64,000 bases of DNA from a virus. The translations under genes and the position numbers were made by a program. The stretch spans positions 1 to 64,000 of the IMG/VR virus record IMGVR_UViG_3300042731_009849. One strand, written 5' to 3'. The notes under the pieces were generated by a model. The model worked only from the letters and a program-made list of their open reading frames with translations. It had not been told where the DNA came from and made no database searches. This document shows, in pieces, positions 1-64,000 of this stretch (positions are counted from its first letter, which is position 1; each line of letters opens with the position of its first letter).

Positions 1-334
1 CAACATCAACCCTTCTCACCGCAGCGCTCTTTAGCTTATTGATAGCACCATTACCTTCAGGCGCACTCCATTGAGTACCCGACGCATATTTAAGAATAGA
101 TGCAGCAGATACAGATGTTCCGGTTATAGATCCAACCGATACTAAAACCTTACTTTCAGAAATTAAAGATGCAATAAAATTACATGCAACAGTATCTCCT
201 ACAAGATTAGAATCATCTATTGTTGCATAATTTCTGCCTACTGCAGGGGTTATATACAACCTTAAAGGAGATTCACCACCTCCATCGATAGAAATATTTT
301 TATTTGTCAGATTTTTTATGTATAAAGTTGTCAT
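1..334 (-). CDS. Partial unknown protein, virion-like composition
   Basis: The minus strand is open from an ATG at 334 to the window edge (111 codons, C-terminus missing). A strong ribosome site (GGAGAGG) lies 5-11 bases before the ATG. The visible part is rich in Ser, Thr, Gly and beta-forming residues with no Cys cluster or catalytic motif, like the small virion proteins encoded at 24142 and 25713. No family is recognised. It is the downstream member of a minus-strand pair with the gene at 472-669, facing away from the packaging genes. A fibre or decoration role is a guess from composition only. Confidence 0.75.
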   Translation of the reverse strand, partial: MTTLYIKNLTNKNISIDGGGESPLRLYITPAVGRNYATIDDSNLVGDTVACNFIASLISESKVLVSVGSITGTSVSAASILKYASGTQWSAPEGNGAINKLKSAAVRRVDV

Positions 335-375
335 TACCTCTCCTACGTAAAACAGTTGACAGTACACCTTTACGT

Positions 376-381
376 ATTATA
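376..381 (-). promoter_or_regulatory. Possible -10 box for the minus-strand gene ending at the window edge
   Basis: Read on the minus strand, a TATAAT lies about 40 bases before the ATG at 334, in the 137-bp gap between the two minus-strand genes. No good -35 hexamer is seen, so this is weak. Confidence 0.3.
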
Positions 382-471
382 TACTAGGCTTGGTAGCGTT
401 TATAAAGCCTCTTAAAATATTGTAGTATCAATAATCTACTTAAGATAGATTACACTAATTAATCAGCATAC

Positions 472-669
472 TTATTGATCCGCATCATACCAGTAAGTAC
501 ATCGTGGTGTAAATCTGGAAAGCTTGCATATTCCACACGTTGTAGTCGTACCATAATCATCTGTTACCTCAATCACTTTTGTATGCTTACATTTTGATTG
601 ATGAGCTTCAAGCTCCTTATTGAGTTCTTTAATCTGGTCCAAAATCTTATCAGCTTTTAATTTACGCAT
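472..669 (-). CDS. Small zinc-ribbon-like unknown protein (65 aa)
   Basis: A 65-residue protein with a charged helical N-terminus (residues 1-25) followed by Cys-x-His and Cys-x-x-Cys pairs that could hold one zinc ion, and a short aromatic tail. The start at 669 is supported by a strong GGAGGT site 6 bases upstream. It leads the minus-strand unit, and its leader contains a perfect 5-bp hairpin at 694-708. Phages often encode such single-zinc proteins as regulators, but no family is recognised. Confidence 0.75.
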   Translation of the reverse strand: MRKLKADKILDQIKELNKELEAHQSKCKHTKVIEVTDDYGTTTTCGICKLSRFTPRCTYWYDADQ

Positions 670-693
670 ATCTACCTCCGTTAAATTAACAAA

Positions 694-708
694 CCACTAC
701 CAAAGTGG
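694..708 (-). promoter_or_regulatory. Leader hairpin upstream of the gene at 472-669
   Basis: CCACT and AGTGG form a perfect 5-bp stem with a 5-base loop, about 25 bases before the minus-strand ATG at 669. It resembles hairpins found before several other unit-leading genes in this window. Confidence 0.35.
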
Positions 709-792
709 ATTCATTCATAACATAAAGCACCCACCTATTTTTAGCAAGAAAATTTATCAAAATAAAACTACCATTTTATTCATTTTTTGCTT

Positions 793-1087
793 GACTCACT
801 AATGATTTTATGATCTGCTCACCTTTTTCTAGTAATACTAAAAAAGTTTATAATTATTAAAATTCGGTAAAATTGTACTGTAATAATACAGTAATTCTTA
901 ACAGAGATTAGGCGATATTAAAAAAGTTTAAAAAAGATTATTTTTATAAATATAGATATTCTGAGTGTTTGATGAATACTATTACATTTTCAGGAATGTA
1001 CGTTAATGCATCTTTCAGCGAAGCGAAATTAGCACATTTTATACTTTACCCAATATCTACAGTACTTTACAGAATCATTAGTGAGTC
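793..1087. repeat. Exact 15-bp inverted repeat flanking 265 bp
   Basis: GACTCACTAATGATT at 793-807 recurs as its exact reverse complement at 1073-1087. A 15-base perfect match is unlikely by chance in a region this size. The enclosed 265 bp contain the LexA-like palindrome. Confidence 0.7.
876..893. promoter_or_regulatory. Operator-like palindrome
   Basis: TACTGT and ACAGTA form perfect arms around six A/T bases. The arms equal those of the enterobacterial LexA (SOS) box, but the central spacer is two bases shorter than the E. coli site, so binding by a LexA of that type would not be expected. It may bind a phage or host repressor. Confidence 0.4.
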
Positions 1088-1195
1088 CCAATCTTCTGTC
1101 TGAAAAAAGGATGAGGTTTTGCGAAAAAAGTACTTAAACACATTCCTTTTGAAACCGACAACAACTTTTCAACGTAAAACTCATTGAAAAACCTC

Positions 1196-1232
1196 AAACA
1201 GATTTACGACTTAAACAGATTTCAAACAGATC
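1196..1232 (+). repeat. Three AAACAGAT direct repeats (iteron-like)
   Basis: AAACAGATT begins at 1196 and 1213, and AAACAGATC at 1224. Short tandem sites in an AT-rich divergent region are typical of initiator or regulator binding sites, but the spacing (17 and 11) is uneven. Confidence 0.4.
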
Positions 1233-1275
1233 AGTAAATAGAAAATGATAGAAAAAATAGATCCGTAAAAATAAA

Positions 1276-1444
1276 AGGATGACGCCGTAGCGAAGCGGAT
1301 GGCGGATAGAAAATAAACGGTAAGAACGACAGACACTGTTAAAAACGTTTAATTCTAAAGGGGATCTATGTAAAAAGTGGTTTTACCTTTTTTACCATCG
1401 TTTTAGGCAGCCATCCGCTCGCAAGCGAGCTCCGGCTTTATCCT
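1276..1444. repeat. Pair of GC-rich elements in inverted orientation
   Basis: GCGGATGGC at 1295-1303 pairs perfectly with GCCATCCGC at 1410-1418, and the outer flanks (1276-1287 and 1432-1444) also match imperfectly, so the two are diverged inverted copies. The right copy carries a compact hairpin (GCTCGC, AA, GCGAGC at 1417-1430). They stand out in an otherwise AT-rich region. Confidence 0.55.
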
Positions 1445-1528
1445 ATTATTTTAGATTCTACTTTTATTAAAATATTTTTTATATAGCTGAATAGATAGTG
1501 TATTTAATAAATTCTATTAAATCTGTAA

Positions 1529-1534
1529 TATAAT
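1529..1534 (+). promoter_or_regulatory. Possible -10 box before the first plus-strand gene
   Basis: A TATAAT lies about 46 bases before the ATG at 1580, a suitable place for a promoter of the rightward unit. No convincing -35 hexamer is seen. Confidence 0.3.
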
Positions 1535-1579
1535 GAAACTTGGAAGATCTGATTCAATGCAAAGGAATGTCCTCACATC

Positions 1580-2035
1580 ATGGTCCGTAAGAAAATGCCA
1601 ACAACCCTGGAAGTCCTGCAGGACGATTTAAACGCTCAAAGAGATTCATGCAGTGATTATAGAGAAAGTGTTAAAAGAGAACTGAATCACCTTTCAGACA
1701 GATTGAGTGACATCTCTACATCAATACCTGTAGAACATGTATGTACTGCTTCAGATAGAATTAATGATTTGAAGGAAACCTCTATAGAAAATGAAAGATC
1801 TGTCAAGACTCTGTACAGATGGCAGGCAGGAATTGGTATAGCTCTTCTTGTATTCTTCCTTACCACAGGAATAGCTGCGGTACGCCTTATTGACAAACTG
1901 GATTACTCTGTGGAGAACAACAAAGCCTCCATTCAGACCATTCAATCAGATCTCCGCAAGAGGGATGAGTCAGAACGGGAGATGCTGAAGGAAGCTCTCA
2001 AGGACGCCCTGGAAGAGCTTCAAAAGAATAAATAA
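1580..2035 (+). CDS. Coiled-coil protein with one membrane segment (151 aa)
   Basis: Charged helical heptads occupy roughly residues 8-75, then comes a clear membrane segment (about residues 82-103) and a second charged helix to the end. This is a membrane-anchored coiled-coil with both flanks hydrophilic. The start at 1580 or at the Met five codons later is not decided by a strong ribosome site (GGAATG is the best candidate). It begins the rightward gene run, 34 bp before the putative small terminase. A role in lysis or DNA anchoring cannot be separated from sequence alone. Confidence 0.7.
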   Translation: MVRKKMPTTLEVLQDDLNAQRDSCSDYRESVKRELNHLSDRLSDISTSIPVEHVCTASDRINDLKETSIENERSVKTLYRWQAGIGIALLVFFLTTGIAAVRLIDKLDYSVENNKASIQTIQSDLRKRDESEREMLKEALKDALEELQKNK

Positions 2036-2069
2036 TTCTTCAGGTCCTCCATAAAAAGTAATTACTATT

Positions 2070-2984
2070 ATGGAAGACTTTACAAATACAGATCCTTTTA
2101 ATGACAGCATTACTCAGGAACCCTCCACAGGTACTCCTCTAAAGGCCTTAACCAGGCAATCCTCCGCTAATGACAAGTGGGTACCAACTTGCAAGATCTG
2201 TAAACTGTTCATTATCGATCCGGAGACCTGGCTGGAGTTTCACAGGAAATTTGAAAAGGACGGTGTCAGCAAGGCAGATCTGATCAGGTACTTAAACAGC
2301 CGCCTTGACGACATTAATGAGGATCGTCAGGAGTCTGAGAAGATCTCCCGATTTAACCGGGAGAATGTGGACAGGCATTTGACAGGTTTTAAATCAGAGG
2401 GTACCACAGGGCACTGCAGAGACTTTCTTCAGTGCAAAAATCAGATTGAGAATGGAGGACACGATCCTTCGTTTAAAAAGTCCTCCAAGGCTATTGTAAT
2501 CACTCCGGCAGTCTTTGAAGCATCCACCAACATGGTGGAGACAGCCAATGAAAAGCTGACAGAGTTTATTGGTCTTCAGCAGATGGTGCAGAGTCTTGAG
2601 GAGATCCTCCTGTATTTCGACAAGACTTTGAAAGATCGTATCAAAGCGCAGGAGCAGATCACTATTGAAGAGATCGAGTCATACCAGAAACAGGTTTCAG
2701 CACTGGTTAAGCAGAAACAGGATCTGTCCAAGCTCAGAAACACCACCAAAATCACTGGAGAGGCTGTTCACAAGGCGCTGGAGCTGACTACAGTAGCTTT
2801 TATTGAGAGACTTAAACCGCTCCTGGATGAAGGCAGAGACAGCTTTAAAACAGAGTACCCAGGCAGCAGCATGCCGGATGAAGTCTTCGGGATGGTTCTG
2901 AAGAGGCTTGCTGAAGCAATGAAGGATGTCCTCCCGGTGATCCTCAAGAAGATTTTGACAGAATTCAAGATTAAGGACTCATGA
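2070..2984 (+). CDS. Putative terminase small subunit (304 aa)
   Basis: The N-terminal 130 residues hold a Cys-x-x-Cys pair, a compact segment that reads like a zinc-containing helix-turn-helix (glycine-containing turn, then a helix ending in a His motif, about residues 40-110), and further Cys and His residues. The remainder is long amphipathic helix with coiled-coil character (about 160-240). DNA-binding head plus oligomerising helices is the usual plan of small terminases, and the large terminase follows 1.75 kb later. No strong ribosome site precedes the ATG. Assignment rests on layout and position, not on a recognised family. Confidence 0.45.
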   Translation: MEDFTNTDPFNDSITQEPSTGTPLKALTRQSSANDKWVPTCKICKLFIIDPETWLEFHRKFEKDGVSKADLIRYLNSRLDDINEDRQESEKISRFNRENVDRHLTGFKSEGTTGHCRDFLQCKNQIENGGHDPSFKKSSKAIVITPAVFEASTNMVETANEKLTEFIGLQQMVQSLEEILLYFDKTLKDRIKAQEQITIEEIESYQKQVSALVKQKQDLSKLRNTTKITGEAVHKALELTTVAFIERLKPLLDEGRDSFKTEYPGSSMPDEVFGMVLKRLAEAMKDVLPVILKKILTEFKIKDS

Positions 2985-3013
2985 AAAATGACTGATTCAA
3001 AGGATACACATGA

Positions 3014-3202
3014 ATGAGTAAATGTAAAGAATGTAAACACTCGGAATATGGTGAGAGTATATTTTATTCAATCTGTGACAACAGGGAAAGCGAACATTAT
3101 GATTGCATGGTTTACAGTTATAATGTCTGTGGGAGTCTTGACTCTATTTTTGTAGATGGTTGTGATCTGTATGATGATGGAGGTGATGAAAATGGAAATT
3201 AG
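3014..3202 (+). CDS. Small Cys-rich unknown protein (62 aa)
   Basis: Six Cys residues, beginning with a Cys-x-x-Cys-x-His motif at residues 4-9, suggest metal binding. The C-terminal third is acidic. An AAAGGA ribosome site precedes the ATG by about 8 bases. Its 3' end overlaps the next gene by 11 bases, so the two are probably translationally coupled. No family is recognised. Confidence 0.65.
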   Translation: MSKCKECKHSEYGESIFYSICDNRESEHYDCMVYSYNVCGSLDSIFVDGCDLYDDGGDENGN

Positions 3203-3416
3203 ATATAGACACACTAGAGTTGTCAGCGAGCTTATTGAGGATGTTAGATTCTGGAAGGATACCTGTTATAAGTTAAGAGATATTTATTCCAGTGAATTGT
3301 CTACTCTACGTAGGATGTACAGCAAAAGTCAGGCAGAACTGAAGGGTGAAAAAGATAATAACGCAGAACTTAATCGATGTTTTGCAGAGTTTCTAAGAGA
3401 GTTGAACAGGAAGTAG
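3192..3416 (+). CDS. Small helical unknown protein (74 aa)
   Basis: The reading frame is open from 3156, but the ribosome site GGAGGT at 3179-3184 fits the ATG at 3192, which is taken as the start. The product is almost entirely charged helix with Leu/Ile heptads, so a coiled coil is likely. It overlaps the end of the preceding Cys-rich gene and is followed after 3 bases by the next. Function unknown. Confidence 0.65.
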   Translation: MEIRYRHTRVVSELIEDVRFWKDTCYKLRDIYSSELSTLRRMYSKSQAELKGEKDNNAELNRCFAEFLRELNRK

Positions 3417-3419
3417 GAT

Positions 3420-3725
3420 ATGAAAACTTTTCAGCAGGATCACATATTAAGGAGAGAGAACGGCCAGCCTCTTGGAAGGGTTGTTCTGAGATTTCCTGAT
3501 GAGTACAAAGAGGGTGAGCCTTTTTTGGCATCCCTTATAAAATTCCCGACAGTGTATGCCTTATCATATTTGGGATTGGAAGTGTGGGTTGATGGTATCA
3601 AATATATTTTACCTAGATCCATAGATAAAAGTAAGATCAAAGTGAGAGAGGGTGATCATATCCTTTCCAACATACTATTGGAATGTGCAGGTAATGCTTA
3701 TGCGGAAAGAACTGAAGATAATTAA
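3420..3725 (+). CDS. Unknown protein (101 aa)
   Basis: A mixed alpha/beta protein with no signal peptide, Cys pair or known motif. A GGAAGTAGGAT ribosome site directly precedes the ATG. Its last 26 bases overlap the next gene. It belongs to the run of small genes between the putative terminase subunits, a common site for accessory genes in phages. Confidence 0.65.
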   Translation: MKTFQQDHILRRENGQPLGRVVLRFPDEYKEGEPFLASLIKFPTVYALSYLGLEVWVDGIKYILPRSIDKSKIKVREGDHILSNILLECAGNAYAERTEDN

Positions 3726-3960
3726 AGAGGAAGAGCTTGAAGGAGATCTGGTACAGGTTGTAGATTTCCTGATTAATGTCAGGGAGAAGGCCTTGAGCAA
3801 GGGGTATACTCATATTGAGCTTGGACGTTATTACGGTGATGAAGAAGGTTATCTATCAGTTACAGGTGTTGAGGCACGAGAGGCGGACAGTTTTTCCCAG
3901 GCTTACTGGGAAGACTCTGATGACGCGTATGATGAGGATTATCTGCATGAGGAGGAGTAA
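3700..3960 (+). CDS. Acidic unknown protein (86 aa)
   Basis: The frame is open from 3652, but the ATG at 3700 has a GCAGGT site 7 bases upstream and gives a protein starting with a charged helix; this start is preferred. The C-terminal third is very acidic (Asp/Glu/Tyr-rich). The TAA overlaps the next ATG by one base. Strong acidity is common among phage DNA-mimic and inhibitor proteins, but nothing here demonstrates that role. Confidence 0.6.
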   Translation: MRKELKIIKEEELEGDLVQVVDFLINVREKALSKGYTHIELGRYYGDEEGYLSVTGVEAREADSFSQAYWEDSDDAYDEDYLHEEE

Positions 3961-4727
3961 TGAGTGGTGTAAATAATCCAGTTTATGTTTTGAGGACTTG
4001 TAAAGAGGATCTTACTGATTATAAAGGTTTTCAATGGCCTGAATCGGGTTATGTGGAGTCTGCTGACTGGGATCCTGAAGTTGATCATAGTGGGTTGTAT
4101 GGTCTTTTTTGGGGCAGTGGTTTTGGTGGTGTAATTGATTGGTTTCCTGAAGCTAAGTGGTTGGTAATTCGTGTAGATGGTACTATCCGGCAGCATAGCA
4201 CACATGTCGAGTTTCAATCAGGGTATGTAGAGCATTGTGGGGATCAGAAATCTGCTACAGATTTTATCATGAGAAAAGGAGCACAAGGTCCTGTAGTGGG
4301 TGCTACTGTTTCTGTAGGAGATCTTGCAATGGCTGTTTCAGGTTGCAGAGGATCTGCTACATCAGGAAAGTGCGGAGTCTCCTGTACAGGTGATTATGGA
4401 ACTTCAGTTTCAGGTATAGGAGGTAGATCTACTTCTGGCTATCACGGGGTTTCCGTAGCTGATAACTATGGGTATGCTACAGCAGGATCAGGAGGATCTG
4501 CTAAAGTGGGTGTTGAAGGATTTGCCACGGTAGGATGCGGAGGATCTGCTTCAGCAGGTGAACGAGGTAAAATTTCTATTGAGTACTGGGATAGTAAGGT
4601 AGAACGATCCCGTGTTAAAATAGGGTATATAGGAGAAGACGGTCTTGAACCAGATGTATTATATACGCTAGAAGAAAGTAACAACTTTATTGCTGTGAGT
4701 ACATCAGATCCCTCACAATCTGATTAA
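3960..4727 (+). CDS. DUF7666-like protein with ten octapeptide repeats (255 aa)
   Basis: Residues 7-75 read like the DUF7666 type of domain (a Tyr-Val-Leu-Arg-Thr-Cys start, a Trp-Pro-Glu-Ser-Gly turn, and a Gly-Leu-x-Gly-Leu-x-Trp-Gly loop), which is seen in phage and bacterial proteins of unknown function. Residues 121-200 are exactly ten octapeptides of pattern x-x-G-x-S/A-x-x-G. This periodicity resembles the octets of ice-nucleation-type beta-solenoids. The C-terminal 55 residues are a separate mixed domain. The ATG overlaps the previous stop (TAATG). Role unknown; a structural or ligand-binding solenoid is inferred. Confidence 0.75.
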   Translation: MSGVNNPVYVLRTCKEDLTDYKGFQWPESGYVESADWDPEVDHSGLYGLFWGSGFGGVIDWFPEAKWLVIRVDGTIRQHSTHVEFQSGYVEHCGDQKSATDFIMRKGAQGPVVGATVSVGDLAMAVSGCRGSATSGKCGVSCTGDYGTSVSGIGGRSTSGYHGVSVADNYGYATAGSGGSAKVGVEGFATVGCGGSASAGERGKISIEYWDSKVERSRVKIGYIGEDGLEPDVLYTLEESNNFIAVSTSDPSQSD

Positions 4728-4734
4728 ATCTTAA

Positions 4735-6903
4735 ATGAAATCCTCCATAGAATTCCTCAACGATCTTTCCAGTCAAATTGATTCACGTATCGGCGGATCT
4801 GATCAGCTTGCCGAAGAAAAGCAATATCTAAGCACTTTTGCTCCAAACATTATTCAATGGGTGACAGGTACTGACTACTGGAATGTACCATCCACTTTTC
4901 AGCATTCCCGACAGTATCAGCTTCTCAGAGACTTTTTCAATTTACGTTGTAAGGTTTGCAATCCTCAGGACATTGAATCGGCAGATCCCTGGGGAAAAGG
5001 CCGTGAGTACCTGGAGTCTGAAGTACTGCTTGAGTGGTCTGATGCAGACAATGATTTCAAATGCCCCAAGTGTGGAACAACCTACTATGAATTCCTTGAC
5101 GATGGTATGGTCACTCATTACGATCAGGGTCTTGTCATCGCAGGCATGAGATCTGGTAAGTCCTTCTTTGGCGCTCACATGGGAGGTTACATTGAGCATG
5201 TCCTACGTGTAATAGCTTCCAGAGGCGGTAGGCATGCTATCCCCAGGATGCTTGGACAGGCCCTGGGTGAGACCTTCGAGATTTCTTTTGCAGCTTCCAC
5301 AGCCATGCAGGCCCGTGACACAATTTATGCAAAATTCCGATCCATGAGAAACAACTCTCCATGGATGAACAAGGCTGTTGCATACATTACCAATCTGGAA
5401 TCTCAGCAGATTGGTAAAACTGGTCTGTGGAAATACAAGGAGCTGGATGATGCAATAATTGATGAGTATCTTCAGTTGCGTATTAACAGGTTGTCCAGCA
5501 ACTCAGGCGGTATTGCCGGTAAGACAAGGATCTTCGCAGGAATTGATGAGCTCTCCCGTCTGTCTGTAACAGAGTCGAAAACTTCTGCACAGGAGCTGTA
5601 TCGTGTGCTTAACCAGTCCTTAAAGACTGTCCGAGGTGCTGTCAGACGTATGCAGCTGCCTCAGTTTTTCGGGATAATGCTCAACGTTACCAGTCCTATC
5701 AGTATTGACGATGCAGCCATGCAGCTGTATGCCAAGGCTTCTCAAGGAGCTCTGAAGAAGACCTTGTACTGGAAAGGTCCTACCTGGGAGTTCAATCCTC
5801 AGTTTACTCGGGCAGATTTCGATGAAGAGTATGCAAAGGATGCAATAGGTGCTGAGCGTGACTTTGGTGTAAATCCTCCGGCAGCTGAGACACCTCTTAT
5901 TGATTCTCCTTTGAGATTTTGGAAATGTATTGACCACGAGAAGAAACCTACAGTCACTTTTGAAAAACTGCACATTACCGATAAAACAGGTAAACATTAT
6001 GACGGGGCAGCAGTGGCAGACTGTCCCTACAATTTCAAAAGTCCGCTATACATATTTGGAGATGCCGGGGAAACCTTTGACAGCTTTGCACTTGCGGGAG
6101 GACATCCTGAGTATGTGGATGCGGATCACTACCTGGGCATGCCTGAAATCAGAGTACCTTCAGAGGCTCCTGAAGGCTTCATAAGCTTTGCTGATACAGC
6201 TGTCAGGTTAGGTTCTGAGGACATGGATCCTGACTGCCCAATGGCACGTGGAATGCTCTCTGGAGGATCTGGGCAGGCTCTCTCACAGGGTGAGAATCTT
6301 GCCAAACTTATAACCGTGGTTGACTGGGCTATGCGTATTGTACCTACAAAAGGTAGGGAGATTTACTTTAATAGTATATTGGATATCATTAAAGAGATCA
6401 AAAAGAAGCAGAAGATTGCTACAGTAGCATTCGACAGGTGGAACTCAACACAGCTTATTCAGGGGATTCGAGATCTTGGGATACAATCCAATAAAGTGAC
6501 ATTGAAGTCAGCAGATTTCATGAATTTTATTCAGGAGCTGTATGGAGACAAGGTGCAGCTGCTTCCTCCTGATCCTGTGGATATGGTAGGATTGACTACT
6601 GAAGGAGCTCTGCAGATGGGGACGCCTGAAGAGCTTATGTCTGGGGAGTCTGTAGTCCTGGTTGAGTTGCTGCGTTTGGGAAGATCCTCTGATCTGACTC
6701 GTGTGATCTCTCCGAAGAAGGGATCTGTCCGAGGTAGAGGATCTGATGACCTTGCCAGATGTGTAATAGGTCTTGACAGAATTATCAAGGACTCTGTAGT
6801 ATCTCGACTGGACTCCGGCAGGAGAAGAGATGTGATCAAGAAATTGCACGCATCTCAGAATGCTTTTGATACCACTCTTTTCAGACCTGGTCAGAAATTC
6901 TGA
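4735..6903 (+). CDS. terL: Terminase large subunit (722 aa)
   Basis: The DNA-packaging motor. The ATPase domain shows a Walker A loop, GMRSGKS, at residues 137-143, a hydrophobic Walker B strand ending in Asp-Glu at 271-272, and a coupling motif near 317-320. The RNase H-like nuclease domain has Asp in Phe-Gly-Asp-Ala-Gly near 443, a second strand with Asp near 567, and paired Asp near 670. Before the ATPase, Cys72/Cys75 and Cys110/Cys113 probably bind zinc, an extra module found in some large-phage terminases. The upstream ribosome site is poor, so coupling to the preceding gene is possible. The assignment is secure. Confidence 0.95.
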   Translation: MKSSIEFLNDLSSQIDSRIGGSDQLAEEKQYLSTFAPNIIQWVTGTDYWNVPSTFQHSRQYQLLRDFFNLRCKVCNPQDIESADPWGKGREYLESEVLLEWSDADNDFKCPKCGTTYYEFLDDGMVTHYDQGLVIAGMRSGKSFFGAHMGGYIEHVLRVIASRGGRHAIPRMLGQALGETFEISFAASTAMQARDTIYAKFRSMRNNSPWMNKAVAYITNLESQQIGKTGLWKYKELDDAIIDEYLQLRINRLSSNSGGIAGKTRIFAGIDELSRLSVTESKTSAQELYRVLNQSLKTVRGAVRRMQLPQFFGIMLNVTSPISIDDAAMQLYAKASQGALKKTLYWKGPTWEFNPQFTRADFDEEYAKDAIGAERDFGVNPPAAETPLIDSPLRFWKCIDHEKKPTVTFEKLHITDKTGKHYDGAAVADCPYNFKSPLYIFGDAGETFDSFALAGGHPEYVDADHYLGMPEIRVPSEAPEGFISFADTAVRLGSEDMDPDCPMARGMLSGGSGQALSQGENLAKLITVVDWAMRIVPTKGREIYFNSILDIIKEIKKKQKIATVAFDRWNSTQLIQGIRDLGIQSNKVTLKSADFMNFIQELYGDKVQLLPPDPVDMVGLTTEGALQMGTPEELMSGESVVLVELLRLGRSSDLTRVISPKKGSVRGRGSDDLARCVIGLDRIIKDSVVSRLDSGRRRDVIKKLHASQNAFDTTLFRPGQKF

Positions 6904-6908
6904 TTTTT
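6891..6908 (+). terminator. Weak possible terminator at the terL stop
   Basis: TCAGAAATTCTGA overlaps the stop codon as a short palindrome and is followed by five T. The stem is only about 4 bp, so any termination would be partial. Confidence 0.25.
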
Positions 6909-6921
6909 CGATAAAAAATTC

Positions 6922-6973
6922 TTGACATAGTATTTATTCAGGGTTACCTTTTACAGGTAGGGTTCAGTAACCC
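6922..6973 (+). promoter_or_regulatory. Sigma70-like promoter overlapped by competing hairpins
   Basis: TTGACA at 6922-6927 and TACCTT at 6945-6950 are spaced by 17 bases. The -10 lies in a perfect inverted repeat TACCT/AGGTA (6945-6959). GGGTT/AACCC (6960-6973) forms a second hairpin, and GGGTTAC (6941-6947) can instead pair with GTAACCC (6967-6973). Confidence 0.55.
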
Positions 6974-6992
6974 GCATTAAAAAGGAGATATT

Positions 6993-7187
6993 ATGACAAC
7001 TCGTGAAAAACAATTGGTAAAATTGCTGAAATCTTCAATCAAGACTCAGAAATCCATGCTGAAGACTCTCAAGGAATTGGGCGACAAGGCTGGGTCAGAT
7101 TCGATCAGTCTGCGTATGGTCCTCAACAAATATCGCAAATACTTGGAAGTTTTGGAAAAGGCTGTTAAAGGTGACCTTGATGAGTAA
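6993..7187 (+). CDS. Small basic helical protein (64 aa)
   Basis: Lys-rich amphipathic helices throughout, with no Cys or membrane segment. A strong AAGGAGATATT ribosome site precedes the ATG, and a sigma70-like promoter with hairpins sits just upstream, so this gene leads a new unit of small genes. The next gene starts inside its last codons. Its basic helical nature would suit binding to nucleic acid, but no family is recognised. Confidence 0.7.
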   Translation: MTTREKQLVKLLKSSIKTQKSMLKTLKELGDKAGSDSISLRMVLNKYRKYLEVLEKAVKGDLDE

Positions 7188-7509
7188 CACTAAAGGTACG
7201 GTAGCTACTCTCAGTTACGGCGACACTTTCAGGCTTAAAGTAAAGGGTACTGTAGTTATTCTTAGATGTGGAGATACTTTCAGGATTAAAGTTGTTGATC
7301 GGCTGGAGAAGTTCTGGATGGAGGGTTTTGGAAATCCTATCACGGATCTGGATCTGCAGTATACTATTCGTAAAGAGTTCTCTTCAGATTATGTTGAAAG
7401 CAAGGATTACTACACTTCTCTATTTGTGGCTGAGATGCTGCTAAAAAGTTCTGATGCAGATAGAGTTGTTGATATGGAATTTGAAGGAGATTTTGGAGAT
7501 GACGACTAA
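7180..7509 (+). CDS. Unknown protein with an internal 17-residue tandem duplication (109 aa)
   Basis: The frame also offers a GTG at 7171, but the ATG at 7180 has AAAGGTGA at a better distance and overlaps the previous stop. Residues 5-21 and 22-38 are near-identical copies sharing Lys-Gly-Thr-Val and Gly-Asp-Thr-Phe-Arg; the DNA repeats with a 51-base period (7192-7242 and 7243-7293). The rest is mixed helix and an acidic tail. Its 3' end overlaps the next gene. Function unknown. Confidence 0.65.
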   Translation: MSNTKGTVATLSYGDTFRLKVKGTVVILRCGDTFRIKVVDRLEKFWMEGFGNPITDLDLQYTIRKEFSSDYVESKDYYTSLFVAEMLLKSSDADRVVDMEFEGDFGDDD

Positions 7510-7768
7510 ATACAAGAGGAAGAAGTTGAAGGATTTTATGCAGCTTGTTTTTGGTAAAGAAGCCGCAAGTACATCATCTGAAAATGAGATGCTTGATAGA
7601 ATTGCTGTATCCGTAGTATGTGAAGCTCCTGATGGAAATTGTCCAGCTTTGAGATCTTGTTCTGCTCATAACGGGTTTGATTTACCAGAGGGTTATTTGA
7701 ATCAGATGATGTTCTGCAGAGTTCAGTTGAGAAAATGGTACGGTCTTTCAGATACTGAGGCAGATTGA
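7499..7768 (+). CDS. Unknown Cys-containing protein, first of a duplicated pair (89 aa)
   Basis: The frame is open from 7454, but the ATG at 7499 follows a GGAGATTTTGGAG ribosome region that is also conserved before the second copy, so it is the start. The protein has a Lys-rich N-terminus, a short variable Ser/Thr linker, then a conserved core with three Cys (two around a Pro-Ala-Leu-Arg-Ser stretch) and a C-terminal Arg-Lys-Trp-Tyr-Gly-Leu motif. The following gene is a paralogue. The family is not recognised. Confidence 0.65.
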   Translation: MTTKYKRKKLKDFMQLVFGKEAASTSSENEMLDRIAVSVVCEAPDGNCPALRSCSAHNGFDLPEGYLNQMMFCRVQLRKWYGLSDTEAD

Positions 7769-7782
7769 AGGAGACTTTGGAG

Positions 7783-8070
7783 ATGACGACTAGATACAAG
7801 AAAAAGAAGCTGAAGGATTTCATGCAGCTTGTTTTCGGTAAAAAAGCAAGGACATCTTCAGCAACCGACATGATTGATAGAATTTCCGTTACAGTTGTTT
7901 GTGAGGCACCAGATGGAAACTGTCCCGCTTTGAGATCTTGTTCTACTCATAATTGGGCAGATCTTCCGAAGGTTTACTGGAATCAGGTAATGTTTTGCCG
8001 AGCTCAGGTAATGTTTTGCAGATCTCAATTGAGAAAATGGTACGGTCTCTCAGAGACTGAGAAAGATTGA
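7783..8070 (+). CDS. Paralogue of the preceding gene with an extra 7-residue duplication (95 aa)
   Basis: Aligned with 7499-7768, this copy keeps the Lys-rich start, the Cys core and the C-terminal Trp-Tyr-Gly-Leu motif, with most differences conservative. It has gained an extra copy of a 21-base unit (7984-8004 and 8005-8025), which repeats Val-Met-Phe-Cys-Arg. The start at 7783 is set by the conserved ribosome region. Retention of two open copies suggests both are made; their job is unknown. Confidence 0.65.
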   Translation: MTTRYKKKKLKDFMQLVFGKKARTSSATDMIDRISVTVVCEAPDGNCPALRSCSTHNWADLPKVYWNQVMFCRAQVMFCRSQLRKWYGLSETEKD

Positions 8071-8083
8071 AGGAGAGTTAATT

Positions 8084-8251
8084 ATGACATCTATGCATTT
8101 ATTTTTTGTACCTGATTCCTGTGGAGGTTTCCGCAGGCTGTATGAAAACACAGGATTTGAAGAAGGATTGGACGATCTGCCTACTGTAGAAGTTGTCGAG
8201 ACCTCCGGAGAGTTATCCTGGGAACTTAAAGAGCCTTTGCAGGAGGATTGA
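8084..8251 (+). CDS. Small unknown protein (55 aa)
   Basis: A short open frame with an AAGGAGAG ribosome site 6 bases before the ATG, 13 bp after the previous gene. The protein begins with a hydrophobic beta-like strand and ends acidic. The stop is separated by one base from the next ATG. Size and packing match its neighbours, so it is accepted as real; function unknown. Confidence 0.6.
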   Translation: MTSMHLFFVPDSCGGFRRLYENTGFEEGLDDLPTVEVVETSGELSWELKEPLQED

Positions 8252-8252
8252 T

Positions 8253-8429
8253 ATGGCAAAGAAGCGTAAAGCTGTAGCAGTAATTACGGAGATTGACAGC
8301 AGCATTGTCAAAGAGGAGTCCGACCGTCCCAAGTGTTATGGTGGGAAGAAGCCTTATTGCATGAAAGAGTTGTGTGAGGAATACTATGATACATGTACTC
8401 CTTCAGAAAATGATAACCCGTTAAGCTAA
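8253..8429 (+). CDS. Small Cys-rich unknown protein (58 aa)
   Basis: The frame is open from 8193, but AGGAGG at 8241-8246 fits the ATG at 8253. Residues 1-8 are basic, and the C-terminal half has four Cys spaced over about 20 residues, suggesting a metal site or small disulfide-free knot. No family is recognised. A perfect hairpin follows the gene at 8435-8453. Confidence 0.6.
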   Translation: MAKKRKAVAVITEIDSSIVKEESDRPKCYGGKKPYCMKELCEEYYDTCTPSENDNPLS

Positions 8430-8434
8430 TCGAA

Positions 8435-8453
8435 AAAGTCTGTGGTAGACTTT
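8435..8453 (+). promoter_or_regulatory. Perfect 7-bp hairpin just before a ribosome site
   Basis: AAAGTCT and AGACTTT pair with a 5-base loop, and the AGGAGG of the next gene begins three bases later. There is no T-run after it, so it is more likely an RNA-stability or translation element than a terminator. Confidence 0.45.
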
Positions 8454-8466
8454 ACAGGAGGAAATT

Positions 8467-8652
8467 ATGAGTATTCAGTCAGAATTGGTTAAAGAAATTG
8501 AAAGATCTGCGGGAATGTCTATTGAGGATGTTCGTAACATGCATTTGTGCGACATGCTTGATTATTCTGAGCAGCGGAAGAAAGCTGATCAGGAAGTTGA
8601 CAGATCTTTGGAATCTCTATTTGAAGGTAAGGTAAAGGACGCTTCTTTATGA
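8467..8652 (+). CDS. Small helical unknown protein (61 aa)
   Basis: Charged amphipathic helices, no membrane segment. A strong AGGAGG site lies 7 bases before the ATG and a perfect hairpin lies just before that. The stop overlaps the next ATG by four bases (ATGA), indicating coupling. Function unknown. Confidence 0.65.
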   Translation: MSIQSELVKEIERSAGMSIEDVRNMHLCDMLDYSEQRKKADQEVDRSLESLFEGKVKDASL

Positions 8653-8912
8653 TTACGATGGAAGATGCTATAGAGCGGGCCAGACTTGCGGCAGATGATG
8701 ACAATCTGCTGAGTCAGGAAATGTACAACAGGTTGTGCTCACAACTGAATGATGCTGAGAAGTATGCATTTACGATTGGTTTAGTCGATTTAGGTATACA
8801 GACAAAGCTCGGTACAAAAGAATCCAGAAAAATAGTTGCAAAAGTTCTTGGGAAGGGTTATACTGAAGAAGTAACCAATCAGGATCCTTTCAGTACTGAT
8901 AAATTTCTTTAG
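8649..8912 (+). CDS. Small helical unknown protein (87 aa)
   Basis: A mostly helical protein with an Asp-rich patch near residue 17 and a basic Lys segment near 60-70. It starts within the last codon of the previous gene (ATGA overlap). It is followed after 9 bp by the KTSC-domain gene. No family recognised. Confidence 0.65.
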   Translation: MITMEDAIERARLAADDDNLLSQEMYNRLCSQLNDAEKYAFTIGLVDLGIQTKLGTKESRKIVAKVLGKGYTEEVTNQDPFSTDKFL

Positions 8913-8921
8913 AAGGATACC

Positions 8922-9161
8922 ATGGCTTTTGAAAATACACAGATGTTCGATGTAGACTCCAGCAATGTTCGTCGTATGGGTTATGATGAGGATGCTGCAG
9001 TATTGTACGTTACTTTCTACAATAAGAAGACTGGTGCAGAAGATACGTACTGGTATGCAGGAGTTTCTCCGGAGACCTGGGCAGCTTTCTGGGAGGCTCC
9101 TTCAAAAGGGCAGTTTATTTGGCAGAATATCCGTGGAGTTTATGAATACGGAAGACTCTAA
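8922..9161 (+). CDS. KTSC-domain protein (79 aa)
   Basis: The protein matches the KTSC pattern: Val-Asp-Ser-Ser-Asn-Val near residues 11-16, a Gly-Tyr-Asp turn, beta strands that display a tyrosine-rich segment, then Ala-Pro-Ser-Lys-Gly near 59-63 and an aromatic C-terminus. KTSC domains are found alone in many bacteria and phages and fused to lysyl-tRNA synthetase; their biochemical role is not settled. An AGAAGGA site precedes the ATG. It is the last gene of the small-gene cluster. Confidence 0.75.
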   Translation: MAFENTQMFDVDSSNVRRMGYDEDAAVLYVTFYNKKTGAEDTYWYAGVSPETWAAFWEAPSKGQFIWQNIRGVYEYGRL

Positions 9162-9183
9162 TCCTATCCCTCCTGCCTTTAGA

Positions 9184-9208
9184 ATCCCGAAATAGCATGT
9201 AGTATAAT
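9184..9208 (+). promoter_or_regulatory. Putative late-type promoter (ATCCCGA-N12-TATAAT)
   Basis: ATCCCGA at 9184-9190 and TATAAT at 9203-9208 share sequence and spacing with sites at 24086 and 29423. It precedes the giant adhesin gene by about 45 bases. Confidence 0.5.
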
Positions 9209-9251
9209 AATCTTTGGTGATTTTTAACTTGATTAACCAAAGGTTATTATA
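9203..9251 (+). promoter_or_regulatory. 16-bp inverted repeat covering the -10 box and the ribosome site
   Basis: TATAATAATCTTTGGT (9203-9218) and its near-exact reverse complement (9236-9251) match at 15 of 16 positions, the exception being a possible G-U pair. The left arm contains the -10 box; the right arm contains the AAAGG ribosome site and ends two bases before the ATG at 9254. This could act as an operator in DNA or as a translation-blocking hairpin in RNA. Confidence 0.65.
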
Positions 9252-9253
9252 AT

Positions 9254-12200
9254 ATGACAACAGTTTGGCCCTCCTCAAATTATCCTATTGCATTAGACAC
9301 TTTTGCTCCTGCTCTCATCGATAGTGTTGATTTTGTTCTGGCGTCTCATCAGAACGTTCCTGCAGGCGCTCTGGTGGCGGTAGAAACAAAGCTGGGTAAA
9401 GATGGCGACCCTGTAACAGGGTTGGGTGGTGTGTCTTTTGAGCCCTCTGGGAAGTCCTCCAACCCAGGCGGTGTAGGTATTCCTACGATCTGGGCAGACA
9501 ACACAGGAGGCCCTGGGTTCATTCTGCGTTATACGGATGATACAGGATCCACTTACACCCTGGCAAGTTCTGCTACAAGTACTGTTCAGTACGTTTATGA
9601 CGGGTCTATTGCAGTTGCTGCCAATCCGGTACTAAACCTGAAACAAGGTGCCTACAACGTCAGTGACACACGTGTACCTCTTCAGCAGGAGAGGGTGGAG
9701 TTTCAGGATCTTTCTCTGTACTCTTCCCTCACTTTTGGAGGAGCGGCTCACAATACTGCTATTTTTGGACAGTATATTTACAGGTTATCTTCCAATACTC
9801 TTTCGAAAATAAGAGTCTCTGATCAGGTTGTGGAAGTGTCTGCTTCGGTTACTCCTGCAGAAGGTGGTATTGCTGTAGCTGCGGGGAAGATCTTTGTAGC
9901 TTGCAATACGACCACTACAATTTATGTATACGATGTTGTTACCCTGGCTTTGTCAACATCCTTTGCATATTCAGGCATCACTACTACTTCAAATGAATCA
10001 TATGTGACTGCAAATGACACTCATGTGTTTGTAGAGATCGGTACTTCCGGTAACTACGGATTTGAGGTATACACTCATGCAGGTGCTCTTGCAGGTACGG
10101 TGGTAAGGTCTGGCGGGAACTCTTCCAACGGATGCCTTGCTGTAGATAACACTTATGTATATCTGTGCAACAGTACTTTGGATGTGATGGAGCGTTTTGC
10201 AATAAGTGGGTATGCTTATGTGGATGTTCTGTCCTTCAATGGTGCTTCAGGTGTCGTTGCGTTGGGTGATGGAACGTTCCTTCTGGCAAGCTTTGCTGAT
10301 TCAGTAGTTTCCTGGTACAATGCTTCTTTGGTAAACATAGACTCTTACGTAGTTTCTGGAGTTACCTGCCTGAGCTACACAGGTACTCATGTCTGTGTCA
10401 CTGACGGAACTTCCACTGCAAAGCTTTACTACGCTCCTGGACTTAAGAAATCTCTGATAGGAGTAGACACAGCAATAAGCGGAAGAACCATCTCTTTTCA
10501 GGATGGATCAATGTCCAAACCTGTCTATGCCTCTGACATCCTGAAGAATTATGAGGACCTGGCAACCATTAAAGGATCCTACGTTACATCCTTTAATACT
10601 CGTACGGGTGCTGTGGTGCCTGCTGACGGTGATTACACTGCTGATCAGGTACATCTGGCAGATATTGATGGAGCCACTGTAGACAGTATTCAGGACATGA
10701 TAAATTATCATCAGGGTAGAGGTCTTATCTCAGGCGGTTTAGTAACTGTAAGCGCTACTACAGGTGCAGTTGATGTGTCTTCCGGTGTAGTTCTTTGTAA
10801 GGATTCAGCTGCTGTTGGATCTGATACAGGTTTTGTGCAGTTCTCTGCAACTCCTGATTTAGTTCTTACTGACAACAGTATCAACTATATTTATGTGGAT
10901 TATAACTCAGGTACTCCTGCAGTTCTTGCAGGGACAAGCTCTGCAGTACTGTTTAGCAGGGATAAAGTAGCTCTTGATCTTGCATACCGTCAAGGTAGTG
11001 ATGTCCTTCTGGTTAATTATGACAATGGGTTCCTTGACTTCAACATGGCTCTTACCCAGAGATTTGTTGAGGTGGCAATTGGTAGAGGATCTGCAATTGC
11101 TGAGTGGGCATACGGGGCAATGCTCTCTGAAATCGGGACTCTTAATTTAAAATTGACCGCTGGTGTTTTTTATGGAGGAGTAGGAAGGAAGACTTCTTCA
11201 GCTTTTGATACCAGTGTTGCAGATACTTTTGATTATATCTACCGTGATGGTATTGGTGGTCATACTGTAGTATCATCCCAGACAGCTATTGATAATCTTC
11301 AATACGATGATGGATCAGGATCTTTACAGACTCTGGCAAACAATAAATACGGAGTACACTGGGTATATCTTGATTTCAGCGGTTCCAATTTATATGTAGT
11401 TTACGGGTTAAATTCTTATACGCTTGAAGAAGCGCAAAATGCATTACCTCCTTCAGATATACCTGACAACCTTGTGGATTTTTCTATTCGAGTTGGGAAA
11501 GTTATTGTTGCAAAATCCGGAACGTCATTAATTGTTCAATCAGCTTTTGGTGCACCTGTTTCGTCTTCAGGAATCCCTGTACACAATGGTCTTTCAGGTC
11601 TTCAAGGTGGTAGCTCTACAACTGATGAATTTTATCATGTAGATGCAGCTGGTGAAATTGCAGCCGCCAGAATGTCTCGGTATGTTACTGCAACAGGGGA
11701 GCCTATAGGTTTTCAATACACTTCTGATCCGGATAATCAGCAGGCTGCAGTAGACACTACTGCACGGACAGTAACGTTGTCTGGAGTTGATATATCAGCT
11801 CTTTACAATGGTGATGACATCGGAGTAGCCAATGGTTGGGTTTCCAGTTCTTATACTGCTGCTCCTACAACTACCCAGTACTTGTATTATGACGGCAGTT
11901 TTACCTGGAGTTCTTTGCCGTGGTCTTTTAATACTGTTCAGATCTGTGCAGTAGTTTATAACAGTGCTGGTACATTCCTTTTTGGATTGGAAGAGATGCA
12001 CGGTTGTGGGATGAGCACTGCATCTCATGAGGAAATGCATAATCTGCATGGTACTTACAGATACTCAGGTGGTGATGTTTCAGGTATTGTATTAAGCAGT
12101 ACGACAGCTTCTGAAAGGCGTCCTATTGTTTCTGAGTGTGTTGTTGCAGATGAGGATAGGAAATCCAGGCTGCTTGTTCACAATACTCAAAACAATTACT

Positions 12201-14173
12201 CTCAAGTGTATTTGACAGGTGCAGGTGCTCTAACTAACCTGGTTACAGGTTCTACTGACATAGTTCCTTTAAATGCAGGTGCTCCAAGATATAATCAGTA
12301 TACTGGAGGTGCGTGGCAGCTTACAGATATTCCTACTGCAAAGTATGGTGTTGTTTTCCTTTATGCTCTTCCTGTTACCAAAGATGCTGCTTCACAATTG
12401 GCAAGATTCATTTACATTCCTGGTCAGGACTACTTCGATTCTTTGAGTTTGGCTCAACAATATTATCCTCAGGAGTTGAATCTTGGAGAGTTTTCTTCAC
12501 TCGTTGCTGAGTTTGTGCCTATACAGAGATTTATTATTAACAGGACTGGAGGGGATTGGACAGTAGAAGAATCATTAAGGCTTGAAGGATCTCGTACAAT
12601 AACTGTAGGATCTGTTGCAGGAAGTTTTTTAAGCACTGTATCAACTGATTCAACTTTGACAGGTACAGGTACCTCCACAGATCCTCTGGCAGTTGGTCCT
12701 CATGCACCTAATCACGAGTATTTAGGCGGGGATGAAGTTAATCCTGGAAACATGCAGGGATCGATCACGTCTACGGCGCAGAAATTTAAAATTTCGAACG
12801 GTGTGACCACTGGAAGTACTGACTATGCGGGGGTCGAGTTTAGGGGTCTGACTGCTGAATCGGAGTTTAATATTGATACTCCTGCTAATTATCAGTCAAT
12901 AATGATTGGTGAAAAACATGTGATAGTCACAAGTACTATAGCGTCTGAAAACAGGGTATATAATAGGATTACTGGAGAAAAAATATTAGATGCAACAGAA
13001 CTGCTTCCCTACACTAGGGGGTTTATAGCTCCTGATGACAAATTATATTATTTTACAGGTGTCAACGTACGTATTTACAATCCTCTGTTGAACATAACAA
13101 CAACCAAATATCAAGCCGCTTTGGTTGCAGGCTATGGTGGAATTGTAGAGAAGGATGGTATATTACATATTGTCGACGGGGCAAAAACTTATTTTCAATA
13201 CAATATGGATACTAATGTACTATCAAATATCGCTGGACCAATAGGGATCAGTAATCGGGCGTATGCACTGTGTTTTGTGGGTGAGAAATTATTTGTGTTG
13301 GATGGAGATAACACTTCTACTGCAGATGTCTATGTCAGAAATATTAATACATCTACAGGAGCGATTGACGATAGCTCAAATGCATACAGCGTTGTAGTGT
13401 CATCACTAACTTCCTCATCTGTCTCACCGTTTTTTAATACACTATGTGTTGCACTTGGCGATTACTCTTCTAAAAAAATATTATATTTAGACCCAGATGA
13501 TCTGACAAATGAACTGTATAATAACACTTTTTCATTCCAGGGAAATTATACTGATATTTACGAAGGAAAATTATATTCCCTGGATAATGCGAGTGATAAA
13601 ATAGTCGTCTACCAATTACCATCACTCACATTAAACGCACCTAACCATATCGATGGATCGAACATCAACTCGTCTGATTTTATTTATGATGGAGGGCATT
13701 ATTCTTATTTAGATTGGTGTAGAGCATCAAAACAGCTCATATCCGACAGGTACAATGATTACATCGATCTCAAAAGATCTGACCAGTTTACAGTCCCCAG
13801 TGGAACTGCATCAGGTACATATGATATAAAAATACCTAATGTTCTTCAGGACGTTTCTGGGGCGGAAGAAGTTGCATCTTTAATAACTGATGTTGTTTTA
13901 CAAGTCAGAAATACGACGTCTGTACTGGTTGCAATCTCGCAGCACATTGATGCTGCAGATTATCCAAATATGAAAACAGCTAATACTGAAAATACATTAC
14001 AGCCTACTTCAATAGATTGGTTGGATTCAATTGAACAAATAACAACAGGGACTCCAGGTACTTTAACGATCAGGGTTACATGGGATACCACAAGCCGTGC
14101 AAGTGATGTTATTGTACATTACCATGTGCGTTCTAGGGGCCCAGTACTATTAAAAGAGCCTACACCTATATAG
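9254..14173 (+). CDS. Giant adhesin or fibre-like virion protein (1639 aa)
   Basis: A very large beta-rich protein. Residues about 150-390 read as repeated propeller-like blades with Gly, Val and aromatic strands. A short motif typical of tail-fibre proteins, FNTRTGAV followed by Gly-Asp-Tyr-Thr, occurs near residue 446. A second propeller-like segment spans about 1210-1490. The C-terminus is a compact beta domain. It sits between terminase and portal genes instead of with the baseplate and has its own promoter and hairpin. From about residue 1160 on, codon choice shifts to a more AT-rich, TCG/ATA-using style, suggesting a recombined C-terminus. A head fibre or a displaced tail fibre are both possible. 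Confidence 0.7.
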   Translation: MTTVWPSSNYPIALDTFAPALIDSVDFVLASHQNVPAGALVAVETKLGKDGDPVTGLGGVSFEPSGKSSNPGGVGIPTIWADNTGGPGFILRYTDDTGSTYTLASSATSTVQYVYDGSIAVAANPVLNLKQGAYNVSDTRVPLQQERVEFQDLSLYSSLTFGGAAHNTAIFGQYIYRLSSNTLSKIRVSDQVVEVSASVTPAEGGIAVAAGKIFVACNTTTTIYVYDVVTLALSTSFAYSGITTTSNESYVTANDTHVFVEIGTSGNYGFEVYTHAGALAGTVVRSGGNSSNGCLAVDNTYVYLCNSTLDVMERFAISGYAYVDVLSFNGASGVVALGDGTFLLASFADSVVSWYNASLVNIDSYVVSGVTCLSYTGTHVCVTDGTSTAKLYYAPGLKKSLIGVDTAISGRTISFQDGSMSKPVYASDILKNYEDLATIKGSYVTSFNTRTGAVVPADGDYTADQVHLADIDGATVDSIQDMINYHQGRGLISGGLVTVSATTGAVDVSSGVVLCKDSAAVGSDTGFVQFSATPDLVLTDNSINYIYVDYNSGTPAVLAGTSSAVLFSRDKVALDLAYRQGSDVLLVNYDNGFLDFNMALTQRFVEVAIGRGSAIAEWAYGAMLSEIGTLNLKLTAGVFYGGVGRKTSSAFDTSVADTFDYIYRDGIGGHTVVSSQTAIDNLQYDDGSGSLQTLANNKYGVHWVYLDFSGSNLYVVYGLNSYTLEEAQNALPPSDIPDNLVDFSIRVGKVIVAKSGTSLIVQSAFGAPVSSSGIPVHNGLSGLQGGSSTTDEFYHVDAAGEIAAARMSRYVTATGEPIGFQYTSDPDNQQAAVDTTARTVTLSGVDISALYNGDDIGVANGWVSSSYTAAPTTTQYLYYDGSFTWSSLPWSFNTVQICAVVYNSAGTFLFGLEEMHGCGMSTASHEEMHNLHGTYRYSGGDVSGIVLSSTTASERRPIVSECVVADEDRKSRLLVHNTQNNYSQVYLTGAGALTNLVTGSTDIVPLNAGAPRYNQYTGGAWQLTDIPTAKYGVVFLYALPVTKDAASQLARFIYIPGQDYFDSLSLAQQYYPQELNLGEFSSLVAEFVPIQRFIINRTGGDWTVEESLRLEGSRTITVGSVAGSFLSTVSTDSTLTGTGTSTDPLAVGPHAPNHEYLGGDEVNPGNMQGSITSTAQKFKISNGVTTGSTDYAGVEFRGLTAESEFNIDTPANYQSIMIGEKHVIVTSTIASENRVYNRITGEKILDATELLPYTRGFIAPDDKLYYFTGVNVRIYNPLLNITTTKYQAALVAGYGGIVEKDGILHIVDGAKTYFQYNMDTNVLSNIAGPIGISNRAYALCFVGEKLFVLDGDNTSTADVYVRNINTSTGAIDDSSNAYSVVVSSLTSSSVSPFFNTLCVALGDYSSKKILYLDPDDLTNELYNNTFSFQGNYTDIYEGKLYSLDNASDKIVVYQLPSLTLNAPNHIDGSNINSSDFIYDGGHYSYLDWCRASKQLISDRYNDYIDLKRSDQFTVPSGTASGTYDIKIPNVLQDVSGAEEVASLITDVVLQVRNTTSVLVAISQHIDAADYPNMKTANTENTLQPTSIDWLDSIEQITTGTPGTLTIRVTWDTTSRASDVIVHYHVRSRGPVLLKEPTPI

Positions 14174-14183
14174 CGAGGTAAGT

Positions 14184-14600
14184 ATGTCATATGAAAAATT
14201 AATAATTGATACAGATGATAAGTCGAATTATGAATCACTTGTTGATGGATCACCTATAGCATCAACTGTACATGGTCATCGAGCTACGTCGAGATTTACT
14301 CTTGTATCTGATGATATCGAACCATCAGATGAAAACAATTTTATAGAAGTTAGTGGAGATAGAACATCAGATGTTACTTTAAGTAAAACAAATATCGAAG
14401 GACTTTCGCGTGCTCAATTTAAAGTAATCGTGTACTATAATGCATCATATGTTGCATACGTGTCTTATAATGGTACGCAATTTTGGATATTGAATGGTAC
14501 TACTGATAGCCCTGTTACATATGTTTTTTCTGTTGGTCCTGGACCAGGTTATTATCTTATACCTGAAAGAGATGATCTTACACTAACATCTCCTGTATAA
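14184..14600 (+). CDS. Small beta-rich protein next to the adhesin (138 aa)
   Basis: A beta-rich protein without Cys pairs or membrane segment, ending in a Gly-Pro rich loop. A GCGAGGTAAGT site precedes the ATG. It follows the giant gene by 10 bp and shares its AT-rich C-terminal codon style, so both probably arrived as one module. It may be a fibre accessory, chaperone or tip protein; no family is recognised. Confidence 0.65.
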   Translation: MSYEKLIIDTDDKSNYESLVDGSPIASTVHGHRATSRFTLVSDDIEPSDENNFIEVSGDRTSDVTLSKTNIEGLSRAQFKVIVYYNASYVAYVSYNGTQFWILNGTTDSPVTYVFSVGPGPGYYLIPERDDLTLTSPV

Positions 14601-14664
14601 TTATCTGCGCTATAAGTTATTCATCTTTTTTTAATAAAGTAAGTAGCGTTGAGAGGTGCTTTCA

Positions 14665-15189
14665 ATGAAAATAAAAAACAGCGATATTATAGCTTTAGTA
14701 AAATTATTTTTTACAGATATGCTGACACAGTCTGTACAGTATACGTATGAAGCAAATACTGTCATGTCTAAAAATCTCTTCAATTTGAGAGAAGCTTATC
14801 AGGAAATACTTTCTGTGGAAAAAGAGTTGTTGGAGCTTCAAAGTTCTGAAGAGCATCAGAAATCCATGTCATCTTTGATAGATCTTGTTAAAGACGATCA
14901 CCTTGAAAAGGATGTTGAAGGAAATCTGGTTAAAGATCCTACAGGTTTGGGTAAGATTATACCAGGGCATGAGGGTGAAGTTTTAAAAATAAAGAATGAT
15001 TTCTCTGAAAATTCTGAATATGCAGATTTTATAAAATATCTCAAGTCTGTAGAAGAGCATTACAGAAATACTATTTCAGGATATTCAGATTATGACTTTG
15101 AGAAAATATCTATTAAGGACATTAATTACGATAATCTTAAGCTGTCTAATTATCAATGGCAGGTTCTTTCTGTTTTGGTGGATATGTAA
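14665..15189 (+). CDS. Helical protein upstream of the portal (174 aa)
   Basis: The frame allows a GTG at 14656, but the ATG at 14665 has GAGAGGTG at a good distance. The protein is largely helical with a hydrophobic start and charged middle, and no recognised motif. Its stop overlaps the portal ATG by one base, so the two are coupled. A role as portal-assembly or packaging accessory is inferred from this coupling only. Confidence 0.6.
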   Translation: MKIKNSDIIALVKLFFTDMLTQSVQYTYEANTVMSKNLFNLREAYQEILSVEKELLELQSSEEHQKSMSSLIDLVKDDHLEKDVEGNLVKDPTGLGKIIPGHEGEVLKIKNDFSENSEYADFIKYLKSVEEHYRNTISGYSDYDFEKISIKDINYDNLKLSNYQWQVLSVLVDM

Positions 15190-16955
15190 TGTCACGACTG
15201 TCTGATTCATTCTTAAAATCAAAGAGGATGAATTCATTATCATCTCATTCAAGCGAGTCAACAAGCCCTGACTACATCAGACGGGAGGTTGCCAAATCAG
15301 CTTTACCGGAAGGCTACAGTCTTATGGATTACAATAATAAAACGGCAAATTACTGGGGCGGATCCTCTTCTTTTGGATCAGGTGGAAACTCTATGTTTCA
15401 TACCCAGAAACCTTATCTTCCTGAATTTGATTCTCCTGACAGACCCTGGTACCCTGATGATCGTTGTGAAGCTACCAAATATTGGAGACTCTTCTACAAG
15501 ATGGATCCTGTGTTCGGTACTGCTGTGGATATGTATGCTACAATGATGGTAAGTGATTTTGATATCACTATCTCCAATGATCAGGACTCCTCAATTAAAC
15601 GTCAATTAGAGGACATGGCTCAGACCGTAAATCTGCAAAGAACCTTTCAGGATATGGTTACAGAGTTTCTGGGTGTTGGGGAAGCTGCACCTCACTGTAC
15701 TTTCAATAACCAAAAAGGGATCTGGGACAAGGTAACTTTTCATGATCCTGATTACATTGATGTTATTGATCCTTACATGCTAAATGCAGATTCTTTGTTG
15801 TACTTTCTTCCTCCGGATTCTCTAAAAGAGCTGTTAATGGACAATACTCCTGAGTCAATGGAGATTCGCAGATCATTGCCTGCTGAGTTTGTGTCCAAGG
15901 TTCTGTCCAATCAGAAAATACGTCTTAGCCCTTTGAATTGTACCTTCATACCCAGAAAACTACATCCGTATGATGTCAGAGGCACCTCACTGGCTTCCAG
16001 ATTGTGGCGGATTAATATGGTGGAGGATGCAGTCTATGCGTCCACTATCGCCACCTACAGGCGTCATGCAGCTCCTCTGAAGGTAATCAAAATGGGAGAC
16101 TCTCAGACAGGTTTTATTCCAGGTCCTGATATGCAGCGAAATATCCTGGAGATGGTCAATCAGGCTGAGATAGATCCTCAGACATGGATTGCTACAAACT
16201 ATGCAGTCAATTTTGAGACCTGGGGTAATACTAATCAGGCTATCTCGATCAATCGAGAATGGAGTACCATAGAGCAGATTAAACTGGTAGGATTAGGTTT
16301 ATCGAAATCTATTCTTTCCGGAGACACATCCTTTGCAGCGGTTAAGAGTGGTATTCAGGTCCTGCTGAGAAAACTGCTTAGTATGCGACAGTTCTTTGAG
16401 AGTGTTTGGCTATATCCAAAATTCTTCAAACCAATCATTGACATCAATGATTGGCAGAAGTCCACAAGAGCTGAAGTAGACCATAGGATTCGTATTAAAC
16501 GCACTGGACAGGAAGCCAGGGAGATGGGTTTGTCCATTGAGCCTAAGATCCGTTGGAAGAATAGATTGGATTCCACAGTTGATACAGACCTTCTGACAGC
16601 TATTTCACAACTCAATAACCTAGGGTTCAAAGTATCTCTTCAGACTGTTGGTAGCGCTGTTGGACTTAATTGGAAAGAGGAAGAAGAGAAAAGAGCTGCA
16701 GAGTTTCTGGAGCAGAAGCGTATCCGTGAGAAGGTTCTCGGTCCTACTATGAGTGCTGAAATGGCTCAGGAGGATCAGCAGGGCGCAGGAGGATCCAAAC
16801 CACCTGGCAGTGCAGGATCCGGCGCTAAACCTCCAGGATCCACCCCTCCTTCAAACGGTGGTAAGTCCGAAGTATCAACTCCTCCAGGTAACTCTGATTC
16901 AGGGGGTACTTTGAGTGACACAGTGGAGACTCCTTCAGAGCCTTCGATAGGATAA
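15189..16955 (+). CDS. Portal protein (588 aa)
   Basis: Forms the dodecameric ring at the head vertex through which DNA passes. The frame is open from 15156, but the ATG at 15189 overlaps the previous stop and follows GGTGGAT. The sequence shows a Tyr-Lys-Met-Asp-Pro-Val-Phe-Gly stretch before the clip/wing region, a conserved Arg-Lys-Leu-His-Pro-Tyr-Asp near residue 260, and long helices after 270 typical of portals of large myoviruses. The last 60 residues are a Gly/Pro/Ser-rich tail. Length and position before the protease and capsid genes agree. Confidence 0.85.
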   Translation: MSRLSDSFLKSKRMNSLSSHSSESTSPDYIRREVAKSALPEGYSLMDYNNKTANYWGGSSSFGSGGNSMFHTQKPYLPEFDSPDRPWYPDDRCEATKYWRLFYKMDPVFGTAVDMYATMMVSDFDITISNDQDSSIKRQLEDMAQTVNLQRTFQDMVTEFLGVGEAAPHCTFNNQKGIWDKVTFHDPDYIDVIDPYMLNADSLLYFLPPDSLKELLMDNTPESMEIRRSLPAEFVSKVLSNQKIRLSPLNCTFIPRKLHPYDVRGTSLASRLWRINMVEDAVYASTIATYRRHAAPLKVIKMGDSQTGFIPGPDMQRNILEMVNQAEIDPQTWIATNYAVNFETWGNTNQAISINREWSTIEQIKLVGLGLSKSILSGDTSFAAVKSGIQVLLRKLLSMRQFFESVWLYPKFFKPIIDINDWQKSTRAEVDHRIRIKRTGQEAREMGLSIEPKIRWKNRLDSTVDTDLLTAISQLNNLGFKVSLQTVGSAVGLNWKEEEEKRAAEFLEQKRIREKVLGPTMSAEMAQEDQQGAGGSKPPGSAGSGAKPPGSTPPSNGGKSEVSTPPGNSDSGGTLSDTVETPSEPSIG

Positions 16956-16958
16956 TTT

Positions 16959-17930
16959 ATGCAAGCTGTTTCTGAACAATATGATGATATAACCGAAGAG
17001 TTGCTGGATTTTGATCCTTTTCTTGTAGGAGAAGGAAACGCTGAAACTTACAGAAGAATGTCAAGTAAACAGGGCAGCTCTTTTCAGCTTACAGGTGTAT
17101 CTGATTTCAAGGATCTGTTCGCAGAAGATCAGTCTTCCTTTTGTATGATGGATGATTTTCCGGTAAATACGATCTCTCCAGTCTCCCGAAGTGAAGCATC
17201 ACGTTTGTTTCTGGAGTACAAAAAACGATGTTATGATCTGTTCAATTATACTGAGTACAAATCCTCTATTATGGAAGGTCCTGCAAGGTTGTCTGATCTT
17301 GTTCTGACTCCTGCAGATAATTACCTCATTAAGTACTTGGCTGAAGAGGTTTTTTCAGAGTCTGCCGTTATTAACCTGGCACAGCTTTCTGCATACAGAG
17401 ATCTTCGTATTCCTTATTTGAGGATCGAGTCTTTATGCAGTTGTCCGTTGTGTGCCTGTATGAATAATGTCTCTGTATTATTGGAGAAGGTGTGGGAGTT
17501 GATTCTGGCAAGATCTGATAAATTTTCCTGTGCATATAATTTCCTTCCGTTAATTTACGACAGATCTTCATTGGTATTTAATACATTATCTGATCTTGAG
17601 CAAAATGGAATTAAATATACGGGAATTCCTATAGAGCTTATCTCTGAGATTACTAGCATTGAAGTACCTGTGAAAGATGTACGTTTTATTAATTTTTCCG
17701 ATTTGAACACTTCTGAGTACGTGCTGATGGCTACAGAAAAGTATGTGCTTGTACATAATTTATATGTAAGTAATAAGTCTCCTGCAGACTTTTTGAGAGA
17801 ATGGGTGAAAGGTGATAGTGATGCGGCAGTAACCTGTAATTCCTCGGATGAAATCCTTTATTATAAAGGTAAGCAGGTAACTCTTAATAATGGATACTAT
17901 TTTGATATAGAATCAGGAGAGCGTGTTTAG
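16959..17930 (+). CDS. Unknown head-module protein with a Cys cluster (323 aa)
   Basis: It directly follows the portal gene (3-bp gap, AGGA ribosome site). About residues 163-173 contain Cys-x-Cys-x-x-Cys-x-Cys, a dense metal-site candidate. The rest is mixed alpha/beta with acidic N-terminus. In many phages this position holds a head-morphogenesis (MuF-type) protein, but the MuF pattern is not visible here, so the function is left open. Confidence 0.6.
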   Translation: MQAVSEQYDDITEELLDFDPFLVGEGNAETYRRMSSKQGSSFQLTGVSDFKDLFAEDQSSFCMMDDFPVNTISPVSRSEASRLFLEYKKRCYDLFNYTEYKSSIMEGPARLSDLVLTPADNYLIKYLAEEVFSESAVINLAQLSAYRDLRIPYLRIESLCSCPLCACMNNVSVLLEKVWELILARSDKFSCAYNFLPLIYDRSSLVFNTLSDLEQNGIKYTGIPIELISEITSIEVPVKDVRFINFSDLNTSEYVLMATEKYVLVHNLYVSNKSPADFLREWVKGDSDAAVTCNSSDEILYYKGKQVTLNNGYYFDIESGERV

Positions 17931-17932
17931 TT

Positions 17933-18055
17933 ATGAAAAAATACGGAAAAAATGATGGAAAAGTTATAGGTCCTTTGAAGGATCTGAAAAACTCTGATGA
18001 GAAGACTGAAAAAGACCTTAAGGAAGAATCAAAAGACACCTCGGAGAGTAAATGA
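17933..18055 (+). CDS. Very small charged protein (40 aa)
   Basis: A 40-codon frame of Lys, Asp and Glu residues with a Gly-containing start. AGGAGA lies somewhat far upstream (about 13 bases). Its stop overlaps the next ATG by four bases (ATGA), which supports translation. Function unknown; small charged head-gene products can be scaffold accessories. Confidence 0.5.
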   Translation: MKKYGKNDGKVIGPLKDLKNSDEKTEKDLKEESKDTSESK

Positions 18056-18372
18056 GGTATTTTGTGATCTCTGACAGCAGTGGTCCTGTGGGATCAGTGT
18101 TGCATGATTATAGCAGCTCTCTGTTTCTGACCAGAAGCAGATCGTCTTACTTGAATACTGCTTTGGGTTTCTGTGCAGACTCTATAAAATCTGCACAGCT
18201 GCGGAAGAGCACAGATGAGTCAGTATCTGTGTACTACATAACTGAAAGTTTTTCAGAATACGCAGATAAGGTCTTAGAGGTTCTTTGTAAATCAGGTTAC
18301 TGGTCTGTTTCAGAATCCGGTGAATTTGTTGATATTGCTGAATTTGAAGAATTCTCTAAAAGTCTTCTTTGA
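18052..18372 (+). CDS. Unknown protein (106 aa)
   Basis: A Ser-rich alpha/beta protein with no clear motif. It starts inside the last codon of the previous small gene. The 88 bp after its stop contain a promoter-like site and a hairpin, so it probably ends the portal transcript. No family recognised. Confidence 0.6.
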   Translation: MRYFVISDSSGPVGSVLHDYSSSLFLTRSRSSYLNTALGFCADSIKSAQLRKSTDESVSVYYITESFSEYADKVLEVLCKSGYWSVSESGEFVDIAEFEEFSKSLL

Positions 18373-18403
18373 TTTATTTATGGGATTTTTGCAGAGCTTT
18401 AGG

Positions 18404-18429
18404 ATACCGACACCTGTTTAACTTATACT
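18404..18429 (+). promoter_or_regulatory. Putative late-type promoter before the protease gene
   Basis: ATACCGACA at 18404-18412 and TATACT at 18424-18429 resemble the sites at 9184, 24086 and 29423, with one extra base of spacing. The -10 is the left half of TATAC/GTATA. Confidence 0.45.
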
Positions 18430-18438
18430 GGTATAGTA

Positions 18439-18451
18439 CCTTTTGTAAAGG
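18439..18451 (+). promoter_or_regulatory. Hairpin containing the protease ribosome site
   Basis: CCTTT and AAAGG pair perfectly with a 3-base loop; AAAGGA is the ribosome site for the TTG start at 18461, so the site may be partly masked. Confidence 0.4.
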
Positions 18452-18460
18452 AATAATCTT

Positions 18461-19387
18461 TTGAGTTTTAGAAAATATGCATCAATAGAGTTTATGGGAG
18501 TCTTGTCGTCAGGTTCATGGCGTAAGTCTGCCAGTAAATCCAAAGCTGAGTCATATTTCATGAACAAGCAGTCAAGCGATCTCTCATTTTCTTTAGGAGA
18601 ACGTCTTGAGCATGTTGCTGATACTTACAGGATTAGTAGAGACCCTTCCGATTACCTCCTTATACCTGCCAGAGCCAACTCTGTAGGGCGTTTAAATGCC
18701 AATCTGGATGGTTGGACCTGGGATGAAATAAAAGCATTCCGTCCTGAGTTGGGTTGCCTCACGTATGAGACCTACCGCAATAAACCACATTTTGTTGAAC
18801 ATAATGCAGCACACCCAGAAGTCTCCAGAGGTTTCCTTCTGGATGCCCATATCAATGCTGATAATGATGCGTCTCCTGAGGATCAGGAGGAAGTGTTCAA
18901 AACCATCGGTACGTATCCTGCAAAAGATGTTTTTGTCGAGACATTGATTGCAGTAGATACTACTAAAGATAAGGCGCTTGCTGCAGCGTACAAAAATGGC
19001 AGTGTTAGTACATTTTCCATGGGGGCAGATGTTGAGGCAACTCAGTGTAATGTCTGTGGAAATGTAGCGTCTACCACATTTCAGTTCTGCGATCATGTAC
19101 GCAATAAATTTCAAAAACGTGAATACCAAATGCCTGATGGATCCTACCGTTTAGGTGGTGAGCTTTGCATTGGTACTGTTTATCAGGAACTGTCTGCTGT
19201 AGCAGATCCTGCAGATAAAACGGCTGTTATACAGGACGGCTTACTAAGCATTCAAAAAGCTGCTTCTTCCTTATCTCTTACAGATAAGGATAGGGAAGAG
19301 CTGATTAAATACACTATCAAAAATGCAGGGATTCTTCCAGAATCTGTGGCCAAGGCTATAAACTTTGCCATATCTGCAGGAATTTGA
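18461..19387 (+). CDS. Prohead protease (308 aa)
   Basis: Cleaves scaffold and capsid proteins during head maturation. The fold signature is that of phage prohead proteases: a His-containing strand near residues 110-118 followed by Ser-Arg-Gly, then a Ser-Met-Gly motif at 186-188 holding the likely nucleophile. A zinc-like insert with Cys196, Cys199, Cys210 and His212 follows directly, as in other large-phage relatives. The start is a TTG at 18461 with AAAGGA in place; the next in-frame ATG is 11 codons on. The scaffold gene follows with an overlapping stop region. Its own promoter-like site lies upstream. Confidence 0.8.
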   Translation: MSFRKYASIEFMGVLSSGSWRKSASKSKAESYFMNKQSSDLSFSLGERLEHVADTYRISRDPSDYLLIPARANSVGRLNANLDGWTWDEIKAFRPELGCLTYETYRNKPHFVEHNAAHPEVSRGFLLDAHINADNDASPEDQEEVFKTIGTYPAKDVFVETLIAVDTTKDKALAAAYKNGSVSTFSMGADVEATQCNVCGNVASTTFQFCDHVRNKFQKREYQMPDGSYRLGGELCIGTVYQELSAVADPADKTAVIQDGLLSIQKAASSLSLTDKDREELIKYTIKNAGILPESVAKAINFAISAGI

Positions 19388-19395
19388 GGCTGTTT

Positions 19396-21111
19396 ATGGG
19401 TAAAGAAACGATGAAACTATTGAAAACAGTACAGTCTCTTCATTCAAAAGGATCGGTAACTCTGACTGCTGCAGAGCAACGCATTATTGAGCAGGAGACT
19501 CGTGAGTTGCTGAGCGCAGCCAGGACAGCTTCCAAGGCTCCTGAAGGTTTTGACAAACTTTTAAACGAACTGAAAGGCATTCAGAATGCCGATGAGGCGT
19601 TTGAGGCTGTTTTGTCATTTCTTAAGGATCGCGGGGAGCTTGATACTGATTCTGTTAAAGATAAATCTGAAGAGATGAAGCCTGTTAAAGGTCCTGAGAA
19701 GTCTGAAGAGTCTGAAGAGTCTGAAGAGGAAGAAGAGTCTGAAGAGGTGAAACCTGGAAAAGGTCCTGAGATGAAAAAGGATATGCCAGGGAAAGGTCTT
19801 GAAGATAAAAAAGAGCTTCCTGGAAAAGGTCCTGAGGGTAAAAAAGATATGCCTGGTAAAGGTCCTAAAAAGCCTATGGATGAGGAGAAAAAAGACCTGA
19901 TTGCACGGTCTAAGAAGATTTCTACAGAGTCCGATGAGGATCTGGAGACTCTGAAGGAAGATGAGTCTGAAGAGGACGTCACTTCTTCGGAATCTCTTGG
20001 TATCAAGAGTTCTATAGATATATCCAAGCTTAGAGTTAAAGTTACTGCAGATCGCAACATCCTCGTATCCTATGAAGGTAAACCTGTATTCCTTCATACT
20101 GCCTCTGAGTCTGTTCGCAGTAATGATAAAGCTCTGGCTCGTGAAGCTAATAAAGTGGCTTCCTGGTGCGCTTTTGATGGGTTGAAAACTGCGGCACAGA
20201 AATGTGGTACTTCTATTATCGGTGGAGTTGATGAAGGTGTTGATTTAGCAGCTGATGCTGAAGTCCCTGAAGTGACTGCTCCTGTAACTGATTCTGCTGA
20301 GTCGGATACTAAGGAAGTAAAAACTCCTTCTACAGATTCTGTTGATGCACAAGCTGAGTTTGATTCCAAAGAGAATCACAAATCAGGTGGAGTTGATGAG
20401 GGTGTTGATTTAACCACTGATGAAGCAGTAGACGCTACACCTTCTTCAGTTCTTGATGGTGCAGAGGATGTAACTGATGAGGCAATGCCTGCATCTCATG
20501 AGAGCACTCAGGACGCTGCTGAAGTTGATTACTCTACAGTAGAGGCTAACCTTAAAGAGCTGTATAAGAGTCGTGCTACAAAAGAAGCCAGAGACTTGAA
20601 CACGAAATTCGTAGCTGACTTCATTCAATCCTTTAAGATTGCTGCTACACGTATGCTTCTGAATCACGATGAGCACCAGTTTAAAATTGCTGCTTTTGAT
20701 GTACTAACAGATGATGAAGTAGTTTCAGACATGGATGAGGATGATGCTGCAGAGTTGGCAGAGATGATTGCAAGTGCAGGTCATACTGCGTTTATTGAAC
20801 AGCTTCTCAATCGTACTTCTTCTCTCATGAAGAGATCCAGTGACTACCGTAACGATATTGAAAAAGATCTTGAAATTCAAAATGTACGTCCTGTAGAAGC
20901 TTCTGCTTTTTCCAAATCCTCTTCAAAATCAAAAACAGCCAAAACAGCTCGTAAGGAAGCTGTTGATGGAAATTTTAATATGCAAATAAAAGCTCCTGCT
21001 TCGAGCTTTAATAACACCAAAGAAGATGGCAGTATCCGCTCAGTTGTCGGAAGCACTTCGTTGAGCCAGCGTGCAGTTAAACTCGCTACGCTCAACAAGG
21101 GGCAGCGCTAG
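19396..21111 (+). CDS. Putative scaffold (prohead core) protein (571 aa)
   Basis: A long acidic, helical, low-complexity protein between protease and capsid genes, the standard place for the scaffold. Residues 97-160 contain Glu-Ser runs and about four copies of a Pro-Gly-Lys-Gly-Pro-Glu-x-Lys-Lys unit. Two copies of a Gly-Gly-Val-Asp-Glu-Gly-Val-Asp-Leu block occur later (DNA near 20220 and 20385). The Lys/Ser-rich C-terminus may bind capsid. The frame opens at a TTG at 19384, but the ATG at 19396 with GAGG is preferred. Confidence 0.7.
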   Translation: MGKETMKLLKTVQSLHSKGSVTLTAAEQRIIEQETRELLSAARTASKAPEGFDKLLNELKGIQNADEAFEAVLSFLKDRGELDTDSVKDKSEEMKPVKGPEKSEESEESEEEEESEEVKPGKGPEMKKDMPGKGLEDKKELPGKGPEGKKDMPGKGPKKPMDEEKKDLIARSKKISTESDEDLETLKEDESEEDVTSSESLGIKSSIDISKLRVKVTADRNILVSYEGKPVFLHTASESVRSNDKALAREANKVASWCAFDGLKTAAQKCGTSIIGGVDEGVDLAADAEVPEVTAPVTDSAESDTKEVKTPSTDSVDAQAEFDSKENHKSGGVDEGVDLTTDEAVDATPSSVLDGAEDVTDEAMPASHESTQDAAEVDYSTVEANLKELYKSRATKEARDLNTKFVADFIQSFKIAATRMLLNHDEHQFKIAAFDVLTDDEVVSDMDEDDAAELAEMIASAGHTAFIEQLLNRTSSLMKRSSDYRNDIEKDLEIQNVRPVEASAFSKSSSKSKTAKTARKEAVDGNFNMQIKAPASSFNNTKEDGSIRSVVGSTSLSQRAVKLATLNKGQR

Positions 21112-21134
21112 GACTAGCCTATGAGGAGAGAGAT

Positions 21135-21923
21135 ATGACTCTATCGACAAAAAGAGAAGCTTTCAGAGTAGATACTATCGCTCGGGGCTTGGACCACCAG
21201 CGTACCGATTATCTGCGGGCTTACGGGAATCGTGTTGCGGCTCCCAGCACAACTTTTGAAGCAGGTATGCCTGTTTCTCTTAACACCAGTGGTCAGGTTG
21301 TTGTACATCCTGGTACGGATACACGTCCTTTCGGTATCACAAAATACAACAAAAAGACCTCTTTTACAGCCATGGTCAGTGCTGAGCCGATTCAGTTCGC
21401 TACCTCTGGTGGCACTGCTACTCTGAAGTACACAACGCTTGTTGATCATGGTGCGACTGCTAATACAGGCGGTCTTCGCATCACCTCCGATGCAGCGGGT
21501 GTAGGTACTACTTACACAGAGACTACTGATTTTACGTATGTATCTTCTACTGGCGTAGTTACTCATGTTGGTGGTGGCTCCATTCCTACAGCAACTACAG
21601 TATATGCCTGGTACATGAGAACTCTTTCTGCTGTAGAGCTTCTGGCTAATGGTGCTAACTTCTGGAATTACCAAGATGATGTTACTATTCAGGGCGGAAA
21701 AGTTACTGTAATTGAAGGCGAAGCTACTATTTTCACTACTCAGTACAATGCTGCACGTGCATGGGCTATCAATGATAGCGTATCTCCTGGTGATGCTACT
21801 ACTGATTACTGTGGTGGTCTTTTTGACCGTACAACTGACTCTACCAACACTGTTGTAATTGGTCGGGTAATCCAACTTCCAACTGCTGATGACCCCTTCC
21901 TGGGCATTAAGTACTTCGGCTAA
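21135..21923 (+). CDS. Putative capsid decoration protein (262 aa)
   Basis: A beta-rich protein with Thr, Gly and Val strands, typical of head-stabilising decoration proteins, encoded directly before the major capsid gene with a strong GAGGAGAG ribosome site. A Gly-Met-Pro-Val-Ser-Leu strand near residues 44-49 resembles the start of decoration-protein beta domains. It uses codons like the capsid gene, suggesting high expression. Not catalytic. A virion-structural call is firm; the exact role is inferred. Confidence 0.65.
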   Translation: MTLSTKREAFRVDTIARGLDHQRTDYLRAYGNRVAAPSTTFEAGMPVSLNTSGQVVVHPGTDTRPFGITKYNKKTSFTAMVSAEPIQFATSGGTATLKYTTLVDHGATANTGGLRITSDAAGVGTTYTETTDFTYVSSTGVVTHVGGGSIPTATTVYAWYMRTLSAVELLANGANFWNYQDDVTIQGGKVTVIEGEATIFTTQYNAARAWAINDSVSPGDATTDYCGGLFDRTTDSTNTVVIGRVIQLPTADDPFLGIKYFG

Positions 21924-21938
21924 TAAGGAGATAATGTT

Positions 21939-23105
21939 ATGAAGAATACGAAAAATCCTTTCCGTAAGAGTGCTTCGAAGACAGCTCCTAGCCGTATGCG
22001 TGTAAAACCGGTTAAAAAAGTTTCTTCGAAAAGAGAAGAGAGTCTTTATGATCCCAGTGGGGAATTTAACCCTACTCGTTATAAAGCTGCCAAAACTGCC
22101 AATCGTATGTTTGATACGAAGGGTGAAGTCAATGCATATGACAAAAAAGACGTTCTGCAACAGGTTGCTCATCTCTTGAACGATGTAACGAAAAAGAACG
22201 CTTCCAGTCTTCAAATGGTGCGTACTTCCTCCAAAGTTGAAGCCTCTTTTGAGCAGCAACGACGTGCACTGACAGCTGCTATTCAGGATCCGAGTGGTCG
22301 TGGCTTCCATCGCATTGGTCAAGAGCTTTCTCTTCCGATCAAAGCTATCCTGGACTATGAAGGTTTTGCTCGCAGAATTTTCATGCCTCGTAAACTGGGA
22401 CAGGCTGAATTGTTCAGAATTCCGAAGGATGTTCGTGCGGTTGCCTACATCATCGGTCAGGATGGTCAAACTCCTGAATCACGGATCAAAACCAACTACA
22501 TTACTCCGGAAGAATTCAAAATTACGTCTTTTGCTCCTGTAGACATCGTTGACATCTATCAGGCTAATTTTGACATCCTGGAAAGAGCTCAGGATACAGC
22601 TCGTCAGGAAATCGAATTGCAGGAAGACAAAGCTGCTATCAATGCTCTTGATGCTGCTTCCACTGCTATAAACACCGAAACCACTTTCAGTACTTTGGGT
22701 ATTGGTGCTTTTGAAGATGTACGTTACCAGGTAGAGCGTCACCGCTTGATGGTGGAGCAGTTCCTGATTAACCGTTCTGAGCTTTCTGACATCGTTAAAA
22801 CCATGTCTTCTGCTGTTGATCCGGTTACTGAGCGTGAACTGTTGCTGTCTGGTTACATTGGTAACATCATGAATGCTCAAATTCTGACTGCTGCCGGTAC
22901 TGGCGTACAGGAAGTTATCCCCAGCGGTACTTTCTATGCTTGTACTTCTCCTGAGTACCTCGGTGTTATGGGTGAGCGTATTGAGCTTTTCAGCGAGCCG
23001 TACAATAAGTATGCTCTGGGTGAAACCGTTAAGGGTTGGATGTTTACTGAGATGGTAGGCTTCGGTCTTCCTGATGGTCGCCGTGTTGCTAAAGGTTCCA
23101 AATAA
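21939..23105 (+). CDS. Major capsid protein (388 aa)
   Basis: HK97-fold shell protein. A basic N-terminal arm (residues 1-30) may interact with scaffold or be cleaved. The central part has a long helix with conserved acidic and Arg residues, followed by a late segment with a Gly-Thr-Phe-Tyr motif and a C-terminal beta-rich part ending in Gly-Leu-Pro-Asp-Gly-Arg. Length fits the family. AAGGAGATAATG ribosome region is strong, and codon use is the most biased in the window. A strong terminator follows the gene. Confidence 0.85.
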   Translation: MKNTKNPFRKSASKTAPSRMRVKPVKKVSSKREESLYDPSGEFNPTRYKAAKTANRMFDTKGEVNAYDKKDVLQQVAHLLNDVTKKNASSLQMVRTSSKVEASFEQQRRALTAAIQDPSGRGFHRIGQELSLPIKAILDYEGFARRIFMPRKLGQAELFRIPKDVRAVAYIIGQDGQTPESRIKTNYITPEEFKITSFAPVDIVDIYQANFDILERAQDTARQEIELQEDKAAINALDAASTAINTETTFSTLGIGAFEDVRYQVERHRLMVEQFLINRSELSDIVKTMSSAVDPVTERELLLSGYIGNIMNAQILTAAGTGVQEVIPSGTFYACTSPEYLGVMGERIELFSEPYNKYALGETVKGWMFTEMVGFGLPDGRRVAKGSK

Positions 23106-23119
23106 TCATTAGCTTTTTG

Positions 23120-23166
23120 GGGGAGGGTTGCTTTTCGCCTCCTTTTGTGACCCTCCCCTCTTTTTT
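23120..23166 (+). terminator. Strong rho-independent terminator after the capsid gene
   Basis: GGGGAGGGT (23120-23128) and ACCCTCCCC (23150-23158) form a perfect 9-bp GC-rich stem, with a 21-base loop and a following CTCTTTTTT tract. Confidence 0.85.
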
Positions 23167-23174
23167 AAAACAGA

Positions 23175-23237
23175 ACCTCCCAAGGCTATGCAATAATGCA
23201 CCTCAAACCGGGAGGTCTCTATTTAACCTCCTTTTTT
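23175..23237 (+). promoter_or_regulatory. Attenuator-like element with competing stems
   Basis: ACCTCCC (23175-23181) can pair with GGGAGGT (23210-23216). Alternatively GGAGGT (23211-23216) pairs with ACCTCC (23226-23231), which is followed by six T, making a compact terminator. The two pairings exclude each other, the arrangement of a transcription attenuator. A two-codon frame (ATG CAA TAA, 23188-23196) lies between the first two segments. Confidence 0.55.
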
Positions 23238-23261
23238 GGAGAGATCAGCGAAGGCTGGAAA

Positions 23262-24071
23262 ATGTCCACAGATAAAACTGTACCAGTTCTGGATCAAAAT
23301 AATCAGTTTATCTCAAAAACATCACCGGCCAAAGCAAGAATGCTGCTGAAAACAGGCAAGTGTACTGTCTTCAGCAAAAAACCCTTCATGCTAAAGCATG
23401 CTGGAGAAATTGAGAGTGAAACAATGATTAAACGACAGACAAAAAACGCTAACAGCTTTGTAACCAACTGGACTAAACTCTTTGAGGAAGAATCTGAGAT
23501 CTATATTCAGAACCTGGGTACTACCAATATCTCAATAACCTGTAAATATGAGGGCGAGCCTATTTTTATCAACATCCCCAGGGTTAAGCATCCTATGAAT
23601 CTGACTCAGTTTGTACCATTTGACGGTATTAAAGGTTCTATGGAATTACGCGCAATGATTAACCGCAAACCTTCAATCCTTCGACTCGTATCTGAGGAAG
23701 AGTATTATGATTATTTTGAAAAATTGGCTAAGCGGTTTGGTACATCTGCCGAAGAAGAGATGATGAATGCACAGGATAAATTTTCGGCACTGATGAACAG
23801 GAGATCTGTTTCTGATGCTAAGCCTGAAGAAGATGAAGAAGTTTCCAAGGAAGAGAAAATTCTGAATGCAAATGAGCCTGATCCTCGTGTAGTAGGTTTG
23901 TGCCTGAGATCTGAAAAAGACCAGGGTGCGGATAGAATTAAAGCTCGTGACATGATCGATGAAATTGAAACTATTGAATCTGATCTGAAGGATCTTGACT
24001 GGGAGTACCTTGCCAGCAATGCAGGATATCCGACAGTTAAAGACTTTGCTCTCAAGCACCTCACTGAATAG
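23262..24071 (+). CDS. Virion-module protein with an N-terminal PLMP/RRXRR-like motif (269 aa)
   Basis: The frame is open from 23196, but the terminator hairpin at 23211-23237 makes the ATG at 23262 (GAAGG upstream) the better start. Residues 7-45 read Val-Pro-Val-Leu-Asp, then Pro-Ala-x-Ala-Arg-x-Leu-Leu-Lys-x-Gly-Lys-Cys-x-Val, then Pro-Phe. This is the pattern of the PLMP domain of IscB and of RRXRR proteins. No RuvC or HNH nuclease motif follows; instead there is a beta-rich middle and an acidic helical C-terminus. It lies between capsid and neck genes, so a structural role is more likely than a nuclease role. Confidence 0.65.
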   Translation: MSTDKTVPVLDQNNQFISKTSPAKARMLLKTGKCTVFSKKPFMLKHAGEIESETMIKRQTKNANSFVTNWTKLFEEESEIYIQNLGTTNISITCKYEGEPIFINIPRVKHPMNLTQFVPFDGIKGSMELRAMINRKPSILRLVSEEEYYDYFEKLAKRFGTSAEEEMMNAQDKFSALMNRRSVSDAKPEEDEEVSKEEKILNANEPDPRVVGLCLRSEKDQGADRIKARDMIDEIETIESDLKDLDWEYLASNAGYPTVKDFALKHLTE

Positions 24072-24085
24072 TTCCTCACTTTAAT

Positions 24086-24110
24086 ATCCCTACATACGTG
24101 CTGTTATACT
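24086..24110 (+). promoter_or_regulatory. Putative late-type promoter
   Basis: ATCCCTACA at 24086-24094 and TATACT at 24105-24110, with the same 19-base offset as the sites at 9184 and 29423, 32 bases before the ATG at 24142. Confidence 0.45.
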
Positions 24111-24141
24111 ATTATTGTTGACCTTTTATTTAGGAGACTAA

Positions 24142-24588
24142 ATGCCTCAATTTAATCAGACTGTCAAAAATGTAAGCGTGCCTACAGGTGGTGGTGCTTA
24201 TCGTGTTTGGGATAATACATATTCTGCTCCGGTTAAGAATCTAACCATCCTTGTTAGGTCCGTTGGAGTGGATGCAACCAAGCTTTCCAGGGAAGTTTTC
24301 TTTGGGGGTTACTTTACGGATGTGTCAGGTAACAAGGTTTCTGCCTACGCTGTTGACTCTATTCATGTAGGAGGTATCAGTCAGGCGGCTGCGGCTGCAG
24401 TCGGCACCAGCACATCTGAGGCTGCATATACTATCTATTCAGGTACAGGTATTCTTCCTGCAAATGTCCCAGGTAAATCGGTAGATCTCAACGGTTATCC
24501 TATTGTTGTAGAATTTAAAAACACAGATACGGTGGATATGCCTGTTGAGGTGATTTTTATCACTGAAGTTTTAAGTTCAAACGTTTAA
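24142..24588 (+). CDS. Small beta-rich virion protein (148 aa)
   Basis: A Gly, Val and Ser-rich protein with alternating beta strands and an Ala-rich loop near residues 82-92, like phage decoration or minor head proteins. It has a TAGGAG ribosome site and a putative late promoter of its own, which fits a protein made in many copies. No catalytic residues or membrane segments. A putative holin gene follows after 11 bp. Confidence 0.6.
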   Translation: MPQFNQTVKNVSVPTGGGAYRVWDNTYSAPVKNLTILVRSVGVDATKLSREVFFGGYFTDVSGNKVSAYAVDSIHVGGISQAAAAAVGTSTSEAAYTIYSGTGILPANVPGKSVDLNGYPIVVEFKNTDTVDMPVEVIFITEVLSSNV

Positions 24589-24599
24589 AGGAGTGTGTT

Positions 24600-24911
24600 A
24601 TGAGTGAACTGGTAAGCATTTTTAAGGATTTTGGTCCTTATATATTTCTCCCTGTTATTGTTCATTTTATTGTCAACGGTTTAAAGTCAAGGTTTGATTT
24701 TTTTCATACCGTTAATGGTCTTCGGGTTATCCACTTCCTTCCTGTAATACTTGGAGCTGCTGGTGGACTTCTTCTTCCGGAGGACTCTTTAGGTGATAAG
24801 CTTTTGGTAGGTGGTGGCTTGGGTTGCTTGAATCTTCTGATTTATAAAACTGTTACCGTTACCATTGCAAAAAAAGCTTCAATAGAGAAAAAGATCGAGT
24901 CTAAAAAATGA
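24600..24911 (+). CDS. Holin candidate (103 aa, three membrane segments)
   Basis: Three hydrophobic stretches at about residues 11-28, 42-58 and 66-88 and a Lys-rich C-terminal tail match the plan of class I holins, which form pores in the inner membrane at lysis. AAAGGAG precedes the ATG. It overlaps the next membrane-protein gene by four bases, and a third follows likewise, so the trio looks like a lysis cassette. No endolysin gene is in this cluster. A structural membrane protein remains an alternative. Confidence 0.5.
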   Translation: MSELVSIFKDFGPYIFLPVIVHFIVNGLKSRFDFFHTVNGLRVIHFLPVILGAAGGLLLPEDSLGDKLLVGGGLGCLNLLIYKTVTVTIAKKASIEKKIESKK

Positions 24912-25261
24912 AGACTGTCTTAAAAAGAGTATATGAATGGTTGTCTGATCATGTTGTAGTTGTTTTATCTGCTATCAGCGTTGCGGCAGTTGTTTTGTTT
25001 GCTTTATTTAAGAGAAAAGATATATTACCTCCAGTAGATTTTGAGAAGCCTAATGGTATATCTGAGGACCTTCAGGAGGCTGAGCATCTTAAAGGTTATA
25101 AGGAAGCGCTACAGGAGCAGATAATTGAGGTTGAGGGTTCTTTAAAGGAAACCGATGCCAACATTTCAGAAGTAGATCAGGAGATCGTTAAAACCAATAA
25201 AGAGATTGAGTCCATGGACTTTGATCAAAAACTGGATAAATTTGAGGAGCTGGGGTATTGA
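24908..25261 (+). CDS. Inner-membrane coiled-coil protein, spanin-like (117 aa)
   Basis: A single N-terminal membrane segment (about residues 14-34) with a basic stop, then a long charged coiled coil to the C-terminus. This is the architecture of i-spanins, which link inner and outer membranes during lysis of Gram-negative hosts. It starts in the last codon of the holin candidate (ATGA). The next gene also encodes a coiled-coil membrane protein. The call is by architecture only. Confidence 0.5.
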   Translation: MKTVLKRVYEWLSDHVVVVLSAISVAAVVLFALFKRKDILPPVDFEKPNGISEDLQEAEHLKGYKEALQEQIIEVEGSLKETDANISEVDQEIVKTNKEIESMDFDQKLDKFEELGY

Positions 25262-25713
25262 AGAAAGTAGTATCAGTTGTATTACTGTTGTTGTTTTCAT
25301 TGTTCTCTGTGAATTCTCTGGGTTACTCCAATAAAGCGTATTTGGTATATAACGATGTTCCTGGATACTGGTTTGATGAGCCTACTACTGATTTAATGCT
25401 GAAAGATCTTTCAGAGCTTTCATTAATCCGAGAGAAAAAGATCCCTGAGTTGGATACAAAAATACGATTGCAGGAAATACTTATTTCCAAGTACAAGGTC
25501 CAATTGGCAGTCTCAGAAAAGATCTCCGATAAGTATGAAGACGCTTTGGGAAAGTCCGAAAAGAACTATGATGCACTGGAAGAGCGGTACAGGCAATCTT
25601 TAAATGAAAACAGTAGATGGTATAAATCACCATCATTTTTATTTATAGTAGGTATAATATCAGGGGGACTCTTGGCAATAGGTCTCTCATATGGGCTGCA
25701 AGGAGCTGATTAA
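25258..25713 (+). CDS. Secreted coiled-coil protein with C-terminal membrane anchor (151 aa)
   Basis: Residues 1-24 form a typical signal peptide (two Lys, then a Leu/Val-rich core and a Ser-Leu-Gly end). A long coiled coil follows (about 50-120), and a membrane segment lies at about 123-145. The start is a TTG overlapping the previous stop, with GAGGAG upstream; starting later would remove the signal. There is no lipobox Cys, so it is not a classical o-spanin or u-spanin. It may work with the preceding coiled-coil protein in lysis. Confidence 0.55.
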   Translation: MKKVVSVVLLLLFSLFSVNSLGYSNKAYLVYNDVPGYWFDEPTTDLMLKDLSELSLIREKKIPELDTKIRLQEILISKYKVQLAVSEKISDKYEDALGKSEKNYDALEERYRQSLNENSRWYKSPSFLFIVGIISGGLLAIGLSYGLQGAD

Positions 25714-26093
25714 TGTCAACATCAACTATAACAGGTAGTATTACTTATCCAATCGTGCAGGACGGTGCATCTTCAAGTGTTCTGTTGGGATCTCCTGCCG
25801 TAGGATCTTCCTCTACAACAGGTCTTACAATTACGTATGCTGAGGGAGGTGCTCAGACACTTAGTGTCCCTACAGCTTCTCCCACATCTCTTCCCATGAG
25901 CACAGTCTCTTCAGGATCAGTATTCTATGTCGGTGCCAGTGCTCCGGTTGATGTTATTTTAAACGGTGGTGCTGAGACGATCTCTATAGGTGCTGGCGGT
26001 TTCATTCTTCTTGCTAAATGCAACATTACGGAAGCCACAGTGCAGGCAACTTCCTCACAGGCGGTAGTAACTTTCATTGTACTGGGTGATTAA
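25713..26093 (+). CDS. Small beta-rich virion protein (126 aa)
   Basis: A Ser, Thr, Gly and Val-rich protein predicted as beta sandwich, without charged motifs. Both ends overlap neighbours by one base (TAATG). Its composition resembles the proteins at 24142 and 1-334. It may be a head decoration or neck-fibre protein; no family recognised. Confidence 0.6.
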   Translation: MSTSTITGSITYPIVQDGASSSVLLGSPAVGSSSTTGLTITYAEGGAQTLSVPTASPTSLPMSTVSSGSVFYVGASAPVDVILNGGAETISIGAGGFILLAKCNITEATVQATSSQAVVTFIVLGD

Positions 26094-27016
26094 TGCTCAT
26101 TATCCAACCAGGTCATAACGCTCCTTCCGTTCTCAATGAGGTTGAGATGGCTATGCTCAACTCCAAGAGGTTGGTGGATATATCAGTAATGGATTATGAA
26201 GGTAATCCTGTAGATATAGAAGAGCAGATGACTAACGGCGGTACTGAGCCTACAGGGTATTTGTATCTTGATGTTTACGACTATACAAATACAATAGTTT
26301 ATTCAGAATCATACTGGCCTGTTTCCATCCCTGACAACAGACGGATAAAGCATATTGGCACAGGAAAATACGGCATAACCTGGGGAGACTCTTCAGGTGA
26401 AACAAATTCTTCAGGGGCGTATTTGTTCGCATGGAGAGTTAGACGTGCTTCAGGGGAAGAGGAAGTTTTTAGAGTACAACTTCTGGAAGTATACACTCCG
26501 GTAGTATTGTCGTTACTTCCCAGGTTACGTCTTCAGTTGGATAAATCCATTAAGGTTATCAATCCTGAAAAGTTTTGTACATTGGGTTATAGTGATTCTC
26601 AGCTCCTTTTGTATCTGCAGGCAGGTCTTGAGCGAATTAATCAGGCTCAACCATATGTAACTTTTGGAATGTCCAACTTTCCGTTCTGGCATGGATCTGA
26701 GTTGCTTATCAGGTGTGCTGTACTTGAAGGGCTTCGCAGCCAGTTCCTTTTTGCGGTGGATACGGATATTCCGCAGTTTTCGGACAGCGGACATTCGTTT
26801 GCCATTACGCATGCTCAGATGTTGAAACCCATGTATGATTCACTATCTTCGGAGATTTCAAAGGACATCAGAGAATTTAAGATGCACTATATCAACACAG
26901 GGTTCTCTATATCAGAGTACCGTGTTGGTTATGGTTTTTATCAGGGAATCCTGGCAGCCCCTACAGGTGCTTATTTCAGAAATTATTATAATTCGAACAT
27001 GCCTGGTACGTACTGA
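26093..27016 (+). CDS. Putative head-tail connector/neck protein (307 aa)
   Basis: Residues 1-145 form a beta-rich domain with Gly-rich turns; residues 150-307 are helical with an aromatic, conserved look typical of connector proteins that dock to the portal. It follows the virion genes and precedes two more neck-type genes and the sheath, the usual position for connectors. GGGTGA precedes the ATG. Exact counterpart not identified. Confidence 0.55.
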   Translation: MLIIQPGHNAPSVLNEVEMAMLNSKRLVDISVMDYEGNPVDIEEQMTNGGTEPTGYLYLDVYDYTNTIVYSESYWPVSIPDNRRIKHIGTGKYGITWGDSSGETNSSGAYLFAWRVRRASGEEEVFRVQLLEVYTPVVLSLLPRLRLQLDKSIKVINPEKFCTLGYSDSQLLLYLQAGLERINQAQPYVTFGMSNFPFWHGSELLIRCAVLEGLRSQFLFAVDTDIPQFSDSGHSFAITHAQMLKPMYDSLSSEISKDIREFKMHYINTGFSISEYRVGYGFYQGILAAPTGAYFRNYYNSNMPGTY

Positions 27017-27189
27017 TGACTGAAAAAAAGATAGAGGTTGATTTATCAGATCCTCAGTCAGAAGGTCAGGAAATACTTAATAACATATTCAATCCGGAGA
27101 GAATATCCGTACTGATTTCCAGAGTAAAAGATCCTCATGAAAAGAGGTCTCTGGAAGAGCTTGTATTAGAGTTTTTGGAAGGGCGGTAG
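27016..27189 (+). CDS. Small acidic protein in the neck gene cluster (57 aa)
   Basis: The ATG overlaps the previous stop (TGATG). The product is a charged, mostly helical 57-residue protein with no motif. The next gene follows after 6 bp. Tight overlap supports translation. Possibly a connector accessory; function unknown. Confidence 0.6.
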   Translation: MTEKKIEVDLSDPQSEGQEILNNIFNPERISVLISRVKDPHEKRSLEELVLEFLEGR

Positions 27190-27195
27190 TTTCCT

Positions 27196-28239
27196 ATGTC
27201 AACATGTGTTCCATGGCTTACGAAGGATGGCTGTAAAGGCCTGGGAGGTACTGCTGTAGGTTACTGGGGCAGGGATATTAATCGTAGGATTACCGCAGAC
27301 AATACTACAGGTAAGGAACTTGCCTCTCTACGGGAAGAGGTTTCTCTGGCAGGTGTTCGTGTGGAAGTTTGGATAGGCGCTACATCAGGTAATACCTGCA
27401 GTTGCTACAAAAAGTCTCATGCAAGCTCTGATCGGAAATGTAGAAGCTGTCATGGTGTTTTTGATGGTTACGTACCGGGGTATTTTAAGTGGGGCTACAA
27501 GACTTTGTGGATGGCTCCTACTGATGGTGACGTAATTCTTAGTAACCTTGAAATAACTACAGACTTCAAATCTTCAAAGGTACAAATAGTTTCAGGGGAA
27601 ACTGAAGGAAGTCTTGAAAGTGGTGATAAACCTTTTACACGAGATGCCATAGGTAGTGTTTGGGATTATGAAGCAGTTACATACGAGCGCATAAGTCAGT
27701 ATTCTTCAGTTGATGTTTACTATTCCACTGACTCAGGATCTACCTGGAGTCCTATATCAAATCTTCCAACGGATAATCCTTCAACGGGTTTGATAAGATT
27801 TAAGGCAGTTCTTCATAGAGACACTATTAATGTGCTTTCACCTTTCTTTGAGATAGTTCGGGCAAGGTATTCTGAAATTCCTTTAGGAAACCTGGATGCA
27901 GATGGGCAGTATCAGACAGGTCCTTTTATCAAGGTAATTAAGACCGTTCCTGAGAAAACAATTGTAAAATCAGAGTATGGTGATTATCCTGAAATAAACG
28001 GTCTATCCTTCTGGACAGTGGGTCTTTCATTTTTTGATTCTCGTATTGAGGTGGGATCTGATCAGGAGAAACTGGAAGGTCCTAATGTAGTAATTGAGTT
28101 TATGGACGGTACCTTTAAAGGGAGTCGCTTCATTCTGACTGCATGGTCAGGATCTGATCCCAGAGGATTTACAGTAATGACTCAAACGTTTAAGGTTCGA
28201 GCAGAAGACTCTGTAGGGCCTTTCTCTCTGGTGTGGTGA
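27196..28239 (+). CDS. Neck-region virion protein with Cys cluster (347 aa)
   Basis: Residues 68-86 contain Cys-x-Cys followed by Cys-x-x-Cys-His, a likely zinc site, and two more Cys occur near the N-terminus. The remainder is beta-rich with an Ig-like feel and a Phe/Trp-rich C-terminus. Position between connector and sheath genes suggests a neck or tail-completion protein. A GAAGGGCGG site precedes the ATG. Family not recognised. Confidence 0.6.
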   Translation: MSTCVPWLTKDGCKGLGGTAVGYWGRDINRRITADNTTGKELASLREEVSLAGVRVEVWIGATSGNTCSCYKKSHASSDRKCRSCHGVFDGYVPGYFKWGYKTLWMAPTDGDVILSNLEITTDFKSSKVQIVSGETEGSLESGDKPFTRDAIGSVWDYEAVTYERISQYSSVDVYYSTDSGSTWSPISNLPTDNPSTGLIRFKAVLHRDTINVLSPFFEIVRARYSEIPLGNLDADGQYQTGPFIKVIKTVPEKTIVKSEYGDYPEINGLSFWTVGLSFFDSRIEVGSDQEKLEGPNVVIEFMDGTFKGSRFILTAWSGSDPRGFTVMTQTFKVRAEDSVGPFSLVW

Positions 28240-28242
28240 TAT

Positions 28243-29406
28243 ATGGTTGCAACTCAAACAAGACCTTATTTGGAAATGAGATCCAGCCAGCCTTTTGATC
28301 CTACCGACAGATCCAGGTTTGGTCAGCTTCAGGAGACTGCCAAGGATGTCTTCATAAAAGAACTTACTGATTTTTTTGATTACACGAATCAGGACGGTCT
28401 TTCCAAGATTGAAGAGATTCCCAATATTCAAAAATTCTCCTTTGGTGGAAATGAAGGTTTATCAGGGCTTGAGACTGTAGTTAATATCATTACTGCATAC
28501 GGTGATACCCTGGATAAGTTCCCCATGATCTCCATCACGTCATCTTCTTACAGAGAGCGGGTTATGGGTATAGGTGGTACTTTTGTTTCTCAAATTCAAT
28601 ACCCTCCTTTTGTTTCAGGTACTGGTACAGGGCCTTTTAATTTAAATACATTGATATCCCCTTTGAATATTCAGATTAAAACAACTCCTCTGGATCAATA
28701 TACTCAATACTCCACTATCACTCTGGATCCTTCTCAGTTCGCAGATTTCTCTTCAGTGTCTGTGGCAGATATTGTCAGAGTGGTTAATAAGACTCAGGCA
28801 CTCTATTATACGCTCAAAGAATCTTCTTCAGGTTGTTTGGAGATAGAAGCCGGAGGAGCTGCATCTCCTTCAGATCGTAATTCAGTTGAAATTACTGGAG
28901 GAAATTCACAGCTGCTGTCCTTGCTAGGCTTAAGTGTTGGTCAATCTGCTTCATATACTGATGCAGACAATCCTATTCTGAACAGATATTCTCAGTCTGC
29001 TGATATGGTCATAAATATAGATGTAGTAGGCGATAGTATCAATACTCGTGCTGAGCTGTCTGACCTTGTTAGCGCTTTTTTTACATACTACACAAACAAG
29101 AATGCTTTTGAGTTTTTTGGAAGATCTTATTTTGACAGATCTGTTGCGGATGAATGGTATCATATATCATTAAATAATCAATTCTCCTGGAACGGTGAAA
29201 TTAATAAACCCAGACAGGGAGGGGAGCAGTATGAGCACATTTATGCAGTGCGAGGGTCTGTACCTATATTCATTGAAGACTTTATAGATAAGAAGACTTC
29301 TGGAGACGTATATATAGCTGACAAAACAAATGCAGTACCTATACCTACAGCATCAGGAGACTCCTTATCCGGTGATTATTTTGGTACTAACTATTTTAAA
29401 CTGTAA
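28243..29406 (+). CDS. Putative tail-completion/neck protein (387 aa)
   Basis: A mixed protein with helical N-terminus, a central beta domain and a conserved-looking C-terminal third containing Phe-Phe-Gly-Arg and a Trp-His-Ile-Ser strand. It lies directly before the tail sheath transcript, where phages usually encode the tail terminator or neck proteins. GGTGATAT precedes the ATG. A promoter and hairpin follow the gene. The functional call is by position. Confidence 0.5.
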   Translation: MVATQTRPYLEMRSSQPFDPTDRSRFGQLQETAKDVFIKELTDFFDYTNQDGLSKIEEIPNIQKFSFGGNEGLSGLETVVNIITAYGDTLDKFPMISITSSSYRERVMGIGGTFVSQIQYPPFVSGTGTGPFNLNTLISPLNIQIKTTPLDQYTQYSTITLDPSQFADFSSVSVADIVRVVNKTQALYYTLKESSSGCLEIEAGGAASPSDRNSVEITGGNSQLLSLLGLSVGQSASYTDADNPILNRYSQSADMVINIDVVGDSINTRAELSDLVSAFFTYYTNKNAFEFFGRSYFDRSVADEWYHISLNNQFSWNGEINKPRQGGEQYEHIYAVRGSVPIFIEDFIDKKTSGDVYIADKTNAVPIPTASGDSLSGDYFGTNYFKL

Positions 29407-29422
29407 ACAACCCATCTTTAAA

Positions 29423-29447
29423 ATCCCGACAATCTCTGTTCTATAAT
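29423..29447 (+). promoter_or_regulatory. Putative late-type promoter before the sheath gene
   Basis: ATCCCGAC at 29423-29430 and TATAAT at 29442-29447 with a 19-base offset, as at 9184 and 24086. Confidence 0.55.
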
Positions 29448-29491
29448 TGATACTGCGGTAGGTAGTATTGATCTGCTGTTTTCCATTTAAG

Positions 29492-29504
29492 CTCACGCAG
29501 TGAG
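29492..29504 (+). promoter_or_regulatory. Perfect hairpin in the sheath leader
   Basis: CTCAC and GTGAG pair with a 3-base loop, 7 bases before the AGGAG ribosome region of the sheath gene. It may stabilise this abundant message. Confidence 0.4.
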
Positions 29505-29521
29505 AGATTAGGAGATGCTGA

Positions 29522-31999
29522 ATGGCTTTTGGAGTTAATGGGTATGTTGACCCAGGAACATATATTCGAGAAAAAGTACAGCCTGGTGCTGTCTCTATTA
29601 CATCAGAGAGAACACTGGGTATTGTTGCTATTGCACCACGGACGCGTAGAGCGAATGATGAAGCTATTGTACGAGGTAAGGTATACAATGAGTCTTTGAC
29701 TCTCTCAACCTCCACTCCTTATGTAGCTACTCTTTCCAATACTTCCAACCGAGATCGTACCCAGGCAGTTCTTTACAGGAACAGTAATGCACTGGGTCTT
29801 GGTGATTGGAGTTTTGTTGCTGCAACTCTCGTAGGCGATGAATGGGCTGCTGCAACAATAGACGTATCTTCAGGAACAGGAACAGCTCAATACCTTTCGT
29901 TGAATGCAGATAATAAAGGTTTCATTAAACTGGATCTAGATGCCTTGGTTACTTCAGTCGGTGGTACTCCTGCTACAGCAAGTGGTGCCAATATTGCTGC
30001 TGCCATTAATGCAGGTTTGGTTGCAAGTCCTTTGTATGGATCTTCCTACAGTGCATTTGCTTCTTCTGCTACAGGTGTCACGTATCCGGTTATTACTCTT
30101 AACGGGGTAGCTACTGATTCAACTTCTGACATTAAGGTTATTTTGTCATCTCCTGCAGCTGCTGATGCTGCTTCTGAAGTATCCAATACTGCATGGGCTC
30201 CTACTACTGGTGCAGGAGTTCAATCCTCTACTGTAGTTCGTGTCAATGACGCACTGTACAGCTCGTCTGATACCTACACTATTGATTATGTAGCTGTGGA
30301 TATGCTTCTTGATGTATTATCCAACACTGCTACAGCAACTCCTTTAAGCTCTATCCTGTTTGTTGGTGCATATCCTGGATCTTCCAGTTATACTCAGAAT
30401 TATGACTATGAAGCTAACGGCAATTATCTTGATTGGGATACTACTTCATGGACGGATGCTACTATTACGGGACTTGATGGTGTCTTTACTGCAACAGGTA
30501 CAGATCTGAAAATAGGTTTCAACAACATCGATCCTATAACTGTCACATTGACCACCAATCTCCCTAATCCTGCAGCTGCTGATGTTGTAGCTGATATTAA
30601 TGCAGCTTTTACTGCATCTGCTTCTTACGGTCCTTTGTATGGTCATGTTGCTTCAGTAAGTGGCTCTGCTGTCAATCTGACAGCTCCTGCAATGTTTACT
30701 GATACACCTTCTTCCAAAGGTGCGGCATCCTCTATTTCTTTATTCGAAGGAACCACTTCTGGTGTAACTGATATCTTCGGGATAGCTTCCAGCTCCCTCC
30801 CTTATGAAATCTCAGGTACCGGTAACCGTCCTAACTTTGGTACAGTGTTCTACTCCTCGTATGATTATACCCGCCCCAGCACGGATTACGCTACTTCAAA
30901 TATTGTTTACACACCTGATCAGCTGTATGATTACTGCTCTCCTTTAACTCTGGCCAACTACCCTCGTAATGAGCTTGCTGTAGCTGGTGAGATTGCTTTT
31001 GAGAATGGTATCTCTGCTCTGTACATCACTCAGATTAATGACTCAACTGCTCCAGGGTACCCGACTCCTTCACAGGTAAATGCAGCTATTGATGTATGTC
31101 GTGAAAAATCCGGAATTACTGATTTAGTTGTTATTGATACCGCAGAAGCTCAGGCAGTATACCTGATGAATCATGTTTCTTCCATGAGTTCTATCACTGA
31201 AAAGAAATATCGTCGTGGTTGGTATGGTATGGCACGTGATACCGCTGTTGGAGATCCTGATACGCCTGATACATTCGTATATAGAGCTACCAGAACTCTT
31301 CAACCAGGTAACACTTCCTCCGGTAGAGGTCGTCAGATCCTTGTAGCTCCTGCCAACGTATCTCGTACACTGGTTCTGGAAGACGCTACAGAGGTTACTG
31401 TACAGCTTGATGGAAGTTACCTTGCTACAGCTGTTGCTGCAAGATTCTGCAGCCTCTCAGGTCCTTCAGAGGCTTTGTTGAACAAGACTGTTACAGGATT
31501 CCTCACTGACAGCACTTTTCAGACTTATCTGCAAGGTCAGCGTTATACTCTGGCAGGTAATGGCGTAACTGTTGTGACCAATGAAGCAGGTAACCTGACT
31601 CTGATTGATCCTCTTACAACTGAAGCAGGTGGGGCTAAAGTTGTACAGTTTGAAGAGATCTCCTCTTCTTCTCAGAAGGATGCTGTTACTCGTGCGGTTG
31701 CCAGGGCGTTGGATGGGAATGTAAAAGGTGTTGTTCCTGATGATCTCGCAGATTTTATTACTGACATTAAAACATGGATTTCCATTGCGATTAAAGGATC
31801 AATCTCAAACAGAGATATTGGTACTTACAGAAATCCCAACGGATCTACACGTGACATCGATTTGCTAACAGATATTGAAGCGTACCAGGATGAGAACGAT
31901 CCTCGTAGTTTTGTGTTCAGATATTGGTTCAATCTTAAGTACGTAGCCAAGAGATTTTTCGGTGAATATAGTGTCGATAATCCGTTCTACACTAACTAA
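29522..31999 (+). CDS. Contractile tail sheath protein (825 aa)
   Basis: The N-terminal start (Gly-Tyr-Val-Asp-Pro-Gly-Thr-Tyr-Ile near residues 7-15) and the C-terminal domain (about 600-825, ending in a Phe-Arg-Tyr-Trp-Phe-Asn strand and Tyr-Val-Ala-Lys) are those of phage sheath proteins, which contract to drive the tube into the host. Large beta-rich inserts in the middle (about 80-480) make it longer than the T4 protein and probably face outward. Its own promoter, hairpin and a good ribosome site support high expression. The tube gene follows after 10 bp. Confidence 0.9.
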   Translation: MAFGVNGYVDPGTYIREKVQPGAVSITSERTLGIVAIAPRTRRANDEAIVRGKVYNESLTLSTSTPYVATLSNTSNRDRTQAVLYRNSNALGLGDWSFVAATLVGDEWAAATIDVSSGTGTAQYLSLNADNKGFIKLDLDALVTSVGGTPATASGANIAAAINAGLVASPLYGSSYSAFASSATGVTYPVITLNGVATDSTSDIKVILSSPAAADAASEVSNTAWAPTTGAGVQSSTVVRVNDALYSSSDTYTIDYVAVDMLLDVLSNTATATPLSSILFVGAYPGSSSYTQNYDYEANGNYLDWDTTSWTDATITGLDGVFTATGTDLKIGFNNIDPITVTLTTNLPNPAAADVVADINAAFTASASYGPLYGHVASVSGSAVNLTAPAMFTDTPSSKGAASSISLFEGTTSGVTDIFGIASSSLPYEISGTGNRPNFGTVFYSSYDYTRPSTDYATSNIVYTPDQLYDYCSPLTLANYPRNELAVAGEIAFENGISALYITQINDSTAPGYPTPSQVNAAIDVCREKSGITDLVVIDTAEAQAVYLMNHVSSMSSITEKKYRRGWYGMARDTAVGDPDTPDTFVYRATRTLQPGNTSSGRGRQILVAPANVSRTLVLEDATEVTVQLDGSYLATAVAARFCSLSGPSEALLNKTVTGFLTDSTFQTYLQGQRYTLAGNGVTVVTNEAGNLTLIDPLTTEAGGAKVVQFEEISSSSQKDAVTRAVARALDGNVKGVVPDDLADFITDIKTWISIAIKGSISNRDIGTYRNPNGSTRDIDLLTDIEAYQDENDPRSFVFRYWFNLKYVAKRFFGEYSVDNPFYTN

Positions 32000-32009
32000 G
32001 GAGATATAA

Positions 32010-32459
32010 ATGCCTTTGCCAAATACAGCCACTAGAACTGATCATGCTCTATCCATTAGGGTGAGCGGTAAGACAATTGGTCAGATACAGGATTGGAACC
32101 CTCAACAGAACAGAACTGTTACTCATACGTATGAGCTCAATTCTGCTACATCCGGTGAAGTTTATGAGAACGTTCCTGGTAATATCACAGGATTGAATAT
32201 TACTGTCAATCGCTATGATCTGTATACTTCCAAAATGGAAGATGTGTGGGGACCTGACTTTTCTATTCAGATGCTTACTGATCAGACCAACCCTATACAG
32301 ATTCAGGAAAAATGGCTTAAACCTAACGGGACTCCAGAGGTATGGGTGTACTCAGGCTGCTGGTTCACTTCTCTTGGCCGTAACCACTCTGCTCAAGGGG
32401 ATCGCATTACTAAAGTTAATGCATCTCTCATGTACGTTAAAAAGTACAGAGTTTCCTAG
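32010..32459 (+). CDS. Tail tube protein (149 aa)
   Basis: A 149-residue beta-rich protein directly after the sheath, the invariant order in contractile-tail phages. It contains a Gly-Lys-Thr-Ile-Gly-x-Ile-Gln strand and a Trp-containing turn, and ends with a basic strand. The size fits tube proteins (about 150-170 residues). AAGGAGATATAA precedes the ATG. It forms the inner tube that delivers DNA. Confidence 0.85.
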   Translation: MPLPNTATRTDHALSIRVSGKTIGQIQDWNPQQNRTVTHTYELNSATSGEVYENVPGNITGLNITVNRYDLYTSKMEDVWGPDFSIQMLTDQTNPIQIQEKWLKPNGTPEVWVYSGCWFTSLGRNHSAQGDRITKVNASLMYVKKYRVS

Positions 32460-32567
32460 TCCTCGGAAATTTCCTCAAACTCTCTCCTTATAGTAAGTAA
32501 CCTTATCTGGAAATTAGTATATTTTCAGGAAACATTGACAATCTAAAGACAGATGGAGGCTTGAATA

Positions 32568-33104
32568 ATGTCAAAAGCCAAGCAAATTTTACTGGATCTG
32601 AATGCAGAACTGCAGGGACAGTTGTTGTGTGAAACTTACGAGATTAATGGCAGATCTTATGAGATGAAACTTCTCACTGACTCAGAGGCTGCCTGGTCAT
32701 ACAATATCATAGACAGCAAGAATACAGTCACTCTTACGTTGACAGCCCGTGTTGCAACTCTCGCAGTAGGTATCCGCAGCATTAACGGGTGCAGCATTGA
32801 AGAAATCTTTCAGGAGGATCTTGATGAGATTCTCAGTAAACGTACCCGGTACTACGATCACTTCGAGACTCTTAAGCAGGAAGAAAAGGATGAGTTGAGT
32901 AAGTTCCTGTCTCCGTATGATGGTTTTGAAGGAAAATACTTACTTTGCAAATTATTCTATGAATGGCTTGGGCAGCAACCTTCTACATTTTTGAATGATC
33001 TGTATACAAAATGGGGAGAGCTTCAGAAGCGACAGAATGATATGCAGGCATCCGTAAAAAAGTCCTTACCGGAGAGTTCGGAGAAGAGTACGGAAGAGAG
33101 CTGA
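32568..33104 (+). CDS. Tail assembly chaperone, short form gpG-like (178 aa)
   Basis: A helical, acidic protein between tube and tape-measure genes, the position of gpG-type chaperones that coat the tape measure during tail assembly. ATGGAGGC ribosome site precedes the ATG. Near its end, at 33056-33062, is the heptamer A AAA AAG in the correct frame for a -1 ribosomal slip; ribosomes that do not slip stop at 33104. Confidence 0.8.
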   Translation: MSKAKQILLDLNAELQGQLLCETYEINGRSYEMKLLTDSEAAWSYNIIDSKNTVTLTLTARVATLAVGIRSINGCSIEEIFQEDLDEILSKRTRYYDHFETLKQEEKDELSKFLSPYDGFEGKYLLCKLFYEWLGQQPSTFLNDLYTKWGELQKRQNDMQASVKKSLPESSEKSTEES

Positions 33105-33760
33105 ATGAAACTTTTCCGGAATGGCCAAAAATCTGTTCCACCATACGTGTGAAATCTGAAGTTCTTTCACGTAAGAGAATTTTAATCAGTGATCCTGCAG
33201 CTCAGAGAATGAATTCCACTCAGTGGAACTTTGAGCTGCTGGGTTTGGTTGAGCGAGACAAGCGGAAGTATGAGGATATTTCTTCGATCATGAAAGTATC
33301 TCGTAATTCTCTTATAGACATGTTGGGTCTAAATACCATACCTGTTGAAGAGAGTCTTGTGGATGAAGAGGGTAACACTTATACCAGACTGCGTAAGCCT
33401 GACGAGAATGAAATAACTCCTCTGGCGTTTCTTTGCGGAAATGATGCAGTACTTAGTAAAGTGGCTGAATCTCATGCAGAGCTGCAGAAGCAGGAAGAGC
33501 TTGAAGAGAAGGAAGAGTCAGGCAAGATTGTTATGATGACTCCTGAAGAGCTTGACGAGTTTATGCAGGATGATGATTTGATATTCCCCGATGATCCTGA
33601 AGAGCTTGAAAAGAAACTTAAATGGGAATCATTCGAGAATAAGGAAATTCTTAAGCATATGGTTAAGCCTATGAACCAAAAGGATGATATACTAAATGAG
33701 AGTAATCCTTCCGTAGTGGAAGGGGAGCGCAGGAGATCTTCAACCTTCCGGATTAAGTAG
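32568..33760 (+). CDS. Tail assembly chaperone, frameshifted long form gpGT-like (397 aa)
   Basis: A -1 slip at A AAA AAG joins 165 codons of the first frame to 232 codons of the second, which is open without stops from the slip to 33760. The second frame has no convincing start of its own (its first candidate is a GTG at 33149 without a ribosome site), which supports a fusion. The GT part is acidic and helical, with a run of Glu near its middle. Its TAG overlaps the GTG of the first tape-measure gene. Both forms act in tail assembly in known phages. Confidence 0.8.
33056..33119 (+). promoter_or_regulatory. Programmed -1 frameshift signal
   Basis: The slippery A AAA AAG (33056-33062) equals the E. 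coli dnaX type. After a 6-base spacer, CCGGAGAG (33069-33076) can pair with TTTTCCGG (33112-33119) over eight positions including two G-U pairs, a suitably placed stimulatory stem. Confidence 0.75.
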
Positions 33761-36132
33761 TGGCAGACTTAGATACTCAATACGTTCTTTCGTTCGATGT
33801 ACAGGAGCTCACCAGGCAGATGGCAGAGCTCCAGGCTGCATACAGTGTATTCACCTCCGGAGTACAGCAGACATCCCGAGATATTAACACTTCCTTGACA
33901 GATATCGAAAACAAGGTGGTAAATATCTCATCAGCTCTGGATTCTTCCTATTCAAAGCTGGATACTTTTTATACTTCATTTCTCTCCAGACTTGAGACAT
34001 CTTCCCAGCTGTTTTCAGAAATTGACAGTAATGCAAAAAGTCTTCACAATCAGTTAAAAGTTCTTGGTGATTTTAATCTGAAATCAAACGGATCCAACGT
34101 TCCTGCAGGTGCTGCGGCAGGTGGTCAGGGTTTTAATTTTAGTATCTCAGGTGGTGCTCAGAACGTTGAAGAGCTGCAGAAGTCTTTAGCTACTGCAGAG
34201 GCTGTTAGCAGGGCTGCCAAAAAAGCCATAGAAGAATCAAAGAAGGCTGAAAAGTCCTGGAAAGACTCTGCCAAGAAAATTGGGGGATATCTTGTAAAAG
34301 AGCTTAAAACTGCCAAGTCAAAAATAAGTGGGATGCTCAGCGGTTTTAGTGGGGGAGCTCTCGGCACTGGTTTCTTGGGTATGGGTGCTTTAGCTTTGAT
34401 AAGCTCCATGGTGATGGGTGTTCAGGAGAGGCAGCGCAAGGGTGCTCAGAGAGGGGAGATGGCTAACGCGTATGAGGCGGCAGGAAACCTCTTTGAGAAG
34501 ACATCTCAACAGGCTGTAAAATGGGCTTCCAATTTTCAGGAGAAGGCTCAGTACCATTACGGGATCGGGCGTAAAGAGATCCAGTCTGTTATGGAGGCTA
34601 TTGTTAAAGGAGGACACGCTGCAGAGTTGTCAATGTCTGACTTTAACAAGTCTGTGTCGGATGTTAATGCAAACATTCTTACACAATCCTTAGCACTCGA
34701 TAAAGCATTCAACCAGGCTGCCGGTACTACGATAAAGCAGGCGGATAAACTTGTACAGGAATTTGGAGGTACTATCGGAGGGGCTGTTGAGCAACTGAAG
34801 ATGCTTAATTATGAGGCTCAACGATCTGGTATGTCTATGGACAAGTTTGTTAATTCAATACTGTCAGGCCAATCATCGCTGATGCAGTATAGGGTTGATA
34901 TGTCTGAAGTAGCGTCTGTGATGAAGGGGTTGAAGAAAACTTATGAAGATATGGGTATGGGAGAGGCTCAGGCAGGAGCTTTATCTGCGAAGGTCACTGA
35001 AGGAATGGGCGGTGTTTTTGGGGGTATGAGCGAGTCTCAGAAGCAGGCTTTTGCTATTTATTACTTTAAGAAAAAACAAGGAAAAGATTATTCAACAAAA
35101 GGTCATGAAGCTCTTGTAAGAATGGAGGAGCTTTTTTTGCAAGGAGGTGGAGAATCTTCAGGAGCACTGCTTAGTTTAATTGAATGGCTTAATACAGACG
35201 CAACCGCAGGGGCTAAGAGTGTATACGATAGAAAGCATATACTTAAAGGTGGCTACGGCTTAAGCAGTCTACAGGCTCAAGGTATTGTTGATTACTACAA
35301 TGCCAACAGAACACCTGAAGGTTTGGCTCCTATGACCCCTGAACAGGAAAAGCAGTGGAAACAGACGTTTAACATTGAAGGATCGCAATTAACACAGCTC
35401 CAGAAGAATCAGAGAGATCTTATCGATGGACTTGCCAAGGTGGGTGAAGGTCTTCTTAATCTGGTATCAAATATCCTGGCAACTTTAATACTGGGAATCA
35501 GGTCGATTCCTCCATTGGTTCATGCAGCAGTAACTGCTTTAGATCCCACTGCATCCAAGGAAGATCGTAACGCTGCATTTGGGAACATTGATAAGATAGG
35601 GCAGACTCAAAGCACTTTTTTTGAAGGAATGTCTGATGCTGTTTCTAAGATCATTGAAGGTTACAAAAACGTTGCTTCAGCATTAGGTGATACGATCTCT
35701 ATAATTGACCAGTTAGGTAGTATTAAGAGGGCTGCTACAGCTGATGTAGGATCTGTAAACTGGACAAGCATGTGGAACACCGTAAAGGATACTAAAGAGG
35801 CTGTAGACAACCTAATGAGCTCTCAGACAGAGAGAGATATGCTAATGAGATCCTTGACTGATCGGGTAGAGTTTCTTGCAGATGTTGTGCTAAACAAGAC
35901 AGGTGTTTTATCAGATAGTGCGGTTAAGGCTCGGGAACAACAGAGACAGAAAGCTACTGACGTGGCATATGATTCTGCAAAAAGATGGGAAGGTCCTACG
36001 ATGAAAGGATCTGTCTCAAAAGATAGTCTATCTAAGAAGGTAAAAAAAGGAGTAACTGCAGTAATAAATGCAGGAGACCTTGACAAGTCTGACATGATAC
36101 GCAATCAGAGAAGAGTGGGGCGAACTCCGTGA
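33760..36132 (+). CDS. Tape-measure-like protein 1 (790 aa)
   Basis: Sets tail length and travels through the tube. Residues 1-190 are coiled-coil helix, about 199-222 a Gly-rich hydrophobic segment, followed by Val-Gln-Glu-Arg-Gln-Arg, then long helices. A second hydrophobic segment lies near 570-590. The start is a GTG overlapping the chaperone stop. The following gene encodes a paralogue: the hydrophobic segment with Glu-Arg-Gln-Arg and a block ending Val-Lys-Gly-Gly (266-285 here, 215-234 there) align. Position after gpG/gpGT is the usual tape-measure position. Confidence 0.75.
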   Translation: MADLDTQYVLSFDVQELTRQMAELQAAYSVFTSGVQQTSRDINTSLTDIENKVVNISSALDSSYSKLDTFYTSFLSRLETSSQLFSEIDSNAKSLHNQLKVLGDFNLKSNGSNVPAGAAAGGQGFNFSISGGAQNVEELQKSLATAEAVSRAAKKAIEESKKAEKSWKDSAKKIGGYLVKELKTAKSKISGMLSGFSGGALGTGFLGMGALALISSMVMGVQERQRKGAQRGEMANAYEAAGNLFEKTSQQAVKWASNFQEKAQYHYGIGRKEIQSVMEAIVKGGHAAELSMSDFNKSVSDVNANILTQSLALDKAFNQAAGTTIKQADKLVQEFGGTIGGAVEQLKMLNYEAQRSGMSMDKFVNSILSGQSSLMQYRVDMSEVASVMKGLKKTYEDMGMGEAQAGALSAKVTEGMGGVFGGMSESQKQAFAIYYFKKKQGKDYSTKGHEALVRMEELFLQGGGESSGALLSLIEWLNTDATAGAKSVYDRKHILKGGYGLSSLQAQGIVDYYNANRTPEGLAPMTPEQEKQWKQTFNIEGSQLTQLQKNQRDLIDGLAKVGEGLLNLVSNILATLILGIRSIPPLVHAAVTALDPTASKEDRNAAFGNIDKIGQTQSTFFEGMSDAVSKIIEGYKNVASALGDTISIIDQLGSIKRAATADVGSVNWTSMWNTVKDTKEAVDNLMSSQTERDMLMRSLTDRVEFLADVVLNKTGVLSDSAVKAREQQRQKATDVAYDSAKRWEGPTMKGSVSKDSLSKKVKKGVTAVINAGDLDKSDMIRNQRRVGRTP

Positions 36133-38903
36133 TAGTTGATCTGGAAAAACTTGAGGAGATGAAGTACTTATTGTCCAGTACAGGGGCAGTTCTTTCTGAT
36201 TTATCACGTCAGAATGATGAGTACTTTAACAGCATCTACCTGCAGACAGAGAAATTAACGGAACTGATGAAGAGTGTAATTTCACAGGATGAACTACATA
36301 AAGTTTCTTCATTTGCTGATACCGTAATGGAACAGATGTCTAAAGTTGATTCTATCCTCGACACAATGTCTTCCATCAGTACTCCTGAAGTGGACAAGTT
36401 TTCTGAATCTGTTAATAAATTGTCTGATCATTTCTCTGCAGTTTCCGGAGATCTAAAGGACAAGAAGAACTCTGATAAAAGAAAGCAGCTGAAAGTTCCC
36501 AAGAAAGAGAAACGTAAGCCTAATAAAGAGGTTGAGTCTGTAAAATTTAAATTAAAGGGTTTTCTTAACTCTTTGAAACTTCCTGTTCTTGGTGCTGTAG
36601 GTGCTGGTCTTATAGGTCTAATCGCTTATGGTGTTGCCGAGAGACAGCGTTTACAGGCTGAGGCTGGTGAAGTATCAGACATTCTGGTAATGGCGTCAGA
36701 TGGGCATTTAAAGAAGCTGCAGGGAAAGGCTCAGAGAACTGTAGCAGCAGTACAGGAATCTCTTCAGAAGTTCTACGGAATCAGCAGACAGGAATATCAG
36801 GCAGCTCTTTCAGAAATGGTTAAAGGCGGTATAGCTACTGCTGAGTGGAGTCAGTCTGCAGATAGAGACCTTGGTTTAGTTGGAAAAAACTTCCACACTC
36901 TCTCGTTAGGCGTTGACAAGCTGCTTAACATTGCTGGAGGATCAACTGCCAGAGACATGGTTGATAACCAGCACAGATTTGGGATGTCTTTGAAGGAGTC
37001 TACCGATTACCTGAACAGATCTCTTGTACTGGGTACTACAACAGGTCTTGGTTATTCCAAATTTTATGAATCTGTCAAAGACGCTTCCGTAGAAACAGAG
37101 AAACTGGGATTCAATGTTCAAACTACTGCAGAATTTATGGCTAATATGCAGGAACATTTTGACAGTCTGTATATCCCTAAATTTATAGGAGCTGCGTTAA
37201 TCAACAAAGGCATAAAAGGAATCTCTTCAGGTATTCAAGGGATGTCTGAAGGGTGGAAAACTGAGATTGCTGAGAGTTTGGGTATGGGAACTGGGTTAGA
37301 GGCGTTAATTAATTTTCAAGAGACTTGGTCTCGTCTGTCTGAGAATAAAGGGGATCCGGAAGCTCTTCAAAAATTTGTTACTGGTGTTGTTAAAAAGTTC
37401 GTAGAGTATTTTAAAGACGAATATACTACTAAACATAAACTCCAGCAGTCAGATATAGGAATGAGTGCTGAAGGAGCTACTTTAGCTTGGGAAGTTTATC
37501 AAAACAGTCTTATAGAGAAGGATCCAACAAAATCCAGTGAAGCTAAGGAAAAGGCTGCCGAGGCTTCTAAAGAAGCTTTTAAAAATCTTAGAAACTCTTA
37601 TAAGACAGAGGCTCAAAAAAGAACTCAGTGGGAAAGAGATATGAATAAGTGGATGAAGCATATTTCTCATATAGGAATGGGTTTAATGGGTCTTGTTGCA
37701 AATGCTCTGTCCAAGATGATTTTGTTCTGGAGATATGTCCCGGAGATGTTTGGGACGTTTTTTGAAAAAGGTGGATCTGCCCGTCGTGATGCAATTATAA
37801 GATCGATAGAAAAGACGGTAGGTAATACCAAATCCTCAACAGATCTGATTGAGCGTGGGTTTAAAGGCTTGGTTGATGCAGGTATCTCTTTGATGGGGGA
37901 CGCTTTTGGGCAGTCCATCAAAAACCTTAAGAGTGCATTCAGTACAGATTTGTCGATAGATACCCATAAGGCAGCTGTATCAGACAGGGAAGCTATCAGA
38001 AGTAATATGGGTATTGGCAGAGGCACTTCTCCTGGTGTAGTAATAGCAGCTCCTCCAACTGTAAGGACTGTGTACGTACCTCAGTCAGGTCCTGCTGTAG
38101 CTTCTGTGGAAGTACCTGAGTATGAAGCCGCCAAAGCTGCTTATGCCAGGAACCCTTATGGTCCTGCCAAGCTCGCGATGGACTACTGGAAGGGAACAGA
38201 ACCTCTTCAGATAGTGTCCTATGGAGTAGATGACTCAGGATCTATTCATTTGGCCTTAACCGGTCAGTGCCCCAGGTGCGGTCTTGATTATGATGAAGGT
38301 TTTGATGAAGGGTCTTACATGGATGACTGGGATAAAGCAACTGGAATTAAATTTAAATCCACAAAGAAACCAGGGGAATCTCAGTACATCAATTTGGATT
38401 CTTCTGATGCGATGAGTCGGGTAAAAGAACTTGAAATGTCTAAGAAAAGAAAGCAGGAAATTCAAGAATCTGGTCAGGAATTGGATCCTCTCGATCCTGC
38501 ACTAAAGGCACCTTTGAAAGTATTGGCTGCAGCGTACCCAGGGAAAGCTATCAAGTTGTACAGCTCTGAACGGGTGGGTGAAGAAGGTAATAAAGGCGTG
38601 CATGCCACAGGTAAAGCGCTTGATCTGGGAGTAGAGGGTGTGTCAAAAGAGGACGTGTTTAGAACTCTCTATGAGAAAGGTTACGGAACTAAAAAAGGAG
38701 GTCTTGGTTACTACACTAATACTCCTTTTGTGCATGTTGATGTCAGGAAAAAACACCCTTGGTTGGGGGTTGATACGTCAAAAGTTGGAGAGAAGTCCTC
38801 TGAAGAGAGTAGAGTGTCCAATCCTGAAGAATGGATTGATCAAAACTTATACAAATCTGAGGATACTTCGTTTAAGGCTCCTGTTACGGAAAGTGGTTTA
38901 TAA
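36129..38903 (+). CDS. Tape-measure-like protein 2 with C-terminal M15 peptidase domain (924 aa)
   Basis: The first 600 residues parallel the preceding protein: coiled coil, hydrophobic segment at about 150-170, Glu-Arg-Gln-Arg at 171-174, and the Val-Lys-Gly-Gly block at 231-234. A Cys-x-x-Cys lies near 718. Residues about 790-880 carry the zinc-peptidase pattern of family M15: His825 and Asp832 in His-Ala-Thr-Gly-Lys-Ala-Leu-Asp, and His869 in HVDVR. M15 enzymes cut peptidoglycan peptides, so this end could open the cell wall during infection. The start is a GTG overlapping the previous stop, implying coupled translation. Confidence 0.75.
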   Translation: MIVDLEKLEEMKYLLSSTGAVLSDLSRQNDEYFNSIYLQTEKLTELMKSVISQDELHKVSSFADTVMEQMSKVDSILDTMSSISTPEVDKFSESVNKLSDHFSAVSGDLKDKKNSDKRKQLKVPKKEKRKPNKEVESVKFKLKGFLNSLKLPVLGAVGAGLIGLIAYGVAERQRLQAEAGEVSDILVMASDGHLKKLQGKAQRTVAAVQESLQKFYGISRQEYQAALSEMVKGGIATAEWSQSADRDLGLVGKNFHTLSLGVDKLLNIAGGSTARDMVDNQHRFGMSLKESTDYLNRSLVLGTTTGLGYSKFYESVKDASVETEKLGFNVQTTAEFMANMQEHFDSLYIPKFIGAALINKGIKGISSGIQGMSEGWKTEIAESLGMGTGLEALINFQETWSRLSENKGDPEALQKFVTGVVKKFVEYFKDEYTTKHKLQQSDIGMSAEGATLAWEVYQNSLIEKDPTKSSEAKEKAAEASKEAFKNLRNSYKTEAQKRTQWERDMNKWMKHISHIGMGLMGLVANALSKMILFWRYVPEMFGTFFEKGGSARRDAIIRSIEKTVGNTKSSTDLIERGFKGLVDAGISLMGDAFGQSIKNLKSAFSTDLSIDTHKAAVSDREAIRSNMGIGRGTSPGVVIAAPPTVRTVYVPQSGPAVASVEVPEYEAAKAAYARNPYGPAKLAMDYWKGTEPLQIVSYGVDDSGSIHLALTGQCPRCGLDYDEGFDEGSYMDDWDKATGIKFKSTKKPGESQYINLDSSDAMSRVKELEMSKKRKQEIQESGQELDPLDPALKAPLKVLAAAYPGKAIKLYSSERVGEEGNKGVHATGKALDLGVEGVSKEDVFRTLYEKGYGTKKGGLGYYTNTPFVHVDVRKKHPWLGVDTSKVGEKSSEESRVSNPEEWIDQNLYKSEDTSFKAPVTESGL

Positions 38904-39700
38904 TGGCAGTTACTAATACATTTGAAAGAGATACTCTTGTTTCAGATTTTTCCATGGTGCTGGAGAGATCATTGTCACCCTACGGAGATAAGTCCATAAG
39001 GGTACCTTTCTACCTCACGTCAAGCTATCGCCAGGCTAACGGAATCCCTGGTGTAAGCATGCTGATGAATCCTTCTTCTGTTCATTTTGTTCAGGCAAAA
39101 AGGACTACTAGAAGAGACACTCAGGCAGGATCTGTCTTTTACCATTGGACAAATAAAGATGGTCGGAACAATGACATACTCAGTATGGAGTTTACAGGAC
39201 AGACTGGTAATATTGGCGTAAATTTTGGTACCGTTAATAACGGGGCTTCCGAAGCTCTTGGTTATCTCTGGAACAAAATTACTGGAGAAAAGACTCAGGC
39301 TGTAGACGAGATAAACAACATTGCTGCAGAGAATCGCAGTGTTTCTTCTACTCAGTTGGCAGTGGCGTTAAAAGGTGGTGGTTACAGCGTATCAGGCGCT
39401 GCCCGTTTAAGCAACTTCTACAATTTGTACTCTCTCACGAGGGAACCGATGATTGATCCATACACCAAAGTGCCTATTCAGTACTTTATTTCATACAGTA
39501 GTCCTGCTTTTGCAAATACATTTGTAACTTTTATTGGTCACTTCAACAATGTTCTTGATTTCACTGACGATGCTACGTCTCCTTTTAATGTCCGTTATAG
39601 CTTCGGTTTTACTGTACTGTCTTCCATGCCTTCCATGGATGCAATTTATACGACAGTATCTTCCAACTTAAGCTCTGTTTTTATGAATCCTTTGGGGTAA
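38903..39700 (+). CDS. Baseplate or tail-tube adaptor protein (265 aa)
   Basis: A beta-rich protein with a Met-Asn-Pro-Ser-Ser-Val segment near residues 54-60 followed by Lys-Arg and a Trp-containing strand, a pattern seen in baseplate proteins encoded just after tape measures. The ATG overlaps the previous stop. It is followed by the large hub-like gene. Likely joins tube to baseplate hub; no exact counterpart named. Confidence 0.6.
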   Translation: MAVTNTFERDTLVSDFSMVLERSLSPYGDKSIRVPFYLTSSYRQANGIPGVSMLMNPSSVHFVQAKRTTRRDTQAGSVFYHWTNKDGRNNDILSMEFTGQTGNIGVNFGTVNNGASEALGYLWNKITGEKTQAVDEINNIAAENRSVSSTQLAVALKGGGYSVSGAARLSNFYNLYSLTREPMIDPYTKVPIQYFISYSSPAFANTFVTFIGHFNNVLDFTDDATSPFNVRYSFGFTVLSSMPSMDAIYTTVSSNLSSVFMNPLG

Positions 39701-39704
39701 ATGT

Positions 39705-42464
39705 ATGACTTCTGTAAATTCTTTATTAGGAGGATCTGTAAACAGGGTAGCTTTTCCCAAGGCCAGAGTTTTTGTTTACGGTCAGGAAGTTTCTGCAGAT
39801 ATTATTGATATCAGGATTAATCAATCCTCCGGCAGCCTGGAGAGAGCTCCTTCCACATGCTCTATTACTCTGGCAAACTCAAACGATAAATACATACTGA
39901 CTAATAAAGATATGCGAAAGATAGGAGTACTTAAGCAGAAGATGCAAGGTACCTGGAAAGACGCTTTGGCGTCCACCTATGACAATCCTTCAGGTTTTAA
40001 TGGGATAGAAGCTTCTCTGATTGATCTTTATGTAGATCCGTATGTCTCTGATAACGGTACTGTAAATGTCAATCAGCAGGGCAGCAGATGGTCTGTTGAC
40101 ATAGATCTCCCAGGAGAAGATGCATTATATCCTTTAGGCGGGAAGTCTTTAGATCCTGCCACTCTTCAGAGCCTGGTGGAGCGGTTGGCATACAAGTCAC
40201 CTCAAGAGATTTATCAGACTCTTGCAGGTATGACCGATGATTCCGGTAATCCTCTGGTATTGAATGCAGATGATGCACTGACTCTGAGTCAGAGACTGGA
40301 AGGACTGCGTCTGGTTTCTGACAGACCTATAACAGACAGCGGTCTCTTTGATGTTCTGTCTACTGAGATGGATGTACCTTTTGGGGTAAAACAGGCAGTT
40401 GTCTCCAGTAAAATGAAGAACACTGTACATATTGTTCCTGATAATAGGAATTACGATGCTCTGACGTATGAAGACAAATTAATTTATGAATACCCAATGA
40501 GTGCAGGTGACTGTATCTTTAATTCAAATGATCCTGTAAGGGTGGCATTAAGAGATCCTTTCAATCCTCAAATTTGGTACTGGAGCTTTACAGGATTCCT
40601 TGATACGTTTACAGAGTATTCTGGAGTTAATAAGGAATCAACCTTAACGCTGTCTTTTACTGACGTAACAAAGATGGCCCGCTATGCTACTATAGGTATA
40701 GGAACAGGTATTACAGAGGCGTCTGAGGCTCCTATAGCGTCAATTGAAGGGGCTCAGACTGCAACCAACCAAGGGGTTATTGTAGACAAGGAACTATTCA
40801 GCAATCTTCCAGTGTATTCTATTGTTGAGTCAATATTTTTCGGTTCTAAATCTGCAGCAAATATTTCAGATTCTGCCACTTCAGTTTTGATTGAGAATTT
40901 AAAAGACCTATCCAAAGAAGAGTTGGATAGGTACCTCCTTGAGAGTGATAAAATGACCTTGGAGGACTGGTACAGATCCATTTCAGCAAGTACTGAGTCT
41001 GCTCAAATTAACTCACGAGTAAAGCTGGTGGAAGGCTCTACTGACTATGAAGTGGCAAAGAACAAAGTTCTTGATGATTTGAGGGTTAAAAGGCGTGGTA
41101 AGTTAAATTCTCTGGATTACCCAGGTGTTACCTCTCCTCGTCATATTGCGTTTAAGCGTAATGGTAACTACAGTGGGATCTATCATTATGTTTATGGAGA
41201 TCCTGATTCAGCAGATAACAGCGTTGGTGCTATTCCTATCAAGGATTTGCGGGATTGGAATGAGGTAGTGCATCACAGGGTGCGTGTTTCTGATTTGCAG
41301 ACTATGCATGTTGATGCAGTTAATCTGGTTGAGCCTGGCAAGGACATTACTCTGGATCAGGCAATCTGGAAGATTGGTACGAATATAAAGGACTACCCTG
41401 TTGGTGGTGGTAGAGTTTTCTACATGGCTCCTGCAGGGCTGACTTCAGTAATAGGGTTGAATGCTCTTGATCGTGCGTTCGGCGGAGCAGGGTCTGTATA
41501 TTCATCTTTCAAGGACAGACTTTCATACTTGTATGATCTGGCGGACGCTATTGACTGGCGTTGCTATGCTACTCCAAAAGGTGACTTTGTTTTTGAAATG
41601 CCTTTTTATGATTACAACCCTTCAGATTTTTGGGCAAACAAGTCAGTTATTGCAAAACCTGCTGACAAGAACCTTGATCAGATTAGCAGCATAACTACCA
41701 GTGCTTTTTTTGGAAGAGGTGATGCAGTATTTTCCAACGTTAATTCTGCAGACACTGCCAGCTGGAATTTGCTTTATGATGAGCTCTCTTTATATTCCGG
41801 GGCGTTTAACCTGTATAATACAGAAAAGCCTGATATACCTTATGACTATTCGTCATGCTTTTCAATACAACCTTACGAACAATCGGATTATTCAAACACT
41901 AATACTGATAATGGGGTTATTACGAGTTATCGTACTAAGGTGAATTGGGTTGAGGGTAGATCTGATGCGAACAGTGGGTACAGAAAAGAAGTTGTTGTAT
42001 ATGATCCTACTCTGTTTCCAACACTGGGGTATCGTCAGTCTGAAGGTGAAGAGATGTGGTACTTTATAGACTCCAACGAAGAAGCGGCAGTATTTTCAGC
42101 ATTGCAGCTCAATAAGATAAATTCCAATGCACGTAATCTGTCCATAACGACTACTCCCAAGTTTGGTTTAATGGTAAACAGGCCTTTATATTGGGGACAC
42201 CGTAATTACTATTGTACCACGGTTTCAATGTCTCATTCTATGACCTGGAACAGTGAAATTTCTACCTCAGTAAATCTGAATAATGTACGTACATGGTCAG
42301 GAGAAATAGATCCTGATACCGGACAGTTGGTATACAGGCATTTTGGAGACAGCAGAAGACCTTTCAACTTGGCAACACTTTTCAAGGAGCTTAATGAAAA
42401 ACGAAAAGGATCTGTATCAGATTCTTCCAAAGACAACCAGAACTACAAGTTCTACTTTCAATAG
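39705..42464 (+). CDS. Large baseplate hub-like protein (919 aa)
   Basis: Residues 15-60 contain a beta domain (Phe-Pro-Lys-Ala-Arg-Val-Phe-Val-Tyr-Gly, then a Ser-Ile-Thr-Leu-Ala strand) resembling the first domain of hub and late-control proteins. Around 270-340 is a second beta domain with Trp-Tyr-Trp-Ser-Phe-Thr-Gly-Phe. A helical insertion spans about 370-500. Position before the spike-like gene matches the hub gene of contractile phages, but at 919 residues it is much longer than T4 gp27 or P2 gpD. Probably not enzymatic. Confidence 0.6.
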   Translation: MTSVNSLLGGSVNRVAFPKARVFVYGQEVSADIIDIRINQSSGSLERAPSTCSITLANSNDKYILTNKDMRKIGVLKQKMQGTWKDALASTYDNPSGFNGIEASLIDLYVDPYVSDNGTVNVNQQGSRWSVDIDLPGEDALYPLGGKSLDPATLQSLVERLAYKSPQEIYQTLAGMTDDSGNPLVLNADDALTLSQRLEGLRLVSDRPITDSGLFDVLSTEMDVPFGVKQAVVSSKMKNTVHIVPDNRNYDALTYEDKLIYEYPMSAGDCIFNSNDPVRVALRDPFNPQIWYWSFTGFLDTFTEYSGVNKESTLTLSFTDVTKMARYATIGIGTGITEASEAPIASIEGAQTATNQGVIVDKELFSNLPVYSIVESIFFGSKSAANISDSATSVLIENLKDLSKEELDRYLLESDKMTLEDWYRSISASTESAQINSRVKLVEGSTDYEVAKNKVLDDLRVKRRGKLNSLDYPGVTSPRHIAFKRNGNYSGIYHYVYGDPDSADNSVGAIPIKDLRDWNEVVHHRVRVSDLQTMHVDAVNLVEPGKDITLDQAIWKIGTNIKDYPVGGGRVFYMAPAGLTSVIGLNALDRAFGGAGSVYSSFKDRLSYLYDLADAIDWRCYATPKGDFVFEMPFYDYNPSDFWANKSVIAKPADKNLDQISSITTSAFFGRGDAVFSNVNSADTASWNLLYDELSLYSGAFNLYNTEKPDIPYDYSSCFSIQPYEQSDYSNTNTDNGVITSYRTKVNWVEGRSDANSGYRKEVVVYDPTLFPTLGYRQSEGEEMWYFIDSNEEAAVFSALQLNKINSNARNLSITTTPKFGLMVNRPLYWGHRNYYCTTVSMSHSMTWNSEISTSVNLNNVRTWSGEIDPDTGQLVYRHFGDSRRPFNLATLFKELNEKRKGSVSDSSKDNQNYKFYFQ

Positions 42465-42473
42465 GTGATACTC

Positions 42474-43763
42474 ATGGGAATGAACACAGTACTTCCGAAT
42501 AGGAGTTCTTTTGAGCAGAGAGAACATGCTCAATCGCTGTCCACCTCTTCCATACAACGAGCTAGAGTATCTGAAGTACATATCTCCAGAGGCACTGTTT
42601 CATTGAACATGGAAAGTACTTCAGGTACTGCTGAAGCACTGTTTCCTTTGCTGGGATTGTCCGCTCCTTTGGAAGGCGATTCTGCCAACTACAACAAGGC
42701 ATCCTGGGGGAGGTACATTCCTCAGGTTGGGGATATGGTTCTCGTTGGGATAGCTCCTAATCGCAAGGTGCACATTTTAGGATATTCTGCTGTATACTAC
42801 AAAGACTTTGACATACAGGATGAAGACAGTATTGACGTAGGGGGTATTGGGTGGGGTACTGTTGCTGGTAGGGAAGTGAAGCCTGGAGATTGGGATTTTA
42901 AATCCTCCAGAGGATCCTATTTATACCTGGGTGATCGTGCTGTTATAGGATCCACCAGTTGCAAGTCTATATACAATCAAAGTACCAACGATATTACCAA
43001 TACTGCGTTGATAATTGTAAACAATGCGTCTGCCTCAGATATTCGATATGGTGCTGTCCGTCGTAAGCAATTGCCTACAGACAGGGAAGAGAGTCTTATT
43101 ATTTCATCCAGAGGTACTGCTGCCCAGGAGTATACTGCAGCAACTCGCTGGAACCCTGGTACAGGACCTGTTGACCTTGCTTACATTTCTCAGGGAGATG
43201 TTGTTGAAGAGCAAGGTGGTGCATCTTTCATTAAATTATCTCCTTCAGCTCTACCTGTCAGACGTTGGGAGTATTCACAGGATATTACGGGGCTCTTAAC
43301 TACTCATGATAAAGTTATTGACAGTAATGGAAACAGTTTCGTAACAGCTGCATTGGCTTCTGTCTTCTCTTTTTCGACACCTTTGGCAGCCTGGTCAATA
43401 ACCAACCTAAGCACAACAATCACGTCTTCAGGAGCAACCACTCATTCTGCGGGAGGAGCGTACAACATAACTGCTCCTACAATAACTGCCACAGCTGCCT
43501 CTGCGGCTAATGTTTTAGCTCCCATGGTATCTCTTGGCAATACTGTAGGCAGCTTACCTTTCGTTAAAATTACTCCTACCTTGGCTACTGTCTGGACAAC
43601 CTACTTTACTTCAGCAGCGGCTGCGTGGACAAAACTGTCCACTAATCCTACAGTAAGCCCAGACCCTGCCACTGCGACTATATACACTACTGCAGCAGCA
43701 GGGGCTACAGCAATGGCAGCAGCCTTATCCAGTTCTGCAACAGTCCAGGTGAAAGGGGTTTAA
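42474..43763 (+). CDS. Baseplate spike-like protein with OB fold (429 aa)
   Basis: The frame opens with a GTG at 42465, but the ATG at 42474 with AGGTGA is preferred. Residues 25-110 look like the OB domain of gpV/gp5 spikes: Arg-Ala-Arg-Val-Ser-Glu-Val, then a Tyr-Ile-Pro-Gln-Val-Gly-Asp-Met-Val-Leu-Val-Gly strand. The C-terminal third is Ala/Thr/Ser-rich and low in complexity, as in needle or linker regions. Order spike, wedge W, wedge J downstream agrees with P2-type layouts. Confidence 0.6.
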   Translation: MGMNTVLPNRSSFEQREHAQSLSTSSIQRARVSEVHISRGTVSLNMESTSGTAEALFPLLGLSAPLEGDSANYNKASWGRYIPQVGDMVLVGIAPNRKVHILGYSAVYYKDFDIQDEDSIDVGGIGWGTVAGREVKPGDWDFKSSRGSYLYLGDRAVIGSTSCKSIYNQSTNDITNTALIIVNNASASDIRYGAVRRKQLPTDREESLIISSRGTAAQEYTAATRWNPGTGPVDLAYISQGDVVEEQGGASFIKLSPSALPVRRWEYSQDITGLLTTHDKVIDSNGNSFVTAALASVFSFSTPLAAWSITNLSTTITSSGATTHSAGGAYNITAPTITATAASAANVLAPMVSLGNTVGSLPFVKITPTLATVWTTYFTSAAAAWTKLSTNPTVSPDPATATIYTTAAAGATAMAAALSSSATVQVKGV

Positions 43764-43766
43764 CAC

Positions 43767-44264
43767 ATGGCAACACCACTTCAACCTCTTGCAAAATGTA
43801 TTTTAAATTACATCTACTCCATTACTTCAGAGCTTTTATCAAAACTAAGGGCTATTGTAGAAAAGGCGTTGTTTTTCATTGATGCAAAGATTTTACAGCT
43901 TCGTGCATTTTTAGCTCAGTATGATCTGATTAAAAAATATGCAGAGCTGGTCAATGATCAGGTACAGGCTATTATTGATGAAATTAAATCCGCACTTCTC
44001 AGTGGGGTTCCAGGTCCAATAGATGATGCGTGCCCTGAGTTCTATGCTTACATAACTGATCCTTTGATTGGGTTGATCGATGCATCCTTATCTGCGTATA
44101 CTCCTTATACTGATCAGTGGATGAGTACTGTATCTGTTGTTCATTATTATGATCAGCTCATTGCGTACTGGGTAGGTATTCGTACGTTCCTGTTAGCTAT
44201 ATTGGATGTTATTGACGATGCAGCATACATTCAAACACAGAAAGCGGGAAATTTAATCCCATGA
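43767..44264 (+). CDS. Helical baseplate-cluster protein (165 aa)
   Basis: Almost fully helical, with amphipathic heptads in residues 10-75 and aromatic helices later. No signal peptide or Cys pair. AAAGGGG precedes the ATG. It lies between spike and wedge genes, so a baseplate or tail-tip component is likely. Not recognised. Confidence 0.6.
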   Translation: MATPLQPLAKCILNYIYSITSELLSKLRAIVEKALFFIDAKILQLRAFLAQYDLIKKYAELVNDQVQAIIDEIKSALLSGVPGPIDDACPEFYAYITDPLIGLIDASLSAYTPYTDQWMSTVSVVHYYDQLIAYWVGIRTFLLAILDVIDDAAYIQTQKAGNLIP

Positions 44265-44272
44265 GGTTTTAA

Positions 44273-44707
44273 ATGTCAACAACTTTACAGTTTTCCAATG
44301 GTGATATGGTACGATTAGACGGCGGTACAGGTTATTCTTACGTATCCGGCAAAAGCAAAGTGAAGCAGGACGTCGAGTGCGTAATTACAACAGATATCAG
44401 GAAATCTACCGGTTTAGGGTGTGGTCTCAGGCAGATAATTGGAGAGGATACCATGATGTATACTTCTTCCTACACTCAATATCCTGCAGTTTTTGATTTT
44501 CAAAGAAACCTGTACAACGGTCTTAGCAGGCTTAAGAGTGCACAGAAATTTTACCAGTATGATACACGTACTCCTGATGAGCTTATTTTTGATTTTTCCA
44601 CTGTCAAGGTCTGGTATTCGGACCAGGATCCTCGGAATTATGAATGGAGTATAAATGTGTTTACTGAAGACAGACGCAGCAACTTTACAGTAGGCGGTAC
44701 GGCGTGA
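44273..44707 (+). CDS. Putative baseplate wedge protein, gp25/W-like by position (144 aa)
   Basis: A short mixed protein with a Gly-Tyr-Ser-Tyr-Val strand, an Arg-Lys-Ser-Thr-Gly-Leu-Gly turn near residues 43-50 and a beta-rich C-terminus. It directly precedes the J-like gene, whose GTG overlaps its stop. In P2-type phages this place holds W (gp25-like). The sequence similarity is not strong, so the name rests on order. Confidence 0.5.
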   Translation: MSTTLQFSNGDMVRLDGGTGYSYVSGKSKVKQDVECVITTDIRKSTGLGCGLRQIIGEDTMMYTSSYTQYPAVFDFQRNLYNGLSRLKSAQKFYQYDTRTPDELIFDFSTVKVWYSDQDPRNYEWSINVFTEDRRSNFTVGGTA

Positions 44708-46128
44708 CAATAGAACGATTGACATCTGACGATTTTGCTACATTCCTGAGCAATGCGGTCAATGAGCGTGACAGGACATTGGATACGCGCATAGGACCCT
44801 ACCGGGATATTTTTATTGATCCACAAGCAGGAGTTCTGCAAAATCAGAATGATCGTGTTTATTATCTCAATAAGCTGATTAGTTTAAAAAATGCCGATCA
44901 ACTGGTACCTGATGATGTGGACGATCTGGTGTACAATGACAATATTATCCGCTTTGGATCGGTAAGATCCTCTACAGTGGTAACTTTCAGCAGGTCAACT
45001 CCTCCAGTATCTGATATCACTGTACCTATTTCCTTTCCTGTGTCAACTAAAATAAGCGCTGCTACAGGTAGGAGTATTCTGTTTAAGACTTCTGAAGAGA
45101 AGACAATGTATGCAGCTTCTGCGAGCCAGTATTATAACAGCGATACAGGTAAGTATGAATTGGATGTTTCTGTAGTAAGTACTTCACAGGGATCCAATAC
45201 AGCAGTTCCTGCTTTTAATATTACAGAAATGCGAAGGGCGCTTCCTGAGTTTGATGAGGTCTTCAACAGATCTGCGGCAACTGATGGCAGTGGTATTGAA
45301 ACTAATGATAAGCTGGCAAAAAGGTATTTGCTTCATGTGACAGGCTCTCAGATAAGTACTCCTGATGGTCTAAAAAGTTTTGTTTTGGATAATTTCTCAA
45401 GTGTTACTGATATAGCTGTTGTTTATGACGGGGATACCATCTTTACAAGGTCTGATGAGGATCCTGGTGCAGTTGATGCCTGGGTGCTTGGTGATTCTTC
45501 TTTGACAAGATCCTATACAACAGAGTATTATGGCGTTTACACTACCAACATTCTGGACAAGCAGCCTGTGGTATCTGTCTCTTCAGTAACTTCAGTTGCT
45601 GCTGCGGCTTCTTATTTTGAAGGAACTGATTATGAGGTTGTTACTGGAGACTCTGTGTATTCTTACAGTGTTCGTGGATCTGATGGTATAAGGTGGTTGA
45701 GCGGTGGTAATCATCCTGATATCGGAGATGACCTCACTATTACGTATGTATATAATTCTTTAATTGCACAGCTTCAATCATTTTTCGGTCAGATCTCTAA
45801 AAAATCTCGTGGATCTGATGTTTTGTTTAAGGCTGCCATACGCGTACCTGTAACCTTGGAGGCTACTTTAACGGTAAATGCAGGATCTCCTACAAATGTC
45901 CTTGCCAACGTTAGAAGTGCCATAAAAACGTACATCAACTCATTGATGCTCGGCGACAATTTGGAGGAATTTGATATTGACAGGGAGGTTGGTAGGATTT
46001 ATGGTGTTGATAACTTTGTGTACACCGTTTTAGATTACCAGGGTGGTACAGGTATTGGAGATTTAGTGATTGATAAAAACCAATATGCCAGAATAGAAGA
46101 AGCTGATCTGGTTATTAATCTGGCTTAG
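44704..46128 (+). CDS. Baseplate wedge protein J-like (474 aa)
   Basis: It matches the baseplate J / T4 gp6 pattern: a Pro-rich strand region near 105-115, a Gly-Ser-Asn-Thr-Ala-Val-Pro motif near 163-169, then Glu-Thr-Asn-Asp-Lys-Leu-Ala-Lys-Arg and Gly-x-Gln-Ile-Ser-Thr-Pro-Asp-Gly-Leu near 198-224, and a final alpha/beta domain. The start is a GTG overlapping the previous stop. It forms the ring of wedges around the hub. Confidence 0.8.
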   Translation: MTIERLTSDDFATFLSNAVNERDRTLDTRIGPYRDIFIDPQAGVLQNQNDRVYYLNKLISLKNADQLVPDDVDDLVYNDNIIRFGSVRSSTVVTFSRSTPPVSDITVPISFPVSTKISAATGRSILFKTSEEKTMYAASASQYYNSDTGKYELDVSVVSTSQGSNTAVPAFNITEMRRALPEFDEVFNRSAATDGSGIETNDKLAKRYLLHVTGSQISTPDGLKSFVLDNFSSVTDIAVVYDGDTIFTRSDEDPGAVDAWVLGDSSLTRSYTTEYYGVYTTNILDKQPVVSVSSVTSVAAAASYFEGTDYEVVTGDSVYSYSVRGSDGIRWLSGGNHPDIGDDLTITYVYNSLIAQLQSFFGQISKKSRGSDVLFKAAIRVPVTLEATLTVNAGSPTNVLANVRSAIKTYINSLMLGDNLEEFDIDREVGRIYGVDNFVYTVLDYQGGTGIGDLVIDKNQYARIEEADLVINLA

Positions 46129-46129
46129 T

Positions 46130-47143
46130 ATGGGACTTTATTCAGACTTTTTATATGCAGGTACTTATGCGGCAGGTGGTGATGTCTACGGTTTTGATAC
46201 TGTCCTCAGCAGTATTTCTGTAGAATCCGGTCCTTCTACGGGCGGCCAGCGTTTTGTACTAACTGGGGAGAGTTTTGGTTATGAAGGGTATGATGATACC
46301 TGGACCAATGCCACACTTGACGCTGCCAAATGGTCTGATATATCTTCGGGATCTGGATCCATATCTGTAGCTTCTCCTAATCTTTTACTGAACACAGGGG
46401 CAACCTCTGGAAGTGTTTCCGGGGTATCCTCTGTATCCTCTGTATCAAACTTTCAATTCGAGACACGGGTTAGCATACCTTCCGTAAGTGTATACCCTTC
46501 ATCCTCTGTCAATTTATTTACATATGAAGCATACGTGGATTCTTCAAACTACTGTTCATTTGCAGTAACTCAGGGAACTTCCAGTGGTACGACTGAGCTT
46601 ACTGCCTCTGTTGTTGTCAATGGTCGTGTGGTTGATACCTGGAGTTCTTCCTGGACAACTGGTGTGTCAGTTTTCCGGATGTTGAGATTTGGTACCTCAG
46701 TGTATTTTTATGGAAACGGATCATTGTTCTTCAGTTCGAAAAGATTCGTCACAACAAGTGCTACTATACGCTACTATTCTGCAAATAATTCTGCATCCTA
46801 TGCAGTAGCTGGTGTAAATGTATTACATTCTCTTTTAAAGACTTTTGTGGTATTTGGTGAGCAGGTAGTGTTTGATCCTATCATAGTCTCAGCATACCGT
46901 TTAAGAGGTCTTACTCCTCCTTCCAGAGATGGTAGAGATCAGTTGGCTGCATACAGTGGTTATGTGGACGTATCTGTGGTATCAGGAGGGACAGTTACAC
47001 GCCCCAATTTTTATGAATACTACTTTGAGGATAATTTAGTCATACTAAACTCGCCTCAGTTTAATGTTAAGATGACTATACCTGATGATACTACTGTTCG
47101 TACTCCTGTTCTGGAATCTCAGGGGTTGGGTGGAGGTAAATAG
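46130..47143 (+). CDS. Baseplate-associated protein with lectin-like domain (337 aa)
   Basis: An IPT/TIG-like strand set (Ile-Ser-Val-Glu-Ser-Gly-Pro-Ser-Thr-Gly-Gly near residues 28-39) is followed by a beta-sandwich segment (about 55-230) with the look of a concanavalin-type lectin domain, starting at Trp-Thr-Asn-Ala-Thr-Leu-Asp. The C-terminal part returns to baseplate-like sequence. It starts two bases after the J-like gene. Possibly the I-like wedge partner with an inserted sugar-binding domain. Confidence 0.55.
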   Translation: MGLYSDFLYAGTYAAGGDVYGFDTVLSSISVESGPSTGGQRFVLTGESFGYEGYDDTWTNATLDAAKWSDISSGSGSISVASPNLLLNTGATSGSVSGVSSVSSVSNFQFETRVSIPSVSVYPSSSVNLFTYEAYVDSSNYCSFAVTQGTSSGTTELTASVVVNGRVVDTWSSSWTTGVSVFRMLRFGTSVYFYGNGSLFFSSKRFVTTSATIRYYSANNSASYAVAGVNVLHSLLKTFVVFGEQVVFDPIIVSAYRLRGLTPPSRDGRDQLAAYSGYVDVSVVSGGTVTRPNFYEYYFEDNLVILNSPQFNVKMTIPDDTTVRTPVLESQGLGGGK

Positions 47144-47147
47144 ATAT

Positions 47148-50100
47148 ATGACGTTCCCTGTAATTGACAGATACTCTCAGATGGTTCGCAGTATTGTTGG
47201 AGGCCCTTTTTATGAGTCCCTTGGTGTAGTAGTACCGTTAAGATCTGGAACAACTCCATTACGATTGGAGACCACAGAACCTAATACAGAATTTGGTATC
47301 TACATAAATGATAATTTCTCAGGTATAGCTAAAAGCAACTCTGGAGGATCTGTTACCTTCTCCAGAAAGATACCCCAAGGTGAAGTTATCATTTCCTGCA
47401 GGTCTAATCAAACCGGAAGAGTATATAAGGCATACCTTACTGTACGGGATTGGGCAATATGGTTGGCAGCATATGCGTACTGTCTGGAGATTATTGACGA
47501 TAATATTTCTCAGGTAAGATCAAATATCTCAATAAATACAGCAAATGCTACATCTCTTCAGGAAATCTATGGAGAGCCTTTATCTTTTTACAGGGATACT
47601 GGTCAAGGGGTTGACTCCTACCGAGATCAGGTGTATCAGCTGAGAGCTTCCTATCGCAATTTTGGAGGCGTCTATAAAGGACTTAATGAGGCAGTAGCTG
47701 TTATTACTCAAGTGGAGCCTATGAGCTATTCTCGTAAGTTCTGGGGTCCTAATTGGGTGCTGGATCAGTCCATGTTGGTTAATCACAGGTTCCTGGACAG
47801 ATCTTCTGTTCTTACCTCTACAGGAAATATAACTGGAGTAACGCTGGTTAAAGCTGATCCAGATGTTCTTAGCAGTCCTTCTGTACCACATAGCTTGACG
47901 TACAATCCTTCTACAGGTAATCTGGAGTGGAGTCCTGACGGAGGTGTAGGTCAAACTGTCTACGCAGGTGACGGAGAGGTTTTTTTAGCAGGCCCTTTAA
48001 AATTTAGCAATGTAACAATTACAGGAAGAGATGTTTCAACATACTCCTACTCTATAGTATCAGGTGTCGATAAGACATTGTACCTGGACTTGAACTCACG
48101 AGGAGTGATTTCTATAGACATTCCTTCAGGTACTCCTTCTGTGGCTACTGTGGTAAGTGCTATCAATACAGCCCTTTCTTCAGATATTAGATACGGTGCT
48201 CCATACACTACCACTGCTTCAGTATATGGAGGCAGGTTGCTACTGCGTGCAACGAATTCGATAAAAGTGGAAAGTGGTCAGTACAATGCAGCTTCTGAGT
48301 TGCTGGGTGTGGATGGTGGAGATCTTTACCTGGGTACATCCTCTCTTTTTAACAATGCAGTACAGGTTTTGGAGATCAATGGTGGGGCGAAAGGGTATAT
48401 ACATGACGTTAATGAGGCAAGAGTAAGGTATATCTATAACTCTACTTTTGATGTTTTCGAGTTCTACGGGAAAGCTTCAGTCTCTGCATCCTTTGGGGGT
48501 ATGTATACTGTGTCAGAATCGGGGTATTATGCGATAACTGATGCAGATGGTCATGTCATTAACGTTTACGTGGATGTTGATTTGCTTGTACAAACAGCAC
48601 TGGCTGAAGAAACCATCTCTGTATCTTTTCATAAACTGGTGGAAAACACTGTGAGATCTCAGGGGTTGTTGGTGTCTGTAAACAGAGAACTTCTACCCTC
48701 GACTACTCAGGTTGATACGGTAATTGTTTATGATGATATTACGGATGGGTACGTAGAGACTCCTGACTACTGGAGAGTTAGTCCGATAACTGGTACGTCT
48801 TCCTCAGAATTTTATCCATCTTTTATTTTGACAGATAAGCATGATTCATATGACGTTACTCCTGCTTTTGCTTACAGGTTTACTGATTCTGCTGCTACGT
48901 CTGTTACATTGAGTGGAAGGTCTTTGCAATCCTCTGCTATAGATTCTTCCGTACGTATTCCTGATGGGGTTCTTGGTGTACCTGGAGGCATTGCTGATTA
49001 TGAGGGCTATGACTTAAAAATCTCAGGATGGTTTCTGAGTCTCAATTCAGGCACTTTGGAAGCAACTTTGAGAGTGTCCTTTGATGGCGGGTCTTCATGG
49101 ATAGCAGGTACTCCTTCAGTTGTCAATACGGACACTGGCGGGTTGTTTGCAGCAGATTTTACTTATATTGAGTTTGTCACTCCGATACAGCCTTGTACAG
49201 GTGATGTTCTGGTATCTGTTCTGTTTGAGAAGCTTACTGGCAATATAGATGTAATAACTGATTGTGTCAATGCCCAGGTAAAATATATATCTTCAGGTTT
49301 TTTGGGAAATGCTACAGTTCCCCGAAGCCTTCATAGTCAGTATATGGAAGATTTAACTTTTGTCTGGTCAAAAGATCCATTGTCACTTAATGAGAAAAAA
49401 TACTTAGGGCTTCCTCACAAGATAGTCAATAAAACAACTCCTTATGCAGGAGTCTCAATAACTCATGTGTCTTTAGATACCCCTGCAGGTAATGGTACCA
49501 TGGAGTATGAATACACTTCTTTGTCCACTATTAAAAAATTGCGTTGGACTCCTTACGGTACTGTTTGGGGGTCTGGTGTTGGTTATGTTACTGTTACTGC
49601 TGATGGTGTATATACACTTACTGCTCCGGATGGTAGTTACCTACAGGTAAACTGCACATACAATATTCTACCTACAGATAGTAGGAGCAGAGTTCTTGTT
49701 ATCTCAGATGAAACCACATACAGAGGGCAGACAAGAGAGATAAGCCCTTGTTATACTTCTTTGTCTATTCATGATGTTTCAGAGTATGGCACTGGTGGGT
49801 TGTGCAAGAATTTAATAGGAGTGATTGGAGAAGATGACTTTTCTCTATGCGGGTTGGTCAATTGTGATATCTCTCCTAGAGATCCTTTCAAGTATGCATT
49901 TGTCTATCCAGAATTTGAAAGTCCAGTCAGAGGGGAGCAACTAACTTTTTCTCTGGTAGGTTTGAGCTATGAGGCTACGCTGTCCTATTACAGTAATTCA
50001 GATCAGGTTGAGGCTACTCTTTACGAAAATGGCATACCTGTTCCAAATACCTGGTGGAGTTTTTCCGCAGGTAACACTGTCAGTATACCTGCATCTGTTA

Positions 50101-50777
50101 TTACTGCGGGGCATTTAAGTATTTCTTCTTCTTACACTATAGACTACCACCTAATTTATCAGGTTACTTCAACGGTTCTGGATATGCCTATTGTAAATGC
50201 TTCCTGGCATGATTATGCATGGTGGGTTGATTATAGCATATACGAAAGGTACGACAGTGTTCAGGGAGAATTCGATGCCACTTCTCAGTTGTTTTTTAAT
50301 CAGGATACTGGGAGAGCTGTTCTGGATAAGAGATCTGCGGCAAATAAAAGTAGAAGTAATTTACTGCTGCAACAGGCGGAAATCCAAAGAGAGATCCCGA
50401 AGTCTTATTGGCGTTTTGTGGATGATACTACTGTAGAGATTGATTTAAACTATCTCGTTAACGGCCAGTACTTTTTACAGCATCAGGAATCTCGTGTATA
50501 TGAGCAGAGTAGGTTAAACATTACTTTTGAGCACAGGTCAGGAGCTACCGCTGTTGATTGTGTTTCTGCTGCATGGTCCACTGTAAGTAAGAATTCTATT
50601 GTAGATATTTATCAGACAACTCCTCATGGATACCATCAGCTAAGGTTGAGTATTTCAGGTATACGTGATCTTAGGGATTTTAAAATGAGATCAATGTCTA
50701 TTAAAGGTCTCAGTATGTCAGGAGGTGTATCTGCAATTCCGGGGTTGACCTCTACAACTACATGGATAGGTTCCTGA
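47148..50777 (+). CDS. Large baseplate/fibre-attachment protein (1209 aa)
   Basis: The frame is open from 47085, overlapping the previous gene, but GGAGGT at 47132-47137 and the ATG at 47148 give the natural start. Residues 1-200 are helical with Trp-rich stretches; the rest is mostly beta domains with repeated Gly-Thr-x-Glu/Tyr motifs. It lies between the wedge genes and the spike, so it probably connects fibres or spike to the baseplate. No single family recognised. Confidence 0.6.
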   Translation: MTFPVIDRYSQMVRSIVGGPFYESLGVVVPLRSGTTPLRLETTEPNTEFGIYINDNFSGIAKSNSGGSVTFSRKIPQGEVIISCRSNQTGRVYKAYLTVRDWAIWLAAYAYCLEIIDDNISQVRSNISINTANATSLQEIYGEPLSFYRDTGQGVDSYRDQVYQLRASYRNFGGVYKGLNEAVAVITQVEPMSYSRKFWGPNWVLDQSMLVNHRFLDRSSVLTSTGNITGVTLVKADPDVLSSPSVPHSLTYNPSTGNLEWSPDGGVGQTVYAGDGEVFLAGPLKFSNVTITGRDVSTYSYSIVSGVDKTLYLDLNSRGVISIDIPSGTPSVATVVSAINTALSSDIRYGAPYTTTASVYGGRLLLRATNSIKVESGQYNAASELLGVDGGDLYLGTSSLFNNAVQVLEINGGAKGYIHDVNEARVRYIYNSTFDVFEFYGKASVSASFGGMYTVSESGYYAITDADGHVINVYVDVDLLVQTALAEETISVSFHKLVENTVRSQGLLVSVNRELLPSTTQVDTVIVYDDITDGYVETPDYWRVSPITGTSSSEFYPSFILTDKHDSYDVTPAFAYRFTDSAATSVTLSGRSLQSSAIDSSVRIPDGVLGVPGGIADYEGYDLKISGWFLSLNSGTLEATLRVSFDGGSSWIAGTPSVVNTDTGGLFAADFTYIEFVTPIQPCTGDVLVSVLFEKLTGNIDVITDCVNAQVKYISSGFLGNATVPRSLHSQYMEDLTFVWSKDPLSLNEKKYLGLPHKIVNKTTPYAGVSITHVSLDTPAGNGTMEYEYTSLSTIKKLRWTPYGTVWGSGVGYVTVTADGVYTLTAPDGSYLQVNCTYNILPTDSRSRVLVISDETTYRGQTREISPCYTSLSIHDVSEYGTGGLCKNLIGVIGEDDFSLCGLVNCDISPRDPFKYAFVYPEFESPVRGEQLTFSLVGLSYEATLSYYSNSDQVEATLYENGIPVPNTWWSFSAGNTVSIPASVITAGHLSISSSYTIDYHLIYQVTSTVLDMPIVNASWHDYAWWVDYSIYERYDSVQGEFDATSQLFFNQDTGRAVLDKRSAANKSRSNLLLQQAEIQREIPKSYWRFVDDTTVEIDLNYLVNGQYFLQHQESRVYEQSRLNITFEHRSGATAVDCVSAAWSTVSKNSIVDIYQTTPHGYHQLRLSISGIRDLRDFKMRSMSIKGLSMSGGVSAIPGLTSTTTWIGS

Positions 50778-50787
50778 TTATTTTTTC

Positions 50788-50814
50788 GTGGTTTGCTGAT
50801 TATAGTAAGACCAC
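50788..50814 (+). promoter_or_regulatory. Inverted repeat with TATAGT before the tail spike gene
   Basis: GTGGT (50788-50792) and ACCAC (50810-50814) pair around TATAGTAAG (50801-50809). The same TATAGTAAG occurs at 32489 before the chaperone gene, so it may be part of a promoter; the stem followed by a T-rich stretch could also be a weak terminator. Confidence 0.35.
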
Positions 50815-50867
50815 TTGTTTATTTAAAATACCCTCGTATTTGCGGGTGAGCTCTTTAAGGAGATATA

Positions 50868-53800
50868 ATGGAAGGTACTAATTTTAAAAATGGCGTGTTG
50901 GTGACCGAGGTTGACCTTGATCGCAGTGAAGCTGCCAAAGGTTCTCAGATACTGCGTACTAGGTATGACCTGGCGTCTCGTGGTGTTGTTAGTGGTGGTT
51001 CTATAACTGTAAATGCTCTTAATACGGATAGGGTTGATATTGCTGCGTTCTCTGGTTATACTCCTAGAGGTGATTATGTCAGCGCTACTGCTGCTACAAA
51101 CAATGTACCACTCTCCAGCAGCGTTGCAGGCACTCGTAACTACGTTCTTGCGATATATACGGAAATTCTTACAGGCAGCAAGCCTCATGAGTCTAACGGG
51201 TTGACTTATTCTACTCATATAAACGCTTCATACAGGATCGTAGTGCTGACAGAAGCAGAGTATAACAATCCTTCAGAGATCTCACCTTCTGACAATAACT
51301 TAGCTAACAATGCTGTTGACAGAGCGCTTTTGTTGGGTATAGTAACTGCGACAGGAGGATCTCTGACTGCTGCCAATATTGAAGGGCCTATCCCTTTTAA
51401 CAATCTTTTGTATACCAATCCTGTAGATATCCCTTCTATGGCAGGTGTGAATATTCAATTTGTAGATGTTCTTACGGAAACAGGCACAGGAACTCTTGAG
51501 TATCAGTACACATTATCCGGTTATCAGTTGAGGTGGGCATCACCTGGTAATGTTGCAGGTGCTTGGGTGAATTGGACTGTGGATGGGGAAAAAACAGTAA
51601 CAGATGCATCAGGTAGATACATATCCGTTTATATGGCAATCTCTCAAATGAGCACCACTGGAACCTTTCCTTTTGTTGAGTTAATTGAGATTGTAGATTT
51701 ATATAAACAAGATGTCCCTAGAAATACAGCAGAGGATTGGCTTCATAGGAAATTACGTGGTACAGGTATCGTTTCTGAAAAGAATCCTCACGGATCCAGT
51801 CTGAATGATTTATCTGGAGAGTCTTTGTTTTTACTGGATGAGCATCAGGATGTAATGCATTGCAACGGAGTATGGAAAGGCTCTACGAGTACAGTACTTC
51901 TACCTTATGTTATCCCTTCGTCACCTTATGATACTCTTGGCATAAACGTTCCTGCAACAGGTGATCTTTATTATATTAATGGAAAAAAATTAACAGATCT
52001 AGATGCTTCATCTTTTGCATTTACTCCTGCTACTGCTGGTGTTGTCAGCTCCATGTGGGAGGTGTATGCTACAGATGAAGGTGGTGCAGATGTTAATAAA
52101 AAAATGGAATATCCTCCAGCGCGTCTGCTTAGAGGGACTTGGATAGTTAATTCCTCGGATAACTACCCTGCAGGGTCTTATTTACTAAAAGTTGTTGTAT
52201 CAGGAACATCCCCGTTAAGCTTCTTTTTTTCGTGGGATGGTGGTCCTAGCGTTCTTATAAAAGAAGGATCAGCAGATCAGGTAATACGTCTTTACTCAGC
52301 AAACGGTTATCAGTACATTGATATATGGGTTCGCACAGCTTCTTCCGGGATAACTGATGCATATCTCCCTTCCTCACCAGGAACCTATCAAGATTCTATT
52401 ACGGTATATGACTCTCCTTCGTGGAATGATAATCTTTTGCTGGGAAATATTCCATACTGGTATGACGCAGTTACTTTACAAACTTTTGTCGGTTATGCTC
52501 CGTATTCTGTGGCCAGATCTGTTGTAGATAGAAGGGTATTTGGTAATATTTGTGCTGATAATATTAGTGATTCTTTTCTTCAGGATTACATTTATCACGC
52601 AAACGATGAGTTAAGTGCTTCAGGGGTACTTCTGGAGAGGGACTCTAAAGGGTATCACAGTTTTTCCTATGTGAACACCACTGGTTTTTCTGTTTCAGTA
52701 AAAGGAGGCAGCTCTTATTGTAGAGGAAAAAGACTATCTTCAGAAGATACTGTACTAACACTCTTGGCTAATAAAGAGTTTATGACATATGTTGAGGCGG
52801 GTACAGGATCTTTGCAGTATTTGAATATAACAGATGATTTTGCAGGATCTCGATTGGAGGCTTTGAGGTATCTCGTAGGAGATGGATCTTTTAGGCCTAA
52901 TGTTTCTTCCGATTATACTGCTACAGCTGTGTATGCAGGGCAGGGTAGTCCTGAAAGAGGTGTACCTCTTCATATATTTACCACAGATTCATCCTCATTA
53001 GACGTTACTGCTACAATAGAACTGGTGAGAAATGTTAATGAGGTTTCGGATATCTGGAGTGTAGGGTCTTCTTTTAAAACTGCATTTACTTCTCTGGAGG
53101 CTGCCTTTCTTTATGCAAACCTTTATGATGGATCTTGTGTAGAGATTAAGGTACTGGGAGATGTTGTTGTCAAAGAAGAAATCACCCAACCTTCTCACGT
53201 TACAGTGTCCGGTACCTCCGCAGACGCTTCAGTGTCATTTGCTAATTATGGAACATGGACTCCTTCTAATTATGTGTGGCGTTTATCTAGCGGTAGTATT
53301 GTAAAAGATTTGTCAATATCTTCTACTGTGAGTAACGTTGAGTACATTTTCGGGATAAATACAAAGGTTTCTATTCAAAACTGTGTCATATCTTGTACTT
53401 ATGATACTTTTGTGTTTAACGGAGCTTCAGTCGCTACTGTAGATAGCGTTCGTTTTGTTAATAATACCGTTGAAGCACAGGGGTTGGTAAATCCAAACAC
53501 TTTTTCTCCCAGCAAGGCGGATTATTGGGTTGTCTCTGGAAATACTTTTTACACATCTAATACAGGTTTTACTGTTCAATATGCAGGGTTGGTTGCAGGA
53601 CCTTTTTCCAACTCAACTATTTCCAACAATACGTTTTTTGTTGAAGGTAAGGGTAGTTTTGTAGGAGGTGCAATATCTCTGTACACATCATCAAATGTCA
53701 GCATTACAGGGAATACTATTGAAATAGATGAGAGTTCTGGTTCTGTCGAAGAGCCTGCTATAATACTGAAGGAAACAACCTCAGTAAATATCAGCGGGAA

Positions 53801-55535
53801 TGTTGTAAGCAGGTACTCTTCCAGTACTACTCGTGCAGCTATAGGCGTTTATGCTTATGATACTTCTGATATTACGGATTTATCGATTACAGGAAACACT
53901 TTCCGAGGGTTGCATACTGGTGTATTGTTTGAGTACGATGCAGCGCTGTATAATGTATCTATCTCTTCAAATAATTTTAGAGAGATGTACGGTAGTATGG
54001 TAAACGTAGCTGCGATCACTTGTTCAGGTGTTTCTATCTCGAACAACACCGCAAGCGATTTCAGGTACAGCTCCTCTTCATTATCTTCCTACCCTTATAT
54101 AGCAGGAATAAGAGTGGCAGTTGGGGGGGTTGGTTCTTCCGTTGATGGGTTGGTTATATCAGGGAACAACCTGTCAGATTTCCAGTCATCTGATGTGTCC
54201 TTAGGCGGTATACTCATCAACTGCAGTTCCCAATGTAATACTAGGTCAATAACAATAAACAGTAATGTTTTTGATTCTTTTGAGTATACCTCTTCTTCAA
54301 AACTTCCTTTATATGGAATTTCGGCAGCGATAAATGGAGTTAATATTTATAATGTAGATATTTCTAAAAATATATTTTCCGGGTTCTTTTCTACAAATTA
54401 TCATGTAACTATGATGAATCTGTTAAGCAACCCTTCGTCAGGTACAAAATCAACGTTTACAGTGGAAGGTAATTCTATTGGGTACACTATATTCAATGAC
54501 ACTGGAGCAGACAGTGTTCAGTCATATGGCATTTCGTTAGCAGGTAATTCAAGTGCAGGGAAGGCGGTTGTTCAAGGGAATACAATAAATGTTAAATCTT
54601 CCTATGTAGATACTTCTTCTGCATCATACAAGCCTGTTGCATTAAAGCTTTCTGGCTTTTTGGAATTTCTTTTGGCAGATAATGTTATAGATTACCTGGA
54701 CTCAGGATCTTATTATGCTTTGAGTGGGGGCGGTATTGTAATTGAAGAAGCCTTGGCTACAGGAGAGATCAGAGGAAACTCTATAAAAGCTCATCAGTGG
54801 GGTATTACGTTAAATGAGTGTAATGGTGTGCGGGTTCTTTCTAATAAAATACAGAGCAGTACTTCAGGGATATTTGCGTCTTTCAATACAGGTTTTGTTG
54901 AAGTATGTGATAACGATGTAGCGCTTATTCCGAGGGCAGATTACCCTTCTGCTGGTTTGAATAATGTACCTAACGGAGCGTGGTGTATTGGAGTATTCTC
55001 TCGGGGAGGTTTTAATATTTCTCGTAATCATACATCTACTACAGATACTGTTGAGCGTATAGGAGGTAACCTTCCAACGGCTACGTACAAAGCATATCAT
55101 ATTATTGCAGAGATTGGTGATTCTGTATCCGCTTCTGTAGGACGAATGTATGTAGTCGATAATAATTATTTAGATATGGTCAGTCAGGGTACCAACTCAG
55201 GAAACTATTCCATGTCCGGTATTTATTTTACAGTAGGTGCCTACTACAATTCAGCAAGAACTCATGCAATTTCGGTACAAGGGAATACTATTGTAGGAGG
55301 AAATTATGTAGGTGGTTCTTTGCCTGTTTTATACAACTCTGCCAACGAGCCTACTGTTATCTATTTCGCGGATCTTCCACTTCCTTCAGCAGGTACGGCC
55401 AGATATGTGATTTCCAATAATATTACTCATCAGACAGAAGTAATTGGGTCCTCACATGTTGCAGTGGTTAGTGATTATAGTTCAATATTCTCTCTAGGTA
55501 CTAATACTGATGCAGTTTTAGTAGCTCCCTGGTAA
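50868..55535 (+). CDS. Tail spike with right-handed beta-helix (1555 aa)
   Basis: The N-terminal 250 residues are typical of baseplate-attachment domains of fibres. The middle holds several beta domains. Residues about 760-1500 contain many Ile-Ser-x-Asn-x-Phe/Ile repeats with Asn ladders, the signature of a parallel beta-helix as in spikes that bind or cut surface polysaccharide. The final 60 residues are a short cap. AAGGAGATATA precedes the ATG. A receptor-binding role is likely; enzyme residues cannot be assigned by eye. Confidence 0.8.
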   Translation: MEGTNFKNGVLVTEVDLDRSEAAKGSQILRTRYDLASRGVVSGGSITVNALNTDRVDIAAFSGYTPRGDYVSATAATNNVPLSSSVAGTRNYVLAIYTEILTGSKPHESNGLTYSTHINASYRIVVLTEAEYNNPSEISPSDNNLANNAVDRALLLGIVTATGGSLTAANIEGPIPFNNLLYTNPVDIPSMAGVNIQFVDVLTETGTGTLEYQYTLSGYQLRWASPGNVAGAWVNWTVDGEKTVTDASGRYISVYMAISQMSTTGTFPFVELIEIVDLYKQDVPRNTAEDWLHRKLRGTGIVSEKNPHGSSLNDLSGESLFLLDEHQDVMHCNGVWKGSTSTVLLPYVIPSSPYDTLGINVPATGDLYYINGKKLTDLDASSFAFTPATAGVVSSMWEVYATDEGGADVNKKMEYPPARLLRGTWIVNSSDNYPAGSYLLKVVVSGTSPLSFFFSWDGGPSVLIKEGSADQVIRLYSANGYQYIDIWVRTASSGITDAYLPSSPGTYQDSITVYDSPSWNDNLLLGNIPYWYDAVTLQTFVGYAPYSVARSVVDRRVFGNICADNISDSFLQDYIYHANDELSASGVLLERDSKGYHSFSYVNTTGFSVSVKGGSSYCRGKRLSSEDTVLTLLANKEFMTYVEAGTGSLQYLNITDDFAGSRLEALRYLVGDGSFRPNVSSDYTATAVYAGQGSPERGVPLHIFTTDSSSLDVTATIELVRNVNEVSDIWSVGSSFKTAFTSLEAAFLYANLYDGSCVEIKVLGDVVVKEEITQPSHVTVSGTSADASVSFANYGTWTPSNYVWRLSSGSIVKDLSISSTVSNVEYIFGINTKVSIQNCVISCTYDTFVFNGASVATVDSVRFVNNTVEAQGLVNPNTFSPSKADYWVVSGNTFYTSNTGFTVQYAGLVAGPFSNSTISNNTFFVEGKGSFVGGAISLYTSSNVSITGNTIEIDESSGSVEEPAIILKETTSVNISGNVVSRYSSSTTRAAIGVYAYDTSDITDLSITGNTFRGLHTGVLFEYDAALYNVSISSNNFREMYGSMVNVAAITCSGVSISNNTASDFRYSSSSLSSYPYIAGIRVAVGGVGSSVDGLVISGNNLSDFQSSDVSLGGILINCSSQCNTRSITINSNVFDSFEYTSSSKLPLYGISAAINGVNIYNVDISKNIFSGFFSTNYHVTMMNLLSNPSSGTKSTFTVEGNSIGYTIFNDTGADSVQSYGISLAGNSSAGKAVVQGNTINVKSSYVDTSSASYKPVALKLSGFLEFLLADNVIDYLDSGSYYALSGGGIVIEEALATGEIRGNSIKAHQWGITLNECNGVRVLSNKIQSSTSGIFASFNTGFVEVCDNDVALIPRADYPSAGLNNVPNGAWCIGVFSRGGFNISRNHTSTTDTVERIGGNLPTATYKAYHIIAEIGDSVSASVGRMYVVDNNYLDMVSQGTNSGNYSMSGIYFTVGAYYNSARTHAISVQGNTIVGGNYVGGSLPVLYNSANEPTVIYFADLPLPSAGTARYVISNNITHQTEVIGSSHVAVVSDYSSIFSLGTNTDAVLVAPW

Positions 55536-55550
55536 TCTTTTTTAAAACTC

Positions 55551-55590
55551 TTGACATTTTTTGTGTAGTGGTTAAGCTTTAACAGCTTAA
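55551..55590 (+). promoter_or_regulatory. Sigma70-like promoter with operator-like hairpin
   Basis: TTGACA at 55551-55556 and TAAGCT at 55573-55578 are spaced by 16 bases. The perfect inverted repeat TTAAGCT/AGCTTAA (55572-55590) covers the -10 and start region and ends directly at the GGAGGT ribosome site of the next gene. Confidence 0.6.
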
Positions 55591-55604
55591 GGAGGTCTAT
55601 CGTT

Positions 55605-56831
55605 TTGCGAAAAGCTAAAGATAAAAACAAAAAACTGACAAAATGGGAAAAGGAATTTTTGACGTGCAAGAGCTGCGGCAGCACTTATTCAACAGAAGGA
55701 GGCCTTCAGAGGCACAAAACACGTGCACATCATTGGTCTGCTAAACCAGATAAAGCGATGCAGGAAAGGGTAGAGGCAGCCCGTAAGGAAGCTTTTAAGC
55801 AGCTCATTGCCCCAGATCTGCCATCTACTGTTGAAGTGGAGTCCAGTGCTGCTTCAGTGCAGCCGGAGTCTCCCAATACTGAGAAAGTTCTGAAAAAGAT
55901 GGTGGATAAGGCGATGAAGGATAGACATCGTAATATCTATTTGAAGACTCAGGAGCTGGAGACCGTTGCGAGGCTTGCGGAGAAAATACCAGTTTTATCT
56001 GAAGAAGACAAGTCAGAACTAAGGAAAGAGCTGTACATTTCTGATTTGGTTGAGAAAGAAAAGAAAGAGACTTTTATAGATCCTGTTGTTTGTGGCATTA
56101 AAGCCGTTCACCCAGGTACTGTTCTCAGGCTGCTGGGGAGGGTGTTGGTGAAGTCTCCCGATAACTCATTTACTTATACAGATATTGATTCCCCTACTGT
56201 CGGACTGGTTTCCAGGAGATGGGCAGACGCTCAGGATGTTATTTACCTGGACGTGTCTACAGACGACGGGGTTTTTGTTGTCAGTGAGTTGCTGGTGATA
56301 CCTGTTTTTGGGGAGTCACAGATAAAGATTCTTCAGTATGGTGAGCATAAGGATCTGTATACTAAAAAATCAATTGGGACCGATGCAGAGTCTCTTAAGT
56401 TCTATAATGCATTGAATCATTATTATGAGGCTCAGGATCGATATGAGTCAGCAAAGAAACATTGGGATTGGGTGAAATATCAGACAGGTTATATTATAAA
56501 AGATTACCTGGAAGAGTACGGGCTGCCTCTGGCAGAAGGTGGTAAAGATCGCCTGATTAAAGACTCAGGCTTTGAAGCCTATTATTCATATGAAGAAGGT
56601 CGTACCAAGCCTATGGTTAGAACTGACGCATTAATTGCAACTTTAAAAAATAAAGGCTTGCGTCATTTGATGAAGACAGAGTATGTTGTTGATGAGCAGC
56701 TCTGGAGAGATTTGAAGAAGCGGGGAGTCTTTACAGAGGACGAAATTGAAATGCTTGAATATAAAAAGACACTAAAGCCTGTTCGTGATCTTACTGTGAA
56801 ACGGATAGATGCTGTGAAGGAGGGTGAATGA
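55605..56831 (+). CDS. C2H2 zinc-finger protein leading the replication operon (408 aa)
   Basis: Residues 21-43 form a C2H2 finger: Cys21, Cys24, then His37 and His42 after a 12-residue loop. A basic N-terminus precedes it, and charged helices follow (about 45-165). Residues 165-400 contain beta strands and helices without recognised motif. The start is a TTG with AAGGAGGT at a good distance. It overlaps the exonuclease gene by four bases. Likely DNA- or RNA-binding; the large C-terminal part is unexplained. Confidence 0.65.
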   Translation: MRKAKDKNKKLTKWEKEFLTCKSCGSTYSTEGGLQRHKTRAHHWSAKPDKAMQERVEAARKEAFKQLIAPDLPSTVEVESSAASVQPESPNTEKVLKKMVDKAMKDRHRNIYLKTQELETVARLAEKIPVLSEEDKSELRKELYISDLVEKEKKETFIDPVVCGIKAVHPGTVLRLLGRVLVKSPDNSFTYTDIDSPTVGLVSRRWADAQDVIYLDVSTDDGVFVVSELLVIPVFGESQIKILQYGEHKDLYTKKSIGTDAESLKFYNALNHYYEAQDRYESAKKHWDWVKYQTGYIIKDYLEEYGLPLAEGGKDRLIKDSGFEAYYSYEEGRTKPMVRTDALIATLKNKGLRHLMKTEYVVDEQLWRDLKKRGVFTEDEIEMLEYKKTLKPVRDLTVKRIDAVKEGE

Positions 56832-58309
56832 AGCGAATAGTGTTGGTTGATGGCAACCCTTTAATGTGGAGAGCTGCATATTCCAAAGGGGTTTCTACGG
56901 TTACTGAGAACATCCTGAAGTATTTTTTCAATATAGTAGGTACTTTTTCTGACTTTGAGTTTATCGTATTTTGGGATGAGGGTAAATCTCGTTGGAGATC
57001 TGATCATTATACGCAGTACAAGGAGCACAGGGAGGAGACCAAGAAAAACTTTGATATGGCAGAGCTTAAGAGGCAGAAAAACGATGCCAGGAAGTATCTG
57101 GAGTACTTTGGTTTACGCAATCTCTGCGTAAATGGTGTGGAGGCGGATGACGTAATAGCAGTACTTTCAGAGTACTTTTCCAAATGTTTGAATTATGATC
57201 AGGTTATTATCGCATCAAAGGATCACGATCTGTGGCAGCTGGTAACAGGATCGGTATCTCTTTACGATCCAATGGGGAGATCTTATACAGATCTGAATGG
57301 GGTCCATGAATACTTTTCAGCAGGACCTGAGGAGATTGGAAGCATCAAAGCCCTTGTGGGAGATCCGTCAGACAACATTAAAGGCGTCAAAGGGATCGGG
57401 GAGAAAACAGCAGGTAAACTTCTTCAGGATTTTGGTGGTCTGGAGGGTCTTATGTCAGCAGAGAATGCCAAGGAACTGAAGAAGAGAAAGACAACTGAAA
57501 AGATTCTCAACCTGTCGGAGGATATGGAGCTCTCCTATCAATTGGTAAAATTACCAAATCTGTATAATTTCTCTTATTACCTCAACGATGAAGAATTGGA
57601 TTCCTTGAAAGATCAATGTACCAGGGTTCTATCGAAGGATTTAATCAGAGCTCGTACAGAAGCGGACCTTCTTGGAATCTCAATGGGCAATTGTCCCCGA
57701 GATGGTTTTAGTGGTCTTGATGCAGAACTGCAGGAGTTCTCCAAAACCTGGTTGAATCCTTTTAGGGTTTACATAGATCTCCTTTTGAAGGACCTTGACA
57801 GATGTATTGCTTCCTGCCAACGGTGCATGACAGGTGTTAAACCTGTTCTTCCTGAAGGTCGTGTAGGCGCTGATTTTATGGTTGTAACACGCTCATCTTC
57901 CTCAGACAGGTCTATGGTGCAGAAAGTTCTTGACGGGCTTGAGATAGCTCCTGAGAGGGTTTGGTGGACGTATGTCAGTAAATGCCCTGGAAAGCTACCT
58001 TTGACTTACGGAAGAATGAAGTGCTGTTCAGATTTTTTGATGACGGAAATCCACAGCATTAAACCTAAGATGATTTTTGCTCTGGGGTTGGAAGCTATGT
58101 CAGTGCTCACTCCTTTGAAAGGAAGGCCTTCAAAGCACTCCGGTGAGATCCTTGACAGGCCTGAAGGAATCTTTGGAAAGGTTGACAGTATTGTTTCAGT
58201 GCTTATAGATCCTGATCTGGCATTGAGGAGTGATCAGCGAAGGGTTGATTGGATGTTTGGTGTGCAGAAGGTTATGGAATTTTTTAGAAAGAAAAGGGAG
58301 CAGCAATGA
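56828..58309 (+). CDS. 5'-3' exonuclease fused to a UDG-like iron-sulfur domain (493 aa)
   Basis: Residues 1-285 are a FEN/PolA-type 5' nuclease: Asp8, Glu-Ala-Asp-Asp at 105-108, Ser-Lys-Asp-His-Asp at 130-134, and Gly-Asp-Pro-Ser-Asp-Asn with the helix-hairpin-helix GVKGIGEKTA at 186-195. Residues 315-485 resemble uracil-DNA glycosylase families 4/5: Cys330, Cys333, Cys386 and Cys399 as iron-sulfur ligands, and a helix with Pro-Lys-Met-Ile-Phe-Ala-Leu-Gly. The usual Gly-Glu-x-Pro-Gly and His-Pro catalytic motifs are not visible. It removes primers or processes DNA ends, while the second domain may only sense DNA. It overlaps both neighbours by four bases. Confidence 0.75.
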   Translation: MKRIVLVDGNPLMWRAAYSKGVSTVTENILKYFFNIVGTFSDFEFIVFWDEGKSRWRSDHYTQYKEHREETKKNFDMAELKRQKNDARKYLEYFGLRNLCVNGVEADDVIAVLSEYFSKCLNYDQVIIASKDHDLWQLVTGSVSLYDPMGRSYTDLNGVHEYFSAGPEEIGSIKALVGDPSDNIKGVKGIGEKTAGKLLQDFGGLEGLMSAENAKELKKRKTTEKILNLSEDMELSYQLVKLPNLYNFSYYLNDEELDSLKDQCTRVLSKDLIRARTEADLLGISMGNCPRDGFSGLDAELQEFSKTWLNPFRVYIDLLLKDLDRCIASCQRCMTGVKPVLPEGRVGADFMVVTRSSSSDRSMVQKVLDGLEIAPERVWWTYVSKCPGKLPLTYGRMKCCSDFLMTEIHSIKPKMIFALGLEAMSVLTPLKGRPSKHSGEILDRPEGIFGKVDSIVSVLIDPDLALRSDQRRVDWMFGVQKVMEFFRKKREQQ

Positions 58310-59103
58310 GTGAAGATTTGGTAAAAGATGTAACATTAACGGGTGATGAGTTTTTCATACTTAATAGAGCTTTTGAGGGAACTTACGGAAGTTTTAAGTC
58401 AGAGGATCAAAGGTTTGATGAGGTGAAATCTTTAGCGCAAAAAGGGCTTGTTTATTGGAGGAGAGGTTTGAGACGGTGTTCTGTAGTTGAATATTTTATC
58501 CACCCTGAGTATGTTTTTTTAGTAGGGAGGGTTGCTTCGCTAGTGCGCAAGTGGTTATCTGGAAAACAACTTAAAGAATTACATTCCATTAAATTTTCCC
58601 ATAAGGATGGTGTTTTGGAAAGTTTGTCGGTAAGCTATCCTTGGGACGGTAGTACTACTTTTCATATAGATACATCAGAGCCTTCTTCGACAGATCATGC
58701 AAACACTCATGATACTTCATGTAGAGATGAGTTAATCTGTGACGTTTGTGGGGGAAATCCAATTTCTGAGAAAAAGGAGGATGGTGTCATTAAAGAAAGC
58801 GTAGTAGAAGTACTTCCATACGAGCTTGAATCTCCTACCCAGGTATCTGACAATCATTACAGGAAAATGAATATTCAGGCCACTGATATTGCTGAGCAGA
58901 TAATGGAGAACAATGTGGATGTTCCTGTAAAGTCTCGGTATCTCGTCTGCATGGGTATTAAACACTTAATCAGACTTGGTCTTAAAAAAGACAACGATTG
59001 GGAGAAGGAGCTGAAGAAGGCTATTAATTATTTTGTCAGAGCTTTGACAGGTAAGTGGGTTTGGCAGGTAGACTTGAATGAATTGTTTGAGAGGGTAAAA
59101 TGA
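58306..59103 (+). CDS. Protein with SaV-like (DUF3310) C-terminal domain (265 aa)
   Basis: Residues about 182-250 follow the DUF3310/SaV pattern: Asp-Asn-His-Tyr at 182-185, Gly-Ile-Lys-His-Leu-Ile-Arg at 217-223 and a Glu-Leu-Lys-Lys-Ala-Ile-Asn-Tyr-Phe helix at 235-243. The domain is common in phage nucleotide-metabolism clusters. The N-terminal 120 residues are unrecognised, and Cys145-Cys148 in the linker could bind metal. It overlaps the thyX gene, which supports a nucleotide-related role. Confidence 0.55.
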   Translation: MSEDLVKDVTLTGDEFFILNRAFEGTYGSFKSEDQRFDEVKSLAQKGLVYWRRGLRRCSVVEYFIHPEYVFLVGRVASLVRKWLSGKQLKELHSIKFSHKDGVLESLSVSYPWDGSTTFHIDTSEPSSTDHANTHDTSCRDELICDVCGGNPISEKKEDGVIKESVVEVLPYELESPTQVSDNHYRKMNIQATDIAEQIMENNVDVPVKSRYLVCMGIKHLIRLGLKKDNDWEKELKKAINYFVRALTGKWVWQVDLNELFERVK

Positions 59104-59750
59104 GTGTTGAATTAATTTATAACAGTCCTGTTTATTTGGTTGCCAGAGCTGTACGGCTCTGTACTGGTACTTTGAGTAAAATGGATTCTACAGTCGATTA
59201 CTTAGGTCTGAAGGATCGAAAAGTAATTGAGGAAAGAATTCTGCAGAGAGGTAAAGACTTCGATCCTCTCAATCCTCCTCATGAATCAGTGCTTGAACAT
59301 GCTGTTTACACATTTGGTATGGATTTTTCACGTGCAGTACTTCAGCAGCTGGCAAAACATCGTATAGCGTCTCCTAGTGTGGAGAGTACCAGGTGGGCAT
59401 TAAAGCGAGTACTTAAAAACGCTTCTCCCGACAAACTGGATGCTTTCTTTACTCATACCGGAGATGCTGAGATAGATGAATCAGTAAGGTCTCAGATTTG
59501 GCAAATAGCCAAATGGTCGAATGCTGAAAAGTGGGATCGTAAACCTAATGATATTATTAAATATGCACTGCCCGAAGCTTTTAAAACGCAGGTGCAATGG
59601 ACAGTAAATGCCAGAAGTCTCCGGAACTGGTTTTGCCTACGGACTTCAAACAGAGCCCTGTGGGAGATTCGCGATATTGCTTATGAAATGGTAGACATGC
59701 TGCCTGAGGATCATAAGTTTTTGTTCTCTGACAGAATTCATGAACGGTAG
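59100..59750 (+). CDS. thyX: Flavin-dependent thymidylate synthase (216 aa)
   Basis: Makes dTMP from dUMP using methylenetetrahydrofolate and FAD. The ThyX signature RHR-x7-S appears as Lys86-His87-Arg88 with Ser96, a conservative Arg-to-Lys change at the first position. A His-Glu-Ser-Val-Leu-Glu-His motif at 61-67 and the Asn-Ala-Arg-Ser-Leu-x-Asn-Trp-Phe strand with Arg-Ala-Leu-Trp-Glu-Ile-Arg near 168-190 also match the family. Length is normal. It overlaps the SaV-like gene by four bases. It supplies thymidine nucleotides for phage synthesis. Confidence 0.9.
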   Translation: MSVELIYNSPVYLVARAVRLCTGTLSKMDSTVDYLGLKDRKVIEERILQRGKDFDPLNPPHESVLEHAVYTFGMDFSRAVLQQLAKHRIASPSVESTRWALKRVLKNASPDKLDAFFTHTGDAEIDESVRSQIWQIAKWSNAEKWDRKPNDIIKYALPEAFKTQVQWTVNARSLRNWFCLRTSNRALWEIRDIAYEMVDMLPEDHKFLFSDRIHER

Positions 59751-59756
59751 TTTGCA

Positions 59757-60179
59757 ATGACTAAAATTATCGTACAAATAGGAAGCGAAAGGTCGAGAAA
59801 ACGGACTCAGATTGTGGAAGCTTTTGTAAATGATGAACCGGTTTCCTGGGACTCCGGTGAAGGGAAATTCATAACATCTTTTGCAGAAGCTCAGCAGAGA
59901 GGTCTTCGTTGGTATATGTCAAAGTTTGATTTGGAAGACGGGGATCAGATTAAACTAGTTGTTAAAACGTTCATTACTGATGCGGGGAAAGATGAAGACT
60001 TGACGTTTGAGAATGTATATTATGTCAACTCTTCAGTGGATGTAGAGGAGATCTCTAACCCGAAAGTGGGTAAACGGGGTTATCCTCTTCTTAAAGGTAG
60101 GTTGCAGGAGGTGTATTCCTTCAGTGCAGCAGATGAGCGCGAACAGGAAATTGAAGATTTTTTAAATGAGGGGTTCTAG
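59757..60179 (+). CDS. Unknown protein between thyX and the SNF2 helicase (140 aa)
   Basis: A mixed alpha/beta protein with a basic N-terminal strand and an acidic C-terminal tail; no Cys pair or known motif. Ribosome site is weak (GGTAGTTTGCA), and its stop overlaps the helicase GTG. Probably co-expressed with the helicase. Function unknown. Confidence 0.6.
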   Translation: MTKIIVQIGSERSRKRTQIVEAFVNDEPVSWDSGEGKFITSFAEAQQRGLRWYMSKFDLEDGDQIKLVVKTFITDAGKDEDLTFENVYYVNSSVDVEEISNPKVGKRGYPLLKGRLQEVYSFSAADEREQEIEDFLNEGF

Positions 60180-61978
60180 TGCTGCAAACCAGAACTGACG
60201 GGAAATTTTTTCTTGTAAAAATTGATCCTGCTGATCCTAATTACAGGACCTGTTACATGATTATACGATCACTGTTATCGACGTATGAGAATGTAACAGG
60301 TGAGTGGGTAGTGGATTATGCGGATTTTAAAGTACTGAAACGAAAACTTGATGAAGCTGGTCTGGTTGAAGGTCGTACAGCTTCCTCTGAGGCATTTGCA
60401 TTGCTGAAGCATTATTCCAAGATGGAAGCTTTCAACCAGAGATTAAAGCATGGAGAGTACAACGGTAAGGTTCTGGAACTGCTTGACGGTAAGCTAAAAA
60501 CCGTACCTTATGAGGATCAGCTATCAGGTATTGCTTTCCTGTACAAAAATCCTAGAAGCATGCTTATGGATTCAATGGGTATTGGTAAGACTCTACAAGC
60601 CCTGGCAGTATCTGCTATAGTATCCTCAGAGTCATCCAGGACGCTTGTAGTAGCCCCTCTGCCGGTACTTCTGGGTTTTGAGAAGGAAGTACTAGAGCAT
60701 ACCTATTTGAAACCTTACGTAGTACCTTCAGGGCGCAAGGCAGCTGCTAAAGCTCTCAAGAAGAACTTAAAAGGTGACTGGAATGTGCTGCTTGTTCATC
60801 CTGAAAATATCATAGGGTATAAAAAAGAACTTGAGAGTGAACTTACCGGTATTATTTGCAGGATTCCTTTTGAGACAGTACTGATAGACGAGTTCCATTG
60901 GTATAAAAATACTGATGCAAAGAGATCGAAAGTTCTGTCAAGCATGCTCAGGCGCATAAAGACTTTGGAAGGTAAACCTCCCAGGGTGCATCCTATGACA
61001 GGTACTCTTGTGTCTGAGAATCCATTGAATGCATACTTTGCTCTTCAGATTATGGGTAACGGTAACCTTCCGACACAGGTAAAGTACGAGAAGTATTTTA
61101 ATATTATTAAGGAAATACAGGTACCTCGTATGGATCCTAAGACAGGCAAGACCTACAAGATCAGTATACCTAAAGTGGTTGGCTACAAAAATCTTGATAT
61201 TCTCAGAGAGAGGTTGGAGTCCTGCTCTATCCGGAGAACCAAAGCAGATCTGAAAGGTTTCCCTGACAAGACAATGCAGACAAGAACTGTAATACTCTCA
61301 GGAAGGCAGAAAACCTTGTACAAGGATCTGTCTGATGGCGTTAAAAGCTCCTTGACAGATCGGGAAGATCTGGATACGTTTTTTTCTGTCAATAATGCAG
61401 GGATCAGGTTGATACAGCTGCTTAACCATCCAAGGTTAATCGGTGAAGCTACGAAGTCCGCCAAATATGAAGCCTTGTCTGAGATCCTGGAGGAGGTCCT
61501 TTCAGATCCTGATCAGAAGATAATACTGTGGACAGAATACAGAGCTGCGGTAGATCTGATTCATGAGCTGTGGAATGATCAGTATGGTGTAATGAAGCTG
61601 TACGGTGGAGTTGACATCGATGAGGATCTTGAGAAAAAGTTTGTATACGGTAATGAGATTAGGATTGCGGCAGCACTTCCTAAGAAAGCAGGTACAGGTG
61701 TGGATTTTCTGGCAAGAGCTCGTACAAGCGTTTTTATAGACTATATCAGGTCTTCAACAGAGAAGAACCAGTCTATTGACAGGATTCACAGAAGAGTGAA
61801 AACAGAGGGAGAGTTGACCTGGTTGGACAAGATGCGAGCACAACCTTGTACCATTATTCAGCTGCAGGCTAAAGGTACTGTGGATGAGTACATTGCTGAG
61901 AGAATGAGGGAGAAGGATTCGATGTCTGAAACAGTAACGCCTTCAATATCCAAAAAATCAATTTCTAAATTTCTGTAG
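60179..61978 (+). CDS. SNF2-type helicase/ATPase (599 aa)
   Basis: A superfamily 2 translocase. Walker A is MGIGKT at 133-138, motif II is Asp-Glu-Phe-His at 237-240, motif III is Thr-Gly-Thr-Leu near 275-280, and motif VI is Gln-Ser-Ile-Asp-Arg-Ile-His-Arg-Arg near 545-555. The N-terminal 110 residues are a separate domain of the kind that precedes SNF2 cores in small HARP/SMARCAL1-like proteins. The start is a GTG overlapping the previous stop. It may remodel replication or recombination intermediates. Confidence 0.85.
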   Translation: MLQTRTDGKFFLVKIDPADPNYRTCYMIIRSLLSTYENVTGEWVVDYADFKVLKRKLDEAGLVEGRTASSEAFALLKHYSKMEAFNQRLKHGEYNGKVLELLDGKLKTVPYEDQLSGIAFLYKNPRSMLMDSMGIGKTLQALAVSAIVSSESSRTLVVAPLPVLLGFEKEVLEHTYLKPYVVPSGRKAAAKALKKNLKGDWNVLLVHPENIIGYKKELESELTGIICRIPFETVLIDEFHWYKNTDAKRSKVLSSMLRRIKTLEGKPPRVHPMTGTLVSENPLNAYFALQIMGNGNLPTQVKYEKYFNIIKEIQVPRMDPKTGKTYKISIPKVVGYKNLDILRERLESCSIRRTKADLKGFPDKTMQTRTVILSGRQKTLYKDLSDGVKSSLTDREDLDTFFSVNNAGIRLIQLLNHPRLIGEATKSAKYEALSEILEEVLSDPDQKIILWTEYRAAVDLIHELWNDQYGVMKLYGGVDIDEDLEKKFVYGNEIRIAAALPKKAGTGVDFLARARTSVFIDYIRSSTEKNQSIDRIHRRVKTEGELTWLDKMRAQPCTIIQLQAKGTVDEYIAERMREKDSMSETVTPSISKKSISKFL

Positions 61979-61986
61979 GAGGATCT

Positions 61987-63027
61987 GTGGACAGTTATCA
62001 ACAAATAATGACAGGAATATCAAGGACAATGTACACATTGCTGCGGGGATCTGCAAAAGGTTCTGGGTGGCATGACAAGGCTGAATACCACTTTAACCAA
62101 ACCCAGTACAAAAAGCATATAGGAGAGTTCTATCAGTATCTGTCTGATCATGATCTTGATCTACCTTCCTACTGTATACTGGCATGCACTCTGGCACGTT
62201 CCGAGCACTTTCGCAGCCCTATGAGGCTTTACGGAAGAGTAGACCTTATGGAACAGTTAAAAGGGCTCAGGGAGTATTGTGGGAGCTCTGAGAGCTTTGT
62301 TGAAGTTGCTGGATTAATTTACCATCTATTGGAGTATCAAGGGAACCTTCCACCAGGTGATCATAAATCAGTGTTTTTTACGTTCAATAACCTGCTGAAG
62401 GATGTTGATGTCTTCCTGGGAAGTAACTCTGAAAGAGGAGCAAAGTATCTTCAGACATATTACACGCTTGTTGACAGGATTTCTGATCTGAAGGAGGATC
62501 GGGTTGACCCTAAATTGTGGATCGTTGCTAAATACGAAAAATGTATCAAAGCATTTAAGGATAATATAGCATTTTCAGTACTTGCTAATAACAATTCGCT
62601 TGAACCTGATATGAAAAAGTTGAAGCTGGAAGCCAATGATGCATGGAGAGGTGTTCGACAGTTTTTAGGGGTGTCTTTGTCTTGTGAATTTCCTGATGGA
62701 ACTGTCCCAAAAGGCTGGAGACCTGCATCAGGTGACAGAGATAAGATTGAGGATATTGTCAAAATAACAAAGGATGGTTATTACTATTACCCTGATGGTT
62801 CGCAAAGGAGGGGTAAGAGACATTATATGAATAACGCTTATATGGTAATAAACTGCACTCCTGAAAACTTTGAAGAATTTAAAGGCTCATGGGATGATCC
62901 ACGTCTGTTGGCTAAAATGCCAACCTGGGAAGAGTATTCAAAATATGGTCCTGAAGATAAATACTGGGCTGAAGACGGATCCAGTATAAACGAGAGAGGA
63001 AAACCTGTTACATGGAGAAAGAAATGA
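61987..63027 (+). CDS. Unknown replication-cluster protein (346 aa)
   Basis: The start is a GTG with TAGGAGG 6 bases upstream. The protein is helical over residues 1-230, with a Cys-containing stretch near 50 and repeated Leu heptads, then a Tyr-rich beta segment (YYYYPDGSQRR near 257-267) and an aromatic C-terminus. No ATP or nuclease motif is visible. It lies between the helicase and a possible Nudix-like gene, so a replication role is likely but unproven. Confidence 0.6.
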   Translation: MDSYQQIMTGISRTMYTLLRGSAKGSGWHDKAEYHFNQTQYKKHIGEFYQYLSDHDLDLPSYCILACTLARSEHFRSPMRLYGRVDLMEQLKGLREYCGSSESFVEVAGLIYHLLEYQGNLPPGDHKSVFFTFNNLLKDVDVFLGSNSERGAKYLQTYYTLVDRISDLKEDRVDPKLWIVAKYEKCIKAFKDNIAFSVLANNNSLEPDMKKLKLEANDAWRGVRQFLGVSLSCEFPDGTVPKGWRPASGDRDKIEDIVKITKDGYYYYPDGSQRRGKRHYMNNAYMVINCTPENFEEFKGSWDDPRLLAKMPTWEEYSKYGPEDKYWAEDGSSINERGKPVTWRKK

Positions 63028-63680
63028 AAAATTTGGATTTGGTGCTTGGTTTTGATGGTAAGTTTATGACAGGTTTCTTCGACATGGAAAGAACTGAGAA
63101 TATATATTTTACAGGTTGCTCCAGGGACATTAATTACTTTAAGTATATAACTACGCATGCATATTTCATGGACAGAACTTTTGCAGAAAAGGAGTTAGAG
63201 TTCAAGCAGTTTGTTCCTTACTTGGTACTGAATTATGGAGACTTGTATGCAATTCATTCGGTTGAAAAGTCTACCAGTCGTAATTACGGGAAAATTTCCA
63301 TAGGCATCTCCTGCCATGTAACAGATCTTGATAAGATGCCTGGAAATCGTGACATGTACTCCTATATAACCAATGCAGTTTACCGCAGGTTCTCTAATGA
63401 GTTTTCAATAAAGGATAGTGTACCTTTTGATGATTTAATGATGAAGGCAAATTTTAGACACCCTACTTGTTTTATTTATTCGGATTTTGCTGCAGATGGT
63501 TCTTTTGATGCATCCAATCATTTAGGCATCGTCTACTTGATAAAAGTAAGTGAAGACATTAAGAGACGCATTGATTTTTCTTCAGACAGCAAAACTCTTG
63601 AGTGGTTCTGTCGGGAGGATCTTTTGAAATCTCCTGATTCCTTAACAGATTGGTCAAAGCTGTACCTGGAGTCTCTCTAA
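63024..63680 (+). CDS. Unknown protein, weakly Nudix/phosphoesterase-like (218 aa)
   Basis: The frame is open from 63012, but the ATG at 63024 has GGAGAAAG at a good distance and overlaps the previous stop as ATGA. Residues 60-100 (Phe-Val-Pro-Tyr-Leu-Val strand, a short loop, then Gly-Lys-Ile-Ser-Ile-Gly and His98) resemble COG4112-type proteins of the Nudix group. A full Nudix box with its Glu cluster is not visible. It could be a non-catalytic relative. Confidence 0.4.
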   Translation: MKNLDLVLGFDGKFMTGFFDMERTENIYFTGCSRDINYFKYITTHAYFMDRTFAEKELEFKQFVPYLVLNYGDLYAIHSVEKSTSRNYGKISIGISCHVTDLDKMPGNRDMYSYITNAVYRRFSNEFSIKDSVPFDDLMMKANFRHPTCFIYSDFAADGSFDASNHLGIVYLIKVSEDIKRRIDFSSDSKTLEWFCREDLLKSPDSLTDWSKLYLESL

Positions 63681-64000
63681 TGAGCTTAAAGGATGAAATT
63701 GTAGGAGCCTGCACTAAGTGCTCGGACGGGTTCATTGACAGACTTGTACCTTGTGAGTGCATGAAGCGCTTCAGGGTGTACAACCGTCTTATTGATGGTG
63801 GTTTCTACAAGAACTCGCTGGATATTGTCTACGATAACTATGAGTGGCCTGAGATTGAGTCTGGAGAGAATTTTGTAAAGTATTTTTTGAACAATATCGT
63901 TGAAGTTGATAAAAAGGGTCTGAGTCTGTACATTTACTCTAAAGATCGTGGTAGAGGTAAAACAACTCTGGCACATTTCATTATGAGTAAAGTGGTAGGA
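63680..64000 (+). CDS. Helicase-loader-like ATPase, partial (107 aa visible)
   Basis: The gene runs off the window. Cys11-Cys14 and Cys25-Cys27 form a likely zinc site, followed by a helical linker and the P-loop region SKDRGRGKTTLAHF at 87-100. A zinc-type N-terminus before a single AAA+ ATPase is the layout of DnaC/IstB-like helicase loaders. The ATG overlaps the previous stop. Context with SNF2 and exonuclease genes supports a replication role; the rest of the ATPase must be read beyond the window. Confidence 0.6.
   Translation, partial: MSLKDEIVGACTKCSDGFIDRLVPCECMKRFRVYNRLIDGGFYKNSLDIVYDNYEWPEIESGENFVKYFLNNIVEVDKKGLSLYIYSKDRGRGKTTLAHFIMSKVVG

Follow-up and report, generated by a model that had tools for sequence, protein, structure and literature searches.

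UDG-like domains are already known as parts of phage replication enzymes. According to the accessible part of PMC7412058, Pseudomonas phage PaBG gp205 is a family A DNA polymerase with an N-terminal UDG-like domain, and SPO1 gp31 gave a match to such a domain in our analysis; a test of the replication role of these domains was not found in the literature. Among named phages, the domain lies on polymerase A (PolA; SPO1 gp31 and others), on dnaE (nickie and its relatives), or stands alone, as in Moorella phage MTATph1 (CDS0110; PF03167, E 1.8e-39), and the UDG profile also picks out a stretch close to the N terminus of a PDB protein (9qhs, "putative DNA-directed DNA polymerase I"). In poxviruses, the UDG D4 works with A20 as a processivity subunit, and its role in the replisome is independent of catalysis, as described in the accessible parts of PMC1936997 and PMC10253040.

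We analyzed 64,000 nucleotides of a virus (positions 1 to 64,000 of IMG/VR record IMGVR_UViG_3300042731_009849), referred to here as the window, and found a different arrangement. A single uninterrupted ORF with an ATG start (positions 56828 to 58309, forward strand, as are all features of the window given below) encodes a 493-residue protein, in which an SPO1/T5-type 5′ nuclease, or flap endonuclease (FEN), is followed by a family 4 UDG fold with four cluster-type cysteines. This confirmed the original prediction of a FEN joined to a UDG-family domain with four Cys. The ORF overlaps each adjoining ORF by 4 bases, and the AlphaFold model of the fusion protein has a pLDDT of 86.3 and a pTM of 0.84. 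Across the whole record, this gene holds both the single UDG match and the sole 5_3_exonuc_N match.

The nuclease half has two recognizable domains. The 5′-3′ exonuclease N-terminal domain (residues 4 to 150; 56837 to 57277) contains D8, D50, E105, D107, D108, D132, and D134 and matches PF02739 (5_3_exonuc_N, E 9.1e-25), and the C-terminal domain (residues 167 to 255; 57326 to 57592) contains D179 and D182 and matches PF01367 (5_3_exonuc, E 3.6e-21). In a structure comparison of the AlphaFold model, residues 2 to 300 superimposed on 1exn (Z 23.6, rmsd 2.6, 264 aligned). The nine carboxylates from Asp8 to Asp182, including those of the Glu105-Ala-Asp107-Asp108 stretch, are invariant in six phage FENs (those of SPO1 and of a phage of the T5-family Demerecviridae among them) and also across nine FEN-UDG proteins, and we take them to be the catalytic ones. 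As judged from the alignment and the predicted structure, the FEN half therefore has the FEN fold and a complete set of carboxylates. It resembles phage FENs that stand alone, such as those of the SPO1 gp32.85 or T5 D15 type, in its nuclease domains and carboxylates, the likeness reaching almost to the C-terminal end of the SPO1-type FENs. However, the five standalone phage FENs compared are 289 to 314 residues long and have no UDG part in the alignment.

The end of the FEN and a linker (residues 295 to 328; 57710 to 57811), with pLDDT below 50 at residues 315 to 336, lead into the UDG-like domain (residues 329 to 493; 57812 to 58306). Its presence agrees with what had been proposed for residues 315 to 485, but its bounds are shifted to approximately 329 and 493. 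The modeled domain matched 4zbx over residues 329 to 489 (Z 17.7, rmsd 2.2, 155 aligned), and the UDG half alone matched the family 4 UDG 4zby (Z 19.1, rmsd 2.8, 166 aligned), so that the UDG fold foreseen in the original prediction is indeed predicted. The Pfam UDG match was marginal (21.4 bits for the whole protein and 23.7 bits for the C-terminal piece, with a cut-off of 24.3). When the UDG half was used as a single query against PDB sequences, the top match was a tautomerase (E 0.018), ahead of family 4 UDGs at E of approximately 0.1; this result, too weak by itself, was superseded by the profile and structure comparisons.

Four cysteines, namely, the Cys330-x2-Cys333 pair (57815 to 57826), Cys386 (57983 to 57985), and Cys400 (58025 to 58027), align with the Cys found in family 4 UDGs and in the UDG-like domains of phage polymerases and probably bind an iron-sulfur cluster. 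On the other hand, the usual catalytic motifs are absent, as had been noticed earlier. Motif 1, GE[AG]PG, is replaced by TRSSS (residues 354 to 358; 57887 to 57901), and the next loop, which bears the base-stacking Phe, is deleted; Tyr382 (57971 to 57973) stands where motif 3 has Asn, and Asp461-Pro462 (58208 to 58213) where motif 2 has His-Pro. All 12 cellular rows of the alignment have Glu in motif 1, Asn in motif 3, and His in motif 2. The window copy thus shares its fold and four Cys with family 4 UDGs such as those of Thermus (1ui0) and Sulfolobus (4zby), but has none of their three motifs. The accessible part of PMC10776899 reports zero activity for the UdgX variants F65A, N91A, and H178A, of which F65A is also unfolded, and the window counterparts of these residues are the deletion, Tyr382, and Asp461, respectively. 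With the motif 1 loop, the motif 2 His, and the motif 3 Asn all lost, the window protein probably neither excises nor reads uracil. Despite the loss of the pocket residues, C330, C333, C386, C400, K385, and R467 are kept, and the Lys equivalent to K385 is required for the folding of UdgX, according to the same part of PMC10776899. UdgX differs further in having an extra motif 3 loop with a cross-linking His, seen as an insert in the UdgX rows relative to the profile of six fusion relatives; the alignment shows no such insert in the window protein.

A search for the same fusion in related phages found it, with full-length architecture, in 16 IMG/VR contigs encoding 12 distinct proteins. The four Cys proved to be conserved among these relatives, with all four kept in 10 of the 11 proteins tested. 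The pocket is lost in the window protein and in L033 and partly in L151, whereas the Phe-bearing loop of motif 1, the Asn of motif 3, and the His of motif 2 all persist in 8 of 11 FEN-UDG rows; it is possible that the relatives with the pocket kept recognize uracil.

The view that the fusion is unusual held up in broader searches. A tblastn search of 50,697 phage records yielded no FEN-UDG fusion, and with three fusion queries, 0 of 1,077, 0 of 1,138, and 0 of 1,699 matching phage records covered 80% of the query. One phage match (H46) ran on the strand opposite an annotated gene and was regarded as a chance match. None of the 153 pattern matches in cellular genomes was confirmed, and 0 of 1,301 matching plasmid records covered 80% of the query. 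When BFVD was searched with the full AlphaFold model, none of the 50 matches listed covered both halves well; two Tenacibaculum FENs aligned over approximately 500 columns, but with an rmsd above 20. The FEN of pT24 (Tenacibaculum), located within the 200 kb examined of its 234.7-kb genome, had no UDG match. Neither the titles and abstract starts of the open-licence PMC papers that the searches listed nor the accessible part of PMC10303552 mentioned a FEN-UDG or polymerase III alpha (PolIII alpha)-UDG fusion. UDG-polymerase fusions are already published; the FEN-UDG family was not found among the papers listed or in the phage records searched.

At 26 loci with a related UDG domain, the partner was a FEN (14 loci), PolIII alpha (8 loci, in one of which it is a fragment that lacks the polymerase domains), PolA (3 loci), or none (1 locus). 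In PolA the domain occupied the N or the C terminus and in PolIII alpha the C terminus, and elsewhere it stood alone. Of nine rows with the domain at the PolA N terminus, eight kept the four Cys complete, and motif 1 varied. The SPO1 gp31-type PolA and the window protein both join this UDG-fold module to an enzyme of replication; however, the former has it at the PolA N terminus, and in SPO1 the FEN is a separate protein, whereas the window phage carries it at the FEN C terminus with PolA as a separate gene (70722 to 72914 of the record). This PolA matches only the 3′-5′ exonuclease and polymerase domains, with no UDG domain in its chain and no 5′ nuclease match.

In a phylogenetic tree, the FEN-UDG rows and L148 formed one clade of 12 rows (support 99/99), the sister of which was L152, a PolA with a C-terminal UDG (98/91). 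The tree included 12 of the 80 cellular loci, omitted L038 as a near copy of L036, and took contigs with identical proteins once. Its 12 PolIII alpha rows were six of the eight from the partner survey (L156 and L158 omitted), nickie, and 5 of 13 UDG-bearing ORFs located upstream of a separate FEN gene. These 13 ORFs came from 71 other loci of the relatives search, and 10 of them were recognized as PolIII alpha. L148 has a standalone UDG in the same gene neighborhood and no FEN match in its 170-kb record, indicating that the UDG can do without a FEN. Furthermore, 5_3_exonuc_N matched in only one of eight polymerase-UDG records searched (fragments of 32 to 80 kb), which weakens a general link between UDG and FEN.

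The genes around the fusion are partly conserved. The gene immediately upstream (55605 to 56831) has a weak C2H2-like finger match under the cut-off (Pfam zf-C2H2_4, E 0.018), and in 6 of the 12 loci compared a homologue of it precedes the fusion or the lone UDG. Downstream, a 140-residue gene (59757 to 60179) and an SNF2-type helicase gene (60179 to 61978; Pfam SNF2-rel_dom, E 7.8e-19) are neighbors in 11 and 12 of these 12 loci, respectively. ThyX, to which the original prediction had pointed, does adjoin the fusion here. However, it is found in 7 of 13 related records, near the fusion in three (two copies of the window phage and the record of L151) and at a distance of over 20 kb in the other four.

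Since the uracil pocket is lost while the cluster Cys are kept, the UDG half is most likely a noncatalytic DNA-binding or partner-docking arm. We hold with moderate confidence that the window protein carries a UDG-fold replisome module that acts without catalysis as the DNA-binding or docking arm of its FEN. In this model, a module derived from a family 4 UDG would have been appended at the C terminus of a phage flap endonuclease, the module belonging to a lineage borne by PolA, PolIII alpha, or FEN in different phages. The nuclease half would trim primers and flaps at nicks, the separate PolA would fill in, and the putatively noncatalytic UDG-fold arm, by gripping DNA or docking to a replisome partner, would keep the nuclease in place at a fork or a nick. 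Such an arm would be comparable in logic to poxvirus D4, also a UDG fold in viral replication. The comparison is an analogy with no kinship claimed: D4 belongs to a different UDG family, is a separate subunit instead of being fused to a FEN, and is not known to have iron-sulfur Cys.

Alternatively, the UDG half may be a functionless remnant of an active module, which we consider unlikely. The pocket loss in the window protein, L033, and partly L151 would fit such decay, as would the faster divergence of the UDG half, which is expected under relaxed constraint: the window protein has a mean identity to its relatives of 33.0% in the UDG half versus 43.4% in the FEN half, compared with 59.7% versus 50.1% among seven other relatives. 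However, the frame is intact, the fold is confidently predicted, and the four cluster Cys, K385, and R467 have been kept despite an old split between the window protein and L033 (35% identity in the UDG half).

It is much less probable that the protein is a base-excision machine, in which the UDG half would remove uracil or a modified base and the FEN would take over the site for long-patch repair with PolA. The relatives with well-kept motifs favor this idea, as does purifying selection on the UDG half between L036 and L038 (dN 0.027, dS 0.58). Motif 1 in the FEN-UDG clade reads GRNPG, and an Asn at that place occurs in MUG/SMUG1-type enzymes. However, the family 4 motif 1 Glu is missing even in the well-kept relatives (9 of 11 rows have Arg there, and the remaining 2 have Lys or Asn), and the window protein itself lacks the very residues without which UdgX is inactive.

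Equally improbable is a noncatalytic reader of uracil or a modified phage base, the function that had originally been suggested for this copy. Hydroxymethyl-pyrimidine genes are indeed annotated in phages that have UDG-polymerase fusions: a dUMP hydroxymethylase (gp29) in SPO1 and a "pyrimidine hmase synthase" in Yersinia phage P744 and in ctfzr933. However, base-contacting residues are among those lost in the window protein, and the window phage carries dUTPase and ThyX, with a ThyA-family (PF00303) match absent from all 13 of the family's records, the window phage included, although these records may be incomplete; within that limit, this gene content fits ordinary thymine DNA and gives no footing to a link with hypermodified thymine. 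Finally, a chimeric assembly or frame artifact, for which we found nothing in favor, has a negligible probability, since a second contig agrees with the window record over 16,291 bases at 100% and diverged relatives show the same full-length architecture.

Beyond the noncatalytic arm proposed for the window protein, we tentatively suggest that phages might use the iron-sulfur UDG fold as a portable replisome module, in some lineages independent of catalysis, serving as a tether or processivity arm on PolA, PolIII alpha, or the flap endonuclease, which would be a prokaryotic counterpart of the UDG processivity factor of poxviruses. With one module found on FEN, on PolIII alpha, and on PolA at its N or C terminus, its pocket kept or dismantled and its cluster Cys mostly persisting, these phages offer a set of natural variants in which a function in repair can be distinguished from one in replication. 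Proteins of approximately 500 residues from the FEN-UDG family, either without the pocket (the window protein and L033) or with most of one (L040 or L037), make the question directly testable.

The FEN-UDG gene, an ORF of 493 residues at 56828-58309 on the plus strand, encodes a 5′ nuclease (FEN) followed by a family-4 uracil-DNA-glycosylase (UDG)-like domain. Its first part matched Pfam 5_3_exonuc_N (E 9.1e-25) and 5_3_exonuc (E 3.6e-21), the protein matched PHROG 107 "exonuclease" (E 1.7e-35), and the FEN part matched the fold of the T5 5′-exonuclease 1exn (Z 23.6, rmsd 2.6, 264 aligned residues). The expected carboxylates were all present and were found to be invariant in an alignment of six phage FENs. 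Among the best annotated phage matches were the FENs of Exiguobacterium phage EalM-132 and SPO1 (gp32.85), with 29 to 37% identity over roughly the first 250 residues. A Trp-x2-Pro-Phe stretch in both corresponds to window residues 306-312, and both proteins stop soon after, so the FEN ahead of the UDG part is apparently complete. The Pfam UDG profile scored 21.4 bits in the entire protein and 23.7 bits in its C-terminal piece, both below the cut-off of 24.3 bits, and 24.3 over this frame in a six-frame search. An AlphaFold model of the UDG domain (8 input sequences; pLDDT 86.3, pTM 0.84) matched the family-4 UDGs 4zby (Z 19.1, rmsd 2.8, 166 aligned) and 1ui0 (Z 18.3), as well as UdgX 6l6s (Z 17.6). 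The full-length model (pLDDT 85.9, pTM 0.87) had a single low-confidence stretch, at 315-336.

In the cellular family-4 UDGs aligned, each of the four cluster positions is Cys in 12/12 rows, as are motif 1 Glu and motif 2 His (12/12 each). The 11 FEN-UDG rows have Cys at these positions in 11, 10, 11, and 11 rows and motif 2 Arg in all, and lack motif 1 Glu, which nine replace with Arg and two with Lys or Asn. Motif 2 His is kept in nine, with Asp in the window protein and its relative L033, and motif 3 Asn in 10, with Tyr in the window protein. The uracil-stacking Phe loop is present in eight rows and absent from the window protein, L033, and another relative, L151. According to the portion of PMC10776899 available, no activity was seen for the UdgX mutants F65A, N91A, and H178A, and the rate of E52A was lower by one to two orders of magnitude; F65A was additionally unfolded, making it the weakest evidence of the three inactive mutants. 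Read together from the alignment and these mutants, the uracil pocket is taken apart inside the window's subclade, while the cluster Cys persisted. The UDG-like domain of the SPO1 gp31 polymerase (L017 from 3160) shows the reverse, with His-Pro kept and all four Cys gone. In L265, a Lysinibacillus relative of gp31, none of the four Cys is missing.

A profile search of IMG/VR confirmed 528 loci, and among the best 80, nine matched the window protein almost end to end (33 to 40% identity in the best segment), while the 71 others aligned no further than residue 314. The fusion was found in at least 16 IMG/VR contigs and at least 12 distinct proteins; one contig (163,407 bases) carries the window phage at greater length, and the 16,291 bases compared match at 100%. 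The nine first-found relatives had exactly one UDG match per record (E 8.6e-13 to 1.2e-32), and eight had a PolA, with frame lengths from 735 to 761; the ninth lies on a 4.9-kb contig. Searched with filters off, 11 PolA of this lineage gave no UDG match of significance, the best having an E of 0.79. None of 1,077, 1,138, and 1,699 matching records of named phages covered 80% of the query; likewise, no fusion was confirmed in genome contigs or found among 1,301 matching plasmid records.

A tree built from 49 UDG domains placed the 11 FEN-UDG rows and the standalone UDG L148 in a single clade (99/99), whose sister was L152, a PolA with a C-terminal UDG (98/91). The window protein paired with L033 (98/87), and L151 joined next (98/86). 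The 12 PolIII alpha rows fell into two groups (95/88 and 99/96), and 6 of 9 rows of PolA with an N-terminal UDG formed a more weakly supported one (89/79); five rows were on long branches, and the deep branching order was weakly supported. Since L148 is nested within the FEN clade, it probably lost its FEN half. For the relatives L036 and L038, a single pair with 92.5% identical DNA and both pockets kept, dN/dS was low in both halves (FEN, 0.020/0.38; UDG, 0.027/0.58), which shows constraint on both. Over 21 pairs of seven relatives (L033 excluded), the UDG half was more conserved than the FEN half (59.7% versus 50.1% identity), but the window protein was reversed (33.0% versus 43.4% to relatives). 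Such faster UDG divergence in the window's branch fits a changed role or relaxed constraint.

The fusion, or lone UDG, was followed by a SNF2 helicase in 12/12, a 140-aa gene in 11/12, and a 346-aa gene in 7/12 compared loci, which represent 11 contigs and of which several end early. L148 has its UDG without FEN between the same neighbors; its 170-kb record contained a PolA but no FEN match. Several adjacent ORFs of a repeated unit with "NQTPEIC" lie upstream of this UDG (L148:1549-3917). The window phage brings a replication set of its own, comprising RecA, a PolA with a 3′-5′ exonuclease, a DnaG-type zinc domain, and a clamp-loader-like subunit; a DnaB-like helicase match fell slightly short of its cut-off. 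The PolA, located outside the window (record G000 70722-72914; L003:7722-9914), had no 5′ nuclease domain, and FEN-UDG was the record's sole match of that kind. All 11 aligned PolA of the lineage have an insert with four Cys (C...C-x2-C-x5-C) after the GRRRHLP block, which interrupts the Pfam polymerase match and whose spacing presumably resembles the Cas4/AddB iron-sulfur spacing. An anaerobic ribonucleotide reductase gene (record G000 98637-100556; L004:16137-18056; Pfam NRDD E 1.6e-82) suggests an anaerobic host.

A UDG-profile search of IMG/VR found 26 loci: 14 FEN-UDG, 8 PolIII alpha with a C-terminal UDG (including L156, a 3′ fragment without polymerase domains, and L158, placed by eye as a near-copy of L157), 2 PolA with an N-terminal UDG (L153 and L160), 1 PolA with a C-terminal UDG (L152), and 1 standalone UDG (L148). 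Pfam matches to both components supported PolIII alpha with a C-terminal UDG in seven IMG/VR proteins (L154, L155, L157, L159, L161, L162, and L073), and annotation and tblastn identified the same arrangement in dnaE of Pseudomonas phage nickie (L267:2085-5477). In L161, the gene (1446-5522) additionally contains an intein-like insert, matching Pfam Intein_splicing (E 1.6e-9). Motif 2 His was missing in 5 of 12 PolIII alpha rows (nickie, L048, L064, L078, and L093). In the PDB, chain A of 9qhs, 1142 aa long and named "putative DNA-directed DNA polymerase I", also matched the UDG profile, over residues 14-156 (E 3.5e-10). A PaBG PolA with an N-terminal UDG has been published (PMC7412058, available text), and the accessible part of PMC7886860 lists a UDG gene with nucleotide enzymes of CrAss-like phages; our literature search, mostly outside subscription journals, found neither FEN-UDG nor PolIII alpha-UDG fusions. 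Among the best 80 of the 528 loci, 13 of the 71 further ones had a UDG-bearing ORF upstream of the FEN, 10 of them recognized as PolIII alpha. Only one of eight polymerase-UDG records searched, all fragments, had a FEN match, which counts against a general UDG-FEN tie.

The relatives on PolA and PolIII alpha, including those of named phages, and the UDG-bearing ORFs upstream of FENs tie the UDG module to replication, where FEN-UDG would supply in trans the 5′ nuclease that PolA is without. Poxvirus D4 offers a precedent, a UDG fold in a processive polymerase whose interaction, in the parts of PMC1936997 and PMC10253040 available, does not need its catalytic residues; the latter also describes conflicting data on whether the D4 repair function matters to the virus. 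With the uracil pocket lost, gripping DNA or a partner would be the simplest role left for the UDG half.
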